From NCBI RefSeq assembly GCF_900143265.1, contig NZ_FRDJ01000001.1, forward strand, positions 186,001 to 250,000: a stretch of DNA of 64,000 bases, given 5' to 3'. Both the position numbers and the translations under genes were made by a program. Within the stretch, counting starts at the first letter, position 1; each line of letters begins with the position of its first letter. This document shows positions 1-64,000 of the stretch, piece by piece. The notes below the pieces were generated by a model. It had not been told where the DNA came from. It saw only the letters and a list, made by a program, of their open reading frames with translations, and searched no databases. This stretch comes from Fervidobacterium gondwanense DSM 13020 (lineage in GTDB: Bacteria > Thermotogota > Thermotogae > Thermotogales > Fervidobacteriaceae).

Positions 1-782
1 GTCTTTATCATCTCTAAAAAATCTTTGTTAATTTCGTATCCAATTACATTTCTATTAAGTTCCAAAGCAACCTTTGCGGTAGTTCCACTGCCTAAAAATG
101 GATCTAAAACCGTATCCCCAACAAATGTGAACATTTTTATAAGCCTTCTGGGAAGTTCTTCCGGAAACATAGCTTCGTGACCTATCTGCTTTGTTCCACC
201 AAATGTCCAGTGTCCTGAAAAGTATTCTTTCCATTCTTCCTTAGAAAGTTTCGAAGCTTCTTTTACCTCTTTTGGTACCTTTTTGTTATCGCCGGGTTTT
301 TTGAATATGAGAATGTATTCGTAATCCAATTCTACAATACCGTTTGGGGGATATGGATATGAGCCCATTACATTGGCTCCGCCTGTCGTATTCATTGTGG
401 TCTTTTTCTGCCAGATGATAGATCCCATGAAATCAAAACCTATATCTTCACACTGGGCAATTATCTCCGCATGTATGGGAATTACTTTGTAGCGACCATA
501 CACCACCGCTCTTGCGAATTGGTCTCCAACGTTTACACATAACCTTCCACCATTTCTCAACACACGGTAACTTTCTGACCACACACAGTAAAGCGAATTA
601 AGATATTCGTGAAGTGTTTGACCATAACCTATCTGTCCATTCACACCGTAGTCCTTTATGTGCCAGTAAGGTGGAGATGTGACGATTAAGTCTACTTCTT
701 CGTCGTTAACTTCCCTCATTTTTCGACTATCGCCGATTATTATTTTTGCTCTGGGTACGAAGTTGTTTTTCTGTGTCGACAT
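1..782 (-). CDS. Site-specific DNA methyltransferase, beta class, probably N4-cytosine (3' end cut by window)
   Basis: About 260 codons are visible, reading leftward from an ATG at 782-780 and still open at base 1, so the C-terminus is missing. A GGAGTTGAGG Shine-Dalgarno lies just before the start. Near the N-terminus is the catalytic motif TSPPYW; near the visible end is the AdoMet-binding motif DPFLGSGTT. Catalytic motif before AdoMet motif is the beta-class order, and S-P-P-Y (rather than D-P-P-Y) is typical of enzymes methylating the exocyclic amine of cytosine. No restriction endonuclease gene is visible, but the partner could lie beyond the left edge. It is last in a minus-strand run, 50 bases after smpB. 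Family is confident, target base fairly likely, recognition site unknown. Confidence 0.86.
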   Translation of the reverse strand, partial: MSTQKNNFVPRAKIIIGDSRKMREVNDEEVDLIVTSPPYWHIKDYGVNGQIGYGQTLHEYLNSLYCVWSESYRVLRNGGRLCVNVGDQFARAVVYGRYKVIPIHAEIIAQCEDIGFDFMGSIIWQKKTTMNTTGGANVMGSYPYPPNGIVELDYEYILIFKKPGDNKKVPKEVKEASKLSKEEWKEYFSGHWTFGGTKQIGHEAMFPEELPRRLIKMFTFVGDTVLDPFLGSGTTAKVALELNRNVIGYEINKDFLEMIK

Positions 783-832
783 AAAATCCTCAACTCCTGC
801 ATAGAAACGTGAAAAAGATATACGAGCTTATA

Positions 833-1276
833 CTATCGTTTAATATATTCTTTTATTCTCTTTTCAATTTCCTTCTTCTTTATCTCTTCTCGCTTATCGT
901 GGCTCTTCTTACCCTTCGCCACTGCGATCTCTACTTTAACCCTACCTTCGTTGTTGAAGTATATTTTCGTTGGTATCACCGTATATCCTTCTTGACGGAT
1001 TTTGCCCCAAATTCTGTCTATTTGTTTTCTGTGGAGCAACAACTTCCTCGGTCTTTCTGGATCGTGGTTGTAGATGTTTCCAAATCTGTAAGGAGGTATG
1101 TGCAGGTTCAACAAAAATATCTCCCCGTCTTTGACCCTGCAGAACGAGTCTTTGAAACTGGCGCCGTGTTCCCTCAACGATTTGACTTCCGTTCCAACGA
1201 GCACTATGCCAGCCTCGTAAGTTTCATCTATTATGTAGTCAGTGTATGCTTTTTTGTTAGTCGCTATTACCTTCAC
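833..1276 (-). CDS. smpB: SsrA-binding protein SmpB
   Basis: SmpB binds tmRNA and brings it to stalled ribosomes for trans-translation. The 147-residue product has the family pattern throughout: ATNKKAYTDY near the start, GTEVKSLREH, KDSFCRVKDGE, NLHIPPYRFG, HDPERPRKLLLH, then a basic C-terminal tail with GKKSHDKRE and alternating Lys/Glu. An upstream in-frame GTG at 1288 exists, but GTG at 1276 gives the usual SmpB N-terminus (MKVIATNKK), lies about 7 bases after GGTGGG and overlaps the yraN stop as GTGA. I chose it for those reasons. The ssrA RNA itself is not in the window. Confidence 0.95.
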   Translation of the reverse strand: MKVIATNKKAYTDYIIDETYEAGIVLVGTEVKSLREHGASFKDSFCRVKDGEIFLLNLHIPPYRFGNIYNHDPERPRKLLLHRKQIDRIWGKIRQEGYTVIPTKIYFNNEGRVKVEIAVAKGKKSHDKREEIKKKEIEKRIKEYIKR

Positions 1277-1704
1277 ACGAAATCCCACCCAATATTTTCG
1301 TAATGTGTTATCTTGCCATCGATTATCTCTATCACATCAATCCGAGTCTTGTAAAGAAAATCATCCCGCCTTTTTTTCTTCAGTTCTCTATGGATATAAT
1401 ATTCTGCTACTTTGCAGATTCTCTGGTGCTTGTTTTCGTCAACTCTTTCTGATGGTCTTATCTTTCGACCAGTACCGGATTTTACTTCAACAAAGACATA
1501 CATGTTTCCTTTCTTTGCGATTATGTCGATTTCTCCGAAAGGTGTGCGGTAATTTCGACTTTCGATCTTGTATCCTTTCTTTTTAAGGTACTGTGCCGCA
1601 AGTTCTTCAGATTTCTGCCATTCTTTTACCTTTGAATTATCCGTAAATACCCGGGACTTTGATAAGCCTATTATCTTTTTCAGGAAAGTTCTCAATAATT
1701 CCAT
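1273..1704 (-). CDS. YraN/UPF0102 family endonuclease-like protein
   Basis: The family has a restriction-endonuclease-like fold of poorly known function. Conserved motifs are visible: YLKKKGYKI followed by NYRTPFGEIDII (the Asp and Glu of the presumed metal site) and YVFVEVKS, then a basic stretch and an Arg-Ile-Asp-Val segment. The start is uncertain. The ATG at 1704 and a TTG at 1716 both lie inside gatC, giving an overlap of about 70-80 bases with no clear ribosome site, and I found no ATG, GTG or TTG closer to the conserved region. The 3' end overlaps smpB by 4 bases, so it is probably translated together with its neighbours. Confidence 0.85.
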   Translation of the reverse strand: MELLRTFLKKIIGLSKSRVFTDNSKVKEWQKSEELAAQYLKKKGYKIESRNYRTPFGEIDIIAKKGNMYVFVEVKSGTGRKIRPSERVDENKHQRICKVAEYYIHRELKKKRRDDFLYKTRIDVIEIIDGKITHYENIGWDFV

Positions 1705-1921
1705 CGATGTTTTCAAACTCCACTGGTTCTTTTTCTCTTAAAATGCACGGTTCTTCAATAGGTGTGTACATTGGTTCAAGACCTTCGGTGTTGACTTCGG
1801 AAAGTATTTCGAAGTAGTTTATGATCTTTTGCAGATCGTTCTTCAGCCTGTCTTTGTCATCGAACGTTAGTCTTGATAGCTTTAGGAGATGTTCAACTAG
1901 TTTGTCATCTATCTTTATCAT
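1637..1921 (-). CDS. gatC: Asp-tRNA(Asn)/Glu-tRNA(Gln) amidotransferase subunit C
   Basis: GatC is the small scaffolding subunit of GatCAB, which converts mischarged Glu-tRNA(Gln) or Asp-tRNA(Asn) to the correct amide form. The 94-residue protein fits: an N-terminal helical part ([11 protein letters not shown], then a helix ending [16 protein letters not shown]) and an extended tail with [13 protein letters not shown] and a late [13 protein letters not shown] segment. It starts at an ATG preceded by GGAGGCAC and overlaps the end of csrA by 17 bases. gatA and gatB are not in the window, so the subunits are encoded apart in this genome. Confidence 0.9.
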
Positions 1922-2150
1922 TTCTGAGTGCCTCCTTCAGTTTCATCACATTTGTCAATAAGTCCGCCGTACCTAAGGCAGCTTTATTGTGTGCAGCCAC
2001 CGTGGAATAAATCTCCTCGCGATATATCTTAACGTCCGAAGGAGCCATTATGCCTATCTTGACGACGCCGTTTTCGATCTTAATCACCTTCACTTGTATG
2101 TTATCACCTATCAGTATACTCTCGCCAACTTTTCTCGATAGTACAAGCAT
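1905..2150 (-). CDS. csrA: Carbon storage regulator CsrA
   Basis: CsrA is a dimeric RNA-binding protein that represses translation by covering GGA sites in leaders. The protein begins [12 protein letters not shown], the canonical N-terminus, and continues with [25 protein letters not shown], matching the strand pattern of the family. An in-frame TTG at 2168 would add six residues with no family support, so the ATG at 2150 is used. The C-terminus is about 20 residues longer than the short enteric form. It lies just downstream of fliW, whose product binds and inhibits CsrA in flagellated bacteria. The pair probably controls flagellin synthesis. Confidence 0.95.
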
Positions 2151-2188
2151 AATTTTCACCACTTTCAAGTTTTTTACTCTTTGAGTGC

Positions 2189-2641
2189 CTATTCTTCTTT
2201 CTTTTCTTCGTCGGATTTCGTTGCATCCATTAGCGGGTATCTCATGTCGTAATTTTCAAGTATCGCTTGTATCCCTTTTGCTTTTTTGACGTTTATGACA
2301 ATTGGTGCTTTCAAATTCACCGTTGCCTCTTGCGGTTTGCCAAGAGGTATCGTAACAATGCACCAGATTATCAATTCTGAAGGGTCTTCAACTTCAAGCT
2401 CCGCCACTTCCTGCTGGGATAGTTCTATCTCGTAATCTTCTTTGACAATCCATGGATCAATTATCGGGAAAGATACTTGTTCATCTTCAATACTCACAAG
2501 CCAGCTTATCGGAGCTGTTTCTTGCAATGATAATATGAAGAACTTTCTCAAATTCTCAAATCCCGGTATTCCGCCTGGAAATGTGATTATTTCATCATCG
2601 TTTATATCAAACTCGCCTAACCTTGTTTTGTAGATAGCCAT
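2189..2641 (-). CDS. fliW: Flagellar assembly factor FliW
   Basis: FliW binds flagellin and CsrA in turn, coupling flagellin level to translation. The 150-residue protein has the diagnostic segments [16 protein letters not shown] near residue 20, [16 protein letters not shown], and later [20 protein letters not shown]. The C-terminus is acidic and probably disordered. The gene is 38 bases upstream of csrA in the direction of reading, the standard fliW-csrA order. Flagellin genes are not in the window, although a large flagellar operon is (23703-34891). Confidence 0.95.
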
Positions 2642-2671
2642 GCTCTCTCCATTCCTTTCTATGACCTTCGC

Positions 2672-3442
2672 TTATCGCTCTTCAGATTTCCAATCTTTTA
2701 TGTAGTAGAGAATTTTCTCATGGAAGCCGTCGGCATGTTCCGGATCTTCAAATAATTCGTGGTACCCTCCCAAAAATTCCTCAATCCTTTTTTCTGTTTG
2801 GAGCTCTTCGAAAAATCTCTTTGCGCCTTCCGGTGGTGTTACTCTGTCTTCTGTACCTATGAGCACAGCAACCGGACATTTTATTCGCTGGGCTTGTTCG
2901 TGAGCGAGTTCAACGTTCTTGAGCATGCTTTTTCCGAGTTTAATCGATATCCTGTCGTGAACCAATGGATCTGAGATGTACTTTTCAACGGCTTCTTTGC
3001 TTCTAGATAGATGATTTGGGTCTATACCGTTCTTCACCGTCATGAATGGTGCTAAGAATGAGAATATTTTGAGCATCATAACCTGGCTCGGCTTAGGTTC
3101 AAGATGTAGTGCCGGTGATGAGACCACAAGCTTTGAAATTTTTTGTGGTCTAAGCTCTGCATATCTTATTGCTATCAGCCCACCAAGGCTGTGGCCAAAG
3201 ATCGCGAATTTCTGCGTCGATTTTGTTAGGTCGTCTATTAGCTCTATAATCTCCTCAATAGACGTGTGCCCCTTTATCCCCCCGCTCTTTCCGTGTCCCG
3301 GTAAGTCAAAACCGAAAACGCCAAAACCGTTTTCAGTAAGCAAGTTGATTAACCGTTCGTACCGTCCGATGTGTTCACCAAGACCGTGGACGATAGTCAC
3401 CCATCCGTTTTTCGGCTCTCCCTTTTTGAATGTGTAAACCAT
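2672..3442 (-). CDS. Alpha/beta hydrolase, monoacylglycerol-lipase-like
   Basis: This is a 256-residue serine hydrolase with a complete apparent triad: Ser85 in the nucleophile elbow GHSLGG, Asp199 in GTEDRVTPP and His228 in GGYHELFED. The oxyanion region VHGLGEHIGRY and the FDLPGHGKSGG loop are those of monoglyceride lipases and related lysophospholipases. There is no signal peptide, so it acts in the cytoplasm. It lies in a run of unrelated housekeeping genes, 30 bases before fliW. The likely substrate is a monoacylglycerol or other short ester; the motifs do not decide which. Confidence 0.85.
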   Translation of the reverse strand: MVYTFKKGEPKNGWVTIVHGLGEHIGRYERLINLLTENGFGVFGFDLPGHGKSGGIKGHTSIEEIIELIDDLTKSTQKFAIFGHSLGGLIAIRYAELRPQKISKLVVSSPALHLEPKPSQVMMLKIFSFLAPFMTVKNGIDPNHLSRSKEAVEKYISDPLVHDRISIKLGKSMLKNVELAHEQAQRIKCPVAVLIGTEDRVTPPEGAKRFFEELQTEKRIEEFLGGYHELFEDPEHADGFHEKILYYIKDWKSEER

Positions 3443-3477
3443 TCAACCATCCCCCTCACGGGTTTTCTTTAAGCTCT

Positions 3478-3936
3478 TTAAGAATTTAGTGGCTCATTTA
3501 TGTTGTCACTATGCCAAGATTGCACGGTTGCTCTTTTAACATCGATTACTTCAATTTTGTATTTTTTGTCATAAAGTCTCGTGAGCAGTGCGCCAACACC
3601 AGCAAATCCAATCCCAAGCACAAAGGAAATCAAATCTTGGAGTTTGAGGATGTATCCAATCAATACTCCTATTAGAAATCCGGCAAGTGGTATGCCATAC
3701 ACGATAAGTGATAAGATAGCTTCGTTGTGTTTCAAATCAACGATGACGGTGTCACCTGGCAAGACTGTTTTGAATTCTTCCTTCATATCGTCCTTCCGCA
3801 CTCTAAGTGTGCCCTTTTCACCTTTTACCGAGCATGAGCCTGCCAAAGCGCAGGCAGAACAGCCTGCTTCATTGACCATTAAAGATAAATATACGTATTT
3901 ATCATCAACGTTTACAACATTCATTACTTCCCTCAT
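3478..3936 (-). CDS. RseC/SoxR-reducing family membrane protein
   Basis: The 152-residue protein has an N-terminal beta domain with a cysteine cluster (GCSACALAGSC, Cys-x2-Cys-x5-Cys), then two hydrophobic helices around residues 75-120 and a short charged tail. This is the layout of RseC, which in proteobacteria acts beside the Rnf complex in reducing SoxR and in sigma-E control. The Rnf genes and any soxR are not in the window. The ATG is preceded by GAGGAGC. A role in redox control at the membrane is inferred from the family only. Confidence 0.8.
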   Translation of the reverse strand: MREVMNVVNVDDKYVYLSLMVNEAGCSACALAGSCSVKGEKGTLRVRKDDMKEEFKTVLPGDTVIVDLKHNEAILSLIVYGIPLAGFLIGVLIGYILKLQDLISFVLGIGFAGVGALLTRLYDKKYKIEVIDVKRATVQSWHSDNINEPLNS

Positions 3937-3971
3937 CCTATGCTCCTCTTTTCAATACGATTTTTAAAAAC

Positions 3972-5585
3972 TTACTCAACTAACATTAAGAAAGGATAGT
4001 GTGGTTGCCCACCATCTAAAAATTCTATCTGCACATTCGGATATTTCTTCTTAGTATACTTCTCAACTATGCTCTGTTCGATAGGCGTTGCGTCCGAACC
4101 AACGAACACCGTTAGCACTTCCCGATCTTTTAAGTTGCATTTTTCGTACAGTTTGTCCAAAACGTTTACCAAATTTCTGTGATGCGCTGCTAATTCTTTG
4201 TTAAGAAATCCGAGGTATTCGTTTTTCTTTATCTTTTCACCAGCATATTTCGAGTCTCTAACCGCGATTGTAATTGATATGGCAGTCGTTTTAGCAATGG
4301 CTTCGTTTATGCTGTTTTTTATCTCTTCAATTTCTTCTCCCATCTTGTAAATCATTGCACTAACACTCTGCTGGACATTCACAGTTTTTATTACTATTAC
4401 ATTGATCCCTTCGTTCTGAGCCACTTTCGCTGCTTGATCAGCCGCTAAGATTATGTTTGAGTTGTTTGGAAATACGAATATGTTGTCCGCATTCGCTCGC
4501 CTGATCGCATCAAGTATGTCAGCCATGCTCGGGTTCATCGATTGACCACCCGAGATTATTTCATCTACGCCAAGGTCTGTTAATACCTTTGATATGCCTT
4601 CTCCTGGCGAGACTGCAACAAATGCAATCTTCTTGCGTTCTTTCTTTGTATATTCTCCAACAACGTGTTCATGCTGTTCTTTCATATTGTCGATTTTAAC
4701 CTTCAATAGTTCACCATGCTGGAGGAAAGTTTCAATTACTTGTCCCGGGTTATTTGTGTGAACGTGCAGTTTAATTACGTCGTCCTGAACAAAGAACACC
4801 ACGGAATCGCCCATTGAATTAAGGTAACTTTCAAGCTCTTTTTTCGTCGCGTCTTTGATATCTTTTCTCGCTCTCACTATTAGTTCGGTACAGTACTGGT
4901 ACGTTAATTCTTCGTACGCTATGGTGATTTCTTCCGAAGGCCTTGTCTCAACGCCTTGGAGGTTTATCGTTTTGTCACCAAGGATGTACATTTTGAACCC
5001 CTGAATTATGTAGTAAAGCCCCTTGGCGCCAGCGTCCACAACGTTCGCTTCCTTGAGCTTTTGCAGCAAATTAGGCGTCATTTTAACCGTATCTAACGCT
5101 ATCTGTTCCATTTTCTCAAAGAGTTGCTCAAAACTTTCGCATGCGGCAAGTTCTTTTGAATGTTCGTCTAAAACTCTCACAACTGTGAGTATCGTACCTT
5201 CAACAGGCCTCAGGACAGCTTTATAGGCAACTTCTTTTGCACCTTTGATTCCCTTTACAAAATCTGCGACTGTTATTTTGTTCTTCTTCGATAAGGTATC
5301 GCAGAAACCTCTGAATATTTGAGAGAGTATAACTCCAGAATTTCCTCGAGCTCCCATCAGTGTACCGCGTTTAATAACATCAAGAACGTTCGACAGTTTT
5401 TCTTCTGTGGTGTTTTCGAGGTATTTACAAGCTTCAAGCATCGTTGAGCTCATGTTAGAACCGGTATCACCGTCCGGTACCGGGAAAACGTTCAGTGCGT
5501 TTATTTCGTCTCTATGTGCCAGCAAATTTTCGGTACCTTTCATGAAGATACCTTTCATCTCAACTCCATTTATTGTTGTAATCAA
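3972..5585 (-). CDS. DAK2 domain (YloV/FakA-like) kinase
   Basis: The N-terminal 200 residues form a DhaL/DAK2 ATP-binding domain with the metal-binding loop NVFPVPDGDTGSNM and a later GARGNSGVILSQIFRG. The remainder is the FakA-type middle and C-terminal region. FakA phosphorylates fatty acids bound by DegV-type FakB proteins so they can enter phospholipid synthesis. Total length of 537 is usual for YloV. The start is TTG, supported by GAGGTGG four bases upstream and by the family N-terminus (start residue, NGVEMKGIFMKGTENLL). The Asp23-family gene lies 14 bases upstream, a pairing that is also the rule in Firmicutes (yloU-yloV). The substrate is inferred. Confidence 0.88.
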   Translation of the reverse strand: MITTINGVEMKGIFMKGTENLLAHRDEINALNVFPVPDGDTGSNMSSTMLEACKYLENTTEEKLSNVLDVIKRGTLMGARGNSGVILSQIFRGFCDTLSKKNKITVADFVKGIKGAKEVAYKAVLRPVEGTILTVVRVLDEHSKELAACESFEQLFEKMEQIALDTVKMTPNLLQKLKEANVVDAGAKGLYYIIQGFKMYILGDKTINLQGVETRPSEEITIAYEELTYQYCTELIVRARKDIKDATKKELESYLNSMGDSVVFFVQDDVIKLHVHTNNPGQVIETFLQHGELLKVKIDNMKEQHEHVVGEYTKKERKKIAFVAVSPGEGISKVLTDLGVDEIISGGQSMNPSMADILDAIRRANADNIFVFPNNSNIILAADQAAKVAQNEGINVIVIKTVNVQQSVSAMIYKMGEEIEEIKNSINEAIAKTTAISITIAVRDSKYAGEKIKKNEYLGFLNKELAAHHRNLVNVLDKLYEKCNLKDREVLTVFVGSDATPIEQSIVEKYTKKKYPNVQIEFLDGGQPHYPFLMLVE

Positions 5586-5599
5586 GCTACCACCTCATT

Positions 5600-5929
5600 T
5601 CATCTAACGCCAATTATGTGCACGTCAACTTCTGCGTTTTCACAGTTTGCAAAGGCTTTGAGTTTGTGCACCACGTTTTCTTCTATGTTTTTGCCAACCT
5701 CGGTGACTTTCGTGCCATATTCCACTTCGACGAATATATCAATTTTTAGGTGTCCGTATTCATCTTCTTCGACTCTTATCTTTCCTTCATCAGAAGAAAA
5801 CCACCTGTTGAACCAGTTATCCGAACCAATGCTAATTGGTCCGTACGTTTCGAGGACAGCAAGGTAGACAAGTTTTCTAATTGCATTTACTGTAATCTCA
5901 ATCTCTCCATATTGAGTTTGAAACTTCAT
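5600..5929 (-). CDS. Asp23/Gls24 family protein (YloU-like)
   Basis: The 109-residue soluble protein has the Asp23 pattern: a first strand with YGEIEITVNAIRKLVYLAV, a GPISIG segment, then DIFVEVEYGTKVTEVGKNIEENV and a closing strand ending in DVHIIGV. Members are linked to envelope stress and membrane association in Gram-positive bacteria, but the biochemical role is unknown. Its ATG overlaps the dxs stop by 4 bases (ATGA) and it is followed by the DAK2 kinase, so the three are probably co-translated. Linkage to lipid and isoprenoid genes points to envelope metabolism. Confidence 0.85.
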   Translation of the reverse strand: MKFQTQYGEIEITVNAIRKLVYLAVLETYGPISIGSDNWFNRWFSSDEGKIRVEEDEYGHLKIDIFVEVEYGTKVTEVGKNIEENVVHKLKAFANCENAEVDVHIIGVR

Positions 5930-7800
5930 ACAATCACTCCCTTCACTTTTGTTATCTCTCTAACTCTTCTCTCAACACTACTACTGTCAAGTCCTACCAA
6001 TTCGAGCAATTTTCCCCTTGGTCCATGCGTTATAAATTCGTCCGGTATTCCAATGTTGTATATATACGGCTTATTTGAAATTTCAGCCTGGCAATTCAAG
6101 TATTTGGAAACACTTTCTCCAAAACCGCCACTGAGGCTTCCTTCTTCCACTGTGAAAATATGGCTGTGTGTCGATATTATATGCCTTAGAAGTTGTTCAT
6201 CAAGCGGCTTAACACTTCTCACTCCTATCAATGTCCAGTTGTTCCTTTTAGAAATTTCCAAGTACTTTTCTGCAAGAGTTCCTACGACAAGTAGCGCAAT
6301 GTCTTTTCCTTCGTTCAGAATCTGCCAGCTAAATGGATTTATCTTCTCTATTTTACCACAGATTTCGTCCAAATTGCCAAATTCTGTATCCCTCGGGTAC
6401 CTGATCGCGATCGGTCCAGTGTATTCGCTACTGTTTGTAAGTATGGTGTAGAGTGTGTTTGCCAAATCTTGTCCGCTGAGCGGCGTTAATATTTTCACGT
6501 TTGGAATAGGTCTCAAGTATGCTATGTCAAAAACTCCGTGGTGCGTAGGTCCATCTGTTCCCACTAATCCTGCCCTGTCTATTGCAAAAATAACGTTCAG
6601 GTTCTGCAAGGCGATGTCGTGAATTATTTGGTCATATGCTCTCTGCAAGAACGTTGAATATATTGCAACAACGGGCTTGTAACCCATTGTTGCAAGACCA
6701 CCTGCGTACGTCACAACAGATTGTTCTGTTATACCGAGATCGATGAATCTTTCGGGAAATTGTTTGGCAAATTGTGTCAAGCCTGTTCCGTCTGGCATTG
6801 CTGCGGTGAGTGCTATTATTTTGTCATCTTTCTCAGCTATCTTTGTTAGAATTTTGCCAAAAAGCTCACTGTACGAATACGCAGCTTGCGGCTTTTCGAA
6901 AACCCCAGAGTCGGGATCAAACTTTTCAACACCGTGGTACTTCGTCGGGTTTTCCTCAGAGTGCGGATAACCCTTCCCCTTGATCGTGAATACTGTCAAG
7001 ACTGTCGGGTATGGATAGTCTTTGATTTGCTTGAACGCTTCTTCGAGCGATTTTATATCGTGACCATCAACAGGACCGAAATGTTTTAATCCGAGCGATT
7101 CAAAGAAATCTTCGCCTACAAGTGCTACTTTGAGTGCTTCTCTTATTTTTCTCAGCTCAAATTCTACATTTTCGCTCATTCCGTGCTTAATTCTTTCTTT
7201 AATCGTAACGTAAATTTTGCTCGTTCTGAGCGATTCGAGGAGCATCGAAAGGCCACCAACGTTTTTTGAAATGCTCATCCCGTTGCTGTTGAGTATGATT
7301 TTTATCTTTGAATGCTGAGCTTTTACTTGATTCAAAGCTTCCAAGGCTTGCCCGCTTGTTAATGCGCCATCACCAATAACCACAACAACGTTAGCCTTTT
7401 CACCTTTCAGTTTTAAAGCTTTCTCTATTCCAAGCGCAGCTGAGATAGACGTACCCACATGACCTGCTCCGAATCTGTCAACTGGAGATTCGAATATGTT
7501 CGTGAATCCTGATATGCCACCGTAAGTTCTTAGTGTTTTGAACTCGTTCCATCGGCCTGTCAATAATTTGTGCGTGTACGCTTGGTGGCCAGTATCCCAG
7601 ATGATGTAGTCTTTGTACGGGTCGAAGATCCTATAAAGTGCGAGTGTCAATTCAACTGTACCAAGATTGGAAGCCAAGTGACCTCCGTTTGCGGAAGTCA
7701 CTTCTATCATGTATCTTCGTATTTCATCGGCAAATTTCTCCAATTCTTCGTAGCTCATTTCCCTAATTTTTTGTATCAGGTTCTCTTCCATTTTTGCCAT
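5926..7800 (-). CDS. dxs: 1-deoxy-D-xylulose-5-phosphate synthase
   Basis: Dxs condenses pyruvate and glyceraldehyde 3-phosphate to begin the MEP isoprenoid pathway, using thiamine diphosphate. Visible signatures are NGGHLASNLG (substrate and cofactor histidine), DTGHQAYTHKLLTGR, the thiamine site VIGDGALTSGQALEALN at about residue 141, and in the second half FIDLGITEQSVVTYAGGLA and RAGLVGTDGPTHHGVFD. Length 624 is normal for the family. The ATG start agrees with the usual N-terminus. Other MEP genes are not in the window. Confidence 0.97.
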   Translation of the reverse strand: MAKMEENLIQKIREMSYEELEKFADEIRRYMIEVTSANGGHLASNLGTVELTLALYRIFDPYKDYIIWDTGHQAYTHKLLTGRWNEFKTLRTYGGISGFTNIFESPVDRFGAGHVGTSISAALGIEKALKLKGEKANVVVVIGDGALTSGQALEALNQVKAQHSKIKIILNSNGMSISKNVGGLSMLLESLRTSKIYVTIKERIKHGMSENVEFELRKIREALKVALVGEDFFESLGLKHFGPVDGHDIKSLEEAFKQIKDYPYPTVLTVFTIKGKGYPHSEENPTKYHGVEKFDPDSGVFEKPQAAYSYSELFGKILTKIAEKDDKIIALTAAMPDGTGLTQFAKQFPERFIDLGITEQSVVTYAGGLATMGYKPVVAIYSTFLQRAYDQIIHDIALQNLNVIFAIDRAGLVGTDGPTHHGVFDIAYLRPIPNVKILTPLSGQDLANTLYTILTNSSEYTGPIAIRYPRDTEFGNLDEICGKIEKINPFSWQILNEGKDIALLVVGTLAEKYLEISKRNNWTLIGVRSVKPLDEQLLRHIISTHSHIFTVEEGSLSGGFGESVSKYLNCQAEISNKPYIYNIGIPDEFITHGPRGKLLELVGLDSSSVERRVREITKVKGVIV

Positions 7801-7833
7801 TATTTGACTTATCTCCCTTTGCAGTGCACTTCA

Positions 7834-10163
<2,330 letters not shown>

Positions 10164-10196
10164 TTTTGTCCCTCCTGTCTATGTTTTCTGATTACT

Positions 10197-11258
10197 TTAT
10201 TTTGCTTGCAAAAAGTCGTTTCTAAATCTGCTCAGACCTTCTTCTTCTCCAAATGCAATGAGTTTGCAATCTTTGCAGATTATCTCGTTTTTCGAAGGTC
10301 CAAGTACGAATTCTTCACCTTTTAACAACGCAACTATGTACACGTTATATTTTTCTTTGAGCCGTAATTCTTCTATCCGCTTGCCTTCGAGGTTTGTAGA
10401 ACTGACGTCCACTATCTCCACTCTGAATCTCTTATCTCGTATGTTCAAAACGTCAAGGACGTTTTCCCGTTGTTTTCTTAATATGATTGTCTCAACCATT
10501 TTCACTCCCGCAATCTCTGCGGTTGCAATCGGATGGTCAACACCTGCGTATATGAACTTTGTTAAATTGTTTATATTGCTTATATTAGATACCACGTATA
10601 TATTTGGGTTCATGTTCTTCGCAGTTAGCGTGACAAAGATGTTTAATGCGTCGTCAGGTAGTGTTGTAATCAGCGCACGTGCTTGTTTTATGCCAGCTTT
10701 CAGCAATACATTCTCATTCGTTGCATCGCCGTTTATGAATACAAGCTTTGAACCATCTTCGATTAGTCTTTCTCGAATTTCTTTTTCCGTGATATTCGCA
10801 TCGATGCCAACTACATCTTCTTTGAAACGCAAAAGCTGATTCACTACCTGAGTTCCTATGTTTCCGATTCCAACAACGATAATATGATTATTCATCTTCG
10901 ACACCCTTTTCTCAGTTCGCCTCACCTTAAAAAGTTGCGTTAGTTCGCCTTCTACCAAAAGTGCTGTAATGTAAGAAACACTGTACAGAACAACGGATAA
11001 CCCAGCTAAGATTAGAAACAACGTAAATATTCTTCCGGTACTTGAGATCGTGTCGGGCATTCCGTATCCAACTGTAGATATAGTTATGCCCGTAAAGAAC
11101 AGTGCGTCGAGAAATGAAAGATCTTCAAAAACCCAGTAGTAAATAGTCCCGACAAAAAAGACTGCGAAGATACTTATAAGATGCTTTATTAGTCTCCTCT
11201 TAATTTCATTTCTCAACACTTGTGCTTCTAAGATATTCTTACCAGTCCCAGTTCCCAT
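10197..11258 (-). CDS. Two-helix potassium channel with RCK (TrkA-N/TrkA-C) domain
   Basis: The N-terminal 110 residues hold two membrane helices flanking a pore loop whose selectivity filter is TVGYG (62-66). A cytoplasmic Rossmann domain follows, with the nucleotide loop GIGNIGTQV at about 130-138. A C-terminal TrkA-C-like domain spans roughly 260-345. This is the architecture of MthK-type or Kch-type channels gated by ligands bound to the RCK ring. There is no internal start separating pore and RCK that I can see. Ligand (Ca2+, NAD, ATP or c-di-AMP) cannot be told from the sequence alone. Confidence 0.9.
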   Translation of the reverse strand: MGTGTGKNILEAQVLRNEIKRRLIKHLISIFAVFFVGTIYYWVFEDLSFLDALFFTGITISTVGYGMPDTISSTGRIFTLFLILAGLSVVLYSVSYITALLVEGELTQLFKVRRTEKRVSKMNNHIIVVGIGNIGTQVVNQLLRFKEDVVGIDANITEKEIRERLIEDGSKLVFINGDATNENVLLKAGIKQARALITTLPDDALNIFVTLTAKNMNPNIYVVSNISNINNLTKFIYAGVDHPIATAEIAGVKMVETIILRKQRENVLDVLNIRDKRFRVEIVDVSSTNLEGKRIEELRLKEKYNVYIVALLKGEEFVLGPSKNEIICKDCKLIAFGEEEGLSRFRNDFLQAK

Positions 11259-11298
11259 CCACGCTTCCCCAGATATTTACCAGGCGTATTTCCACCAC

Positions 11299-12297
11299 TC
11301 AGTTCTTTACGATACTGCTCTTATAAAGGATATCTATCTTCGCTTTCTTGCTGAATGCATCAAAATCGGTCAATACTTTTTGTTTAGCCTGCTCCTGTTT
11401 TTGGCTGAGTAGAGCATTCTTGATTTCTTCCTTGACCTGATCCAGCGATTTGGTTCCTCCAACTTTTATGTCGCGCACTTGGATAACATAGTACTCGCCT
11501 GAAACTTGCTGGACTGGTAGTGCCGTACCTTTTATTGCGCTGTTCACGTAGATCCAGAGTGCTTGCGGTAGCTTCGTCGTATCGTTCTGACTTACCATTC
11601 CATTCACTGTCACAGTTATGTTGTATTTTTTGCTGATCTCTTCAACCGCAGTTTTTTTAACAAGCTCTTGCCTTATCGAATCAGCTAAGGCTTTGTCTTT
11701 TGTCTTAAACACTACTAAGTCGTACTGCGTGCTTACGGTGTATTTGTCTTTGTTCTTATCATAATACGCCTTGATTTCATCGTCTGTGACTGCGATATCT
11801 TTCAAATAGAGAGCATAAACATTCGCAAGGCTGAGTGCGTACGTTCTTTGGAAATATAGTTTCTGCCTGTAATCGCTCAAAGTTCCCATGCCGAACTGCA
11901 TGAGGTAGTCGTTGAACTGCTGTTCTGTCATTTTTAGGTCAGTTAGTAATTTCTTTATTTCGTTTTCTACGTCCGCTTTTACCGTTTTTTCATCGGGCTG
12001 TACTTTCAAGCTTTCAGCAAATTGTATGAAGAGTATCTTTTTTATAAGTGTATCGAGTACTTTCAGCTTGTACCTTTCGAGGAGAACTAAACCCTCTTGT
12101 GATGTTGTCAGCACACTGTAGAATATTTCGTTCGAACTCTGGATTTCCATTAAGAGTTTTTGGATGTTCGCTTCCCTGTTCCATTCGTCCATCGTTACGT
12201 TTCTTCCATTTACTATTGCCACCACGTCTTGCTGAGCTAAAGATATGCTACTTAAAACGATTGTTGTGAAAACAACAACTAGCAGGAGTTTCTTCAT
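11299..12297 (-). CDS. SurA/PrsA-like periplasmic foldase
   Basis: A signal peptide (MKKLLLVVVFTTIVLSSISLAQ) is followed by VVAIVNGRNVTMDEWN, the standard opening of SurA N-terminal chaperone domains, and by long amphipathic helices to about residue 170. From about 185 to 285 a domain with YTVSTQYDLVVFKTKD and a closing YYVIQVRDI resembles the parvulin PPIase fold but is weakly conserved and may be inactive. The signal lacks a lipobox cysteine, so it is likely soluble in the periplasm under the toga. It probably helps fold outer-membrane or surface proteins. It lies 42 bases after leuS. Confidence 0.82.
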   Translation of the reverse strand: MKKLLLVVVFTTIVLSSISLAQQDVVAIVNGRNVTMDEWNREANIQKLLMEIQSSNEIFYSVLTTSQEGLVLLERYKLKVLDTLIKKILFIQFAESLKVQPDEKTVKADVENEIKKLLTDLKMTEQQFNDYLMQFGMGTLSDYRQKLYFQRTYALSLANVYALYLKDIAVTDDEIKAYYDKNKDKYTVSTQYDLVVFKTKDKALADSIRQELVKKTAVEEISKKYNITVTVNGMVSQNDTTKLPQALWIYVNSAIKGTALPVQQVSGEYYVIQVRDIKVGGTKSLDQVKEEIKNALLSQKQEQAKQKVLTDFDAFSKKAKIDILYKSSIVKN

Positions 12298-12339
12298 CCG
12301 TTATCCCCCTTTCGATATCCACCTGAATTTGAATCTTTC

Positions 12340-14796
12340 TTATTTTATAACTATATTCACCAGCTTGCCAGGAACGTAGAACGTATTTACGATTTGTTTT
12401 CCTTCGAGTTGTTTTTTCGCACTTTCAATAGCCATCTGTTTTATCTCTTCTTCATTCGCATCGGCTGGTACAACTACTTTGCCTCTTACTTTTCCATTCA
12501 CCTGAACGACAACGGTTATCTCTTCTTCCTTCAGTGCGCTCGGATCGTATTCAGGCCATCTTTCCTCCACGATAAGCGACTCTTTTCCAATATCGTGCCA
12601 CATCTCCTCTGCCATGTGCGGTGCGAATGGGGAGAGTATTAGTGCCAATTTTTCTGTAATCTCTCTGAGAAGTTCTTTGTTCGGTGTTGCAGTCTTTTCA
12701 AGGTAATCAGAGAGCTGGTTGTTGAACTCCATCAATCCTGCAATCGCCGTGTTGAACTTGAATCCGCCTTCTATGTCTTCTCTTATCTTCTTTATCATCG
12801 CGTGGAGTTTTCTTCTCAGGCTCTTTTCCTCTTTGCCGAATTCTTTTGTTCCAGCACCTTCAGAGTTAATTAATTCAATCATTTTGTAGTAGTTATTCCA
12901 CAAACGTTTTATAAATCTGTGTACGCCTTCTATACCAGCATCATTCCATTCTGCGTCTTTTTCCGGTGGAGCCATAAAGAGTATGTACATCCTCAGCGTA
13001 TCTGTTCCGTACTTTTCGATCATTTCGTCAGGCGAAACAACGTTGCCTTTAGATTTACTCATCTTCCATCCATCTTTGTATATCATTCCCTGCGTGAAGA
13101 GGTTCTTAAACGGTTCGTCGAATCCAACGTATCCGAGATCATAGAGTACTTTCGTGATGAAACGAGAGTAGAGCAGGTGAAGAACAGCATGTTCAACTCC
13201 GCCGATGTACTGGTCAACCGGCAGCCAGTAGTTGACGTCTTTGGTGTCAAATGGTTTGTCGTCGTCTTTCGGATTCACGTATCTCAGGTAGTACCATGAG
13301 CTGTCTACGAACGTATCCATCGTTTCAACTTCTCTGTGCGCAGGTCCCCCACATTTCGGACATGTTGTGTGTTTGAATTCTTCGCTGAGCGTGAGTGGTG
13401 ATTGACCCGTTGGCAAGAATTCTACGTTTTCAGGCAGTTTCACCGGCAAGTCTTTTTCCGGCACAGGAACGATTCCACATTTTTCACAATAGACAACCGG
13501 AATTGGTGCTCCCCAGTATCTCTGCCTTGAGATGAGCCAGTCTCTGAGTTTGTATTGTACGCTTCTTTTTCCATAGCCTTTTTCTTCTATGTATTTACTT
13601 ACTTCTTCAATTCCTTTCGTGCTTTCCAATCCGTCGAATGGACCGCTGTTAACCATTATGCCTTCTTCTTCGTACGGTTTTTCTTCTACGTTCCATTCCC
13701 CATCTTTCGGTTTTATAACCTGCTTAATCGGTAAGCCGTACGTCTTAGCAAAATCGAAATCCCTCTGGTCGTGTGCAGGGACTGCCATTATCGCACCAGT
13801 TCCGTATTCGTAGAGTATGTAATTGGCTACGTAGATCGGTATTTTCTCGCCGTTGAGTGGGTTTATGGCATATCTTCCAAGGAATACGCCTTCCTTTTTG
13901 GCTTCAAGGCTCGTTCTCTTGAACCTGTCTTCGAGCGCAACTTTAGCCAAGAATTCTTCGACCTCTTTTTTCTTGTCTTCTGTAACAAGTTCAAGCACGA
14001 GCGGCGATTCAGGAGCTATAGCCATGAATGTAACACCATATATCGTGTCGGGTCTTGTTGTGAATATCCTTATCTTCTTATCAAGCCCATCGACTGGGAA
14101 ATCCACTTCCGCCCCGGTGCTCTTGCCTATCCAGTTTCTTTGCATCGTCTTTACGTGTTCGGGCCAGCCTGGTAACCTGTCGAGTCCTTCAAGCAGTTTT
14201 TCGGCATAGTCAGTAATTTTGAAATACCACTGCTCAAGATACTTCATCGTCACTGTCGTGCCACATCTTTCACATTTTCCATCTTTTACTTGTTCATTCG
14301 CAAGCACTGTTTGACAGCTCGGGCACCAGTTAACTGCGCCGGGTTTCTTGTAAGCAAGTCCTGCTTCGTAAAGCTTCAGAAATACCCACTGCGTCCATTT
14401 GTAGTAATCTTCCGTACATGTAATAACTTCTCTATTCCAGTCATACGTAATTCCAAGTTTCTTTATCTGCCCTCGTATTACCTTTATATTATCGAGTGTC
14501 CATTTTTTCGGGTGAATTTTATGTGCGATCGCTGCGTTTTCTGCTGGAAGTCCAAATGCGTCGTAGCCAAACGGATGTAGGACGTTGTAACCTTGCATTC
14601 TCTTGTACCTCGCAACGATGTCGCCAATTACGTAGTTCTTGACATGTCCTACGTGTAATGTTCCGGACGGATAAGGGAACATGACAAGGGCATAATACTT
14701 GGGTTTATCAGAATACTGAGGCGTGTCGAAAACTTTCTTTTCCTCCCATACTTTCTGCCATTTTCCTTCTATCTCTTGCGGTCTATACTCCTTCAT
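12340..14796 (-). CDS. leuS: Leucyl-tRNA synthetase
   Basis: This class I synthetase of 818 residues has the HIGH-type motif HVGH at 48-51 within FPYPSGTLHVGHVKNY, a zinc-type CPSC/CERC pair, the editing domain (TTRPDTIYGVTFMAIAPE) and KMSKSKGNVVSPDEM in the C-terminal half. Upstream in-frame starts would add 30 residues that do not resemble the family. The ATG at 14796 follows GGAGGG by about 8 bases and gives MKEYRPQEIEGKWQ, the usual start. It is the first gene of the left-hand minus-strand run and has its own promoter (14849-14857). Confidence 0.97.
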   Translation of the reverse strand: MKEYRPQEIEGKWQKVWEEKKVFDTPQYSDKPKYYALVMFPYPSGTLHVGHVKNYVIGDIVARYKRMQGYNVLHPFGYDAFGLPAENAAIAHKIHPKKWTLDNIKVIRGQIKKLGITYDWNREVITCTEDYYKWTQWVFLKLYEAGLAYKKPGAVNWCPSCQTVLANEQVKDGKCERCGTTVTMKYLEQWYFKITDYAEKLLEGLDRLPGWPEHVKTMQRNWIGKSTGAEVDFPVDGLDKKIRIFTTRPDTIYGVTFMAIAPESPLVLELVTEDKKKEVEEFLAKVALEDRFKRTSLEAKKEGVFLGRYAINPLNGEKIPIYVANYILYEYGTGAIMAVPAHDQRDFDFAKTYGLPIKQVIKPKDGEWNVEEKPYEEEGIMVNSGPFDGLESTKGIEEVSKYIEEKGYGKRSVQYKLRDWLISRQRYWGAPIPVVYCEKCGIVPVPEKDLPVKLPENVEFLPTGQSPLTLSEEFKHTTCPKCGGPAHREVETMDTFVDSSWYYLRYVNPKDDDKPFDTKDVNYWLPVDQYIGGVEHAVLHLLYSRFITKVLYDLGYVGFDEPFKNLFTQGMIYKDGWKMSKSKGNVVSPDEMIEKYGTDTLRMYILFMAPPEKDAEWNDAGIEGVHRFIKRLWNNYYKMIELINSEGAGTKEFGKEEKSLRRKLHAMIKKIREDIEGGFKFNTAIAGLMEFNNQLSDYLEKTATPNKELLREITEKLALILSPFAPHMAEEMWHDIGKESLIVEERWPEYDPSALKEEEITVVVQVNGKVRGKVVVPADANEEEIKQMAIESAKKQLEGKQIVNTFYVPGKLVNIVIK

Positions 14797-14848
14797 CTGC
14801 TTTCCCTCCATTTGCGATTTTCTCAAATTGCAACTCAGTTCTTGATAT

Positions 14849-14857
14849 ATTATAACA
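14849..14857 (-). promoter_or_regulatory. Extended -10 promoter for leuS
   Basis: Read on the minus strand the bases are TGTTATAAT, a perfect extended -10. I see no good -35 at 16-18 bases. The predicted start is about 45 bases before the leuS ATG, with nothing else in between but the ribosome site. Confidence 0.65.
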
Positions 14858-14987
14858 TATCTTCGATTTTTTTCACTTATTGTCACTGAAATAGTTGGAT
14901 GTCGGAATTATGTTGTAGATGTCCACAAAATTATACATTTGTTTACAGAAAATTCATTGATAAAAAGTTCTAAGTAAAGCATTATTT

Positions 14988-14996
14988 TGATATAAT
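14988..14996 (+). promoter_or_regulatory. Extended -10 promoter for mgtE
   Basis: The bases TGATATAAT form a perfect extended -10, with no strong -35. Transcription from about 15003 would give a leader of roughly 150 bases before mgtE, unusually long for this compact genome. Confidence 0.6.
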
Positions 14997-15084
14997 TAAG
15001 TTGCAATAATTCTTCCATTTGTTTGACCACCAGAACAGCTTTATAACCGCAAAAAAACTGTATATGAAGGAAGGTGATTCTCTG

Positions 15085-15105
15085 TGGAATATCCGAGTTA
15101 TTCCA
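15085..15105 (+). promoter_or_regulatory. Hairpin in the mgtE leader
   Basis: A perfect 7-base inverted repeat (TGGAATA / TATTCCA) encloses a 7-base loop, midway in the leader and inside a possible 24-codon ORF. There is no T-tract, so it is not a terminator by itself. It could be part of a magnesium-sensing leader, but it does not match the M-box consensus I know. Confidence 0.35.
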
Positions 15106-15154
15106 GTAACAAGCCACCATAAACCAACAAATCTATAAGGAGGAGGTACTCACG

Positions 15155-16501
15155 ATGAAGGTCAAACTACAGGTAGACCTCAGGAAACTCATCGAACGCG
15201 GCGATTTTCGCACCCTCAAGATGCTACTGGAAGACCAGGACGCCAATGTAGTTTACGAGATGATAGAAGAACTGCAGACATCGGAAAAGGCGATTGTCTT
15301 CCGCTTACTTCACAAAGAGTTAGCAGCGGAGGTCTTTTCCAAACTTGAGCCCGATGAACAAATTGAACTTATCAGAATGCTCACCGACGACGAGATTAAG
15401 TCCCTCTTTAAGAACATGGATCCCGCCGATAGAGCCGACTTGTTAGACGAGTTGCCCGCTGATGTTGTTACTAAACTGCTTTCTTTCTTGCCAAAGAGCG
15501 AGAGGGAACAGACAATAGAAGTACTGAATTACCCTGAAAATTCCGCAGGGCGTTTGATGTCGCCTTATTTTGTGTACGTGACAAAGACGATGACAGTCGA
15601 AGAGGCTCTGACTAAGGTGCGCAAGTTTGGAAAAGATGCTGAGACTATTTACACTATTTTCGTGGTCGAAGAGGATAGAACTCTGCTTGGGACTCTCCAG
15701 CTTGAGGATTTGATCTTTAGTGATCCAGATACTCCGATCGAAGAAATCTACTCGCCGGATCCCGTTTATGTCAAGACGACAACAGACCAAGAAGAGGTTG
15801 CAACAATTATGAAAAAATACGACCTCAACGCAATAGCTGTCGTCGATAACGATTTGAGGCTTGTGGGTATCGTAACAGTCGACGATATAGTTGACATCAT
15901 AGATGAAGAAGCAACTGAGGATATTCACAAGATGGCCGGTATGAGCGCTATTCAAACATCTTATTTTCACACGCCAATATTAGTGTTTATTAAGAACAGG
16001 CTACCGTGGCTGATTGGATTGTTACTACTGCAGAGCGTAAGCGCTTTTATTATCCACAAATTCGAGAGTGTTTTGGCTGCGATACCTATCATCGCCGCGT
16101 TCATGACCACGATGGTAGATGCTGGCGGAAATGCTGGTAGTCAAAGTAGTACGCTCATTATAAGAAGCATGACGCTTGGAGATGTCGATCTGAAAGATTG
16201 GTTCAAGGTTTTTGTGAGGGAACTCATAATCGGCTTAATTATAGGCGGTGTCTTGGGTGTCGTTTTGTTCGTTCGAGGTCTTTTGATTTCAAATAATCTC
16301 TTAGTTAATCTCTCAGCTGGTATATCGATATTGCTCGTCATAATCTTTGCTAACGTTATCGGAGCTATGTTGCCGTTTCTTGGAAGGCTCATGAGGATAG
16401 ACCCAGCAGTTATGGCAGGTCCACTGATTACCACAATCGCAGACCTTGGGGGTATATTGATTTACTTCTTGACTGTTAGCGCTATAGTCAACATTAAATA
16501 A
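15155..16501 (+). CDS. mgtE: Magnesium transporter MgtE
   Basis: MgtE is a Mg2+ channel gated by cytoplasmic magnesium. The three parts are clear. Residues 1-125 are the MgtE N superhelical domain (repeated LxxLPADxxxxLLxxL motifs, as in DLLDELPADVVTKLL). Residues about 130-250 are a CBS pair (VVEEDRTLLGTLQLEDLIF, VVDNDLRLVGIVTVDDIVD). The C-terminal five-helix membrane part contains the pore region MTTMVDAGGNAGSQSSTL. The ATG follows AAGGAGGAGGT. Length 448 is normal. A small coiled-coil membrane protein follows 30 bases later. Confidence 0.96.
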   Translation: MKVKLQVDLRKLIERGDFRTLKMLLEDQDANVVYEMIEELQTSEKAIVFRLLHKELAAEVFSKLEPDEQIELIRMLTDDEIKSLFKNMDPADRADLLDELPADVVTKLLSFLPKSEREQTIEVLNYPENSAGRLMSPYFVYVTKTMTVEEALTKVRKFGKDAETIYTIFVVEEDRTLLGTLQLEDLIFSDPDTPIEEIYSPDPVYVKTTTDQEEVATIMKKYDLNAIAVVDNDLRLVGIVTVDDIVDIIDEEATEDIHKMAGMSAIQTSYFHTPILVFIKNRLPWLIGLLLLQSVSAFIIHKFESVLAAIPIIAAFMTTMVDAGGNAGSQSSTLIIRSMTLGDVDLKDWFKVFVRELIIGLIIGGVLGVVLFVRGLLISNNLLVNLSAGISILLVIIFANVIGAMLPFLGRLMRIDPAVMAGPLITTIADLGGILIYFLTVSAIVNIK

Positions 16502-16531
16502 TATTCATAAGCTCTTACTGGGGGGAGCTGT

Positions 16532-16882
16532 ATGGAACGTGAAGAGATTGAAAAGAAACTTCTGGAATCAATTGGAAAATTTGAAGAACACATCGAAAGG
16601 TATGAAAAGGAAATCGAGCAGTTGAACAACAAGCTCGAAAGGTTTGAAAGCGAACTTGACGATACATGGAATACTTTTCGAACGATCTTTTTAACATTGG
16701 TCATAATGTTCGTGATAGCAGCGATCACTTGGTTTTTCCCGTTCCAAGCCCGTGCGTACGGTTATCTTTCAACCGATGATGTGCAAAGAAAATTGGTAGC
16801 TCTAAGTGTAGAAGTACTGCTATTCGGTATTTTAATATTGTTAATGCTGGGTTCGGCACTTTCAAGGAGGTTTAGAAGATAG
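16532..16882 (+). CDS. Small membrane protein with N-terminal coiled coil, unknown function
   Basis: The 116-residue product starts with a charged helix of about 45 residues rich in Glu and Lys with heptad spacing (EEIEKKLLESIGKFEEHIERYE and onward), then has two hydrophobic segments around residues 53-72 and 88-108, and ends in a short basic tail. I do not recognise the family. It begins with an ATG after GGGGGGAG and lies between mgtE and uvrA, 3 bases before the latter, so it is probably transcribed with both. The coiled coil suggests oligomerisation at the cytoplasmic face. Confidence 0.75.
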   Translation: MEREEIEKKLLESIGKFEEHIERYEKEIEQLNNKLERFESELDDTWNTFRTIFLTLVIMFVIAAITWFFPFQARAYGYLSTDDVQRKLVALSVEVLLFGILILLMLGSALSRRFRR

Positions 16883-16885
16883 TAG

Positions 16886-19663
16886 ATGGATAAATTGATA
16901 GTTAAGGGTGCAAGAGTACACAATTTAAAGAATATAGATGTTGTGATTCCAAAGAACAAGCTCGTTGTAATTACCGGGCTTTCCGGTTCTGGCAAGAGCT
17001 CTTTGGCAATGGATACCATCTTTATAGAAGGACAAAGGCGATATTTGGAGAGTCTATCAACGTACGCGAGGCAGTTCATAGGCGAATTGAAAAAGCCAGA
17101 CGTTGATAGCATTGAAGGGCTTTCTCCAACAATTGCGATAGACCAAAAGAGCGTATCTCACAACCCGAGGTCGACAGTTGGAACCGTAACAGAGATATAC
17201 GATTATCTGAGGGTACTCTACGCACAAATTGGAGTACCTCATTGTCCAAATTGCGGTAGTGAGCTTCAAAAGATGTCTGTTGATGAGATAGTTTCGCATG
17301 TTGTTAAGCATTTTCAAGGCAAGAGAGTGCTGATACTGTCTCCAATCGCTCGAGAAAAGAAGGGGACTTTTAAGGAAGAATTCGAAAGCTTCCTCAACAG
17401 AGGGTTCACACGCGTAGAGGTAGACGGGCAAGTTTACAGGCTCGAGGAGGTACCCGAGCTCAATAAAAACGTCAGGCACAATGTGAGTCTTGTGATAGAT
17501 AGAATTGAAGTTTCAGGAGAAGACACACATAGGCTATTTCAATCGATCGAGCTTGCGTTAAAAGAGGGAAATGGCTTTGTTTTGGTTAGATCCGAAAGCG
17601 ATGAGCATCTGTATTCTGAGAAACTTTCATGTCTTTCTTGCGGATTTTCGATGCCGGAGATCAATCCAAAGCTCTTTTCTTTTAACGCTCCATACGGAGC
17701 GTGTCCTGACTGTCACGGGCTCGGTTTTAAGCTTGAGGTCGATGAGGATTCTCTATTCGAAGAGGAACTTCCAATCATTCAGGGTTTGAGGATCGGCCAC
17801 AAAGCTGATGGATGGCTACCCAGAAGGCTGGAACGCATCGTCAGAGAATACGGCGGAAATGTGGATAAACCCTTCTTTGAACAGCCATTAGAGGTTAAAG
17901 AGGCTGTGCTTTACGGCACTGAATATTTCGAAGGAATCGTTAGACTTGTTAAAGAGAGGTATGAAGAGTACACATCTGAAGAGATGCGCGAGTGGATCGT
18001 TGACAATTTCTTCGTTGAGCGCACTTGCCAGACGTGCAAAGGCAAAAGGCTTAGAAGGGAAGCGTTGAGCGTTACAATCGATAACTTAAGCATTATCGAT
18101 TTCACCGAACTGCCGATATCAAAAGAGCTAAAAATAATCAGGAATCTGCCTGAAAAAATTACGCCAAAGCAGTATGAGGCAATAAGGGAACTATTACAAG
18201 AAATCGAAAAGCGCCTTGATTTCCTTGAACGCGTAGGACTTGGGTATCTTAGTCTTTCGAGAAATGTGAGAACTCTTTCAGGTGGTGAGGCGCAGAGGAT
18301 AAGGCTCGCGACACAGATAGGCTCAAAGTTAACCGGAGTGATATACGTTTTGGACGAACCAACAATCGGGTTGCATCAAAGAGATAATAGTAAATTGATT
18401 TCAATGCTTAAAGAATTGCGGGACCTTGGCAACACGGTTATAGTTGTGGAGCACGATGAGGAAGTAATAGAGAGTGCAGACTATATTGTCGACATAGGTC
18501 CGAGAGCTGGTGTGAACGGCGGAAATGTCGTGTTCCAAGGTCCTGTCACGGAGATATTGAAGAGTGAAAGTTCGTTGACCGGCAAGTATCTTTCTGGAAG
18601 GTTGAAGATAGAGGTTCCAAAGGAAAGGCGGAGAGGAAACGGTAATCACATACGCATAGTAGGGGCAAGGCACAACAATTTGAAAGATTTGACCGTCGAG
18701 TTCCCGCTCGGAACTTTCATCTGCGTGACTGGGGTGAGCGGTTCTGGGAAGAGCTCTTTGATAATCGATACGCTTTACCCAGCAATCTCCAATAAGCTCC
18801 ACAGGACAAGGCACGAGGTTGGAGAACACGACAGGATAGAAGGGCTCGAGAATATAGATAAGATTATTGCGATAGACCAGTCGCCAATCGGCAGAACCCC
18901 TCGCAGCAACCCAGCAACATACACGAAGGTTTTCGACGCTATAAGAGAGCTTTTCGCGATGACACCAGAGGCAAAAGCAAGAGGATACGATAAAGGACGG
19001 TTCAGTTTCAACGTTAAAGGTGGCAGGTGCGAGGCTTGTACAGGTCAGGGCGTTGTGAAGATCGAGATGATGTTCCTGCCCGAAGTTTACGTTGAATGTG
19101 AAGTTTGTAAAGGCAAAAGATACAATTCGGAAACACTTGAGGTCACGTATAAGGGAAAGAACATCGCAGATGTCCTCGATATGACAGTCGAAGAGGCACT
19201 CGAGTTCTTCAAGAACATACCCACAATAAAAGACACACTACAGGTGCTTTATGATGTGGGACTCGGATATATCAAACTCGGACAGCCTGCTACAACTCTC
19301 TCCGGTGGTGAGGCGCAGCGCGTTAAGCTCGCTTCTGAGTTGAGGAAGAAAGCGACTGGAAGAACGCTTTATATATTGGACGAACCAACAGTTGGGCTAC
19401 ACTTTGAAGATGTCAAAAGGCTCATTGAGGTTCTAAATAGGCTCGTTGATAAAGGAAACACCGTAATTGTTATCGAGCATAATCTTGACGTAATAAAGTC
19501 TGCTGATTATATAATCGACCTCGGACCTGAGGGTGGAGATGCTGGCGGCTATTTAGTAGCGTCAGGCACGCCCGAAGAGGTCGCGAAAGTCCAGAATTCT
19601 TGGACTGGGCTTTACTTGAAAAAGATTTTGAATTCTGCGAAGATGGGGGAAGAGGCTTCATGA
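16886..19663 (+). CDS. uvrA: Excinuclease ABC subunit A
   Basis: UvrA is the damage-sensing ATPase of nucleotide excision repair. The 925-residue protein has two ABC modules: Walker A sites [11 protein letters not shown] near residue 32 and [11 protein letters not shown] in the second half, and two signature motifs LSGGEAQRI and LSGGEAQRV each followed by [14 protein letters not shown] or [14 protein letters not shown]. Zinc-binding CxxC pairs are visible (CPNCG, CLSCG with CPDC, CEAC with CEVC). The start [18 protein letters not shown] is standard. Its TGA overlaps the rdgB ATG. uvrB and uvrC are not in the window. Confidence 0.98.
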
Positions 19664-20247
19664 TAATCTACGTAGCATCGAAAAACGCACATAAGGTTCT
19701 TGAAATCAAGCAGATAGCACCTGAGTTTGTAACGTTGGAACCTATCAACACAGAGCTCGATGTTGAAGAAACAGGGGAGACTTTTACAGAGAATTCCATT
19801 ATAAAGGCGCTTGATTACGGAAAGGAAATACGCAAGCCAGTGATAGCTGATGACTCCGGGCTTTCAATAGATGTACTCGGCGGTTTTCCCGGCGTGATGA
19901 GTGCACGATACATGGAAGGTGCACCCTATACTGAGAAAATGGAGAGTATTCTACAACTGATGAGAAATTACGACGACAGGCACGCAAGGTTTGTTTGTAG
20001 CGCCACATATTTTAATCCTGAAACAAATTTTCTTCTTTCCGTTGAGGGTTACGTAGAGGGTACGATAGCATATGAGATACGCGGAGATAAAGGTTTTGGA
20101 TACGACCCTATTTTCATACCAAACGGGTACGATAAGACATTCGGAGAGTTGGGGGAAGAGGTTAAGAATGTTATTTCCCATAGAAGTAGAGCTTTCAAGA
20201 AATTGTTTAGTCTGCTCTTGAAAATAGGAGAGATTAAGTATGAATAG
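19660..20247 (+). CDS. rdgB: XTP/dITP pyrophosphatase (RdgB/HAM1)
   Basis: This enzyme hydrolyses non-canonical purine triphosphates (XTP, dITP) to keep them out of DNA and RNA. The 195-residue protein has the family signatures: [14 protein letters not shown] at the N-terminus, [15 protein letters not shown], the metal and base-recognition segment [19 protein letters not shown], and [13 protein letters not shown]. It starts at an ATG overlapping the uvrA stop (ATGA), which fixes the start and suggests coupled translation. Both neighbours in this pair guard DNA quality. Confidence 0.96.
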
Positions 20248-21430
20248 CATGTTTGTAATACATGCCGAGCGAATTCTAACCCCTTCATCGCCCGGTCCAG
20301 TTAGAGGAAATAATATGATGAAGATTTCGGAGTTCTTCGATAGTGATATAGTTATCGAAGATGGCGTGATCGCGGATATTCGAAAGCACAAGTCTGCAGA
20401 TGTGAAAGCCAACCTTGTAACCCCTGGTCTTTTCGATGCGCATACGCATATTCCGTTCGTTGGTTCACGCTCGAAGGAGTTCTACATGCGCTCAAGGGGA
20501 AAGACATACATGGAGATTCTTCAAGCCGGCGGAGGGATCCACTACACGTCTTCTCTTGTTAAAAATGCAAGCCTCGAAGTACTTGTTGAAATTTCCAAGG
20601 ATTTTGTAAGAAAATTCACTGAACACGGGGTTGTTGGTATAGAGTGCAAGAGCGGATACGGGCTTGATAAGGAAAATGAGATAAAGCAGTTAAAAGCGAT
20701 AAAATTGTTGAGAGATGTTGTGCCTAACAAATTGTCAGGAACTTTCTTAGGATTGCACGCAAGACCAAAGAATATACCTATCGATGAATATATAGACGAA
20801 ATGAAAGCGTTGTTAAAGTACATAAAAGAAAATTCGCTTGCTGAAAGCGTTGATGCATTCTGCGATAAAGACGTGTTTCTGCCAGATGAAATCGAAGATT
20901 TTCTTTTGTACGCGAAGTCAGTTGGTTTGAAAATAAGATTACATGCAGACGAGATAGAGAATGTCGGAGCCACGAAGCTCGGTGTTAAAGTCGGAGCTGT
21001 TAGCGTTGACCATGTTTTGAAGATAGGCAGCGAAGATATATATGTGCTCTCGAATTCAGACACAGTTGCTACGCTTATGCCTTCAACGAGTTTCTATCTC
21101 GGTGAGAGCTATGCGCCGGCAAGAGATTTAATCAGTGCAGGTGCCGGTATAGCTCTGGGATCAGATTTCAACCCAGGGTCATCGCCGATATATATGCCAA
21201 GTTTCGTGATGCACCTTGCGATAAGGTTCTTGAGGATGGAGCCTGAGGAAGTATTGAACGCGTATACTGTTAATTCTGCATACGTGGTTGGTTACAAATC
21301 TGGACTGATTGCACCAAACTATCCAGCCGATTTGGTTATTTGGAAGACCAGCGAGTTTTTGGACATACCATACATGTGGCAGGAGAATTTCGTAGAACAT
21401 GTTTTAATCAACGGAAGGATGGTAGCTTGA
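20240..21430 (+). CDS. hutI: Imidazolonepropionase
   Basis: HutI opens the ring of 4-imidazolone-5-propionate to N-formimino-glutamate, the third step of histidine breakdown. The amidohydrolase metal ligands are visible: [14 protein letters not shown] (HxH), later a histidine in [16 protein letters not shown] and the aspartate in GSDFNPGSS. Length 396 fits. The ATG at 20240 follows AGGAG and overlaps rdgB by 8 bases; a second ATG three codons on is also possible. No hutH, hutU or hutG is in the window, so the pathway is either scattered or the enzyme acts on a related ring compound. Confidence 0.9.
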
Positions 21431-21831
21431 GAACAAAGAGCCGCAGCAGACCGTTTTTCTCAAAAACAGATTTTTTGATAATCGCTATGCTATTAATCTT
21501 TTCAACCACTGGATATATGTTTTCAAAGTATGCGGAAAAGTCAGTTGGTTTTTCCAAAAGTGTTGTTGTTCGAATTAGCGGTGAAGAGGTGTATAAGTTT
21601 TCCAAGCCTGGCGAGTGGAAGATTTACAATAAGAGCGGCAAGTATGTAACAACGCTTCATTTCGACGGTGAGAAGGTCTGGGTTACAGATTCAGATTGTC
21701 CTGATAAGATTTGTGAAAAGACTGGGAAGGTTGGACCGGGAGGTAGTATCATTTGCGTGCCGAACAGAACGATAATAGAATTCGAAAAGTCAAAATTCCA
21801 GAAGGATCTAATAGACACAGAAAGCTGGTAA
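21427..21831 (+). CDS. NusG domain II-containing exported or membrane-anchored protein
   Basis: The 134-residue protein has one hydrophobic N-terminal segment (FLIIAMLLIFSTTGYMF), then a small beta domain with the diagnostic cysteine box DCPDKICEKTGKVGPGGSIICVPN. This family is usually found beside Gx transporter genes and is thought to face outside the cytoplasmic membrane. The start is a TTG that overlaps the hutI stop as TTGA, with GGAAGGAT upstream; no ATG fits before the membrane segment. It overlaps the following Gx transporter gene by 79 bases. Confidence 0.82.
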   Translation: MRTKSRSRPFFSKTDFLIIAMLLIFSTTGYMFSKYAEKSVGFSKSVVVRISGEEVYKFSKPGEWKIYNKSGKYVTTLHFDGEKVWVTDSDCPDKICEKTGKVGPGGSIICVPNRTIIEFEKSKFQKDLIDTESW

Positions 21832-22304
21832 TTTTCTCCTTAATGGTGGCTCTGAGCAGTGTGGTGTACGTAGTGGAGAGCGTTATTCCATTTCCTGTTC
21901 CGGGCGGCAAGTGGGGATTTTCCAACTTTCTTGTTTTATACCTTTCGGCATTTTCAACGCTTTCAGATGCCGTTCTGCTTGCGGTTTCAAAATCACTACT
22001 CGGCTCTGTTCTGTCCGGTAGTATTTTTACACCCGGTTTTTTCATGGGATTCTTTGGTAGCATCACAGCAGCTTTAGTGCAGAGCGTTCTCTCAAGACTG
22101 ACACCATTTAGTGTGCTTGGTTTAAGCATTGTCGGGATGGTAACGAATAATCTAGTACAGTTCTTAGTTGGGAGTGTCTTGATAGGTTCGAGGGCGATAT
22201 ATGTGCTGTTGCCGTTAGTGCTGGTACTCGGAACGTTTTCTGCGGTAGCTAATGCATACCTCGCAGTGCAAACAAGTAAGATTGTCGATAATAGGTTCAG
22301 TTAA
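21753..22304 (+). CDS. Gx transporter family membrane protein
   Basis: The 183-residue protein is mostly hydrophobic with about five membrane helices and the family signature GGKWGFSNFLVLYLSAF followed by VSKSLLGSVLSG. It was once annotated as heptaprenyl diphosphate synthase component I and is now grouped with S-component-like transporters; the substrate is unknown. The start is the TTG at 21753, which lies 8 bases after a good GGGAGG. That makes a 79-base overlap with the NusG II gene, so the two are probably co-translated. The NusG II neighbour supports the call. Confidence 0.82.
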   Translation: MRAEQNDNRIRKVKIPEGSNRHRKLVIFSLMVALSSVVYVVESVIPFPVPGGKWGFSNFLVLYLSAFSTLSDAVLLAVSKSLLGSVLSGSIFTPGFFMGFFGSITAALVQSVLSRLTPFSVLGLSIVGMVTNNLVQFLVGSVLIGSRAIYVLLPLVLVLGTFSAVANAYLAVQTSKIVDNRFS

Positions 22305-22341
22305 TATTTCAAAATACAATATTGCAGAGGGGGGAATAAGT

Positions 22342-23658
22342 ATGATAAAGAGATCCGATTTTCCGAAAAATTTTGTTTTTGGAACCGCAACGGCTGCTTA
22401 TCAGATAGAGGGGGCAGCAAACGAGGATGGAAAAGGTCCTTCGATTTGGGATATTTTTTCGCATACCCCGGGCAAGATCATGACTGGTGAAAACGGGGAT
22501 GTTGCCTGCGATCACTATCATCGTTTTAAAGAAGATGTCCAGTTAATGAAAGAGATAGGTTTAGACGCGTACAGGTTTTCAATCTCGTGGCCCCGAGTCA
22601 TGCCCGACGGGAAAAACATCAACCAAAAAGGTGTGGATTTTTACAACAGGTTAGTCGACGAGTTGCTTGAACATGACATAACCCCGTTCATAACACTGTA
22701 CCACTGGGATTTGCCATACGCACTGTACGAAAAAGGCGGATGGCTAAATTCAGACATCGCAATGTACTTCCGCGCCTACGCGACTTTCATGTTCAACGAA
22801 CTCGGAGATAGAGTTAAACACTGGATAACTCTCAACGAGCCATGGTGCTCTTCGTTCCTTGGATATTTCACCGGCGAACACGCTCCCGGGCATAAAAATC
22901 TTCAAGAAGCGATTGTAGCAGCTCACAATTTATTGAGATCACACGGTCACGCTGTCCAATCTTTCAGAGAAGAGGTAAAAGATGGAACTATCGGACTTAC
23001 TAACGTCGTTATGAAAGTAGAACCCGGCGATTCAAGGCCAGAGAGTTTCCTCGCAGCTTCGCTAGTCGACAAGTTTGTAAACGCTTGGTTCCATGACCCT
23101 GTTGTCTTTGGAAAGTATCCCGAAGAAGCCGTCAAGGTTTATCAGGAACGAGGGCTTCAGGTAATGGAAAACGACATGGACATTATATCTACTCCTATTG
23201 ATTTCTTCGGTGTAAATTACTACACGAGAACGCTTGTCGTATTTGATACAACTAATCCGTTGGGATTTTCGTACGTCCAAGGCGACTTGCCGAAGACCGA
23301 GATGGGCTGGGAGATTTATCCGCAAGGCTTATTTGATATGCTTGTCACACTGAAAGAAAGATACAGATTACCTCTTTATATAACAGAAAACGGAATGGCT
23401 GGACCAGATAAGATAGAAAATGGAAAGGTAAAAGATACCTACAGAATTGAATATTTAGAAAAACATTTTGAGAAGGCATTGGAAGCGATAAACGCAGGAG
23501 TGAATTTGAAAGGTTATTTCATCTGGTCTTTGATGGATAACTTCGAATGGGCTTATGGGTATTCGAAACGCTTCGGAATAATATACGTCGATTACAACAC
23601 GCAGAAACGTATTTTGAAAGACTCTGCGTACTGGTTGAAAGATTTCCTCATATCGTAA
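22342..23658 (+). CDS. bglA: Family 1 glycoside hydrolase, beta-glucosidase
   Basis: The 438-residue GH1 enzyme begins KRSDFPKNFVFGTATAAYQIEG, the classic N-terminus. The acid/base is Glu166 in TLNEPW and the nucleophile Glu349 in ITENGM; FSISWPRV and YHWDLP also match. There is no signal peptide, so it cleaves imported cellobiose or similar beta-glycosides in the cytoplasm. Longer in-frame starts run back into the Gx gene, but the ATG at 22342 follows GAGGGGGGAATAAGT. No sugar transporter or regulator adjoins it. A strong bidirectional terminator follows at once. Confidence 0.95.
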   Translation: MIKRSDFPKNFVFGTATAAYQIEGAANEDGKGPSIWDIFSHTPGKIMTGENGDVACDHYHRFKEDVQLMKEIGLDAYRFSISWPRVMPDGKNINQKGVDFYNRLVDELLEHDITPFITLYHWDLPYALYEKGGWLNSDIAMYFRAYATFMFNELGDRVKHWITLNEPWCSSFLGYFTGEHAPGHKNLQEAIVAAHNLLRSHGHAVQSFREEVKDGTIGLTNVVMKVEPGDSRPESFLAASLVDKFVNAWFHDPVVFGKYPEEAVKVYQERGLQVMENDMDIISTPIDFFGVNYYTRTLVVFDTTNPLGFSYVQGDLPKTEMGWEIYPQGLFDMLVTLKERYRLPLYITENGMAGPDKIENGKVKDTYRIEYLEKHFEKALEAINAGVNLKGYFIWSLMDNFEWAYGYSKRFGIIYVDYNTQKRILKDSAYWLKDFLIS

Positions 23659-23661
23659 ACC

Positions 23662-23687
23662 AAAAGAGCCCCATTAGGGGCTCTTTT
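23662..23687. terminator. Bidirectional Rho-independent terminator
   Basis: AAAAGAGCCCC and GGGGCTCTTTT form an 11-base perfect stem with the loop ATTA. A/T runs at both ends let it serve the glucosidase gene from the left and the flagellar operon from the right, which converge here. Confidence 0.92.
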
Positions 23688-23702
23688 CATATTTTTCATT
23701 TC

Positions 23703-24776
23703 TCATTTCAGTCCGTACAACCTCTCTTTTGGGCTGACTATCTCTGTTATCCTTACGCCGAAGTTTTCGTCGATAACAACAACCTCACCACGTGCGATAA
23801 GTTTGTTATTCACATATATGTCAACCGGTTCACCTGTGAGTTTATCAAGCTCGATAAGTGAGCCGATTCCAAGTTCCATGACTTCTTTGAGTGTTAATTT
23901 TGTTCTGCCAAGCTCAACTGTTACATTGAGCGGTACATCGAAAAGCAGCTGCAACCTTTCATCTATAACTTGCGGTTTTTCTGCCTCTTCTGCTCTTCCA
24001 AAGTCTTCAAATTGCACTGGCCTTGCAGCAACCGTTGGTTGTTCCCTCCTTGGTTGAGCAAATGTCTGAGCTTGTGCTGAGGCTTGTCTTTGGGTTTCAA
24101 CTTTTTGTTTAGATTTTTCAGGTTGTTGCGTCGCACCAAAGATCATATCGTACAATTTTCTGACAAACGGGATAGGCATTGCCATGAAAAATCTTGCTTC
24201 TTTCAGTCCTTCTATCGTCATGGTAAAGGTTGCCTTTGCAACTTTATCACTTTCATTTCCAATTGGTGGAAATTTGATGTTTTCGTCGTCAAAATTCATT
24301 ATTTCAGTATTTGGTGGCGTGATGCTTACGGGTTCCTTAATCATGTCAGAAAGTGAAGTCGCGGCTGAGCCCATCATCTGATTCATCGCTTCACCAACCG
24401 CACTCAATTTAAATTCATCGAGTTCCTCATTTTCTACTTGCCCGACGCCACCCATCATGATGTCTGCTATTTCTGCAGCCAGTATTTTTTCTAGAACTAA
24501 TGCATTCAGCCCTTCAACACTTCCTTCAAAGTGAATTGTAACGCAAACTTTTTCCCCTCTGATTTCGTTTCTAAGTTCTCTTAGTGTTTTTACTTCAACT
24601 TCTGGCGTGGAAATATCAACTTTTCTTCCCAATATATTCGATAAAGCAGTAGCACCGGCACCGAGGATTATATTTCCAACCTCGCCAACCATGTCTTTTT
24701 CTATGTCTGTAAGAGCTTCAACTTGTCCAAGCAGCGCGTCTAATTCTTCTTGGCTCAAAAAATCGTTTCCCATCAT
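23703..24776 (-). CDS. fliY: Flagellar motor switch phosphatase FliY
   Basis: FliY is a switch-complex protein that also dephosphorylates CheY-P. The protein has an N-terminal CheY-binding-like peptide (FLSQEELDALLGQ), a CheC-type domain with both phosphatase half-sites (GEVGNIILG and GEAMNQMMG, each with the Glu-x2-Asn pair), a Gln/Pro-rich linker at about 215-265 and a C-terminal SpoA/FliN domain (LNVTVELGRTKLTLKEVMELGIGS). The layout matches the Thermotoga and Bacillus type rather than the short enteric FliN. The ATG overlaps the fliM stop by 4 bases; it is the last gene of the operon. Confidence 0.95.
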   Translation of the reverse strand: MMGNDFLSQEELDALLGQVEALTDIEKDMVGEVGNIILGAGATALSNILGRKVDISTPEVEVKTLRELRNEIRGEKVCVTIHFEGSVEGLNALVLEKILAAEIADIMMGGVGQVENEELDEFKLSAVGEAMNQMMGSAATSLSDMIKEPVSITPPNTEIMNFDDENIKFPPIGNESDKVAKATFTMTIEGLKEARFFMAMPIPFVRKLYDMIFGATQQPEKSKQKVETQRQASAQAQTFAQPRREQPTVAARPVQFEDFGRAEEAEKPQVIDERLQLLFDVPLNVTVELGRTKLTLKEVMELGIGSLIELDKLTGEPVDIYVNNKLIARGEVVVIDENFGVRITEIVSPKERLYGLK

Positions 24777-25762
24777 TCTTCTTCACCTTCCTCGATTACC
24801 TCGGTAACTTTAACAGCATAATTCCCCTTATACTGTCCTGGTTTGCCGAGGAATTTCGTTCTTCCGTTGATTTCAACGCGAATTGGATCCGTGTAGTGTT
24901 CTCTAAGCCTTATGACGTCGCCAACTTCCAAAGTTAGCACTTCACCAAGTGTCAATGTAGTTTCACCTATTACAGCGATAACTTCGAGTTTTGTCTTTTG
25001 CAGGTTTTCTTTTAAATTATCTATATGTTCTTTCGTAATTTCTTTCTGCTTGATTTTAAACCAGCTCTGCGTTGTGAGTTTCTCACCAATCGGTTCAATA
25101 ACCGATGATGGCCAGCAGATGCTCATGTACCCTTCAACTTTTCCAAAATTGACGAAGAATGTTATCGCCAAAACCATCTCGTTACTCGGTACAATCTGGA
25201 CAAACTGCGGGTTGGTTTCCGTTGATTCGACAACCGGAATAAATGGGTGAATGGAGATCCAGGCTTGAGACAGTGAAGTAAGTATATTTACAATCTCCTT
25301 TTTGATTATTCCCGTTTCTATTTCAGTTGGCACACGTTTAACATCGGCAACTTCTCCAGGTCCTCCGAGAAGAACATCCAGAATGCCGTAGAATATCTCA
25401 AGGCTCATGTTAAATATGGCGCTACCGACAAATTCACGTGCTGTATATATCGTTATGAACGACGGATTGCTTATGGATTTCATGTATTCATCGTACGTGA
25501 GCTGATCGATACCAACAACGTTTACGGATGTAAACGACCTCAATTTTCCAGAAAGATATGTCGAGACACTTCTGGCAAAGTTCTCGTGAATCATCTGAAC
25601 AGTTCTTATCTGCTCTTTTGAGAATTTTTGAGGACGCAAAAAATCATACGTGCGAACCTTTTTCTCTTCGCCCTCTTTCTTTACTTCTTCTATATTCACT
25701 TCTCCTTGAGAAAGCGCAGATAATAACCTATCTATTTCCTCTTGGCTAAGAACATCGGACAA
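24773..25762 (-). CDS. fliM: Flagellar motor switch protein FliM
   Basis: FliM receives CheY-P and joins FliG to FliY/FliN in the C-ring. The 329-residue protein starts VLSQEEIDRLLSAL (CheY-P binding helix), has the middle CheC-like domain (SKEQIRTVQMIHENFARSVSTYLSG, with DEYMKSISNPS) and ends in a SpoA domain (TTLTLGEVLTLEVGDVIRL). The start is TTG, about 8 bases after GGGAGG, and gives the usual N-terminus. It lies 43 bases after fliL. Confidence 0.96.
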   Translation of the reverse strand: MSDVLSQEEIDRLLSALSQGEVNIEEVKKEGEEKKVRTYDFLRPQKFSKEQIRTVQMIHENFARSVSTYLSGKLRSFTSVNVVGIDQLTYDEYMKSISNPSFITIYTAREFVGSAIFNMSLEIFYGILDVLLGGPGEVADVKRVPTEIETGIIKKEIVNILTSLSQAWISIHPFIPVVESTETNPQFVQIVPSNEMVLAITFFVNFGKVEGYMSICWPSSVIEPIGEKLTTQSWFKIKQKEITKEHIDNLKENLQKTKLEVIAVIGETTLTLGEVLTLEVGDVIRLREHYTDPIRVEINGRTKFLGKPGQYKGNYAVKVTEVIEEGEEE

Positions 25763-25805
25763 GGTTTTTTCCTCCCGATAAGTCGTATAGTTTTTGAGAT
25801 GTTCA

Positions 25806-26330
25806 TCACTGGACAGTACTTATCGCTTTTATGTATATATATACATTAAGTACTCCTAACTTCTCTTTTTCGCCAGTAAAACCCGTAATTTGATTAACAG
25901 CTTCCCTTATTTGCTTTTTCAAAAGATCTAATCCCGCCGGGGTAACTAAATCGAATCGTTCTTTACTCAAGAATATGGTACTTAAAGCATCCATTATTTC
26001 GTCATTTTTCTCACCGACAGCTGCCCTACACGGCTCGCTGCCGACAAGCAATGTTAGTGAGTCTACAACAACAACATCACGCCCACCTTTAAGCATGAAG
26101 GTTTGGTATTTTCCAGCGGTTATAACAACCGCTTTAATCTGTGTAGGTGCGGCTTGCTCAGCTTGTTGTTGTTCTTCTTGGCTTGGTTGCTTATTTGATC
26201 CCAAAACAAAGAAAACTGCCAAACTTACAACCAAAGATATGACAAGTGGAATTGCCACTAATTTTATTATGTTAAATAACCCGCCTTTCTTTTTTCCACC
26301 TTGCTCTTGTTGTTCCATTTCTTCAGGCAT
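25806..26330 (-). CDS. fliL: Flagellar basal body-associated protein FliL
   Basis: FliL surrounds the stator units and aids torque. The 174-residue protein has a short cytoplasmic Glu/Gln/Lys tail, one membrane helix at about 21-46 (ending FFVLG), a Gln-rich linker and a periplasmic domain with FMLKGGRDVVVVDSLTLLVG, ending in a paired-helix segment with QIREAVNQITG. Weak overall conservation is usual for FliL; position between motB and fliM supports it. Confidence 0.88.
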   Translation of the reverse strand: MPEEMEQQEQGGKKKGGLFNIIKLVAIPLVISLVVSLAVFFVLGSNKQPSQEEQQQAEQAAPTQIKAVVITAGKYQTFMLKGGRDVVVVDSLTLLVGSEPCRAAVGEKNDEIMDALSTIFLSKERFDLVTPAGLDLLKKQIREAVNQITGFTGEKEKLGVLNVYIYIKAISTVQ

Positions 26331-26349
26331 CTTTTCTTCCTCCCTTTTA

Positions 26350-27222
26350 TCAACTACCCCTTGTTTCTCGTTTAATTACTATTTCTATCTTTCGATATCT
26401 GGCTCTGGTGTTTTCGACATCTCTGTTATACTTTGACGTTAGTTCTGACCGTTTTGTTTGATATTCTTCCGTAGATATTTTACCACTTTCGTAGTCACTT
26501 TGAAGTTTTGAAATATCGTAATCGTAATTAGCTTTAATAGATTTCAATTCTTTGTTGACATCAACGTCGCCTCTTCCAATTGGGACAAACCTGTCTGGCG
26601 AGTAAAAGTAGTCTATATCAAATAGTCCAGAACGAACCTCTGCATATCTTAAGACGTATCTTTTTTGCTTCAGTTCAGTGAGCATGAAGTTAACAACACT
26701 CGATGCTCTGGCGCTGCTAAGGTGCCAGTTGGATGGATATATCGAGTCTGGTGTCGTGGGTCTATCGTCGGCATATCCTCTAACTTCAATTATGTTCGAA
26801 GTATACTCAAGTATCACCGCTCCGAGTTTCTCTATTATCTCTTTCGCCTCAGCAGTGAGTTTAGCACTCCCTGTTTCGAAAATCTTGAAGTTTGTTAATG
26901 TAATGAACGTCCCCTCGTCACGCTCTTCAATTGTTACCTTTCCTTTGTATTCTTCGGAAATCCTGAGTAACTCTTGGTATACGCCGGGTTTTTGAGATAT
27001 GAGCGCCTCTTCGCTAACAGTTTGACCACCTGTTAATACGCTGGGCGGGTTGCCGCTCAGAGCTAATGTTAAACCCACAACAATCTGTTGAAACTTACCT
27101 GGGCTTATGCTCGACATCGCAAATAGCAAAACGAAAAATGTCAGTAACAACGTGACCATGTCGCCATATGTATTGAGCCATTCAGGGACGGACTTGCAAA
27201 CACACTTTTCCTTTTTAGCCAT
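26350..27222 (-). CDS. motB: Stator protein MotB
   Basis: MotB anchors the stator to the cell wall. The single N-terminal helix carries the ion-binding aspartate in TYGDMVTLLLTFFVLLFA, followed by a plug region and an OmpA-like peptidoglycan domain with ETGSAKLTAEAKEIIEKLG and EVRGYADDRP. The C-terminal 60 residues are a charged helix not found in enteric MotB. Ion type (proton or sodium) cannot be decided here. The ATG overlaps the motA stop by one base. Confidence 0.95.
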   Translation of the reverse strand: MAKKEKCVCKSVPEWLNTYGDMVTLLLTFFVLLFAMSSISPGKFQQIVVGLTLALSGNPPSVLTGGQTVSEEALISQKPGVYQELLRISEEYKGKVTIEERDEGTFITLTNFKIFETGSAKLTAEAKEIIEKLGAVILEYTSNIIEVRGYADDRPTTPDSIYPSNWHLSSARASSVVNFMLTELKQKRYVLRYAEVRSGLFDIDYFYSPDRFVPIGRGDVDVNKELKSIKANYDYDISKLQSDYESGKISTEEYQTKRSELTSKYNRDVENTRARYRKIEIVIKRETRGS

Positions 27223-28010
27223 TATGCACCAGCCCCTTGAATCTGGGCTTCGTATTTCACTTTTTCTGCACTTGGTAAGTAAGACTTGAGCTTTTCTTCG
27301 AGCACTCTTGGGTTTTCACCAGCTTGTATGGATATTACACCTTCAAGTATCATGCGTTTAGATAATTCCAAATCTGCCGCTCTTTTTGCAATTTTTTCTG
27401 CAATTGGAATTCCAACGATGTTCGCAAGAATTGAACCATACAATGTTGTTATGAGAGCAACTGCCATTGACGGTCCAAGTGTTTCAGGACTGTTCAAGCT
27501 CTTCAACATCTGGATCAAACCAACGAGCGTTCCGATCATACCGAATGCCGGTCCAAATGTACCGAGTGAGTCGAAGAAACCTTTCTGGTCCATCATCTCA
27601 GCAGTGGCCATGTCTATTTCAATCTCCATCATAGTTCTCAATACTTCTGGCTCTGTACCGTCCACAACAAGTTGTACAGCTTTTTTGAAGAAAGGATCCT
27701 GGATTTCTTCTAAATTCGCTTCAAGTGAGAGTAAACCTTCTCTTCTCGCTTTTTCAGAGAATGAAACGAGTGTACGAAGATTTCCGACGTAATCGATCTT
27801 CGGTTCTTTTATCGCACCCATTATAACCTTGACTATACCAAAAACAACGTTTTTCTTGTTTGCCGTTATTGCCGAGGATAGCGCCCCACCGACTGTAATG
27901 ACCAAAGATGGTATGTTAATGAACGTCGCAAAGTCGCCTTGACCACTTATTATACCGTAAACCATCATTCCGAAACCAACGACAACACCTAAAATAACAG
28001 TTATGTCCAC
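27222..28010 (-). CDS. motA: Stator protein MotA
   Basis: MotA forms the pentameric ion channel with MotB. The 262-residue protein has four membrane helices in the usual places, PSLVITVGGALSSAI, the cytoplasmic loop FSEKARREGLLSLE, and the pore helices FGPAFGMIGTLVGLIQML and ALITTLYGSILANIVGIPIAEK. The start is GTG, overlapping the flbD stop codon. It precedes motB directly. Confidence 0.96.
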   Translation of the reverse strand: MDITVILGVVVGFGMMVYGIISGQGDFATFINIPSLVITVGGALSSAITANKKNVVFGIVKVIMGAIKEPKIDYVGNLRTLVSFSEKARREGLLSLEANLEEIQDPFFKKAVQLVVDGTEPEVLRTMMEIEIDMATAEMMDQKGFFDSLGTFGPAFGMIGTLVGLIQMLKSLNSPETLGPSMAVALITTLYGSILANIVGIPIAEKIAKRAADLELSKRMILEGVISIQAGENPRVLEEKLKSYLPSAEKVKYEAQIQGAGA

Positions 28011-28213
28011 TATTCATCACCTACCAAAGGTGGTAAGAATACTTTTTTCTTGTATTCCATGATCCTGTTCACCACTTCTTGAACTGGTTCGAGAACGATG
28101 TACTTTCTACCGTTGTACAACGTTATCGTTGTGTCAGGATTCGCCTCAATTTTTTCTATGTATTCGGCATTGAGGTAGAACTCTTTCCCGTTCATCCCAG
28201 TTACTTTTATCAA
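28010..28213 (-). CDS. flbD: Flagellar protein FlbD
   Basis: This 67-residue protein has the family pattern GKEFYLNAEYIEKIEANPDT, TLYNGRKYIV, then EVVNRIMEYKKKV. FlbD proteins of this small type lie between flgE and motA in many flagellar operons; the role is unknown (they are unrelated to the Caulobacter regulator of the same name). Start TTG, with GAGGTG eight bases upstream. Confidence 0.9.
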   Translation of the reverse strand: MIKVTGMNGKEFYLNAEYIEKIEANPDTTITLYNGRKYIVLEPVQEVVNRIMEYKKKVFLPPLVGDE

Positions 28214-28249
28214 TTATCTCACCTCGAATTTCGCGTGAAGTTCACACTA

Positions 28250-30559
28250 TTATCTTCTGAGGTTCACCACTTCTTGGAGTATTTGGTCCGCTGTTGTTAT
28301 CGTTCTCGCGTTCGCTTGGAAACCTCTCTGTGCAATAATCAATTTCGTAAATTCTTCCGAAAGGTCAACGTTAGACATCTCAAGCGCACCTGCGACAAGC
28401 GAACCAAATCCGCCTTTTCCTGGTTGTCCAATGCGCATCGTTCCGCTGTTTGCACTTTCACCGTACAGCGAGTTGCCAAGTTCAAGTAAACCAGCTGGGT
28501 TGTTGAATGTAGCAAGTGCTACCTTTCCAAGCACGTCAACAAGCCCGTTTGTGAATGAACCTATGATGTCGCCATTTTCTGATATGGAGAACGACTCAAG
28601 AACACCCTGCGCATTCCCATCTTGCGATTTTACAAATGCATCTGCCAATGCGGCAAATTGTGTCATGCTGTTTAGGTCTAACTTTATCTTAACTATACCA
28701 TCACCATTTTCACCTGCGTTGAAAAGAATTGCATCTATGTTCTCGCCTTCCGAAATCTCTCCAGTTGCCGGGTCAAACGAATTGACGCCAAGCAACCTTC
28801 CAGTCTTGTCGAATCTCAATACCCCGAAGCTGCCATTTGTTATTTCTGTCGCCGTATCATAATTAGATAGGTATTTGATGTTTTCACCGGAAGCGCTTCT
28901 GATTCTAAATGCCCAGGCATTCTCATGTTCACCATAAACGGAGGCAAGTTTTACAAAATCAATGTATAGCGTGTACGGATTTCCAAGAGAGTCGTAAACC
29001 TGGGTTGATGTCGTGTAGAAGGGTGATTTAAACGATACAACAGAGAAGTTCGTCGGGTTGTCCGCTTCGTAGAACCTCGGCTCGCCAGATCCCGGGATTG
29101 TCACCAAATCAACTTTCGATGGCTGGTAAATTTCGTCGATGTATGAATTTCCGTTCACGAGGTTTGAGTCGTATATTGTGTTATCCCCATTTGTAAGCAG
29201 TACGTTATACGTACCTATCGAATCGCCCGTAACAGAGTCTCTAAGCACTCTTACCACACCGTATTTTCCCTGCGTGTATTCGAAGGAAACTTTTCCATTA
29301 GCTCCATCTTGAACCGCAGTAACTATTTCTGACCCAAATGTCTTTCCGTTTATTTCAATCCTTATCCTGTACTGCCTTCCAGCAACGAGAGATGCGTCAG
29401 ATAGGCTCTGAGTACCGGCAGAGTTTATGTCAGCTGAAAGGCCTGTCGATGTTCCATCTAAATTTTCTATGTAGTACCTTACTGTATAATTTCTTGTGAT
29501 TTGGCCATTAACTGTTGATGCAACGTTGGAAGAATCGAATTCCAAACCGATCGGGGCAACCTCTTGCGTTGAAGCTGCGATTTCAACTGTATAAGTCTGT
29601 CCGTTGATGAGTTTTTCAGATGTGATTGCTTCAGTTACCGCACCGTTCAGAACGTTTCTCGAAAGCGTATCAACAATCTTTCCCGAGCTGTCCCTGATTA
29701 TGAAAAGGTAATTTCCATCCTGCTGTTGAATTGGATCTGTTAGGGAGATGGCGCCACTTGATGCCGTACCAGTGAGTTTCTGCTTTATAGCGCCGGCGTT
29801 AACAATATTGCCAAATTTGTCAAACTTCATGTATATCTTTCCATCTATTTTATCGTCTATATTAGCATCTATCTTACCCTGGTAAATCTGGTAGTCACTA
29901 AACGTATCTTCAAGCCCTCCAAAGTCCCTCTCAAACGTTACCTTAGTATTGATAGTTCTGCCTCCATAACCATTTATAGCAATCACAAATTTTTCAGGTC
30001 CGACGCGCGCATCGAGGTTTCCAGCAAGTGACATGCGAGATGTTTGTTTCGCTGGCATGCTCAAACCAGAAGATATCTGGATGCTATCAATTGGTTTGTT
30101 TGTATCAACAAACCTTCTGCCAGACATCGGATCTACTTCCGCTATCCAACCTTGGAGTTTCAAACCAGTCGTCGGCTGGACTATAGTACCGTTTAAGTCA
30201 AGATCAAAGTTGCCAGCTCTTGTGTAGAAGTATCTCTGACCATTCGAAAGGATGAAGAAACCTTCACCTTGGATAGCAAGGTCCGTCTTCTTACCTGTGT
30301 TCTGGAAACTTCCTTGATTCATTATTTTGTCTATCGATGCGACCCTTATACCGTAACCAATCTGCTTTGGGTTCGTACCACCAGTGCTGTCTGACGCCCT
30401 TCTTGACATATCGAGAATCTGAGAGAAGTTCGTCGCGTAGGTTACCCTTGCACCTTTAAAACCTATCGTGTTCACGTTGGCAATGTTGTTGCTAACAACG
30501 TCTATTTCCTGTTGAAATCCCTGAAGTCCAGAAACACCGCTGTAAAGTGACCTCATCAT
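28250..30559 (-). CDS. flgE: Flagellar hook protein FlgE, large form
   Basis: FlgE subunits build the flexible hook. The N-terminus is diagnostic (MRSLYSGVSGLQGFQQEIDVVSNNIANVNTIGFKG) and so is the C-terminus (SNVDLSEEFTKLIIAQRGFQANARTITTADQIL). At 769 residues it is much longer than the roughly 400 of enteric FlgE. The extra is in the surface-exposed middle, where two fibronectin-like stretches both contain GQTYTVEI-like or GRQYRIRI-like strands and NG/TG turns, suggesting internal duplication of a beta domain. It follows flgD by 12 bases. Confidence 0.95.
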   Translation of the reverse strand: MMRSLYSGVSGLQGFQQEIDVVSNNIANVNTIGFKGARVTYATNFSQILDMSRRASDSTGGTNPKQIGYGIRVASIDKIMNQGSFQNTGKKTDLAIQGEGFFILSNGQRYFYTRAGNFDLDLNGTIVQPTTGLKLQGWIAEVDPMSGRRFVDTNKPIDSIQISSGLSMPAKQTSRMSLAGNLDARVGPEKFVIAINGYGGRTINTKVTFERDFGGLEDTFSDYQIYQGKIDANIDDKIDGKIYMKFDKFGNIVNAGAIKQKLTGTASSGAISLTDPIQQQDGNYLFIIRDSSGKIVDTLSRNVLNGAVTEAITSEKLINGQTYTVEIAASTQEVAPIGLEFDSSNVASTVNGQITRNYTVRYYIENLDGTSTGLSADINSAGTQSLSDASLVAGRQYRIRIEINGKTFGSEIVTAVQDGANGKVSFEYTQGKYGVVRVLRDSVTGDSIGTYNVLLTNGDNTIYDSNLVNGNSYIDEIYQPSKVDLVTIPGSGEPRFYEADNPTNFSVVSFKSPFYTTSTQVYDSLGNPYTLYIDFVKLASVYGEHENAWAFRIRSASGENIKYLSNYDTATEITNGSFGVLRFDKTGRLLGVNSFDPATGEISEGENIDAILFNAGENGDGIVKIKLDLNSMTQFAALADAFVKSQDGNAQGVLESFSISENGDIIGSFTNGLVDVLGKVALATFNNPAGLLELGNSLYGESANSGTMRIGQPGKGGFGSLVAGALEMSNVDLSEEFTKLIIAQRGFQANARTITTADQILQEVVNLRR

Positions 30560-30571
30560 ATATTATCACCC

Positions 30572-31228
30572 CTAAGCATAGATTTCTGATATTTCTGATA
30601 TATCGTAGATCTTGCTGTTCACGACAACATTGATGTTGCTCCCGTCAAACTGCACACCTGAAACAACACCGCTCTCAACGCTCGGGATTTCTTCGAAATC
30701 CCCATTGCCAGTTGATTTAAGGATTTTGAATACGTATTTTCCGTCTTTTACCTTGACACCTGTCTCGTCTTTTCCATCCCAAGCAAGAAGTTGCATACCT
30801 GCTTCTACGTTACCTAGTTTTTGTTCTTTAACGAGCTTCCCGTCCTGGGTGTATATCCTCACAACGATGTTCGCTGGTTCGTTCAAAGTAAACGTTTTGG
30901 TTTCAGGAACGCCGTTTGATACCATTATCGTGTTCGTCTTTACAACGGCAGTCTTTCCAATCATGGAGACTGCTTGCGTTCTGTAAAGTTGCGCTGCTGT
31001 GTCTACGAACGTTTGAACGGATTTGCTCATGTTCATTATCTGTTCAAGCGACGAGAGCTGGGACATCTGAGCTATAAAGTCCCTATCTTTCATTGGCTCG
31101 AGTGGGTCCTGATTTTTGAGTTGAGTTGTCAACAACCTCAAGAATGCCTCTTTGTCTAAGTCCTTTTTCGTCGTGCGCTCAGTCACGCTTGAAAAGAGGT
31201 TAGACGTTGCGTTCACGTTCATCATCAT
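30572..31228 (-). CDS. flgD: Flagellar hook capping protein FlgD
   Basis: FlgD caps the growing hook. The conserved N-terminal segment is present (DKEAFLRLLTTQLKNQDPLEPMKDRDFIAQMSQLSSLEQ), then a FlgD Ig-like domain (FTLNEPANIVVRIYTQDGKLV, QLLAWDGKDETGVKVKDGKY). The ATG at 31228 lies 7 bases after GAGGTG; a GTG two codons earlier is too close to that site. It overlaps the end of fliK by 29 bases. Confidence 0.95.
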   Translation of the reverse strand: MMMNVNATSNLFSSVTERTTKKDLDKEAFLRLLTTQLKNQDPLEPMKDRDFIAQMSQLSSLEQIMNMSKSVQTFVDTAAQLYRTQAVSMIGKTAVVKTNTIMVSNGVPETKTFTLNEPANIVVRIYTQDGKLVKEQKLGNVEAGMQLLAWDGKDETGVKVKDGKYVFKILKSTGNGDFEEIPSVESGVVSGVQFDGSNINVVVNSKIYDISEISEIYA

Positions 31229-33953
31229 CTGCACTCACCTCTTGTTTGTAACTTTTCCTTCTATTTTCCTCTTGATTATTTTGATCTTCACCCTGGTTCC
31301 TCTGATACCTTCCCTGCTCGTAATTGTTGTCTTCTTCTTTCATCTTGATTTCAACATTTCTCACTTCGAAATCGAGCGATGTAAGCCTGTCTCTCAAATA
31401 GCTCGCGTTCTTTTCAAGCAGCTCCTTACTCTTTTCATTTTCAGCCACAAAGACTATGCTTAAAATCCTTCCTTCTTTTTTTAGTTCAACGTCCAAGTTT
31501 CCAAGATGCTCCGGATGCAGTTTCATACGTACGTTCTCTTCTAATCTTGTGGACAAACCGAATTCTCTTATCCTTTGGTATATCTCTTCAAGGTTCTGAG
31601 CATTCTGCAAGCGCTCTGCAAGTTCGAATCTGTTTGTACTTTGGTACGTCTGCTCTATTCTCGTTTCTCCATTCTTGTACGTCAGCTCAGCAAGTCGTTC
31701 AACAAATTTGTTCGAAACGTTCGGCTTTTCAATATTCCTGCTCTGTCTTTCCTCTTCTTTAAGTTTGTATTCAACTTCGAAGGATTTTATCTCTATTTTA
31801 TTTTTCGATGGTTCCTGCATATTATTCCTAATTGTGATACTATCATTTTTTCCAGTAATATTTTCGTTATTTGAATTCTGTAAATTTCCTTGGTTTTCAA
31901 TATTCGAGCCCCTCAGTTCTCTAACTGTGGAGTCACCAACTGCTTTGTCCGATTCGTTTCTTTTCATAAGTGTGATTGTGGCTACAACTTCGGACAGTTT
32001 TTTCACATCAGTGTTCGTGTCGTCTTTTGTTGTGCTTTTTTGAACGGGTGAATCTACATCTTTTGGCAAGTTCTTTTTAACGATGAGTTCACCATTTACC
32101 AATGCAACTACGGTATTTACTTCAGCCTCATTTCCAACTGATCCAGTTTTTTCACTACTTAGTAGTGGAAAACCAACACTATCCGCTTGTGAACTTTTCG
32201 GATTTATTGATAATGCCGACAAAATTATCGATTTCTGATTATTGGGCTGACTTATGATGCTGTGATCCGTTCCTTTCTTATCTTCCTTTTGGAATTCCAT
32301 AAGCTTAGTGGAAATTGCTTTCGCCAAGTTTCCAATTTCAGGACTCATTAAAGGAGAATACGAGATAGTTTCAGTTTCACCAAAGGCTTTATTGTTCGAT
32401 TTAATCATTGACTTAATGGATTTCTCGTCTTGCACGCTTATTTTTTGCGTTCCATCGTGTGTTTTTAAATGACTCGAGCTGAATAGTAGAGTAACATCTT
32501 CAGCAAATTGCAAGTTTGTAGTGATTTCTTCGATCTGCGTTAGTACTGGGTTCCCAACAGTTAGTGCACCACTGTTCCTATGAACCTCTAACCTGGAATT
32601 GGTTTCGAAAATCTTTTGATCTCTATCCGGAATGTTAGTTTCACCATTGCCATAATTGTGAACGTTACTTACACCGTTATTCTTTCCATTTTGATTAGTT
32701 TGACTACTTATCGGAGACGTGTGCGCGTACTGAACACCGCTCAGAGAATTGTCTTGACCAACGTTTTTAGACAACCTACTTGATGCCAAATCGCTCGCAT
32801 TTTTTTCTGTGCCTTTTTGAACCTCTCCATTTGTCTTATCATTATTCCCAACAAAACCGCGCTCTACTTTAGATTCGTTCTTCGGCTCGTTCTGTGTAAT
32901 CTTCCCGGTAGCAGAAATGCTATTATCGACTAATTTACTCCTGTTCTGATCTGTATCTTGTGAAATGACAGTTTTAGAGGTTATTGTTTCTTTGACATCT
33001 TCTTTTGCTGGGGAAGTCATTGAAGTATTATTTGTCCTCTGTTCAACCGAAGTATTCACTACCTTGTTTTGAAGATTAGCTTTTGAATTATCAGTTATAG
33101 TTTTCTTGAGCTCGCTCTCAATGGTCGGTTCAAGATTTTCCGCTACATTTTTTGCAGTTTTTTCGACATTACTGATAATATTTTTTTGAGGGGTACCGGA
33201 CAAGAGTTCCTCCGATTCGTTTATATTCTCGCTTTGCGTGGAGCGTTTAGTCCCCTGCTGGATAGTGGGGACGTCTGTAACACTCTTAGTCTGTGCGTTG
33301 GCAACGGTAATTGTTTGTTCCTCGTGCAGAGTTTCTTTGAACTTTTCAGTCAGGAATTCTTTCAACTTGGATTTTAGTTCCTCAGTGTTAGATAAATCTT
33401 TGTCAACGATTTCAGAATTATTGAGAGAGCCTGTATTATCATTCATCTTTTGAGCTTCCAATGAATCTGAAGAGTTTTCAGAATCACCTGCTTGTAGTTT
33501 TTTAAGTTCAATTATTTGTTTTTCTGGCTCACCTTTATTATCTGCATCACTTATTCTCTTGTCTCTTAGAGGTGCCAGTAACATCTCTCTAACCAAATTC
33601 GACTTTTCACTCTTTGAAGTTAATACATTGGTTTGATCTGTTGATTTGTCCGTTTCTAATTCTGATATATTTGGGCTATCAACATTCATTTCTTTTGAAT
33701 TTTGAGTTCTATCTAACACTTTACCGGGCTGAACAACTTTTGCATTATCAGGTTTAATATTTTGTTCAATTTTAAGATTTGCGCTTTCAGAACTACTATC
33801 TTGTGTCAGGTTGTTTATTAGCTCATTAGTAACGCGTTGCAAAACGACTTCAAAGGGCTCTCCATTTTGGAGCCCTTTATTAATTTCTCCAATTACGCTT
33901 TGTACTTTCTCTGAACTTCCCAAAATCTTCGTTAAATTTATGAGGTCAATCAA
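31200..33953 (-). CDS. fliK: Flagellar hook-length control protein FliK, very long
   Basis: FliK measures hook length and switches export specificity. The C-terminal domain is clear at about 820-890: MKLHPEHLGNLDVELKKEGRILSIVFVAEN, then ELLEKNASYLRDRLTSLDFEV. The preceding 750 residues are low-complexity, rich in Asn, Ser, Thr, Lys and Glu, with hardly any aromatic residues, probably disordered. At 917 residues it is about twice the usual size. Start TTG overlaps the upstream stop as TTGA, with a GGGGGTG site. Codon use seems ordinary, so I see no sign of transfer. Confidence 0.88.
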   Translation of the reverse strand: MIDLINLTKILGSSEKVQSVIGEINKGLQNGEPFEVVLQRVTNELINNLTQDSSSESANLKIEQNIKPDNAKVVQPGKVLDRTQNSKEMNVDSPNISELETDKSTDQTNVLTSKSEKSNLVREMLLAPLRDKRISDADNKGEPEKQIIELKKLQAGDSENSSDSLEAQKMNDNTGSLNNSEIVDKDLSNTEELKSKLKEFLTEKFKETLHEEQTITVANAQTKSVTDVPTIQQGTKRSTQSENINESEELLSGTPQKNIISNVEKTAKNVAENLEPTIESELKKTITDNSKANLQNKVVNTSVEQRTNNTSMTSPAKEDVKETITSKTVISQDTDQNRSKLVDNSISATGKITQNEPKNESKVERGFVGNNDKTNGEVQKGTEKNASDLASSRLSKNVGQDNSLSGVQYAHTSPISSQTNQNGKNNGVSNVHNYGNGETNIPDRDQKIFETNSRLEVHRNSGALTVGNPVLTQIEEITTNLQFAEDVTLLFSSSHLKTHDGTQKISVQDEKSIKSMIKSNNKAFGETETISYSPLMSPEIGNLAKAISTKLMEFQKEDKKGTDHSIISQPNNQKSIILSALSINPKSSQADSVGFPLLSSEKTGSVGNEAEVNTVVALVNGELIVKKNLPKDVDSPVQKSTTKDDTNTDVKKLSEVVATITLMKRNESDKAVGDSTVRELRGSNIENQGNLQNSNNENITGKNDSITIRNNMQEPSKNKIEIKSFEVEYKLKEEERQSRNIEKPNVSNKFVERLAELTYKNGETRIEQTYQSTNRFELAERLQNAQNLEEIYQRIREFGLSTRLEENVRMKLHPEHLGNLDVELKKEGRILSIVFVAENEKSKELLEKNASYLRDRLTSLDFEVRNVEIKMKEEDNNYEQGRYQRNQGEDQNNQEENRRKSYKQEVSADDDERERNV

Positions 33954-34891
33954 AACTTCACCCCCAGGTTCAAGACTTCTATAAATAGTTTTTCGTCTTT
34001 ATCCTTAATATCTTTTAGAAGTCTTACTCTTGTTTGAGCATCTACCTTTGATAGTATGTACAAAACCAATTGTGGCTTTGAACTAACTTTGCTTATCACA
34101 TTCCAGATCTCATCGTAGCTCAGTTCGCTCAAATACATGACAAGCCCTTTGTTGAAACCGCTGACATCTATCAGCTGTGCTTCAAAGTTTACAAGTTCTG
34201 AAATTTTCGATTCCAGCTCTTGAATCTTCATCTCTATATCGCTTACAATCTGGTCGACTCCACCTATTTTTTCAATCACCTGTGCTGCTTTCTGCGGATT
34301 CACGGCGGTGAGTTCTTGAATCATCTCTGCTCTTGTGTCGGCCGGTAATTTAGAAAAAACCAGCGCCAGTGTTTCAATCGACATGTTTTCCGCGTTCATT
34401 AACCTGCGCAGCTGCACGGCATCTGAATTTAGGAAAGTTTCCACTATATCGTTTAAGCGTTTTAGTGAGGTTGTATCGGCAACTTTTGTCATCTCCTCTT
34501 TCAGTCTCTGTTCCTTCCAACTTTCTTCAATAGATTTGAGAGCCTCAAAGAGCTTTTTCGTTTCTTCTTCTTTCTTATTTAGCTCTTGTTCTTTTGTTTC
34601 AAGCTCTTTTATTTTTTCTTCAAGTGCTTGCGAATACGCTTGGTAATTCTTTTCGAAGTACTCTCTCGCAGTCAACACTTCTATCGGTTCGTATTGCACA
34701 AAATTCTTCACGAAAGGAACCTTAGAAAACAGCAAACTCATGTAATTACGCCACGCTTGAAATGGAGAAGCTTTTTCTCCATAGATTTGTTTTGTCAGGA
34801 AGTTGGAGTATCCGTACAAGAATAACAATGCCAAAACAGATAGCGCAATTAGAATTCCAATCGCTATAAACTTTATTTTTCTTGTTTTCAT
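33950..34891 (-). CDS. MotE-like protein: membrane helix, coiled coil and MgtE N-like domain
   Basis: The 313-residue protein has one N-terminal membrane helix (FIAIGILIALSVLALLFLYG), a long coiled coil at about 85-140 (EEKIKELETKEQELNKKEEE), then an MgtE N/FliG-like superhelical part with SIETLALVFSKLPADTRAEMIQEL and a second helical bundle at the C-terminus. This resembles MotE, a chaperone of the stator protein MotC in rhizobia, and proteins that replace fliJ upstream of fliK in other phyla. It is first in the flagellar operon here. A role in stator or export-gate function is inferred from this position. Confidence 0.75.
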   Translation of the reverse strand: MKTRKIKFIAIGILIALSVLALLFLYGYSNFLTKQIYGEKASPFQAWRNYMSLLFSKVPFVKNFVQYEPIEVLTAREYFEKNYQAYSQALEEKIKELETKEQELNKKEEETKKLFEALKSIEESWKEQRLKEEMTKVADTTSLKRLNDIVETFLNSDAVQLRRLMNAENMSIETLALVFSKLPADTRAEMIQELTAVNPQKAAQVIEKIGGVDQIVSDIEMKIQELESKISELVNFEAQLIDVSGFNKGLVMYLSELSYDEIWNVISKVSSKPQLVLYILSKVDAQTRVRLLKDIKDKDEKLFIEVLNLGVKF

Positions 34892-34951
34892 CGGTCCACC
34901 TCCATTTTAAGTATTCTCCAAATGTGTTTAATATTCCTACATAAAAAGAAA

Positions 34952-34977
34952 AAGTCGGAGGTTTTGCCCTCCGACTT
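34952..34977 (-). terminator. Rho-independent terminator after the EF-G-like gene
   Basis: On the minus strand AAGTCGGAGG and CCTCCGACTT form a perfect 10-base stem with loop GCAAAA, followed by TTTCTTTTT. It separates the EF-G-like gene from the flagellar operon. Confidence 0.92.
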
Positions 34978-35002
34978 ATCTCGTTGTATTGCTGTTTGGT
35001 TA

Positions 35003-37060
35003 TTATTCTTCCGCTTGTTCTTCGAGGTACTTCTTGCGCTCTGCAATTATCTTTTCTTGGATGTTTGGTGGAACTACATCGTACTTTTCAAATCTCATCG
35101 TGAAGTAGCCTCTACCGCTTGTGATAGATGAGAGTCTGCCTTGGAAATCGAGCATTTCAGCGAGTGGCACTTCAGCCTTGACAACTGTTATGCCTTTACC
35201 GGCTGGTTCCATACCCATCGGTCTACCTCTTCTTGAACTTATATCTCCCATTACGTCACCTGCGTTTTCGTCTGGTGTGAATACTTCAACGTACATCACT
35301 GGTTCAAGGAGCACCGGTTTTGCCTGTTGCATACCTTTCTTAAATGCTTGAATTGCAGCGATTTGGAATGAAATATCGGAAGAGTCAACTTCGTGGTATG
35401 AACCATCAAAGAGCGTGACTCTGACATCAACAACAGGATACGCTGCGAGAACACCTTTCTTCATTGCTTCCCTTATACCTTTTTCAACAGACGGAATGAA
35501 GTTCCTCGGGATAACTCCACCGACTATCTTGTCGACAAATTCAAACCCTGTACCTCTTTGAGCTGGTTCTATTTCAATTTTAACGTGACCATATTGTCCG
35601 TGTCCACCGCTTTGTTTCTTGTGTTTGTGTTCAGAAACTGCCTTTGACATTACCGTTTCTCTGTAAGCAATCTTTGGCTTACCTACTTCGACGTCAACGC
35701 CAAATATGTTCTTGAGTCTTTCAACCATGACATCAAGGTGCATTCCACCTATACCGGAGATAACCGTCTCGGATGTCTCAGGATCGAATTCCCATCCGAA
35801 CGTTGGGTCTGAGTCTGCAAGTCTGCTGAGACCGTTGCTTATCTTGTCAATATCTGATTTCGATTTCGGGTTGACGCTCTTTGAAATCATTGGTTCCGGA
35901 TATTCTGGCGAGATTATTGTAAGTTTTCTATCTTTGTGCGTTACGGTGTCTTTTACAGCACTTTCTTTTAGTTTTGGAAGAACGACGATGTCACCGCAGG
36001 ATACTTCTTCAACTTCGTACGTATCCTTACCTTTTGCAAAGTAGAGGTGACCTGCTTTTTCCTGTGTTCCGCGTGATGTGTTGTTGAAAGCGTCTCCAGG
36101 TTTGAGATTACCAGAGATGACCTTTATGTAGCTCAGTTTTCCAACAAATGGATCAACAACTGCTTTGAAAGTGTATCCGACGAATGGATCCGTTTCTGAT
36201 GGAATGACCTCAACTTCATCTCCACTTTCAAGAGTTGACTTGTACGGTTTACCTTCCAGTGGCGATGCACCGATGTTGTTTATAACTTTCAAGAGAACAT
36301 CGACGCCAATGTTCTTTTCAGCTGAGCCAGCAAGGACAGGCACTATCTGTCTTTCGACGAATCCTTTCCTGAGTGCTACCCAGAGTTCCTCTGGTGTTAT
36401 TGGTTCTTCTGCAAAGTATTTTTCCATCAAGGCATCGTCAAGAGAAACGATGTCTTCCATGATTGACATCTTTATCTCTTCAACCTTGTCTTTCACTTCT
36501 GCTGGTATGTCTGTTTCTTTTGCCTTTCCGCCTTCATAAACGTATGCTTTACCAGAGATCAAATCGACAACACCTTTGAAACTTGCTTCTTGACCAATAG
36601 GATATACTATCGGTACTATCTTAGCTTCAAATCTTTCCTTTAACGATGCAATTGAATTTTCAAAACTTGCCCTTTCTTTGTCCATCTGGTTTACAAAGAC
36701 CATTATCGGTCTTTCCATCTGAGTAGCAAGAGCCCATGTCCTTTCCGTTTGGATCTCAACACCGGCTGTTGCGTTAACTACACTGAGAACGTTCTCTGAA
36801 ACAAAAATCGCACTGATAACTTCGCCGATAAAGTCGCTGAAACCAGGCGTGTCTATGAACGTAATCTGTTTTCCTTCGTATTTAAACGTACCAACATGTG
36901 AGTTTATACTTGCACCACGCTGCGCTTCGATTGGGTCGAAATCTACTTCCTTTTTCGTTACACCCATGCCACCAAGGTTTAAAGCAGCAACCATTAACAT
37001 AGACTTACCGGAACCGTTATGACCTACCAACGCTACTGTGCGTTTGTCCTTCGCAACCAT
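35003..37060 (-). CDS. Elongation factor G-like translational GTPase
   Basis: The 685-residue protein has the five-domain EF-G layout. GTPase motifs are GHNGSGKS (13-20), DTPGFSDF (69-76) and NQMDKE (123-128); the C-terminal half has GMHLDVMVERLK, KKQSGGHGQYGHVKIE and RRGRPMGMEP. The P-loop lacks the AHIDAGKT form of canonical EF-G and is closer to the EF-G-like paralogue known in Thermotoga and other bacteria, so this is unlikely to be the main translocase. Its exact task (ribosome recycling, stress or a regulatory role) is unknown. It has its own promoter and terminator. Confidence 0.88.
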   Translation of the reverse strand: MVAKDKRTVALVGHNGSGKSMLMVAALNLGGMGVTKKEVDFDPIEAQRGASINSHVGTFKYEGKQITFIDTPGFSDFIGEVISAIFVSENVLSVVNATAGVEIQTERTWALATQMERPIMVFVNQMDKERASFENSIASLKERFEAKIVPIVYPIGQEASFKGVVDLISGKAYVYEGGKAKETDIPAEVKDKVEEIKMSIMEDIVSLDDALMEKYFAEEPITPEELWVALRKGFVERQIVPVLAGSAEKNIGVDVLLKVINNIGASPLEGKPYKSTLESGDEVEVIPSETDPFVGYTFKAVVDPFVGKLSYIKVISGNLKPGDAFNNTSRGTQEKAGHLYFAKGKDTYEVEEVSCGDIVVLPKLKESAVKDTVTHKDRKLTIISPEYPEPMISKSVNPKSKSDIDKISNGLSRLADSDPTFGWEFDPETSETVISGIGGMHLDVMVERLKNIFGVDVEVGKPKIAYRETVMSKAVSEHKHKKQSGGHGQYGHVKIEIEPAQRGTGFEFVDKIVGGVIPRNFIPSVEKGIREAMKKGVLAAYPVVDVRVTLFDGSYHEVDSSDISFQIAAIQAFKKGMQQAKPVLLEPVMYVEVFTPDENAGDVMGDISSRRGRPMGMEPAGKGITVVKAEVPLAEMLDFQGRLSSITSGRGYFTMRFEKYDVVPPNIQEKIIAERKKYLEEQAEE

Positions 37061-37100
37061 TTCCCCACCTCCAAATCTATTAGAAAATCACACTGATGTA

Positions 37101-37128
37101 TATTTTACCAGAACATTTCATTTTTTCA
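37101..37128 (-). promoter_or_regulatory. Promoter for the EF-G-like gene
   Basis: On the minus strand TTGAAA (37128-37123), a 16-base spacer and TAAAAT (37106-37101) preceded by TGG give a good sigma-A promoter, about 40 bases before the ATG. Confidence 0.65.
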
Positions 37129-37150
37129 AACCTGATATTCCGCTTCCAAA

Positions 37151-37657
37151 TCACTTTATCTTATAATGTATATGAATACTACCAATATCATTTAATAGTT
37201 GAACTTTTTCAAGCTTTAAACTGTAAATGCGCTCTATTTTGTCGAATATATTAATACCACTTGGAAGGATAATCGGTTCTATAGTTATATACACATCAGT
37301 GACGACTTCAGCGTTGATAAATTGAGTGAAAATTTCTTGACCTCCTATAACACATACGTCTTGATATCCTCTTTCTTTAAGACTTTTCAAAATCTCTCTT
37401 GGTTCTCCTGAAAGTACGATATCCGGCTTTTCATTTTTAAACTGTCCAGCTCTACTTAGCACCACATTCAGACGTCCAGGAAGTTTTTTGCCGATGGTTT
37501 CAAATGTTCTTCGCCCCATTATTACGACGCCAGAAGAGGTAGTTATTTCTTTAAATAATTTTTTGTCTTCAGGGCTTCCCCATTCCGTTCTATCGTTTTC
37601 ATCTATCGCTATCATACCCCGTATGTCGGTAACTGCTATGAGTCTGACGCGCAACAT
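37151..37657 (-). CDS. folA: Dihydrofolate reductase
   Basis: DHFR reduces dihydrofolate with NADPH. The 168-residue protein has the expected segments: RLIAVTDIRGMIAIDENDRTEWGSPEDKKLF, VVIMGRRTFETIGKKLPGRLNVVLSR, and DVCVIGGQEIFTQFI. The ATG at 37657 follows GGCAGGTG by 5 bases and gives an ordinary N-terminus; extension upstream would run through the promoter and groEL terminator. The tryptophan-glycine (WGSPEDKKLF) and the bacterial-like size agree with a thermophilic dimeric DHFR. Confidence 0.9.
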   Translation of the reverse strand: MLRVRLIAVTDIRGMIAIDENDRTEWGSPEDKKLFKEITTSSGVVIMGRRTFETIGKKLPGRLNVVLSRAGQFKNEKPDIVLSGEPREILKSLKERGYQDVCVIGGQEIFTQFINAEVVTDVYITIEPIILPSGINIFDKIERIYSLKLEKVQLLNDIGSIHIHYKIK

Positions 37658-37703
37658 GAACACCTGCCCAGATATTTCTAAGTTGGAGAACGTGACAAGA
37701 GTT

Positions 37704-37712
37704 ATTATAGCA
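37704..37712 (-). promoter_or_regulatory. Extended -10 promoter for the dihydrofolate reductase gene
   Basis: Minus-strand TGCTATAAT just downstream of the groEL terminator, 47 bases before the folA ATG. No matching -35 is visible; that region is occupied by the terminator stem. Confidence 0.6.
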
Positions 37713-37723
37713 CACAATATAAA

Positions 37724-37756
37724 AAAGGCGGTATCTTTTAAAAAGATACCGCCTTT
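37724..37756 (-). terminator. Rho-independent terminator after groEL
   Basis: AAAGGCGGTATCTTTT and AAAAGATACCGCCTTT form a perfect 16-base stem with a one-base gap at the top, ending in a T-run on the minus strand, 19 bases past the groEL stop. Confidence 0.93.
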
Positions 37757-37774
37757 GTATTGTTTTTCCATTTA

Positions 37775-39391
37775 TTAATATTCAGGCATTTCAGGTGCTG
37801 CTGGCTTCTTTTCTTCTGGTTTTTCAACTACGAGAACTTCTGTTGTGAGGAGCATACCTGCAATCGATGCAGCGTTCTGGAGTGCGCTTCTTGTAACTTT
37901 TGCTGGGTCGATTATACCACGTTCGTACATGTTGCAGTATTCACCTTTGAGCGCATCGAAACCATATGCTACTTCATCCTTGCTCATCACGTTGTGAATG
38001 ATTATTGCACCATCGTAACCTGCGTTGAGAGCTATTTGTCTGATTGGTGCTTCGAGTGCGTTGTAAACTATCTGTGCACCGAGCTTTTCATCGTCTGAGA
38101 GTTCTTTCAAGAGTGGTTCAACAACTTTTCTTGCTCTCAAGAGCGTGATTCCACCGCCAGGAACGATACCTTCTTCAACAGCTGCCCTCGTTGCGCTGAG
38201 TGCGTCTTCGATTCTGTGTTTCTTTTCTTTGAGTTCTGTTTCTGTTGCAGCACCGACTTTGATGACTGCAACTCCACCTGCGAGTTTCGCCATTCTTTCT
38301 TGCAATGTTTCTTTTTCGTATTCACTTGTTGTCTGTTCTATTTGAGCTTTAATCTGGGCTATTCTCTTTTTAATTTCTTCTGGTTTACCCTTACCGCCGA
38401 CGATTATCGTTTCGTCTTTCTTAACTCTCACAACGTCTGCTCTTCCAAGATCCTGGAGTGTGAGGTCTTCGAGGTTGATTCCAACTTCTTCGCTTGCAAC
38501 AATACCACCTGTGAGGATTGCGATATCTTGGAGCATAGCTTTCCTTCTGTCACCGAATCCAGGAGCTTTGACTGCAACCGTGTTGAGTGTTCCTTTGAGT
38601 TTGTTAAGAACGAGTGTTGTAAGAACTTCACCTTCGACATCTTCTGCGATGATTACGAGTGGTCTGCCTGTTTGTGCAACTTTTTCAAGGATTGGAATGA
38701 GTGGTTTGACGTTTGAAAGCTTCCTGTCTGTGATGAGTATGAATGGCTCATTGTAAACAACTTCCATCTTTTCTGGGTCTGTTACGAAATATGGAGAAAT
38801 GTAACCTCTGTCGAATTGCATACCTTCTGTGAACTCAACGTATGTATCGATTGTTTTGCTGTCTTCGACTGTGATAACTCCATCCTCACCGACTTTTTCC
38901 ATTGCCTCAGCGATGAGTTTACCGATTTCTTCACTGTTTGCACTGATGGATGCAACATGTGCGATATCATCTGTGCTTGAAAGTTTCTTGGAAATCTTCT
39001 TTATCTCTTCAACAACTTTTACAACAGCCTTATCGATTCCTCTCTTAACAAGGATTGGGTTTGCTCCTGCTGCGACCATTTTGAGTCCTTCTTTGATCAT
39101 TGCTTGAGCAAGAACTGTTGCTGTTGTCGTACCGTCACCGGCTACGTCATTTGTCTTGCTGGCAACTTCTTTAACAAGCTGTGCACCAAGGTTTGCGAAT
39201 TTGTCTTCAAGTTCGATTTCTTTTGCGATTGACACACCGTCATTCGTAATCGTTGGGCTTCCCCATGATTTTTCGATAACAACATTTCTACCTTTTGGAC
39301 CAAGAGTAATCTTCACCGCGTTTGCAACTGCGTCAACACCTGCTTCGAGCGACCTTCTTGCTTCTTCACTGTATCTCAACAACTTTGCCAT
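37775..39391 (-). CDS. groEL: Chaperonin GroEL (60 kDa)
   Basis: GroEL forms the double-ring folding chamber with GroES. The 538-residue protein has [37 protein letters not shown] near the start, the ATPase loop [21 protein letters not shown], and [16 protein letters not shown] in the C-terminal equatorial domain. The tail ends [14 protein letters not shown] rather than the Gly-Gly-Met repeat, as in other Thermotogales-like sequences. It lies 27 bases after groES in the standard two-gene operon. Confidence 0.98.
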
Positions 39392-39418
39392 ATCTCACAC
39401 CTCCTTGATTTCTCTACT

Positions 39419-39688
39419 TTACTCTTCGATTTTTGCGAGAATATCGTTTACATCAATGATGATGTAATCTTCATCGTCTATCTTCAATTCTGTTCCCGAG
39501 TACTTGTTGTAGATAACCTTGTCTCCAACTTTCAGTGTGCAATCTTCTGGAAGCTTACCAACTTCAACTATCTCAGCCTTCATGGGTTTTTCTTTTGCAG
39601 CATCTGGAAGGACAATTCCACCTGCTGTCTTTTTTTCTTCAATGATGGGCTTAATAAGTAACCTTTCACCGAGTGGTTTCACTTTCAT
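39419..39688 (-). CDS. groES: Co-chaperonin GroES (10 kDa)
   Basis: GroES caps the GroEL chamber. The 89-residue protein has [32 protein letters not shown] (mobile loop at the TAGGIVLP segment), then [32 protein letters not shown]. The ATG follows GGAGGGGGTAAGAGT. A promoter and a CIRCE-like operator precede it, so the operon is probably heat-regulated through HrcA. Confidence 0.97.
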
Positions 39689-39722
39689 ACTCTTACCCCC
39701 TCCTGTCTAAGATTTGGTTTGA

Positions 39723-39749
39723 TTATCACTCTAATATTCCGTTTGCTAA
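39723..39749 (-). promoter_or_regulatory. Degenerate CIRCE operator (HrcA site) for groESL
   Basis: On the minus strand the bases read TTAGCAAAC - nine bases - GAGTGATAA. The consensus CIRCE is TTAGCACTC-N9-GAGTGCTAA, so the left arm matches 7 of 9 and the right arm 8 of 9, with correct 9-base spacing. It sits just downstream of the groESL -10, over the expected start of transcription. hrcA is not in the window. Confidence 0.72.
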
Positions 39750-39753
39750 TTTT

Positions 39754-39781
39754 AGTATAACAAAAAAGGGCAGTTTGTGAA
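39754..39781 (-). promoter_or_regulatory. Sigma-A promoter for groESL
   Basis: Minus-strand TTCACA (39781-39776), 16-base spacer and TATACT (39759-39754). The -35 lies in an imperfect inverted repeat (GGCAATT - CACA - AACTGCC) that could bind a second regulator. Confidence 0.68.
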
Positions 39782-39974
39782 TTGCCGTTTTGACTGAATA
39801 TAGCTTAATGTTAAAATCTAAACAGAAATATTTGCACATTTCTTCTTTTTTCTTATTCTTTCTTTGGATAAAATTTTCAGATGTTCATCGTGCAGATAAA
39901 TTCATGACATTTTGAGAAACTCAACAACATATTTGTACCTTAGTTTCTTAATACTCGATATATGAGTCACATCA

Positions 39975-40601
39975 TCATTCAAATACGTCTTTGATATTTT
40001 CATGAAACTCCTCAAAATCTTCAACTTGCTTCTCAACAAAGTCCTTCCACCTTTCAAAATCGCTTACAGCCAACTCTATACGTTTTTTCCAATCAACTAA
40101 GTGACTAACAAGCTGTTTCATGTTCGATAACGATTGGACATCAACCTCATTTTGAAGTTTACTGACGGTCAAAAACATCTCTACAACTTTATTGTTTCCA
40201 GTTTTTACAAGTTCCATCAACTGAGAAAACTGTTTCTCCCAGGTTTCAAATACACTTACAACTTTTTCAGCTGTTTCTTCAAAATCGTACTCTTCATTAT
40301 CATCTTCATCGTACTCACCGATTTGGTCTATTGAATTCTGTGCCATATCTATAAATTGATCAACCATGTCGTAGAACTCCTCGAGCCAGTCGTCCATGTT
40401 GTCGGCTAAATCAGATACGTAATCAAGCCAGTCTTCTACCTTCTCAGAAACTTCTGAAACCATATCTGAAAGTTCGTCTAAGACCTCATTCAAAGAAGAG
40501 AGATAGTTGTTTTTTTGATTAACAACGAAGAGCTTTTTCTCAAGCTCGGTATGTTTGTTAATAATTTCTGAAATACGCTCATTAATAGCTTCAAAATCCA
40601 T
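39975..40601 (-). CDS. Acidic coiled-coil protein of unknown function
   Basis: The 208-residue protein is largely helical, very acidic, with an Asp/Glu cluster at about 97-110 (EYDEDDNEEYDFEE) and repeated Trp in similar context (EDWLDYV, DDWLEEF, VDWKKRI, ERWKDFV). The heptad-like spacing over its whole length suggests a coiled coil or helical bundle. No signal peptide or membrane helix is visible. I do not recognise the family. It has its own extended -10 promoter with an AGGGGGG ribosome site, so it is probably a real gene. Confidence 0.8.
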   Translation of the reverse strand: MDFEAINERISEIINKHTELEKKLFVVNQKNNYLSSLNEVLDELSDMVSEVSEKVEDWLDYVSDLADNMDDWLEEFYDMVDQFIDMAQNSIDQIGEYDEDDNEEYDFEETAEKVVSVFETWEKQFSQLMELVKTGNNKVVEMFLTVSKLQNEVDVQSLSNMKQLVSHLVDWKKRIELAVSDFERWKDFVEKQVEDFEEFHENIKDVFE

Positions 40602-40687
40602 ATACGTCCCCCCTTGTAGCTGTTAAATATAGGCTCAAATGAAAGTGTTCAACTGTCTTAAGCAGTACCTGTAAATTTCTTCGCTTT

Positions 40688-40696
40688 ATTATATCA
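40688..40696 (-). promoter_or_regulatory. Extended -10 promoter for the coiled-coil gene
   Basis: Minus-strand TGATATAAT, about 90 bases before the ATG of the acidic coiled-coil gene. It gives a leader of roughly 80 bases in which I see no clear structure. No -35 match stands out. Confidence 0.6.
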
Positions 40697-40748
40697 CAAA
40701 TCTAAGAGGTCACATTTAATCTTGCTTCTAATCGACAAATTAATAAAC

Positions 40749-40779
40749 AAAAAGCCCTGAGAAGAATTCAGGGCTTTTT
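40749..40779. terminator. Rho-independent terminator after tRNA-Ala
   Basis: AAAAAGCCCTGA and TCAGGGCTTTTT form a perfect 12-base stem with a 7-base loop, 18 bases past the tRNA 3' end on the minus strand. The symmetric A/T flanks would work in either direction. Confidence 0.92.
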
Positions 40780-40796
40780 CACGATCTATTGAAATT

Positions 40797-40872
40797 TGGT
40801 GGAGCCGATGGGATTTGAACCCACGACCTCTACCGTGCCATGGTAGCGCTCTCCCACCTGAGCTACGGCCCC
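40797..40872 (-). tRNA. tRNA-Ala (anticodon GGC)
   Basis: The minus strand gives a complete 76-base cloverleaf with encoded CCA. The acceptor stem GGGGCCG pairs with CGGCTCC (one G-U), the D arm contains GCTCAGGTGGGAGAGC, the anticodon stem CTACC/GGTAG holds the loop ATGGCAC with anticodon GGC at the centre, and the T arm GTGGGTTCAAATCCCAT is standard. The discriminator is A, as for alanine; it reads GCC codons. Own promoter (40906-40933) and terminator (40749-40779). Confidence 0.96.
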
Positions 40873-40905
40873 ACAAAAGAACACAACAGACCAAACTGCA
40901 ATGAG

Positions 40906-40933
40906 ATTATACCATAACCTATAGAAAAATCAA
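40906..40933 (-). promoter_or_regulatory. Promoter for tRNA-Ala
   Basis: Minus-strand TTGATT (40933-40928), 16-base spacer and TATAAT (40911-40906) preceded by TGG, so both a -35 and an extended -10 are present, about 35 bases before the tRNA 5' end. Confidence 0.78.
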
Positions 40934-41119
40934 GATAGTTAACTATGTTGGTCATAAGTCGATAATACTAAATGTCGTTAGAAAAAACTTGCCCAAGAAA
41001 TCAAAGAGCAGTGAAGAGTAATACTGAATGCTCTTAAAATAAGGAAAATCGAAGCAGGCTGTAGAATTATTCATTGGTGGCTTTCTAAAATCAAAATTGC
41101 ACTTAGGAGGTGCTTTGTT

Positions 41120-42694
41120 ATGTATAAGTTCCGTAGGAAAGCAAGGATAACAAGACTTGTTAGTTTTTTGCTTGTTATATTGACCATTTTCTTCTTTACT
41201 TCATGTTCAACAACTACAAGCACGGATACTGACAAGTTCGTGGTCTCATATCCGAATGTTTCAAAAGTAAATCAAGACATCGGAATCCGTGTTGACCCGC
41301 TTGAACCCGGGCTTTCAAACATACGGATAAGGATTAAAAATGAATCATTCGAAAAGGTAAAGGTTCTGACAAAATATCCATATGTGGATACATGGAAACC
41401 GGAAAAAGGTGGATTTTACAAGGTAACGGTATCGGGATACTCACTAACAGAAGGGAAATGGTATACAAAGGAAGGCACAATAACCGTCTTTGACGTGATA
41501 CCGCCATATATTGAAGATATCAAGATGATCCCTGAAAAACCGTACGTGGGAGATGAGGTATTACTGCAGTTAAAACTGAAAAGTGAAAACCCTGTTGTTG
41601 ACCTCTCTCTGTCGGGAAAGACACCGTCATCAACTTGGCTGAGTTACACTACAACCTCGAAACCGGGATACGTTTACATGCGATTACCACAGCTGAATGC
41701 TTCTGGAGATGTCGAACTGTTCGTCAAATCAAGAGCGTACGATTCAGAAGATGCGACAAAGCTTGTGTTCAACGTAAGGCAGATAGACAGAGCAGCTCCA
41801 ACGATAAACGTTTATACAAAAACATTTTACCCAGAGAATGGCGATATATCTTTCACAGTAAAGCTGTTTGATAACGAAGAACTATCAAGGTATACCGTGG
41901 AGTTCGACGGACAGAAAATTATCGACGAAAGCATAAACGGGAAGACATTTGAGAAAGCAGTACTTATCGGTAAGAGAGAGCTCGGAACACACACGCTAAA
42001 TATCGTTGCGTACGACAAAGAGGGAAATATGGCGCACTTTGCAAAGACGATTTTGGTAGGTTCAGCTGCGCTGAGCTTTGAAGTTGAAATCAGTCCTGCA
42101 AACCCGACCGCAGGTAGCACAGCGGTTATAGCCATGGTGCCTCAAGAAAAGAATGTGACTTACACAAAGGTAGTCTTCTTTGTGGATGGTAAGGCGATAA
42201 GAACAAACTCTGGAACCGAAGGTTCACCAGCTATAACATACGCACTGTGGGACGTCGAGGAGGGACCTCACACGATAACTGTATATGCAGAATCTGCTGA
42301 TAGAAGGGCTGGAATTGCAGAGACGGTTGTGAGTGTGCCAGATAGGAATGGTCCGAAATTTATAGGACTATTTGCAAATGATATCGAGTTGAAAAGGACT
42401 GGTTCTAATTACATATTCCCCGGGCTTGTGAACTTCAAAATAAAAGTGTATGACCCTGGAGGTGTGAGTACCACAGTTCTTCCAAGGCTACTTATAAAAG
42501 AAAACGAATTCTCAGGTTTTTATCGTGACCTTCAGATGGAGCCAGAGGATATTTCCTCTGATGGTAAGACTGTAACGTTCTCAGTTTCTACGTTTATGTC
42601 TCTTGGTTATTATTACGTCACGGTTATAAACGTTCAGGACTTGAGCGGTAACTTGATGAGAGATATTGGACAATTCCTGCTTTATGTGCAATAA
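41120..42694 (+). CDS. Exported lipoprotein with Ig-like beta domains, unknown function
   Basis: The 524-residue product has a lipoprotein signal (hydrophobic segment then FFTSC, Cys29 the lipid-bearing residue) after a basic N-terminus. The rest is rich in beta strand with short repeats of the kind seen in bacterial Ig and Big domains, for example SRYTVEFDGQKIID and TYTKVVFFVDGKAI, each followed by a strand with GTHTLNIVAYDKEGN or GPHTITVYAESADR. This suggests at least three tandem Ig-like domains. It is preceded by AGGAGGTG. It stands before two other exported proteins and may belong to the same surface structure, but there is a 435-base gap. Confidence 0.8.
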   Translation: MYKFRRKARITRLVSFLLVILTIFFFTSCSTTTSTDTDKFVVSYPNVSKVNQDIGIRVDPLEPGLSNIRIRIKNESFEKVKVLTKYPYVDTWKPEKGGFYKVTVSGYSLTEGKWYTKEGTITVFDVIPPYIEDIKMIPEKPYVGDEVLLQLKLKSENPVVDLSLSGKTPSSTWLSYTTTSKPGYVYMRLPQLNASGDVELFVKSRAYDSEDATKLVFNVRQIDRAAPTINVYTKTFYPENGDISFTVKLFDNEELSRYTVEFDGQKIIDESINGKTFEKAVLIGKRELGTHTLNIVAYDKEGNMAHFAKTILVGSAALSFEVEISPANPTAGSTAVIAMVPQEKNVTYTKVVFFVDGKAIRTNSGTEGSPAITYALWDVEEGPHTITVYAESADRRAGIAETVVSVPDRNGPKFIGLFANDIELKRTGSNYIFPGLVNFKIKVYDPGGVSTTVLPRLLIKENEFSGFYRDLQMEPEDISSDGKTVTFSVSTFMSLGYYYVTVINVQDLSGNLMRDIGQFLLYVQ

Positions 42695-43129
42695 GATTCA
42701 GCTAAAGGATGTGCAATTTCTTCCGATAAAAATATATGAAAAAGATAGATAAACTTCTTGTAAGGATATAAGGACAACACCATACTTGTAGAACTGAATT
42801 AGAACTGTATCTAACTTGTTGGTGTGAAAAGGTGATAATGAACGAAAACATTTTACCGAATGTCTAAATATAGATATGTATAAATATTGACTAATTCCAA
42901 TTTTTCAAAAGGATTCTTTCAGTGTTTGTCCCAGGAGTGAAATCTCAATAAGCTTTTTAAAAGAGAAAAAAGACCGAAAGGAGGGATAAAAAGTATCGTT
43001 GAATTCCAGAAAGTGTATTTTCCTTTGAGGTTGAGGTCATGACATGAATTTGCGGCAGTGCGGTGTTTTGAAAAATTGACCTGTATAGTCTTATGACTGG
43101 CTAAAACGGATAGTTAAGGAGGGGAGAGT
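42695..43129 (+). other. 435-base non-coding gap, nothing identified
   Basis: The stretch is AT-rich and has stops in all frames. An AGGAGGG at 42979-42985 resembles a ribosome site but is followed only by a TTG-started run of nine codons. A TTGACC at 43076-43081 could be a -35 for the downstream gene, but I find no -10 at a proper distance. I see no RNA gene or strong hairpin. Confidence 0.5.
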
Positions 43130-45835
43130 ATGAAAACATATTATTCAAGGAAATCAAGCCATATAATTTTAAGCTTTTTTGTCTTGCTTTTAATCGCATC
43201 CTCAGCATTTGCTGGTTTAACACTGCAGGGCCTGTGGAATGGTGGAACTTACAGCCGACAAGTACCTAACAAATTTGGACCCGCAGTAATCACAAAGTCT
43301 CAAGGGAACATAATATTCCTCTCAAAAGATGGAGCTGCGTATGAACTAACAATTCAGGGAGGATTAATAAACTACGGCCAAGTTAGCGGAGCATTCAATG
43401 TTGTTGCACCACCGACGTACATTGAACTTGGCTCTGACAAATATTTGGTTTACGTCTCTGCTCAAGCCGCGAATAACAAGATAATAGTTCATGAATTGGC
43501 AACCGGTGGTAATATAGAAGAAGAAGATTTAGACGGGGCCGCGTATGGAGTCGTGGCTTACGTAAACAGCTCTGGCGAAATCGAAATTATAACTGCAGAT
43601 ATGACTGGAAAGATTTATAAATTTGTCTTTGATGGGTCTAGCATTTCATTAGTTAATAGTGCTTACATCGCTTTACCAATTAAGGCACCTCCAATTTTGA
43701 ATTTTGATAAAAGCTACTTCTATATAATGACCCAGAGCGGAAAACTATATGAAGCACAGAACATCGTCGATGGTAGTTTTACTTTGTCATCCGCACCACT
43801 TGAAAATTATGGAGGATCAGGTAAAGAATTCACAGTTCCGATGGCTATGGATGAAAGCGGTTACTTGTATGCACTGAGGTCAGACGGTACTTTATTCAAG
43901 ATAGATCCTTCGACTGGTGAAGAGGAACATGCAAGTGGGTTCCTCTCCTACTCGAACTCATCAGGTCCACTTATCGATGGTGAAGGAAACATATTCATTT
44001 TTGGAGATGACGGGAAGGTTGTTGCCTTGAATTCTTCGCTGGCTAAAATGGGAGAGTATACTGTTGGACAAAGAATAACATCTACCCCGGCTATTATAAG
44101 AGGGAACGATGGTGTGACTTATCTTATAGTTCCATCTTCTCACCAAAGCCTAAACGCTGGTAAAATTACAATACTATCGTACAATTCAACAACGGGAAAT
44201 TTTGAAAAAGTTTGGGATTACACTACAAATGCTTCAATTCCTATAAGTGGAGCGGTAAACGTCGCACCTACCGGTGCATTGACGAATGACTATTATTTTG
44301 CAGTTCCTGCAAACGATGGAGCAGTCTACGCTTGGAAATTCAACGGCTCAGGACCTTATGGTTCTTGGCCAGTGTATGGGCAGAACCCTTACCACACAGG
44401 ATTCGTTGATCAAAGTGCAATGCTCTTCAAAACAAAGATCTATCTTGTTGCACTTGATGGTTATTACGGTCAAGAGCTTAGTAAAACTTTATTGGGGAGC
44501 ACTACAAATTATGGTATCCTTTATGATGCAACGATATTGCTTAACGATGGAACAGAAGACGCGACTTACGTCAACTTACGAACGAATTCTACAAATTCAG
44601 GTATCGTCTTAGAAGCAACACCAACATCACAAGCCAGGGTTACGTTTGCAACACCGACAGAAGCTCAGTTGCTTCTTGGAAGGTACGTAACTCCAAAAGG
44701 CGGCAGCTATCCAACAAGGGATGCCACATTCACGTTCAAGTATTGGAAAGTCATGCCACCGGATAATTATGAAGGTGCTGATGATGATAATCCAGCTACG
44801 TTGACATTCAAATTCAGCAATAGAACTGTGAAGTTATACACAAATGCCACATATACTTTCTACATATATCATAAGTACGCAACTGACGAAGCCACAGAAG
44901 AAAATGACGTGTTCTTTGACTATGAACAATACATAAACAATCCTTCTTCGGCTCAAACAACGATTAATGCTTCGCCAAATCAAGGTGGAGAAACGTGGTT
45001 CGCATACAAGTGGAAGATTTATCAGTGGAATCCAACTGCAAGTAGTAAATACAATTACACTGAAATAATTAATCAAGATAGAGATAGTGTAACGCTATAT
45101 AGGAGTGGGCCTGCATACATCGAGATTTACTACGCTCAACTTAACGCTACTTTAACTTTGGTCGTCCCAGAATTTGCATACGGAAAGACAATGGCTTATA
45201 TGTTCTTAGATGTTGCACCAAATTCGCTCGCTCAATTAATGAATATTAAGACAAAGAATGGTGTAACAATCGACAGAGTTGTTTCTGAAGAGTATGACGA
45301 TTCTGTGTTGAAAATTGCTAACTTGTCCAAAACTTCGTCTACGGAAGTGAAAATCGCCATGAGGAGCTTTGAAAATCCTCCAGCTGTTGTGACAAGAGTT
45401 GCAACCATTGCTTTGTATTTAATGTTCCCAGAACAAGCAATGTTCCAGGGAACTGATCCTGAACAGTATGAAGAGTATTTTGACCTGTATGGTTATGCGC
45501 AAGTTTCTGGTCAACAAGTCGATCCTCAGTATTTGAGAGCTAAGATCGTTTACAGTGCAAATAAGTATCTGTATTTGGTGGGTGATTTCGATAATAATTA
45601 TGCTGTTGATATTAATGACTGGGACATGTTTGCAACTGTCTTAGGATCGGAAGTAAGCGGTGAGAATATTAAGTACAATATTGGGCCACGCGAAGGTTTC
45701 AATTCGCCATATCCACTTACAAGCTACTCAGCTGGATACCTTACAGATGAAACAAACCTTGTAGATACCGATGACTTGTGGTACTTTGTTAGTATGTTCG
45801 GCACAGTTGTTCCAGAATCCGATAGGATCCAGTAA
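43130..45835 (+). CDS. Secreted beta-propeller-like protein with dockerin-like C-terminus
   Basis: The 901-residue protein has a signal peptide (SFFVLLLIASSAFAG). Residues 30-430 contain repeated strand-turn units (PAVITKSQGNIIFLSKDGAAYE, DESGYLYALRSDGTLFKIDPSTGEEE, DGEGNIFIFGDDGKVVALNSS, AVPANDGAVYAWKFNGSG) typical of PQQ-like propellers. Residues 440-810 look like further beta domains, rich in Asn and Thr. Residues 819-830 form the calcium loop DFDNNYAVDIND (ligands at positions 1, 3, 5, 9, 12), as in dockerins; a second copy near 874-886 is degenerate. The gene is 435 bases after a lipoprotein and adjoins another. No cohesin is visible, so a dockerin function is not shown. Confidence 0.78.
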   Translation: MKTYYSRKSSHIILSFFVLLLIASSAFAGLTLQGLWNGGTYSRQVPNKFGPAVITKSQGNIIFLSKDGAAYELTIQGGLINYGQVSGAFNVVAPPTYIELGSDKYLVYVSAQAANNKIIVHELATGGNIEEEDLDGAAYGVVAYVNSSGEIEIITADMTGKIYKFVFDGSSISLVNSAYIALPIKAPPILNFDKSYFYIMTQSGKLYEAQNIVDGSFTLSSAPLENYGGSGKEFTVPMAMDESGYLYALRSDGTLFKIDPSTGEEEHASGFLSYSNSSGPLIDGEGNIFIFGDDGKVVALNSSLAKMGEYTVGQRITSTPAIIRGNDGVTYLIVPSSHQSLNAGKITILSYNSTTGNFEKVWDYTTNASIPISGAVNVAPTGALTNDYYFAVPANDGAVYAWKFNGSGPYGSWPVYGQNPYHTGFVDQSAMLFKTKIYLVALDGYYGQELSKTLLGSTTNYGILYDATILLNDGTEDATYVNLRTNSTNSGIVLEATPTSQARVTFATPTEAQLLLGRYVTPKGGSYPTRDATFTFKYWKVMPPDNYEGADDDNPATLTFKFSNRTVKLYTNATYTFYIYHKYATDEATEENDVFFDYEQYINNPSSAQTTINASPNQGGETWFAYKWKIYQWNPTASSKYNYTEIINQDRDSVTLYRSGPAYIEIYYAQLNATLTLVVPEFAYGKTMAYMFLDVAPNSLAQLMNIKTKNGVTIDRVVSEEYDDSVLKIANLSKTSSTEVKIAMRSFENPPAVVTRVATIALYLMFPEQAMFQGTDPEQYEEYFDLYGYAQVSGQQVDPQYLRAKIVYSANKYLYLVGDFDNNYAVDINDWDMFATVLGSEVSGENIKYNIGPREGFNSPYPLTSYSAGYLTDETNLVDTDDLWYFVSMFGTVVPESDRIQ

Positions 45836-45849
45836 TGGAGGTGATTGAT

Positions 45850-46455
45850 ATGAGAAAATTCTACCTTCTTTCCTTTATATTAGTTATTGTTCTTATAGTT
45901 TCAAGTTGCGGAATATTCAACCCAGGAGCTAATGGTCCTAAGGTCCGTACTAATGTAAACATCATCGATCCGTACGGAAATAAATTATTCGTTGATGGTA
46001 CGATAAATGGGTTACCGTTGAAAGCTGATAAGAACGGTGTTCATGTGGAAGGAAAGATTGAAGCAATCAGAGAAGTCAAACTCGGCGAGGGAATAAGAGA
46101 TGTCTTCTCAATGGAACCGCCAGAATTGGATAAAGATGTCATCACAATTTTCCTTGAGAAGAAAGCTGATAAGTTCATAAGGCTTTACAGAACAGCAGAT
46201 GGTAAAGTTGTTTTCTATGCCGTCGGCTACGGAGATACTCCAAGTTTCCAAGTATGGCTCAAGGAACCTTTGGCCGGTTCGTTCTTTACTGAGCTCAATC
46301 CGAACCAAGTATTAATCGCCGGAAATTATCTCGTCGGAGTTGGTAAAGGTCTTGGAAAACCCGGGCTCGGTATTTCACCAAATGAAATCGTTGTTAAACT
46401 AAATATCCCAGCTACAAAAGTTCCACAGATTATAAAATTCGAAGAGGTTAAATAG
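45850..46455 (+). CDS. Small exported lipoprotein, unknown function
   Basis: The 201-residue product has a lipoprotein signal ending IVSSC, with Cys20 as the modified residue. The mature part begins with beta strands (KVRTNVNIIDPYGNKLFVDGT) and has no family I recognise. The ATG at 45850 lies after GGAGGTG; an in-frame ATG at 45835 overlaps the previous stop and adds five residues without a ribosome site. The gene begins 14 bases after the propeller-like gene, and a strong terminator follows, so the two form one transcription unit. Confidence 0.78.
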   Translation: MRKFYLLSFILVIVLIVSSCGIFNPGANGPKVRTNVNIIDPYGNKLFVDGTINGLPLKADKNGVHVEGKIEAIREVKLGEGIRDVFSMEPPELDKDVITIFLEKKADKFIRLYRTADGKVVFYAVGYGDTPSFQVWLKEPLAGSFFTELNPNQVLIAGNYLVGVGKGLGKPGLGISPNEIVVKLNIPATKVPQIIKFEEVK

Positions 46456-46476
46456 TAACACTATCCATATAAAACA

Positions 46477-46504
46477 AAGGGGCAGGTTTAATAACCTGCC
46501 CCTT
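46477..46504. terminator. Bidirectional Rho-independent terminator
   Basis: AAGGGGCAGGTT and AACCTGCCCCTT form a perfect 12-base stem with loop TAAT between two convergent genes (the small lipoprotein and the MFS transporter). Confidence 0.92.
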
Positions 46505-46527
46505 AATATTTTCGAATTTTAGGACTC

Positions 46528-47631
46528 TTATTTCACTGCTTTGGTTTTAAGACTTAGAGTTGTAATTAGACCTATTATTATAACAGGCACAAGAAGTGCT
46601 AATACAAAACTCTTTCCAATCAGCACACCTATCAGCGTACTTGCGATGTTTCCCCCAAGCGATGTGAACGCGTACGTAGCACCGTTGAAGAGCGGGATTA
46701 TGTTATTATGAATGTTTCTCAGTGCATGTTTTTGTATGTAAGGAAAGAGCGGACCAAATAGGAAACCCGAAATAATGAAGTAAATGGGATTTTTTGTTGT
46801 AAATAAAAGAACTGTTGATACGATTAATAACAATGTGTTCGTTCTTAAAAGGTATCTGAATGTCTTTTCTAAGTATTCTACCGGGAACCTGCTAAGTGTA
46901 AATAACGCCCAGAATATCATGTACGCAGTGTATGTGCTTATAACTTTTGAATTCGATATCGTTCCTGCCCAGGTGATGACGCCGATTTCAGCCGAGGAAT
47001 AGAGTATCAGCAACAACAAGAATATCCTAAACGAGTCAATCTTAAATGCTTGCCGAATTTCAGACAGCGAGAAACTTTCTCTTTTCTTTTCCGCTGAGAG
47101 CTCTTCTATCTTCAACAGTGTGTATGTTAAAAGGGATAAGAAGAGTGCACTGTAAATCAAGTACACAAACCTAAAGTCTTGCCATTTTCCCTGCACGACT
47201 TTTATCAAGAGCGGTGCGATTATGCCACCCAGTCCATACGCTCCGTGAAAGAGTCCAAATTTAGGTTTTTTGCTCTGCACAAGTAATGTTGTCGACGCTG
47301 TGAATCCAAAACCAGTTGAGAGACCAAAAAAGAAAAGTCCAACAAGCGATAAGAAAAGCCTGCCTGAAAAGGCAATGATCAAAGAGCCTAAGATTGTGAG
47401 TAAGTATCCAGTCATAAGGGCTCTCTTTAATCCCAGTCTGTTTAAATAAATACCTACGAAGATGTTTGAAAGCACCGTTCCCGTAAGTGAAAAGAACGGC
47501 AAGAGAGAGGAAAGCTCAACTGATATGTGGAACAGCTCGCGGAAAGATGACAAGAGCGGTGCCATGGAGTTCAGAACAAGCGAGTATGAGAATATAATGA
47601 TCATTGGAAGAAGAGAAGACAATTTCTTCAC
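46528..47631 (-). CDS. Major facilitator superfamily transporter
   Basis: The 367-residue protein has about 12 hydrophobic segments in two halves, with a short central charged loop (EELSAEKKRESFSLSEIRQAFKI). Motifs such as NIFVGIYLNRLGLKRALMTGY between helices 2 and 3 match the MFS loop pattern G-x3-D/N-R-x-G-R/K-K/R. The start is uncertain: the GTG at 47631 is directly at the GGAGGT ribosome site, and a TTG three codons later has better spacing. Substrate unknown. It is 14 bases after a sigma-54-type regulator gene, which might control it. Confidence 0.85.
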   Translation of the reverse strand: MKKLSSLLPMIIIFSYSLVLNSMAPLLSSFRELFHISVELSSLLPFFSLTGTVLSNIFVGIYLNRLGLKRALMTGYLLTILGSLIIAFSGRLFLSLVGLFFFGLSTGFGFTASTTLLVQSKKPKFGLFHGAYGLGGIIAPLLIKVVQGKWQDFRFVYLIYSALFLSLLTYTLLKIEELSAEKKRESFSLSEIRQAFKIDSFRIFLLLLILYSSAEIGVITWAGTISNSKVISTYTAYMIFWALFTLSRFPVEYLEKTFRYLLRTNTLLLIVSTVLLFTTKNPIYFIISGFLFGPLFPYIQKHALRNIHNNIIPLFNGATYAFTSLGGNIASTLIGVLIGKSFVLALLVPVIIIGLITTLSLKTKAVK

Positions 47632-47645
47632 ACCTCCGTCTTTTG

Positions 47646-49349
47646 TTATTCTTCTATTCCATATCTTTCCATCTTATAATAAAGCGTCCTCACGCTTATA
47701 TCCAACATCTTTGCTGCTTTCATTTTGTCTCCGCCGGATTGTTTGAGGGCATTTATGATTATCTGCCTTTCGTATTCTTCAACCATGTCCTTGAGAGGTC
47801 CAATCTTGTCTTGTCTATTCTCTGGCTCTCCAATTTCAGGCTTTTCAGTAGAAAACTCAGGAATGTGCTTGGGCTCGATGTATCTTTCTTCAGGTCCCAT
47901 GTTTATCATGACTCGCCCGATGAAGTTTTCAAGTTCCCGCACATTCCCGCTCCAATGCTTTGAAACGATGTATTTTATTACCGCAGGGCTTATGCCCTCC
48001 ACCATCCGTCCGTATTGCTGGTTGAGTTTTTTAACTATGTGAATCGCTATCTTTGGTATGTCTTCTTTTCTGTCTTTCAGCGACGGAAGGTATATCGGGA
48101 ATACGTTCAGCCTGAAGTAGAGATCCGGTAGGAAGTCACCGTTTCTCATCATCTTTTCAAGGTCTAAATTCGTCGCCGCTATGATTCTCACATCGACTTT
48201 CTTTACGCTCCTGCCACCAACAGGTACGAATTCTTTGCTTTCGATAAATCTTAGTAATTTCGGTTGTAATGACAACGGCAGTTTGCCAACCTCGTCGAGG
48301 AACAGGGTTCCACCGTCCGCTTCTTCAACAAGCCCTCTTTTACCTTCTTGGAGTGCACCGGTGAATGAGCCACCCTCGTAGCCAAATAATTCTGCTTCCA
48401 AAATCGTTTCAGGAATCGCGGCACAGTTGACGCTGACAAATGGTTTGTTCTTCCTTGGGCTTGAATTGTGAATAGCGTGTGCGAAGAGCTCTTTTCCTGT
48501 TCCGCTCTCTCCTCTCAGTAAAACTGTTGCTGGAGTCTGAGCTACTTTTTTTGCTTGCTCTTTTGCTATTTGTATTAGCCTGCTTTCGCCTATGATATCA
48601 TCAAATGTGTATTGAGCTCGCATGTGCCTTATTAGTCTTTTGACTTCTTCAAGCTCGTTGTTTAATTTCAGTATCTCTGAGACATCGTGGACAACTGCAA
48701 CACTTCCTTTGAAAACACCTTTAACAAAGAGGGGCGTTGCATTTACGATCACATCTTTTTTCGCAGGTCCAACTTTAAGCCTTGCATTATAGATAGGCTG
48801 TCTGATTTTAGCAATAAGCATGTGGATACTCTCGCCTTCAGCTATGTCAACGGTTGCGGGTTTCCCAACTACTTCCTCAGGCGAATACCCTGTTATCTTT
48901 GTGTAGGCTTTGTTGACCAATCTCACAATACCGTTTTCGTCAGCTACGCTTATCGCATCGTTAGTGGAATCTATTATCGCCTTGAGTTGTGCTTCTATCT
49001 CTTTTAGGTTCGTAATTTCTTCCGCAAGCTTCCTGAGGCTTGTTATATCTCTGAAAACAGCAACCGCGCCTATTATATTGCCGTTTTCGTCTCTTATGGG
49101 AATGCGAGATGTTATGATAACAGCGTTTTCCGTGTGCTGGACTTGGTCGATTTCTGGAAGTCCCGTGCGCACAACGATGTGCAGTCTTGTGTTTTTAACT
49201 ACTTCATCCACCTTTTTCCCAACAATGTCAGAAGGCAATCCGAGAAGTCGCTGTGCGTTTTTGTTGACGTATACAACACGAGCTTCTTTGTCAACTATTA
49301 TTATTCCCTCTATAATAGAATCAAGAACTATTCTGAGAATTCTTTCCAT
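47646..49349 (-). CDS. Sigma-54-type transcriptional activator with two PAS domains
   Basis: The 567-residue protein has PAS domains at about 1-110 and 120-225, a AAA+ domain with Walker A GESGTGKE (280-287), the sigma-54 contact loop GSFTGA (327-332, usual form GAFTGA), Walker B GGTLFLDE (346-353) and the R-finger region, then a Fis-type helix-turn-helix (KMKAAKMLDISVRTLYYKMERYGI). Such activators hydrolyse ATP to open sigma-54 promoters in response to a PAS-bound ligand or redox cue. It is placed between a UPF0047 gene and an MFS transporter and may regulate both. Whether this genome has an rpoN gene cannot be told from this window. Confidence 0.9.
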   Translation of the reverse strand: MERILRIVLDSIIEGIIIVDKEARVVYVNKNAQRLLGLPSDIVGKKVDEVVKNTRLHIVVRTGLPEIDQVQHTENAVIITSRIPIRDENGNIIGAVAVFRDITSLRKLAEEITNLKEIEAQLKAIIDSTNDAISVADENGIVRLVNKAYTKITGYSPEEVVGKPATVDIAEGESIHMLIAKIRQPIYNARLKVGPAKKDVIVNATPLFVKGVFKGSVAVVHDVSEILKLNNELEEVKRLIRHMRAQYTFDDIIGESRLIQIAKEQAKKVAQTPATVLLRGESGTGKELFAHAIHNSSPRKNKPFVSVNCAAIPETILEAELFGYEGGSFTGALQEGKRGLVEEADGGTLFLDEVGKLPLSLQPKLLRFIESKEFVPVGGRSVKKVDVRIIAATNLDLEKMMRNGDFLPDLYFRLNVFPIYLPSLKDRKEDIPKIAIHIVKKLNQQYGRMVEGISPAVIKYIVSKHWSGNVRELENFIGRVMINMGPEERYIEPKHIPEFSTEKPEIGEPENRQDKIGPLKDMVEEYERQIIINALKQSGGDKMKAAKMLDISVRTLYYKMERYGIEE

Positions 49350-49379
49350 AAAATCATCTCCAGCAAATTAAATCGCTTA

Positions 49380-49790
49380 TCATTCACCTATTACCTTCAC
49401 CACAACCCTTTTTCTCCTCTGCCCATCGTACTCAGCGTAGAATATCTCCTCCCAAGGTCCGAGGTCAAGTTTTCCGTCCGTAACAGGCAAGAGCACCTGA
49501 TGATGCGTTAGGATTCTTTTTAAATGAGCATCTCCATTCGTTTCCCCCGTCCAATGATGTCTGTAATTTCCAGCTGGTGCGAGTTTTTCGAGCCACTCCC
49601 ATATGTCTTGGTGTAGACCTGACTCGTTGTCGTTAACGATGATACCCGCCGTTATATGCATTGCTGAAACGAGGCAAAAGCCTTCTTTGATGCCACTTTT
49701 TTTGACAATTTCTTCTATTTTATCGGTGATTTGAACGAGTTCTCGCTTTTTGGATGTGTTGAACCAGAGATATTCTGTGTATGACTTCAC
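49380..49790 (-). CDS. YjbQ/UPF0047 family protein (first copy)
   Basis: The 136-residue protein has the family core: [15 protein letters not shown] (His and Asn), [54 protein letters not shown] thiamin phosphate synthase activity was reported for one member, but the physiological reaction is not settled. The start is GTG with a GGGGGTG site. A second, more typical copy lies at 58033-58434; this one differs by having PWE instead of the TWQ of the other copy. Confidence 0.82.
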
Positions 49791-49891
49791 AAAAACACCC
49801 CCATCTTGTTATTTGTATGTATCTTTGCTTAGTTTTAAACGTTTTCAAATTAAACGCAGTCTAAATACGTAGAATACATTTGTTAATTATA

Positions 49892-49897
49892 ATTATA
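49892..49897 (-). promoter_or_regulatory. Putative -10 for the UPF0047-regulator-MFS unit
   Basis: Minus-strand TATAAT preceded by GTG, about 100 bases before the GTG start. No convincing -35. A weak call; another TATAAT-like sequence overlaps it. Confidence 0.4.
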
Positions 49898-49966
49898 CAC
49901 GACTGAATGCACTTTTTGAATATCAACAAGCATTTTGAAATTTATGGAATTTTATTCTTACTTTGG

Positions 49967-49975
49967 TGGTAGAAT
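49967..49975 (+). promoter_or_regulatory. Putative extended -10 for the cyclase operon
   Basis: TGGTAGAAT, an extended -10 with one mismatch, about 45 bases before the cyclase ATG and correctly placed to head the operon at 50023-57070. No convincing -35. Confidence 0.45.
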
Positions 49976-50022
49976 AGGAACATAACTTTTGAAGCCTATA
50001 ATAAAAGATATTGGAGGCGAAG

Positions 50023-51996
50023 ATGAAAAAGATTCATATCCTTACCATATTTCTCACAGTCTTTATGGTTTGGGCTATAATGTTCAGGCTTGAGTTTACT
50101 AATGTGCCCGATTTGAAGATTATGGACATTTTTTATAAATTACGCGGTGAGATCAGAATCAACCCGCATGTTGTTATAGTTGGTATAGATGAGTATTCTT
50201 TGAGCACGTTGGAAGTGGAAGGCGATACTTGGCCCTGGAATCGGGAAGTTTATGGAAGACTCCTTGAGAAGGTTTTCGAGGATGGTGCGAAGGTAGTTGC
50301 CTTCGACGTATCGTTCACAGAACCAAATGAAGAGGAAGGGGATAGCTATTTTGCAAGCACTCTTTTGATGTATGGAAATGTTGTGCTCGGAACATACCTG
50401 ATTAACGAAAAGCAGACTTACTTTCTTTATAACGAAAATCTCAGGAAAATAATCGAGGAGAACGTATCGTACCTCGATTATGCATACAAAATGAAAAATT
50501 TCAAAGAACTCGCACTTTTGAAACCATTCAAAGTTTACAAGATTAGGCCTATATATGAACCTTTTTCAGTCTCAGCATACAGCGCAACTTACGAAATTGG
50601 AAGCTTGGATGCGGATGGTGTTGTGAGAAGAATTCCTTTGCTTGTGATAGAAGAATGGGCAGTCGAGAATGGCGTTTCTTCCGGAATATTGCCACACATG
50701 AATGTTATTGCCGCTGCTTTGTATTTCGGTATATCGCCAAGTGATCTACTTTTGGATTTTTCTAAGAAGGTTATTGAAATGGATTCACAAAAGATTCCGT
50801 TTGATAACTCAGGATACATGCATTTATGGTATTACGGGAAAGGACCAAAGATCTTTAAAGAAGTACCATTTTACGATGCTTTAAATGGAAAATATGAAAA
50901 GGGAACTTTCAAAGACAAAGTCGTGCTTGTAGGTTACACCGCAACAGCTAAGGGGCTTTACGATCTAAGAATAACACCGTTTTCAAGCGAAGAAGCTGGA
51001 GTTTATGTCCACGCTACAGCGATAGAAAATATGATAAGCGGTGATTTTGTTAAGAGCCTAACACCTTTTTACAATGCATTGCTGGTTGTGATTATAATGG
51101 TCGGAATTACACCGCTTATGCGCTATAGGAGCAAGGTGTTTAACACGATTTTGGTGTTCTTACCAGTCGTTTATCTGACAGTATCGTACGTGCTATTCTT
51201 AAGGCACATTTATGTGACAACATTCTACCCTATTTTAGGATTAGTTGTCATTGGCTCAACAAAAGTCTTAGGAGACTTCCTTGCTGAAAATGCTGAAAAA
51301 CGAAGGATGCGAGAATTCCTTTATAGATACGTGCCTGATAGGGTGGCGGATAATCTACTAAGCTCCGGCGAGCTAAAACTTGGTGGAGAGACAAAAGAAG
51401 TCGTTGTGCTTTTTTCTGATATTAAAGGGTTCACAAGCCGTTCGGAAAAGCTTTCACCTGAAGAGGTTGTTTCATTTTTAAATGTTTACCTTACAAAGAT
51501 GAGCGAAATTATACGTTATAAGTACGACGGAACGATCGATAAATTTATCGGAGACGCGATAATGGCGATTTTCGGTGCCCCTGTTTCATACGAAAACGAT
51601 ATAGAGAGAGCGTTAAGGTGCGCATTAGATATGCGAAAAGGGCTCAAAGAACTTAATAAGGAGTATGGCTATAACCTCGACAGTGGAATAGGAATTCACT
51701 TCGGACCAGCAATTGTAGGAAATATAGGTGCGCCATTTAGAATGGATTACACTTGTATTGGCGATACTGTCAATACTGCCTCAAGGATTGAGCATCTCAC
51801 AAGAGAACTTGACGCTGAAGTTATAGTGTCAGAAGAGGTAATGAAAAGGTCAAAAGAATTTGAGTTTGAGTATCTTGGAGAATATTCTGTGAAAGGAAAG
51901 AGCGATAAGTTAAAGCTATATAAGTTGTTGGGTGAAAAATCAACTGTTCAGAGCGAAGATAAGATCTCCGCATCGACGGAAGATAAAGATGTCTGA
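50023..51996 (+). CDS. CHASE2-domain class III adenylate cyclase
   Basis: The 657-residue protein has an N-terminal membrane helix, a periplasmic CHASE2 sensor at about 25-330 (LKIMDIFYKLRGEIRINPHVVIVGIDEYSL, FDVSFTEPNE), three more membrane helices (340-420) and a class III cyclase domain at about 435-625. Metal aspartates are D466 in LFSDIKGFTSR and D511 in DKFIGDAIMAIFG. Purine-specifying residues are K507 and T577 (DYTCIGDTVNTASR). The Lys/Thr pair is as in the adenylate cyclase CyaB1, so ATP is the likely substrate and cAMP the product. Start ATG at 50023 has GGAGG five bases upstream. It heads a five-gene run. Confidence 0.92.
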   Translation: MKKIHILTIFLTVFMVWAIMFRLEFTNVPDLKIMDIFYKLRGEIRINPHVVIVGIDEYSLSTLEVEGDTWPWNREVYGRLLEKVFEDGAKVVAFDVSFTEPNEEEGDSYFASTLLMYGNVVLGTYLINEKQTYFLYNENLRKIIEENVSYLDYAYKMKNFKELALLKPFKVYKIRPIYEPFSVSAYSATYEIGSLDADGVVRRIPLLVIEEWAVENGVSSGILPHMNVIAAALYFGISPSDLLLDFSKKVIEMDSQKIPFDNSGYMHLWYYGKGPKIFKEVPFYDALNGKYEKGTFKDKVVLVGYTATAKGLYDLRITPFSSEEAGVYVHATAIENMISGDFVKSLTPFYNALLVVIIMVGITPLMRYRSKVFNTILVFLPVVYLTVSYVLFLRHIYVTTFYPILGLVVIGSTKVLGDFLAENAEKRRMREFLYRYVPDRVADNLLSSGELKLGGETKEVVVLFSDIKGFTSRSEKLSPEEVVSFLNVYLTKMSEIIRYKYDGTIDKFIGDAIMAIFGAPVSYENDIERALRCALDMRKGLKELNKEYGYNLDSGIGIHFGPAIVGNIGAPFRMDYTCIGDTVNTASRIEHLTRELDAEVIVSEEVMKRSKEFEFEYLGEYSVKGKSDKLKLYKLLGEKSTVQSEDKISASTEDKDV

Positions 51997-52020
51997 AATT
52001 TCGAATGGGGGTAGGATAGC

Positions 52021-52956
52021 TTGAAAGGAATTTCTATAGATTTTGACGGTACTATATGTGAAGTAGATTCTACTGGAAATTTCTATATATACGGTCAGTT
52101 ACCATCGCAAGATGATGTTTATGAGATGGCTATTGTTTACGAACTGAAGATAGCAGAGAGTATTTTTGACTTAACGCATAATCTTCTGACCGCTGTTTCA
52201 CTTGAAGAAATTCCAATAAAGGTAAGTACTTTTTTCAGGGAGAAATTCAATAAGAACGTAACCATGGAATACGATGAGGAATTGCACGAGTTCAGGATGA
52301 ATAAGCAACAACTTGTTGTTCCGATAGTAAGTAAAAATTCCGGTACTCTCGGAAGTACAATAATAAAAGGAGATTTTTCTCTAGAAGAGGCGCTTGGATT
52401 CTTAGCTTTCTATGATTCTTTTGTTTCAATTGTTGAGGGGATGATTATAAGTCACAGGTTGGAGAACCTTTTGAGAAGTGCACTTGATACTATGTTTGTT
52501 ACGTTAAACAAACGTGTTAAGTTGGAAGAAAGTGACTTAAAACTTATGGAAGAAATAGTTTCAAAGTTATCTGTTGTTGAAAATGTCAACCTTGAAGAGG
52601 CGAAGCTTGCACTTAGAACTATCAATGTAGGATTCGTGGGCTTGAAAGACGAACTCTTTGACAGGATAAAATCTGGTGCTGTGCGAGACGGAGATTACGA
52701 AGAGTTTTTGAAACACGTACAGTACGGATATGAGATTCTGAAGGATATGGACGCTCCGAATTTCATAATCGAAGCTTGTTTATACCATCACGATTTCGTA
52801 GATGGGAGTGGGCTAAGTAAATTAAGAGGGACTGAAATACCCAAACTGGCTTTAATTGTAGGTTTCGCAGAGAATGTTGTGTTGTTAGGAAAGCATAAGG
52901 AAGAAATGAAAGGGAAGTACCCTGATGAATACTTTAGGATAATATTTGAGGAGTGA
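52021..52956 (+). CDS. GAF-like plus degenerate HD-GYP protein, probably non-catalytic
   Basis: The 311-residue protein has a GAF-like N-terminal part (about 45-150) and a C-terminal part (about 165-300) that aligns by eye with HD-GYP phosphodiesterases. The segment INVGFVGLKD (201-210) occupies the position of HDIGKIGIPD, so the catalytic His-Asp and Lys are gone, while DYEEFLKHVQYGYEIL and YHHDFVDGSGLSKLRGTEIPKLALIVGFAE (His256-His257, DGSG) remain. It looks like a sensor of cyclic dinucleotide rather than an enzyme. The start is TTG, with a GGGGGTAGGAT site and 24 bases after the cyclase. The family identification is inference. Confidence 0.7.
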   Translation: MKGISIDFDGTICEVDSTGNFYIYGQLPSQDDVYEMAIVYELKIAESIFDLTHNLLTAVSLEEIPIKVSTFFREKFNKNVTMEYDEELHEFRMNKQQLVVPIVSKNSGTLGSTIIKGDFSLEEALGFLAFYDSFVSIVEGMIISHRLENLLRSALDTMFVTLNKRVKLEESDLKLMEEIVSKLSVVENVNLEEAKLALRTINVGFVGLKDELFDRIKSGAVRDGDYEEFLKHVQYGYEILKDMDAPNFIIEACLYHHDFVDGSGLSKLRGTEIPKLALIVGFAENVVLLGKHKEEMKGKYPDEYFRIIFEE

Positions 52957-52962
52957 TTCAGA

Positions 52963-53598
52963 TTGAGTGTTATCGACATTTTTCCTTATCTTTTTCTTGG
53001 ACATCTTTTTGGCGATTATGTGCTTCAAACAGGATATATAGCGGCCAAAAAGTCAAAGGATATTAAAGTGCTTGGGATACATATTGGACTGCTCTTTTTG
53101 TCACAATTAGTCTTTGTTTTTGGGGAAGGATTTGGTATTAAACACTTTTTGGCTATTGCCATGCTTTCTGGAATACATTTCCTTATCGATTTGATAAAGT
53201 TTCACTGTAAAACAGCCTTTTGTAATTCTTGGAAGTATTACCTCATAGACCAGTTGTTTCATTTATTATCTTTGTTATCTGTTGCCCCATTTTTCGACAA
53301 AGTAGTCCCATTTTTACCTCGCACTGTGGTTACTGTAGGTGCGATCATGATTTTCAATGCATATTTTATCGGAATTCTATCTCATCTGATAGCAAGAAAC
53401 GGTACTTACAAGAGAGACTACATCGGATATTTCATGAGGATGGTCGCACCAATAACTTATTTCATCTCTGTATGGTCTTTCTTAATCTATGCATTGCTAT
53501 GCGGATTCTTGATATACAAGAAGAGATCTATGTTTAACTTACTTAATTATGTATTTACCATAATTGCGACAATAACCTTATTGGAGGTGATGTTATGA
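52963..53598 (+). CDS. DUF3307 membrane protein
   Basis: The 211-residue protein has about six hydrophobic segments and the DUF3307 N-terminal signature LFLGHLFGDYVLQTGYIAAKKSK, followed by HIGLLFLSQLVF and SGIHFLIDLIKF. Members occur in phage-like and SatD-linked contexts; their function is unknown. The start is TTG after GAGGAGTGATTCAG. It begins 6 bases after the degenerate HD-GYP gene and its stop overlaps the next start by 4 bases (ATGA), so it is co-translated with both. Confidence 0.78.
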   Translation: MSVIDIFPYLFLGHLFGDYVLQTGYIAAKKSKDIKVLGIHIGLLFLSQLVFVFGEGFGIKHFLAIAMLSGIHFLIDLIKFHCKTAFCNSWKYYLIDQLFHLLSLLSVAPFFDKVVPFLPRTVVTVGAIMIFNAYFIGILSHLIARNGTYKRDYIGYFMRMVAPITYFISVWSFLIYALLCGFLIYKKRSMFNLLNYVFTIIATITLLEVML

Positions 53599-55763
53599 TG
53601 TTCAAAAGTTTATTACGGTTGCTAACAACTCTTTTTGTTATGGTAACAATTATCGCCTTTGCTGAATTTAAGGTTGTGTCATCATCTGAGAGTGTCGTTA
53701 TGGGTGGGAAGCTGCCTATCAGCATTGAGCTGACAGATAAGGACAACAAACCCCTCAGTTTCTCCCTAAAAGCGAAAGTTTCGCTAGGTGGTTTTGATAA
53801 GCCAGAAGTCTTGACAAAAGGCTTAGCAGTTAACGGAAAAATAACGCTCAACTTCCTGGCCCCAAAGAAAGTGGCTGAAGTAAAGGTTACTTTCACAGCA
53901 GAAACTCCTCAGAAAGAAGTTTTCACTCAAGAAATAGTCATAAAAGTCACTGAAAAGGACGAGAGCGAATTCTCAGAAGAGATGAAAGCATCTATCGACT
54001 CATTCAGGGGTAGTGTTGCCGTTAAAAAAGTCGGGAAGAAGGCATGGGAGTCCATTAAGAAAGATACGCTGCTTCAAGAAGGAGACGAAGTTTTAACACT
54101 TGAAAAATCATATATTATAGTCAAATTCCCTGACGGCTCAATGACAAAGATCACAGAAAACACGCAGGTACTTTTTGAAAAGCTGAGAAGATCCAAGGAT
54201 GGAAAGATACTTGTTTCGATCGTTATACAAAAAGGTGGCACGTACAACGTTGTTCAAAAGATGGTTGCAGGTTCTTCATTTGAGGTCAGAGCGGGAAGCG
54301 TTACTGCTGGGGTGCGCGGTACAACTTTCGGTGTTGAGAGTTTCGATGATAAACCTGTTGTAAAGGTTTGGGAAGGCGAAGTGTTTGCGTTCTTTGGAGA
54401 GAATTTTGTCATACCTGTCTTTGAAGGTCAATCCTTAGCATACGAACTTGGTATGGAACTTGTTGAAGATGTATCACAGTTATTCGATGCTGCTGAGTTT
54501 GAACCTTTAAAAGAAAAATTGCCAGATTTAGAAAAGATGTTCGAGGAGATAGAAGTTGAACCTGAGAAGCCAACTGAACCGGAAAAGCCAAAACCTGAGC
54601 AAGAACCAACACCTCAGCAACCAAGCCAACCAAAGGCATTCATACCACCACTTGGCGTTGAAACAGCCCAGAAGGATAATCAAAAGTATATCGTGTACTC
54701 TATTTCGCCTGAATTTACCATTGGTCCTGTTACGTTAGGTGTAGGCTTGACAGCTTATGCGACAGAAGTTGGCGGTACGTTGTATTACGGTGTTCCTTCC
54801 ACAGAGCCGAGCACAAATATCATCAACATGATTACTATCAATCATGTTGCCTTAAACCTCGGAAACTTCTATCTGAGGTATGGTAATATGCCGCCTATAT
54901 CCTTAGGAATGGGATTTTCAGTTAGGGATTACTTCAAACCATATGCTAAATCGATCGATACGAGACTCGGCTTTGGAAATGTGCGATTGTATCTCCACTT
55001 ACCATATGAAATCACAAAGATTTGGTTCCCAGAAGTTGTTCAGTCCGACTCAGTCTTTGCAGGTGAATTCGAGCTGAAATCAGTTTTTGCTGGTATGGAT
55101 CTCGGAATTGGTGCTCTGTATGACACGGAAGTATCCACAACAAATACTCTCGGAAATGCGACACCAGTCAATCTCTCGCTTTCTGGTTTCGTACGCTATC
55201 CTCTCATGAGCAACTTCTATCTCGGTGCTGAAGTAGGTGGGCAATTCTTAGAAGATATGTCCAAGTATGGTTTAGGAGCATTCGTAGGCTTGAGCGGTAA
55301 AATCGCGGTTTTTGATGTAATAGCAGGTGCGTTTGGAACATGGAACGGCTTCAGACCTTTCCATTTCGGAAGAATATACACCGTTCAAAAGCTTAAGAAT
55401 GAGTTACCTACTCTTGAAAGTGAAGAAATCTCATTCGGTTTCTTGATCGGAACCAGCCTTTACACCGATATAGCAACCGGTAGGTTATACCTGTACGGAA
55501 ACTTCGAAGGAGATATGAATGCTCTTGGAGAAATAAGAGTGGTTATACCACAGATAGGAGCATTAGCAGGATTGTTCATCTACGGTTATTATTTCGACTC
55601 AACGCCATTTTCAAACAACACAGTTCTTGATAACGATACGATATGCTTCTTGAGAATTACATATCCTGTTATGGAACAGAATCTTGTCGCTGGCATGGTG
55701 TACACTTGGGATGGAACTCAATGGATCCAAAGCGTTTATATTGGAAGTGAGTCGAGCTGGTAA
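53595..55763 (+). CDS. FecR-domain protein fused to a predicted outer-membrane beta-barrel
   Basis: The 722-residue protein has a signal peptide (1-23), an N-terminal beta domain (24-120), a FecR-type domain (135-285, with PDGSMTKITENTQVLFEKL and the hallmark SSFEVRAGSVTAGVRGTTFGV), a Pro/Glu/Lys-rich linker (318-350) and a C-terminal region (360-722) of alternating hydrophobic strands (LGVGLTAYATEVGGTLYYG, FYLGAEVGGQFLED, LAGLFIYGYYFDS) ending in Trp, as in outer-membrane barrels. FecR domains often sit beside cyclase or sigma-factor genes. Here the domain would hang in the periplasm from an outer-membrane anchor. Start ATG has GGAGGTG seven bases upstream. Confidence 0.8.
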   Translation: MMFKSLLRLLTTLFVMVTIIAFAEFKVVSSSESVVMGGKLPISIELTDKDNKPLSFSLKAKVSLGGFDKPEVLTKGLAVNGKITLNFLAPKKVAEVKVTFTAETPQKEVFTQEIVIKVTEKDESEFSEEMKASIDSFRGSVAVKKVGKKAWESIKKDTLLQEGDEVLTLEKSYIIVKFPDGSMTKITENTQVLFEKLRRSKDGKILVSIVIQKGGTYNVVQKMVAGSSFEVRAGSVTAGVRGTTFGVESFDDKPVVKVWEGEVFAFFGENFVIPVFEGQSLAYELGMELVEDVSQLFDAAEFEPLKEKLPDLEKMFEEIEVEPEKPTEPEKPKPEQEPTPQQPSQPKAFIPPLGVETAQKDNQKYIVYSISPEFTIGPVTLGVGLTAYATEVGGTLYYGVPSTEPSTNIINMITINHVALNLGNFYLRYGNMPPISLGMGFSVRDYFKPYAKSIDTRLGFGNVRLYLHLPYEITKIWFPEVVQSDSVFAGEFELKSVFAGMDLGIGALYDTEVSTTNTLGNATPVNLSLSGFVRYPLMSNFYLGAEVGGQFLEDMSKYGLGAFVGLSGKIAVFDVIAGAFGTWNGFRPFHFGRIYTVQKLKNELPTLESEEISFGFLIGTSLYTDIATGRLYLYGNFEGDMNALGEIRVVIPQIGALAGLFIYGYYFDSTPFSNNTVLDNDTICFLRITYPVMEQNLVAGMVYTWDGTQWIQSVYIGSESSW

Positions 55764-55807
55764 TTAAATTGGTAGTTCAGTCGTAATTTAAAAGGAGCGT
55801 GCTAAGT

Positions 55808-57070
55808 TTGAATATTTCTCAGAAAAGGATTGTAGAATCACCAACTTGGCTGAGCGGATATTTGTATGAAGGGAATTTGTTCGGCAGACCTTCAAAGATC
55901 AAGCTCAGCATTGAGAACATAGAGTTCTATGTTCTTGAAGGTTATTCTGACAAGTTCTTGAAAAAACTTGCAAATCTTATAAAACAAGGTGTATACGTGA
56001 ATCCGGCAAATTTACGTGACCAAGTTGTGTACATTGCAGCAAAGCTAAATAGTAATCTGAGGCTGAATGAACTACTAAAGGACATTCAGAGTGAAATCTG
56101 CAACATTCTTAATGCCGACGCAGCATCGATATTGATGTATGAGCAGGACCACCTCAGATTTCTGGTAACCGTCGGTAAGGCAAGTGGAAAAATAGAAAGT
56201 ATCCCAGTACCTATGGAGTCTATAGCTGGTAAGATATTCACGGAAGGAAAAGTTTTGATTTTTAACGATCTTGAGAAAAATCCAATCCATTTTAAAGGTG
56301 TTGACAAAGCGGCTAAGTTCAAAACAGAAAACATCGTTGGTTCACCAATTTGGGTCGAAAATGAGAAAATCGGTGTTATTGAAGTACTCAATAAATCAGG
56401 AGGATTTGACAAAGACGATGCTGAAATTGTAGAACTATTTGCAAAACTGATCGGTAGAAAATTACTTAGTACTTGGCAGTATGAAAAGTTCTCAGACGCA
56501 TTTAAAAAAGTGCTTTTAGCAATTGCAACCGCAATAGATAAGAGGGACAATTATACCCATCAACATTCAAGGAATGTAGCCCGTTATTCTGTAGAACTTG
56601 GTAGAAAGATGAATTTGAGCCAACAACTCCTGGAAAAGCTTGAATTCTCAGCTATCTTGCATGATGTTGGAAAAATTGGAATCCCAGACAGCATACTTCT
56701 AAAACCTGGAAAATTAACGGATGAGGAGTACCAAACTATCAAGAATCACACAGTATACGGTGCTGAGATTCTCTCTCAGATTAAATACGTCGACAGAGAT
56801 ATAATGAACGGTGCCCTGGAACATCATGAAAGATTGGACGGTAGTGGGTATCCTTACGGAAAAAGAGACGGCGAAATCTCTTTATTCGGAAGAATAATTG
56901 GAATTGCAGATGTATTCGACGCACTCTCGACAAAAAGAACCTATAAAGAAGCTTGGACTTTATCGGATGTCTTAAGAGTAATTGGTGAAGATGTTAAGAA
57001 AGGGAAATTCTCAGAGGAACTGTACGAGAAGCTTGTTGAACTTGCAAATGATTTGAATTTTGAGACTTAG
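55808..57070 (+). CDS. GAF plus HD-GYP domain phosphodiesterase
   Basis: The 420-residue protein has an N-terminal part of unknown type, a GAF domain (about 70-220, ILNADAASILMYEQDHLRFLVTVGKASGKIESIPVPMES) and an intact HD-GYP domain (about 235-420). Visible active-site residues are H285-D286 in AILHDVGKIGIPDSILLKPGKLTDEEY and HHE at 339-341 followed by DGSGYP. HD-GYP enzymes hydrolyse cyclic di-GMP, or 3'3'-cGAMP in a few. Start is ambiguous: GTG at 55799 adjoins the GGAG, whereas TTG at 55808 is at proper spacing, so I use the latter. It is last in the cluster and 44 bases after the FecR-barrel gene. Confidence 0.9.
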   Translation: MNISQKRIVESPTWLSGYLYEGNLFGRPSKIKLSIENIEFYVLEGYSDKFLKKLANLIKQGVYVNPANLRDQVVYIAAKLNSNLRLNELLKDIQSEICNILNADAASILMYEQDHLRFLVTVGKASGKIESIPVPMESIAGKIFTEGKVLIFNDLEKNPIHFKGVDKAAKFKTENIVGSPIWVENEKIGVIEVLNKSGGFDKDDAEIVELFAKLIGRKLLSTWQYEKFSDAFKKVLLAIATAIDKRDNYTHQHSRNVARYSVELGRKMNLSQQLLEKLEFSAILHDVGKIGIPDSILLKPGKLTDEEYQTIKNHTVYGAEILSQIKYVDRDIMNGALEHHERLDGSGYPYGKRDGEISLFGRIIGIADVFDALSTKRTYKEAWTLSDVLRVIGEDVKKGKFSEELYEKLVELANDLNFET

Positions 57071-57098
57071 AATGGAATAAGACAACAGAGAAAACAAA

Positions 57099-57121
57099 AA
57101 CCGGGGCCTTGAGCCCCGGTT
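57099..57121. terminator. Rho-independent terminator between the HD-GYP and HU genes
   Basis: AACCGGGGC and GCCCCGGTT form a 9-base stem with a 5-base loop. The T-run (TTTTTGTTTTC) is best on the minus strand, for HU, but it may also stop the plus-strand operon. Confidence 0.9.
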
Positions 57122-57143
57122 CCTAATTTTCGGTTTGCTCTTC

Positions 57144-57419
57144 TTATTTGTTTACCTTTGCCTTGAGAACTTTTCCAGGTCTGAATTTTGGAACCTTTCT
57201 TGAAGGAATCTTAATCTTTGCTTTTGTTCTTGGGTTAACGCCTGTTCTTCCTTCCATCTTCTTGACTTCAAATGTACCAAAGTCTACAAGTTGTACTTTT
57301 TCTCCCTTTTCGAGAGCTGCTGTAATGGTCTCAAAGAGAGTGTCGATAACAAGTTTTACGTCTTTCTTCTTGAGTTGTGTCTTTTCCGCTACCGCGTTAA
57401 CAAGTGTCTTTTTGTTCAT
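57144..57419 (-). CDS. hup: DNA-binding protein HU
   Basis: HU bends and compacts DNA as a dimer. The 91-residue protein has MNKKTLVNAVAEKTQLKKKD, KGEKVQLVDFGTFEVKKMEGRTGVNPRTKAKIKIPSRKVPKFRPGK, matching the family throughout, including the arm with conserved Arg and Pro. The ATG at 57419 follows GGAGGGGGATTAT; longer starts add six residues outside the family alignment. It has its own promoter and terminator. Confidence 0.97.
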   Translation of the reverse strand: MNKKTLVNAVAEKTQLKKKDVKLVIDTLFETITAALEKGEKVQLVDFGTFEVKKMEGRTGVNPRTKAKIKIPSRKVPKFRPGKVLKAKVNK

Positions 57420-57460
57420 ATAATCCCCCTCCTTCACATGGTGGTGTAAAAATCAAGTAT

Positions 57461-57490
57461 ATAATAGCACTTTCAGCATCAGAAAATCAA
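57461..57490 (-). promoter_or_regulatory. Promoter for the HU gene
   Basis: Minus-strand TTGATT (57490-57485), 18-base spacer and TATTAT (57466-57461) preceded by TGC, an extended -10. It gives a leader of about 35 bases. Confidence 0.65.
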
Positions 57491-57543
57491 GAGTGTGTTA
57501 AATACTAATCTGTTTGAATTATACCACAAAACATCTGAAAAAA

Positions 57544-58026
57544 TCAAGTATTTTGATGATGTAGTATATTTTTCTTGAAAAAATCGGCTATAATCATCGC
57601 AATTTCGTATTTTGTTTTGTGCTCAATGGATATTACCAGTTCTGAATTCTTGCTATAGTAATGGTGAAATTGCAAATAATGCTCTTCAAGATGCTGAAAC
57701 TTAATATACTTCCTCATCCTTTGGATAAACTTGTCCTTCGGAACTTTCAAGTAGATTTTTAGAAATTCCTCAAACTCCACATCATGCAACATTCCACAGC
57801 CTACAAGTATTTTATCACAAGTTTTTGCAAATCTGTCAATTATTCTTCGTTCCATTTTCGAAACTTGATTTATACCATATAATCTCAATAGCGTATAAAA
57901 ATCTTTACCCGTTTCAACTTCGAGTATTTTTTCAACCTCTATCACGTTGTAGCCAAAATCATCTCTCAATATTTTTACTATCGTACTCTTGCCACTGCCC
58001 GGAAGTCCTGTGATGAACAAATTCAT
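57544..58026 (-). CDS. Shikimate-kinase-like P-loop protein with altered substrate residues
   Basis: The 160-residue protein begins MNLFITGLPGSGKSTIVKILR (Walker A) and runs like shikimate kinase, with an ETGKDFYTLL segment and a GCGMLHD loop. Shikimate kinase normally has Asp in the first strand (IDTD), Arg in FRxxE and a GGG loop; here these are VIEVEK, VSKMER and GCG. The shikimate-binding residues are therefore lost, and the substrate is probably something else, such as a nucleoside or its precursor. It lies 6 bases after a UPF0047 gene at the end of a nucleoside transporter operon, which supports a salvage role. Inference only. Confidence 0.7.
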   Translation of the reverse strand: MNLFITGLPGSGKSTIVKILRDDFGYNVIEVEKILEVETGKDFYTLLRLYGINQVSKMERRIIDRFAKTCDKILVGCGMLHDVEFEEFLKIYLKVPKDKFIQRMRKYIKFQHLEEHYLQFHHYYSKNSELVISIEHKTKYEIAMIIADFFKKNILHHQNT

Positions 58027-58032
58027 ACTCTT

Positions 58033-58434
58033 TCATCCCGCTATGATTTTCATATATACGTCCCTTGTCCTTGGTCCATCGAACTCGCAAAGAAAAACAC
58101 CTTGCCAAGTTCCCAATACTAAATTTCCGCCGCTGATTATCAAAGTTAAGCTGCTTCCAATGATTGAAGTCTTGATGTGAGCATCGGAATTCCCTTCTAA
58201 ATGGCTGTATCCTGCATCCTCTGGAATAAGTTTTCCCAAATGTCTAATCATATCACCTACAACCGAAGGATCTGCATGTTCGTTCACCGTAACACCACAC
58301 GTAGTGTGCGGAACATAAATTACAACTATACCTTCCCGAATGCCACTTTCACTGACAAATTTTCTCACTTCATTTGTTATCTCAATGAACTCAACACGTT
58401 TTGAAGTTTTGACACTTGTTTTCTTGAGCACCAA
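58033..58434 (-). CDS. YjbQ/UPF0047 family protein (second copy)
   Basis: The 133-residue protein keeps all family motifs: YVPHTTCGVTVNEHADP, the Gly-Asn-Ser-Asp-Ala-His box, LGTWQGVFLCEFDGPRTR. The reaction is unsettled (thiamin phosphate synthase-like activity was reported for one member). The start is TTG after GAGGTGAGCC. It lies 21 bases after the permease and 6 bases before the P-loop kinase-like gene, so it is likely in the BMP transporter operon. Confidence 0.84.
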   Translation of the reverse strand: MVLKKTSVKTSKRVEFIEITNEVRKFVSESGIREGIVVIYVPHTTCGVTVNEHADPSVVGDMIRHLGKLIPEDAGYSHLEGNSDAHIKTSIIGSSLTLIISGGNLVLGTWQGVFLCEFDGPRTRDVYMKIIAG

Positions 58435-58455
58435 GGCTCACCTCGAGAACTAACA

Positions 58456-59409
58456 TCATTTTTCGTACGGTACACCATCAGCTGCCGGGGCTCTAGATTT
58501 GCCAACAAATCCTGCGACAACGATGATAGTTAGTATGAAAGGAATCGTGTCGAAAAGCGATTTAACGTTAGATGCAACAGTTATTTCTTGCAAGCTCTGG
58601 AGTTGGTTCGATAAAGCGCCGAATAGTCCGAAGAATAGGCTTGCAAACATAGCACCTACAGGATTCCATTTTCCTATAATCATAGCAGCCAATCCGATGA
58701 ATCCTCTTCCGCCTGACATCAGTTCTTTGAACTGCCCAATTTCACCAACGCTTAGATATGCACCAGCCAAAGATGCAAATACACCACTCATTATAACACC
58801 AAAGTATCTGATGGCGTAAACATTAACACCCAATGTGTCCGCCGCTTCCGGGTTCTCACCAACTGACCTCATTCTAAGTCCAAGTTTTGTTTTGTATATG
58901 AGCCACCAGCCGAAGAACACACATGCAAAAGCGATGTACACGAATGGACTAATTTCACCTATTATCTCACCTATGAATGGAACTTTAACAAGCCCGGGTA
59001 TTGTCAGTTCGTCTATCTTTCCAACAAAATCAGTTTGTCCCGGTTGTCCAAATATTGGCTCCATCAAGAAGCCTGTCAAACCTTGCGAAAGGAGTATTAT
59101 CGACGTGCCGAGGACAACTTGGTTACCAGCCCACTTTATACTACCCCACGCATGGAGTAGAGCTATTAAGATACCACTTACTACTGCCATTAATACACCA
59201 AACCATACATTACCCGTAAGGTATGTAAAAACAACCGATGTGAATGCCCCCATCAGAATTATTCCCTCAAGTGCTATATTTACAACACCGGTTATTTCAC
59301 TGAAAACTCCTCCGAGTGAGGCGAAGATAAGTGGTGTAGCAGTAGTGAGCGCAATTTTGTAAAAAAGTGGATTTATGAATATGGAAAGTATCGCTGTCAG
59401 TGTTCTCAT
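58456..59409 (-). CDS. BMP-type ABC transporter permease (second permease)
   Basis: The 317-residue protein has about 8-10 hydrophobic helices and typical BMP/nucleoside family sequences: ITGVVNIALEGIILMGAFTSV, WAGNQVVLGTSIILLSQGL and AADTLGVNVYAIRYFGVIMSGVFASLAGAYLSVGEIGQF. This is the YufQ/NupQ-like inner-membrane component; the substrate is probably a nucleoside or related purine compound. The ATG overlaps the upstream permease stop by 4 bases. Confidence 0.9.
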   Translation of the reverse strand: MRTLTAILSIFINPLFYKIALTTATPLIFASLGGVFSEITGVVNIALEGIILMGAFTSVVFTYLTGNVWFGVLMAVVSGILIALLHAWGSIKWAGNQVVLGTSIILLSQGLTGFLMEPIFGQPGQTDFVGKIDELTIPGLVKVPFIGEIIGEISPFVYIAFACVFFGWWLIYKTKLGLRMRSVGENPEAADTLGVNVYAIRYFGVIMSGVFASLAGAYLSVGEIGQFKELMSGGRGFIGLAAMIIGKWNPVGAMFASLFFGLFGALSNQLQSLQEITVASNVKSLFDTIPFILTIIVVAGFVGKSRAPAADGVPYEK

Positions 59410-60452
59410 GCTTTCACCTTCTTTCTTGCATATATTGCTTTCACTATTCTATCAGCTGCAACAAGGAATATAACGATAGCCTGGACGATTATGACTATAT
59501 ATTTAGAAACACCCATGAATTGCATCTCATTACTACCTGTTCTCAGTGCTCCAATCAAAAGCGCAGCAAAGATTATACCAATTGGGTTGTTTTGACCAAT
59601 CAGCGCAATACTGATACCGTCAAATCCTTTCCCACCGGACAATTCACCGAGGAACCTGTGATGAACGCCCATCAGTTCAGTAACGCCAGCAAGACCAGCT
59701 AACGCTCCGCTTATCGCCATTGCAAGCACTACGTTTTTTGCAATGCTTATTCCACCGTATTCAGCGGCGTAAGGATTGAAACCGACGGCTTTTATTTCAT
59801 AACCAATCGTTGTTTTATTTAGAAAGACATACATGAAGACAGCTGCTGCAATAGATATTAGTATTCCTGCGCTGAGTTCCAACGCTCCAACTCTCATCAA
59901 GATTGGCAACTGCGCCGAAGTCGATATCTCGGGGCTTTTGGGTGTTCCAGAACCGGTTGCAAGCGGACCAGTGACCATGAAGGAAGCAATGTACGTAGTT
60001 GTCCAGTTGAGCATTATTGTTGTGACAACTTCATGCGCACCCGTTTTTGCTTTCAAGTATCCCGCTATGGCAGCCCAACCTGCGCCCGCGCCCATGCCTA
60101 TCAGCATAGTTAGTGGTATTGCAACTGCTGGTGGTAGTCCACCAAAATTGCTTGCGAATGTTGCAGCCATGAGTGCGCCCATCGCCATCTGACCTTCCGC
60201 ACCTATGTTAAAGACACCCGCTCTAAATCCAAAACCGACAGCAAGACCCGTAAGGATCAATGGTGTTGTTTTTATTAAGGTATCTATTATAGCTTGCTGG
60301 TTTCCAAACGCACCGTGCAAAAGTGCACCGTATGCTTGGATTGGGTTCTTTCCAATTGCAAGAATAACAAATGCAGAGATGAGCAATGCTATCAAAACAG
60401 CTGTTACTGGCACTGCGATACTCTGTAGCAATTTCTTCATTTGCTCCTTCAT
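59406..60452 (-). CDS. BMP-type ABC transporter permease (first permease)
   Basis: The 348-residue protein has about 9-10 helices, with FRAGVFNIGAEGQMAMGALMAATFA, KTGAHEVVTTIMLNW and AEYGGISIAKNVVLAMAISGALAGLAGVTELMGVHHRFL, typical of the YufP/NupP family. It partners the second permease and the ATPase, which directly adjoin it. The ATG overlaps the ATPase stop by 4 bases. Confidence 0.9.
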   Translation of the reverse strand: MKEQMKKLLQSIAVPVTAVLIALLISAFVILAIGKNPIQAYGALLHGAFGNQQAIIDTLIKTTPLILTGLAVGFGFRAGVFNIGAEGQMAMGALMAATFASNFGGLPPAVAIPLTMLIGMGAGAGWAAIAGYLKAKTGAHEVVTTIMLNWTTTYIASFMVTGPLATGSGTPKSPEISTSAQLPILMRVGALELSAGILISIAAAVFMYVFLNKTTIGYEIKAVGFNPYAAEYGGISIAKNVVLAMAISGALAGLAGVTELMGVHHRFLGELSGGKGFDGISIALIGQNNPIGIIFAALLIGALRTGSNEMQFMGVSKYIVIIVQAIVIFLVAADRIVKAIYARKKVKA

Positions 60453-62026
60453 CTCTTACCACCTCTGATTTCTTCGAGTTTCTTACCAGCCATCATTAAA
60501 CCAACCTCTTCTATCGTTGTTTCTTCTGGTTTCACTTCACCCATAATCTGCCCTTCATACATCACAAGGATTCTATCACTTAGTGAGAATATCTCTTCAA
60601 GTTCCATAGATATAAGCAGTATGCCAACGTCTTGCTCACGCATCCTTAAAATTTGCCTATGTATAAATTCGATCGCTCCAACATCCAAACCTCTTGTAGG
60701 TTGAGCAACGACCATGAATTTTGGACCCGCTTTTATTTCCCTTCCAACAACTAATTTCTGTTGGTTTCCTCCAGAAAAGTTCCCGCCCAGGTGCTCTATA
60801 ATCCTCGGACGAACGTCGAACTCTTCCATCAGCTCTGCTGTATATCTCTTAATTTCCTTATGATTCAAGAAAGCACCATTAGCAAATGGTCTTTTGTAAT
60901 GTCTTCCGAGGACAACATTATAGTAAGCTGGGAAAGGCTTAATTAAGGCGTGTTTCAATCTATCTTCAGCGATATGTGTCATTCCCATCTCTCTAAGTAT
61001 CTTCGGATGTTTATTTGTTACTTCAATACCTTCGAAAATTGTCTGACCTTTTTCTGCTTTACGAAGCCCTGTAATAGCTTCAACCAGCTCGGTCTGACCA
61101 TTTCCAGCAACACCCGCTATGCCAACTACCTCGCCTCTTCTGACTTGGAACGATACACCCCTTACAGCATCCAGATGCCTGTTATCTTTGACCCACAGAT
61201 CTTTTACTTCAAACACGACGTCTTTCGGCTTATGCGGCGCCTTGTCAAGTTTTAAAACAACATCTCGGCCAACCATTGCACGCGCAATTTCTCTTTCGTT
61301 CGTCTCTTTTGTTATTAATTCACCAGTAACTCGACCACCGCGCATAACAGTTATTCTATCACTTATTTCCATAACCTCGTTTAATTTGTGAGAAATGAAA
61401 AGTATAGTCTTTCCACTGCTTTGCAGATTTCTCATTATGACAAAGAGTTCTTCAACTTCTTGAGGTGTTAAAACAGCTGTTGGTTCGTCCAAAATTATTA
61501 TATTCGCACCTCTGTAAAGCGTTTTTATGATTTCAACTCTCTGCTGCATTCCAACTGGTATATCTTCTATTTTGGCATCGACATCGACGTACAAGCCGTA
61601 CTTTTCGGACAATTCTTTGACTTCTTGACGAGCTTTTTTCAAGTCAAAGTTCAGTCCTTTAACCGGTTCATTACCCAAAACAACGTTTTCTGCAACAGTT
61701 AGAGTGTTGACAAGCATGAAGTGCTGATGTACCATTCCGATTCCTGCCTTAATCGCGTCACGTGGACCAGTGAAGACCTTTTTCTGACCGTGTATGCGTA
61801 TCTCTCCGCTATCTGGATGGTACAACCCATAAAGCTGGTTCATCAATGTACTTTTACCTGCACCGTTTTCGCCGACGATAGCGTGTATCTCGCCTTTCTT
61901 AATCCTAACGGTTACCCTGTCATTTGCCAAAACACCAGGGAAGCGTTTCGTTATCTCAACCATTTCAACAGCGTACTCTTCGTGGTGCCTAACATCTTTC
62001 GTGACTTCTCCGACAACTTCGTTCAC
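60449..62026 (-). CDS. BMP-type ABC transporter ATP-binding protein, two ABC domains
   Basis: The 525-residue protein has two ATPase halves. The first is complete: Walker A GENGAGKSTLM near residue 56, a diverged signature VGMQQRVEIIK, Walker B NIIILDEPTAVLTPQE. The second has GVAGNGQTELVEA in place of Walker A, FSGGNQQKLVVGREI as signature and VVAQPTRGLDVGAI as Walker B, as in RbsA/YufO/NupO sugar and nucleoside importers where one site is non-hydrolytic. The start is GTG with GAGGTGG eight bases upstream, 143 bases after bmpA across a hairpin. Confidence 0.94.
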   Translation of the reverse strand: MNEVVGEVTKDVRHHEEYAVEMVEITKRFPGVLANDRVTVRIKKGEIHAIVGENGAGKSTLMNQLYGLYHPDSGEIRIHGQKKVFTGPRDAIKAGIGMVHQHFMLVNTLTVAENVVLGNEPVKGLNFDLKKARQEVKELSEKYGLYVDVDAKIEDIPVGMQQRVEIIKTLYRGANIIILDEPTAVLTPQEVEELFVIMRNLQSSGKTILFISHKLNEVMEISDRITVMRGGRVTGELITKETNEREIARAMVGRDVVLKLDKAPHKPKDVVFEVKDLWVKDNRHLDAVRGVSFQVRRGEVVGIAGVAGNGQTELVEAITGLRKAEKGQTIFEGIEVTNKHPKILREMGMTHIAEDRLKHALIKPFPAYYNVVLGRHYKRPFANGAFLNHKEIKRYTAELMEEFDVRPRIIEHLGGNFSGGNQQKLVVGREIKAGPKFMVVAQPTRGLDVGAIEFIHRQILRMREQDVGILLISMELEEIFSLSDRILVMYEGQIMGEVKPEETTIEEVGLMMAGKKLEEIRGGKR

Positions 62027-62113
62027 TATACGTCCACCTCCAAATCGTTATAAACATATCCGCTTTTCCGCTTTGACAAGCCAGCTTACAATCTGGCAAC
62101 TGACTTATCAAAA

Positions 62114-62132
62114 CGGGGGCATCCCGCCCCCG
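62114..62132 (-). terminator. Hairpin between bmpA and the ABC ATPase gene, possible attenuator
   Basis: Minus-strand CGGGGGC - GGGAT - GCCCCCG, a 7-base GC-only stem with a 5-base loop, followed by TTTTGAT. It lies 37 bases after the bmpA stop. The short T-run may permit partial read-through, giving more binding protein than transporter mRNA. Confidence 0.7.
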
Positions 62133-62169
62133 GAAGATCAAAACTCGTCAAGCTTTAAAAACACGAAGA

Positions 62170-63270
62170 TTATTTTGGAAGCTTTACGCCCTTTACTGTA
62201 AATGCCTTGAGCGCATCTTCTGAATCTGGAACTACTACTTTACCTTCTATAATGAGCTGCTTCAGGTAATCGAGTTCTTTTAATACATTTGGTGCAAGTT
62301 TATCAACAATTTCCTTTGTGTATTTCATTTCTGACATCCTTACGCCTTGTTCCTTAAGGCCGAGATTCTTAACTCCACCTTTGAACTGGCCTGTGAATGC
62401 CCACTTGACACCGTAGTATCCTGCCATGTCAACACCCTTCATCGCGCTTGTAAGAACAACTCCTGGTGCCATGTAGTCTTGGTCAACGTCAACACCGATT
62501 GCGTAGTAAAGAGATTTACCTGCCAATGCATATTTCTTTATGTTTTCTAAGCCTTTACCTGCGAGTTTTTCTGATCTTTCCTTTGCTGCTTCGATAACAC
62601 CATTACCGCAAGCTCCAGCTGCTGCAAAAATTATGTCAGCACCTTGTGAGAATTGTGAAACAGCGAGGTCTTTACCCTTCTTTGGATCGCTGAATTCATT
62701 TGTGTAACCTCTTAAAATAGTTATTTTCTTTCCTTTGAGATCTGTGTAAGCCTTTATACCTGCTTCGTAACCGTATCTGAATCTTTCAACTGGAGGAATA
62801 GCAATACCGCCTATGAAACCTACTTTTCCTGTTCTTGTCATCGCAGCTGCTATGTATCCAACTAAGAACGCTGATTCTTGTTCTTTGAAGAGGAAGTTGA
62901 TAACGTTTGGAAGTTCTTTATCAAACGCTATATCGATTCCCGCAAAGTATACTGTTGGATACTGTTGTGCTACTTTCATGAGTGCATCTGTCATCATGAA
63001 TCCAACTGCGAATACTATACCACCATCTTTTTCTTTCATAACTTCTTCCGCTGCTTTTGTAAGGTTTGGTATGTAGTCTGACTGTTCTTGGGACATGATA
63101 ACCTTTGATTCAACCTTGAGTTCTTTCGCTGCCCTTTCGATACCGGCCCACGTGCCGTCGTTGAAAGACTTGTCGCCAAGTCCGCCCGTGTCAGTAACCA
63201 TAATAGCTTTGAATGAGAATCCAAGTGTCAGAACAACTGCCAAAAGTGCGAAAACCAAAAGTTTCTTCAT
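62170..63270 (-). CDS. bmpA: BMP family ABC transporter substrate-binding protein
   Basis: The 366-residue protein begins with a signal peptide (KKLLVFALLAVVLTLGFSFKA) with no lipobox cysteine, then the Bmp pattern VTDTGGLGDKSFNDGTWAGIERAAKEL, GGIVFAVGFMMTDALM, and ADIIFAAAGACGNGVIEAAKE. Members bind nucleosides or purine-like ligands. The ATG at 63270 follows GGAGGGAGAG and overlaps the stop of the upstream membrane protein gene; longer starts run into that gene. The following three transporter genes complete an importer. Confidence 0.94.
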   Translation of the reverse strand: MKKLLVFALLAVVLTLGFSFKAIMVTDTGGLGDKSFNDGTWAGIERAAKELKVESKVIMSQEQSDYIPNLTKAAEEVMKEKDGGIVFAVGFMMTDALMKVAQQYPTVYFAGIDIAFDKELPNVINFLFKEQESAFLVGYIAAAMTRTGKVGFIGGIAIPPVERFRYGYEAGIKAYTDLKGKKITILRGYTNEFSDPKKGKDLAVSQFSQGADIIFAAAGACGNGVIEAAKERSEKLAGKGLENIKKYALAGKSLYYAIGVDVDQDYMAPGVVLTSAMKGVDMAGYYGVKWAFTGQFKGGVKNLGLKEQGVRMSEMKYTKEIVDKLAPNVLKELDYLKQLIIEGKVVVPDSEDALKAFTVKGVKLPK

Positions 63271-64000
63271 ACTCTCTCCCTCCTCCTTAGGATGTGGTTT
63301 TTGTACAGCCAGTAAATACCGAAACCTAATGACACTGCAAGAATGTATGGAACTAACCAATTAACATACATACTTATCGATGGTACACCAACTTGGATAA
63401 ATACTGTTTGTGTCTTTAACAACGTTAGCAGAGAAACTGCTACAGAGCCTATAAGTGGTACGAAAGCTTCCTCCCTTTTGAGTGCTGTTAAGAATAGTGC
63501 CAAAGCCAAGAGTATTGAAGCGGATAAGCCATAAAAGACTTTGTAAGTAGGAAGCAGCACGTACGAGGACTTCTTTGTTTTCGCAACAGTGTCAACCAAC
63601 ATCTTTGCGTGCGAACTTTGGAAATTCGACTCGATGAAATCTATGATGTAATTTCTGAAACCATCAGAGCCAACTGATGCGAATTTTGCAAAATCTTTTT
63701 CGAAAGCTCTTAAAAGTTTCTGCACTTTGGAAAATCTCTTCGATTCGAAGTATATGAAGTCTTCGATTTCCTTTTTGTGATCCTTTTCATCCGCTCCTAT
63801 ACTTTTTGCATATTGAATCCTTTTTTCAAAATTCTCTGGTACGAACAATTCTTCTGGGAGGTCAAAAGTGTCTATTTCCAAATCGCTTAACAGCGTACTG
63901 AACTTCGATACAGATTCGTTTACAATCGTATTATAATCTTTGAGTCTTATTTTTATAACAGAAAGGTCATCTTTGAAGATATCTTCAATTAAACTTCGGT
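63267..64000 (-). CDS. Membrane protein of unknown function (5' end outside window)
   Basis: The frame is open to base 64000, giving at least 243 residues plus a missing N-terminus. The visible part has a long charged, helical section (including EKRIQYAKSIGADEKDHKKE) and then three hydrophobic segments in the last 95 residues (TYKVFYGLSASILLALALFLTAL, PLIGSVAVSLLTLLK, YVNWLVPYILAVSLGFGIYWLY), with the basic tail RRRERV. Its stop overlaps the bmpA ATG by 4 bases (ATGA), so translation is coupled to the transporter operon. I do not recognise the family. Confidence 0.75.
   Translation of the reverse strand, partial: RSLIEDIFKDDLSVIKIRLKDYNTIVNESVSKFSTLLSDLEIDTFDLPEELFVPENFEKRIQYAKSIGADEKDHKKEIEDFIYFESKRFSKVQKLLRAFEKDFAKFASVGSDGFRNYIIDFIESNFQSSHAKMLVDTVAKTKKSSYVLLPTYKVFYGLSASILLALALFLTALKREEAFVPLIGSVAVSLLTLLKTQTVFIQVGVPSISMYVNWLVPYILAVSLGFGIYWLYKNHILRRRERV

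What the first reader, a model, noticed from the sequence alone, without database searches (positions are those of the whole stretch)
53595..55763. FecR domain tethered to an outer-membrane beta-barrel
FecR proteins are normally single-pass inner-membrane anti-sigma factors. Here the same protein carries a cleavable signal, FecR domain, Pro-rich linker and about 360 residues of barrel-like strands ending in Trp, which would place the sensor on the outer membrane or toga. That arrangement would turn a porin-like protein into a sensor of toga state.
Basis: partly seen in the sequence, partly recalled or inferred. Interest (0 to 1): 0.58.

Follow-up and report, generated by a model that had tools for sequence, protein, structure and literature searches.

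The report
Outer-membrane FecR partner of CHASE2 cyclase
A Fervidobacterium-type bacterium makes an outer-membrane barrel that holds a FecR domain in the periplasm, encoded in one operon with a CHASE2 adenylate cyclase, so it probably carries signals across the envelope to cAMP, much like NsrA/CyaK of a legume symbiont.

Summary
The 722-residue protein has a signal peptide, an Ig/macroglobulin-like domain, a FecR domain (PF04773, 49 bits), an acidic Pro-rich linker and a predicted porin-like barrel that runs almost to the terminal Trp (barrel model pLDDT 80.9, pTM 0.72; best matches AlgE and OprD/Occ porins). The fusion recurs across Thermotogota.

The anti-sigma framing does not fit: no anti-sigma domain, internal membrane helix or sigma gene was found. 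The constant partner is a CHASE2 adenylate cyclase 1.6 kb upstream, in a five-gene cassette. In 103 Thermotogota genomes all 31 with FecR also have CHASE2; FecR is 2.8-3.4 kb downstream on the same strand in 28. Of six CHASE2 genomes without a FecR hit, one has a weaker FecR-barrel, four end at contig edges, one holds a gene remnant. In plasmids, 14 of 14 inspected relatives of this cyclase have a FecR gene next door; S. meliloti NsrA/CyaK is the studied example.

Most likely the barrel reads a signal and its periplasmic FecR domain regulates the cyclase's CHASE2 domain. Signal and contact are inferred. Outcome: new variant of a known kind (NsrA/CyaK-like), with an unrelated barrel. A toga-state role is untested.

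The parts
50011..51996 (+). CHASE2-domain class III nucleotide cyclase (661 aa), predicted inner-membrane receptor adenylate cyclase; CHASE2 lies between a TM helix at 7-25 and TM helices at 352-370 and 379-397
   Evidence: PF05226 163 bits, PF00211 105 bits; hydropathy; catalytic-region motifs aligned with CyaK
52021..52956 (+). HD-domain protein (311 aa), HD_5-like, motif looks degenerate by eye
   Evidence: PF13487 33 bits; same position in the cassette in relatives
52963..53598 (+). DUF3307 predicted membrane protein (211 aa); its stop overlaps the start of the FecR-barrel gene by 4 bases
   Evidence: PF11750 64 bits; hydrophobic segments
53595..55763 (+). FecR / outer-membrane barrel fusion protein, 722 aa (the finding)
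53595..53663 (+). signal peptide, residues 1-23 (boundary read by eye)
   Evidence: hydrophobic 5-23, sequence
53664..53957 (+). Ig/macroglobulin-like beta-sandwich, residues about 24-121
   Evidence: VIA Z 12.6, rmsd 2.0 over 100 residues to CD109 9fx2; TEP1 Z 11.6
54087..54383 (+). FecR domain, residues 165-263
   Evidence: PF04773 49 bits
54441..54647 (+). acidic Pro-rich linker, residues 283-351
   Evidence: composition; low pLDDT
54651..55745 (+). predicted outer-membrane beta-barrel, residues 353-717, about 18-20 strands
   Evidence: AlphaFold pLDDT 80.9, pTM 0.72; VIA Z 13.5 to AlgE; alternating hydropathy
55799..57070 (+). GAF + HD-GYP phosphodiesterase-type protein (423 aa), last gene of the cassette
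   Evidence: PF13487 123 bits, PF13185 55 bits; cassette order
57095..57125 (.). intrinsic-terminator-like hairpin on both strands, after the last gene
   Evidence: consensus scan only

Best explanation
The protein is the outer-membrane half of a trans-envelope cAMP signalling pair. Its barrel sits in the outer membrane (the toga) and its N-terminal Ig-like and FecR domains hang into the periplasm on a flexible linker. There the FecR domain contacts the periplasmic CHASE2 domain of the inner-membrane adenylate cyclase from the same operon. A ligand, or a change in the outer membrane, read by the barrel is passed through FecR to CHASE2 and sets cAMP synthesis; cAMP then acts on the genome's cNMP-binding proteins. 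Shown here: domain order, conservation of the fusion, near-obligate genetic coupling of FecR and CHASE2, a predicted barrel. Inferred: outer-membrane location, periplasmic orientation, FecR-CHASE2 contact, direction of control, cAMP as product, and the signal.
For: (1) In 103 Thermotogota genomes FecR occurs in 31 and CHASE2 in 37, and all 31 FecR genomes are within the 37 (Fisher p 1e-20, ignoring shared ancestry). In 28 of 31 FecR lies 2762-3350 bases downstream on the same strand; in 1 (G004) the cyclase is inverted beside it; in 2 it is on another contig. (2) The six CHASE2 genomes without a FecR hit: G072 has a 708-aa FecR-barrel at the right place (FecR 26.4 bits on the whole protein); four end at contig edges (G007, G022, G023, G102); G010 holds only a cyclase remnant. 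(3) Cassette cyclase-HD-DUF3307-FecR/barrel-HDGYP complete in 16 of 24 loci examined. (4) In plasmids, 14 of 14 inspected relatives of the cyclase have a FecR protein next door, mostly short FecR proteins, twice about 1220-aa FecR-TPR proteins. (5) S. meliloti pSymB has exactly one FecR protein (about 1207-1219 aa, FecR + TPR) directly before its one CHASE2 cyclase; papers report that NsrA, a predicted outer-membrane barrel, and CyaK are needed for signal perception (PMC7529298 passages). (6) cNMP-binding matches: median 5 in CHASE2 genomes (n=37) against 1 in others (n=66), p 1e-14.
Against: No experiment and no complex model. Barrel alignments have rmsd mostly 6-8 A, so closure and strand number are not settled; the full-length model is poor (pLDDT 60.9, pTM 0.41). 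The NsrA barrel shows no detectable similarity to this one (hhalign probability 0.2%) and the FecR domains only 22% identity. In 60 Spirochaetota genomes most CHASE2 genes had no FecR gene close by in the listing, which was cut at 150 matches, so the pairing is not universal. In S. meliloti the FecR protein SMc02177 near cyaD1 is a Clr target and was not needed for perception of the shoot signal (PMC5498481 passages), so a FecR neighbour need not act upstream. Thermotogota genomes share ancestry, so the statistics overstate independence.
Confidence: 0.66

Rival explanations
1. It is an effector rather than a sensor: the barrel is a porin or exporter whose assembly or gating is adjusted by the cAMP system, with FecR as docking domain; control runs from cyclase to barrel.
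For: It is encoded after the cyclase in the same cassette. S. meliloti SMc02177 (FecR) is a Clr target not needed for perception (PMC5498481). AlgE, a top structural match, is an exporter whose pathway is regulated by c-di-GMP (recalled), and the cassette ends in a GAF-HD-GYP gene.
Against: NsrA, the same domain pairing beside a CHASE2 cyclase, is needed for signal perception (PMC7529298). FecR pairs with CHASE2 also in short proteins that have no room for a barrel.
Confidence: 0.2
2. A FecR-type cell-surface signalling protein that controls an ECF sigma factor, moved to the outer membrane.
For: FecR PF04773 is met.
Against: No anti-sigma domain, no internal TM helix, no sigma gene among seven scanned proteins; only one FecR protein in the genome. 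A protein wholly outside the inner membrane cannot hold a cytoplasmic sigma factor.
Confidence: 0.04
3. Structural role only: an outer-membrane porin whose FecR and Ig-like domains bind peptidoglycan or the toga anchor, with no signalling.
For: Stand-alone barrels of the same family exist, and LysM-FecR proteins paired with CHASE2 kinases suggest that FecR proteins can also be anchored to the cell wall (PMC5192318).
Against: The FecR-bearing form is confined to genomes that have a CHASE2 gene, whereas stand-alone barrels also occur without it.
Confidence: 0.1

Closest known systems
NsrA / CyaK of Sinorhizobium meliloti (CyaK = SMb20776; NsrA = SMb20775 is recalled)
   Same: FecR domain and a reported outer-membrane beta-barrel on one polypeptide, encoded next to a CHASE2 class III cyclase.
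   Different: NsrA carries TPR repeats between FecR and barrel and is about 1207-1219 aa; its barrel has no detectable similarity to this one; here there is an Ig/macroglobulin-like domain, no TPR, and DUF3307, HD and HD-GYP genes in the cassette; the gene follows the cyclase instead of preceding it.
CHASE2 adenylate cyclase / FecR outer-membrane protein / TPR / phosphodiesterase cluster of Campylobacterota (PMC9239204, passages read)
   Same: CHASE2 cyclase with a FecR-domain outer-membrane protein and a cyclic-nucleotide phosphodiesterase gene nearby.
   Different: A TPR gene in the cluster; their sequences were not examined here.
LysM-FecR / CHASE2 histidine kinase (BiofilmReg operon) of Burkholderia and Pseudomonas aeruginosa (PMC5192318, passages read)
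   Same: Exported FecR protein paired with a CHASE2 receptor in one operon.
   Different: The anchor is a LysM (peptidoglycan-binding) domain and the output is a histidine kinase.
FecR of the FecA/FecR/FecI system
   Same: PF04773 domain in the periplasm.
   Different: No anti-sigma domain, no inner-membrane helix, no sigma partner here.
OmpB toga porin of Thermotoga maritima (TM0476; PMC3387000, passages read)
   Same: Predicted porin-like outer-membrane protein of Thermotogota.
   Different: FecR is not mentioned in that paper (0 occurrences); homology was not tested; the own-genome stand-alone paralogue sits beside oxidoreductase-like and IMPDH-like genes, not ompA (read by eye).

Membership tests
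NsrA/CyaK-type trans-envelope cAMP pair | FecR domain and outer-membrane barrel on one polypeptide | tested here: met
   PF04773; barrel model
NsrA/CyaK-type trans-envelope cAMP pair | encoded beside a CHASE2 class III cyclase | tested here: met
   window 50011-51996, two genes away; whole phylum
NsrA/CyaK-type trans-envelope cAMP pair | TPR repeats between FecR and barrel | tested here: not met
   no TPR match in the window protein at E up to 1; present in NsrA
NsrA/CyaK-type trans-envelope cAMP pair | barrel homologous to NsrA's | tested here: not met
   hhalign probability 0.2%; profile of 8 sequences against one, so of limited power
NsrA/CyaK-type trans-envelope cAMP pair | needed for signal-dependent cAMP synthesis | not testable with these tools
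   needs genetics
FecR anti-sigma regulator | PF04773 FecR domain | tested here: met
   49 bits
FecR anti-sigma regulator | N-terminal cytoplasmic anti-sigma domain and central TM helix | tested here: not met
   no such Pfam match at E up to 1; outside the signal peptide the best 19-mer is 1.66 at residue 562, inside the barrel
FecR anti-sigma regulator | adjacent ECF sigma factor gene | tested here: not met
   none among the seven proteins scanned at 47646-57070
Outer-membrane beta-barrel protein | signal peptide, amphipathic antiparallel strands, porin-like fold | tested here: met
   (prediction only; closure not proven)
Outer-membrane beta-barrel protein | C-terminal aromatic insertion signature | tested here: inconclusive
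   ends in W here, but W/R/K/M among relatives
OmpB toga porin | sequence homology to TM0476 | not tested
   TM0476 was not fetched

The most novel reading that the evidence does not exclude
The pair is an envelope-spacing sensor. The FecR domain hangs from the toga on a linker of about 70 residues and can reach the CHASE2 domain only where the toga lies close to the cell body, so cAMP reports detachment or ballooning of the toga rather than an external ligand.
Probability: 0.08. Interest if true: 0.8.

Novelty: new variant of a known kind. Interest (0 to 1): 0.48.

Why it matters
It gives CHASE2, a sensor domain whose stimuli were described as unknown (PMC5192318), a recurrent outer-membrane partner in a phylum far from Proteobacteria. 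Together with NsrA, LysM-FecR and short FecR proteins it suggests a rule: FecR is the constant periplasmic part that pairs with CHASE2, and the anchor (two unrelated barrel types, a LysM domain, or none) varies. It would also assign a function to an outer-membrane protein of Thermotogota, where FecR signalling through the toga was found in no paper by the searches made here.

Tried and rejected
Anti-sigma reading: rejected (see membership test).

Soluble beta-sandwich for the C-terminus: not supported; every row shown for the barrel model is a transmembrane barrel. The N-terminus, in contrast, does look like an Ig/macroglobulin sandwich.

Homologous solved structure: none by sequence with the barrel profile A3 (0 hits up to E 1). 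Phage families: none.

Homology of this barrel with the NsrA barrel: none found.

Single origin of the fusion: the tree of 24 fused and 24 stand-alone barrels needs 3 changes of label and does not place the fused barrels in one clade. Before the tree, duplicate loci of the same genes were dropped, the split G074 gene (L053) was dropped with them, and one truncated row (L037) was left out. The tree is unrooted, so old fusion with later losses and repeated fusion are not separated.

Spirochaetota as an independent test: inconclusive. CHASE2 in 49 of 60 and FecR in 54 of 60 genomes, so presence does not discriminate; the FecR listing was cut at 150 matches. By eye I found 4 close same-strand pairs (G108, G133, G144, G152; about 2.2-2.5 kb); most CHASE2 genes had no listed FecR neighbour.

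Plasmid neighbourhoods: 14 of the 17 records with at least 80% cover were inspected; three (H5, H7, H8; no annotation at the match, or none in the record) were not. One of the 14 (H13) carried no FecR annotation; Pfam found FecR in its neighbour. Annotated FecR names were checked by Pfam for 7 of the 14 (H1 and H3; H2, H9, H13, H17, H18); the rest rest on the record's annotation.

Literature: FecR with Thermotogae gave 0 papers; CHASE2 with FecR 3 papers; CHASE2 with outer membrane, adenylate cyclase and periplasmic 2 papers; DUF3307 1 unrelated paper. The library is partial. The NsrA paper itself (PMC5952392) is not held; I saw its title in reference lists and recall its abstract.

Full report
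What was checked. The reported frame is real: window 53595-55763 (+), 722 aa. Pfam finds FecR at residues 165-263 (49 bits) and no further domain above cut-off. The window belongs to a 2.15-Mb genome of the same genus as genomes titled Fervidobacterium sp. (G005 and G006 matched to those titles through contig lengths).

Barrel. Foldseek and VIA matches are porins and other membrane barrels: AlgE 5d5d Z 13.5, rmsd 7.0, 274 aligned; OpdL 2y0h Z 13.3, rmsd 7.2, 273 aligned. The large rmsd means that barrel closure and exact strand number (about 18-20) stay open. Alternating hydropathy of the 20 strands I delimited exceeds 1999 of 2000 shuffles. Residues 20-121 resemble a macroglobulin/Ig domain (9fx2 Z 12.6, rmsd 2.0 over 100). 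With a signal peptide and no internal TM helix, the FecR and Ig-like parts should lie in the periplasm; this is inference from outer-membrane barrel topology.

Conservation. Twelve other genomes of the family hold a full-length orthologue (38-73% identity over the alignment), a thirteenth (G007) holds a fragment at a contig end, and barrel-only (380-395 aa) and FecR-only (about 300 aa) homologues exist. Over 103 Thermotogota genomes the barrel family occurs in 42, fused and unfused. Fused barrels do not form one clade in the tree (3 label changes).

The partner. The operon is CHASE2-cyclase (50011-51996), HD protein, DUF3307 protein, FecR-barrel, GAF-HD-GYP, with gaps of 24, 6, -4 and 35 bases and a terminator-like hairpin on both strands after the last gene. 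In 103 genomes, FecR 31, CHASE2 37, overlap 31. Of the six exceptions, G072 has a weaker FecR-barrel in place, G007, G022, G023 and G102 end at contig edges, and G010 keeps a cyclase remnant. Of 24 loci checked gene by gene, 16 have the complete cassette in order (two of them with one gene split into two frames: G003 cyclase, G074 FecR-barrel), 1 has the cyclase inverted (G004), 6 are cut by contig ends and 1 is the remnant. The cyclase catalytic stretch keeps the metal-binding Asp pair, the substrate Lys and the Asn-Arg pair expected of active class III adenylate cyclases (alignment, read by eye; the residue rules are recalled).

Outside the phylum. The cyclase's plasmid relatives with at least 80% cover are 17 records; 14 were inspected and all 14 have FecR next to the cyclase (12 on the same strand, 2 on the opposite strand). 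In Paracoccus the order is TPR, FecR, cyclase, DUF3307, so even DUF3307 recurs. On S. meliloti 1021 pSymB there is one FecR and one CHASE2 match, in neighbouring frames of 1219 and 649 aa; the first has FecR and TPR repeats, and its size and place fit NsrA, whose barrel portion is given as residues 600-1200 (PMC7529298 passages). That paper says NsrA and CyaK are both required for signal 1 perception. [quoted passage not shown] In Burkholderia a LysM-FecR protein pairs with a CHASE2 kinase (PMC5192318 passages). Against universality, Spirochaetota show few close pairs in a truncated listing.

Downstream. Genomes with CHASE2 have more cNMP-binding matches (median 5 in 37 genomes against 1 in 66), including tandem-domain proteins of about 410 aa; the window genome has five matches. 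Some genomes without CHASE2 have up to 5, and PF00027 does not prove cAMP binding, so this is only consistent with a working cAMP system.

Mechanism and confidence. The most economical reading is that FecR is the periplasmic contact module for CHASE2 and that the anchor decides where the signal is read: outer membrane here and in NsrA, peptidoglycan in LysM-FecR. Confidence 0.66 for a regulatory outer-membrane/FecR-to-cyclase pair; the direction (sensor rather than effector) is the least certain step.

Noticed in passing
window 52963-53598; L063 10138-10476: DUF3307, an uncharacterised membrane protein, sits in the CHASE2-cyclase cassette in Thermotogota and directly after the CHASE2 cyclase in Paracoccus, which suggests a role in this signalling module.
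   Followed up: partly
L070 8267-9490 and 501-836 (own genome): A 407-aa protein with two cNMP-binding domains and a 111-aa single-domain cNMP protein; similar proteins recur in CHASE2 genomes and are candidate cAMP receptors.
   Followed up: partly
L060 7119-9027 (G003): The CHASE2 cyclase is split into two overlapping frames (334 and 344 aa) while the FecR-barrel frame is intact: frameshift, sequencing error or recent inactivation.
   Followed up: no
L049 6455-7172 (G010): Remnant of the CHASE2 cyclase with no other cassette gene found beside it; a stand-alone barrel remains elsewhere in that genome.
   Followed up: no
L039, L040, L041 (354-aa frames); also G011-G014: Second, stand-alone FecR proteins of about 296-364 aa in some Thermotogota that also have the fusion; function unknown.
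   Followed up: no
window 49380-49790 and 58033-58434, both on the - strand: Two YjbQ/UPF0047-like proteins flank the cassette region (the first is a Pfam match, the second similar by eye).
   Followed up: no
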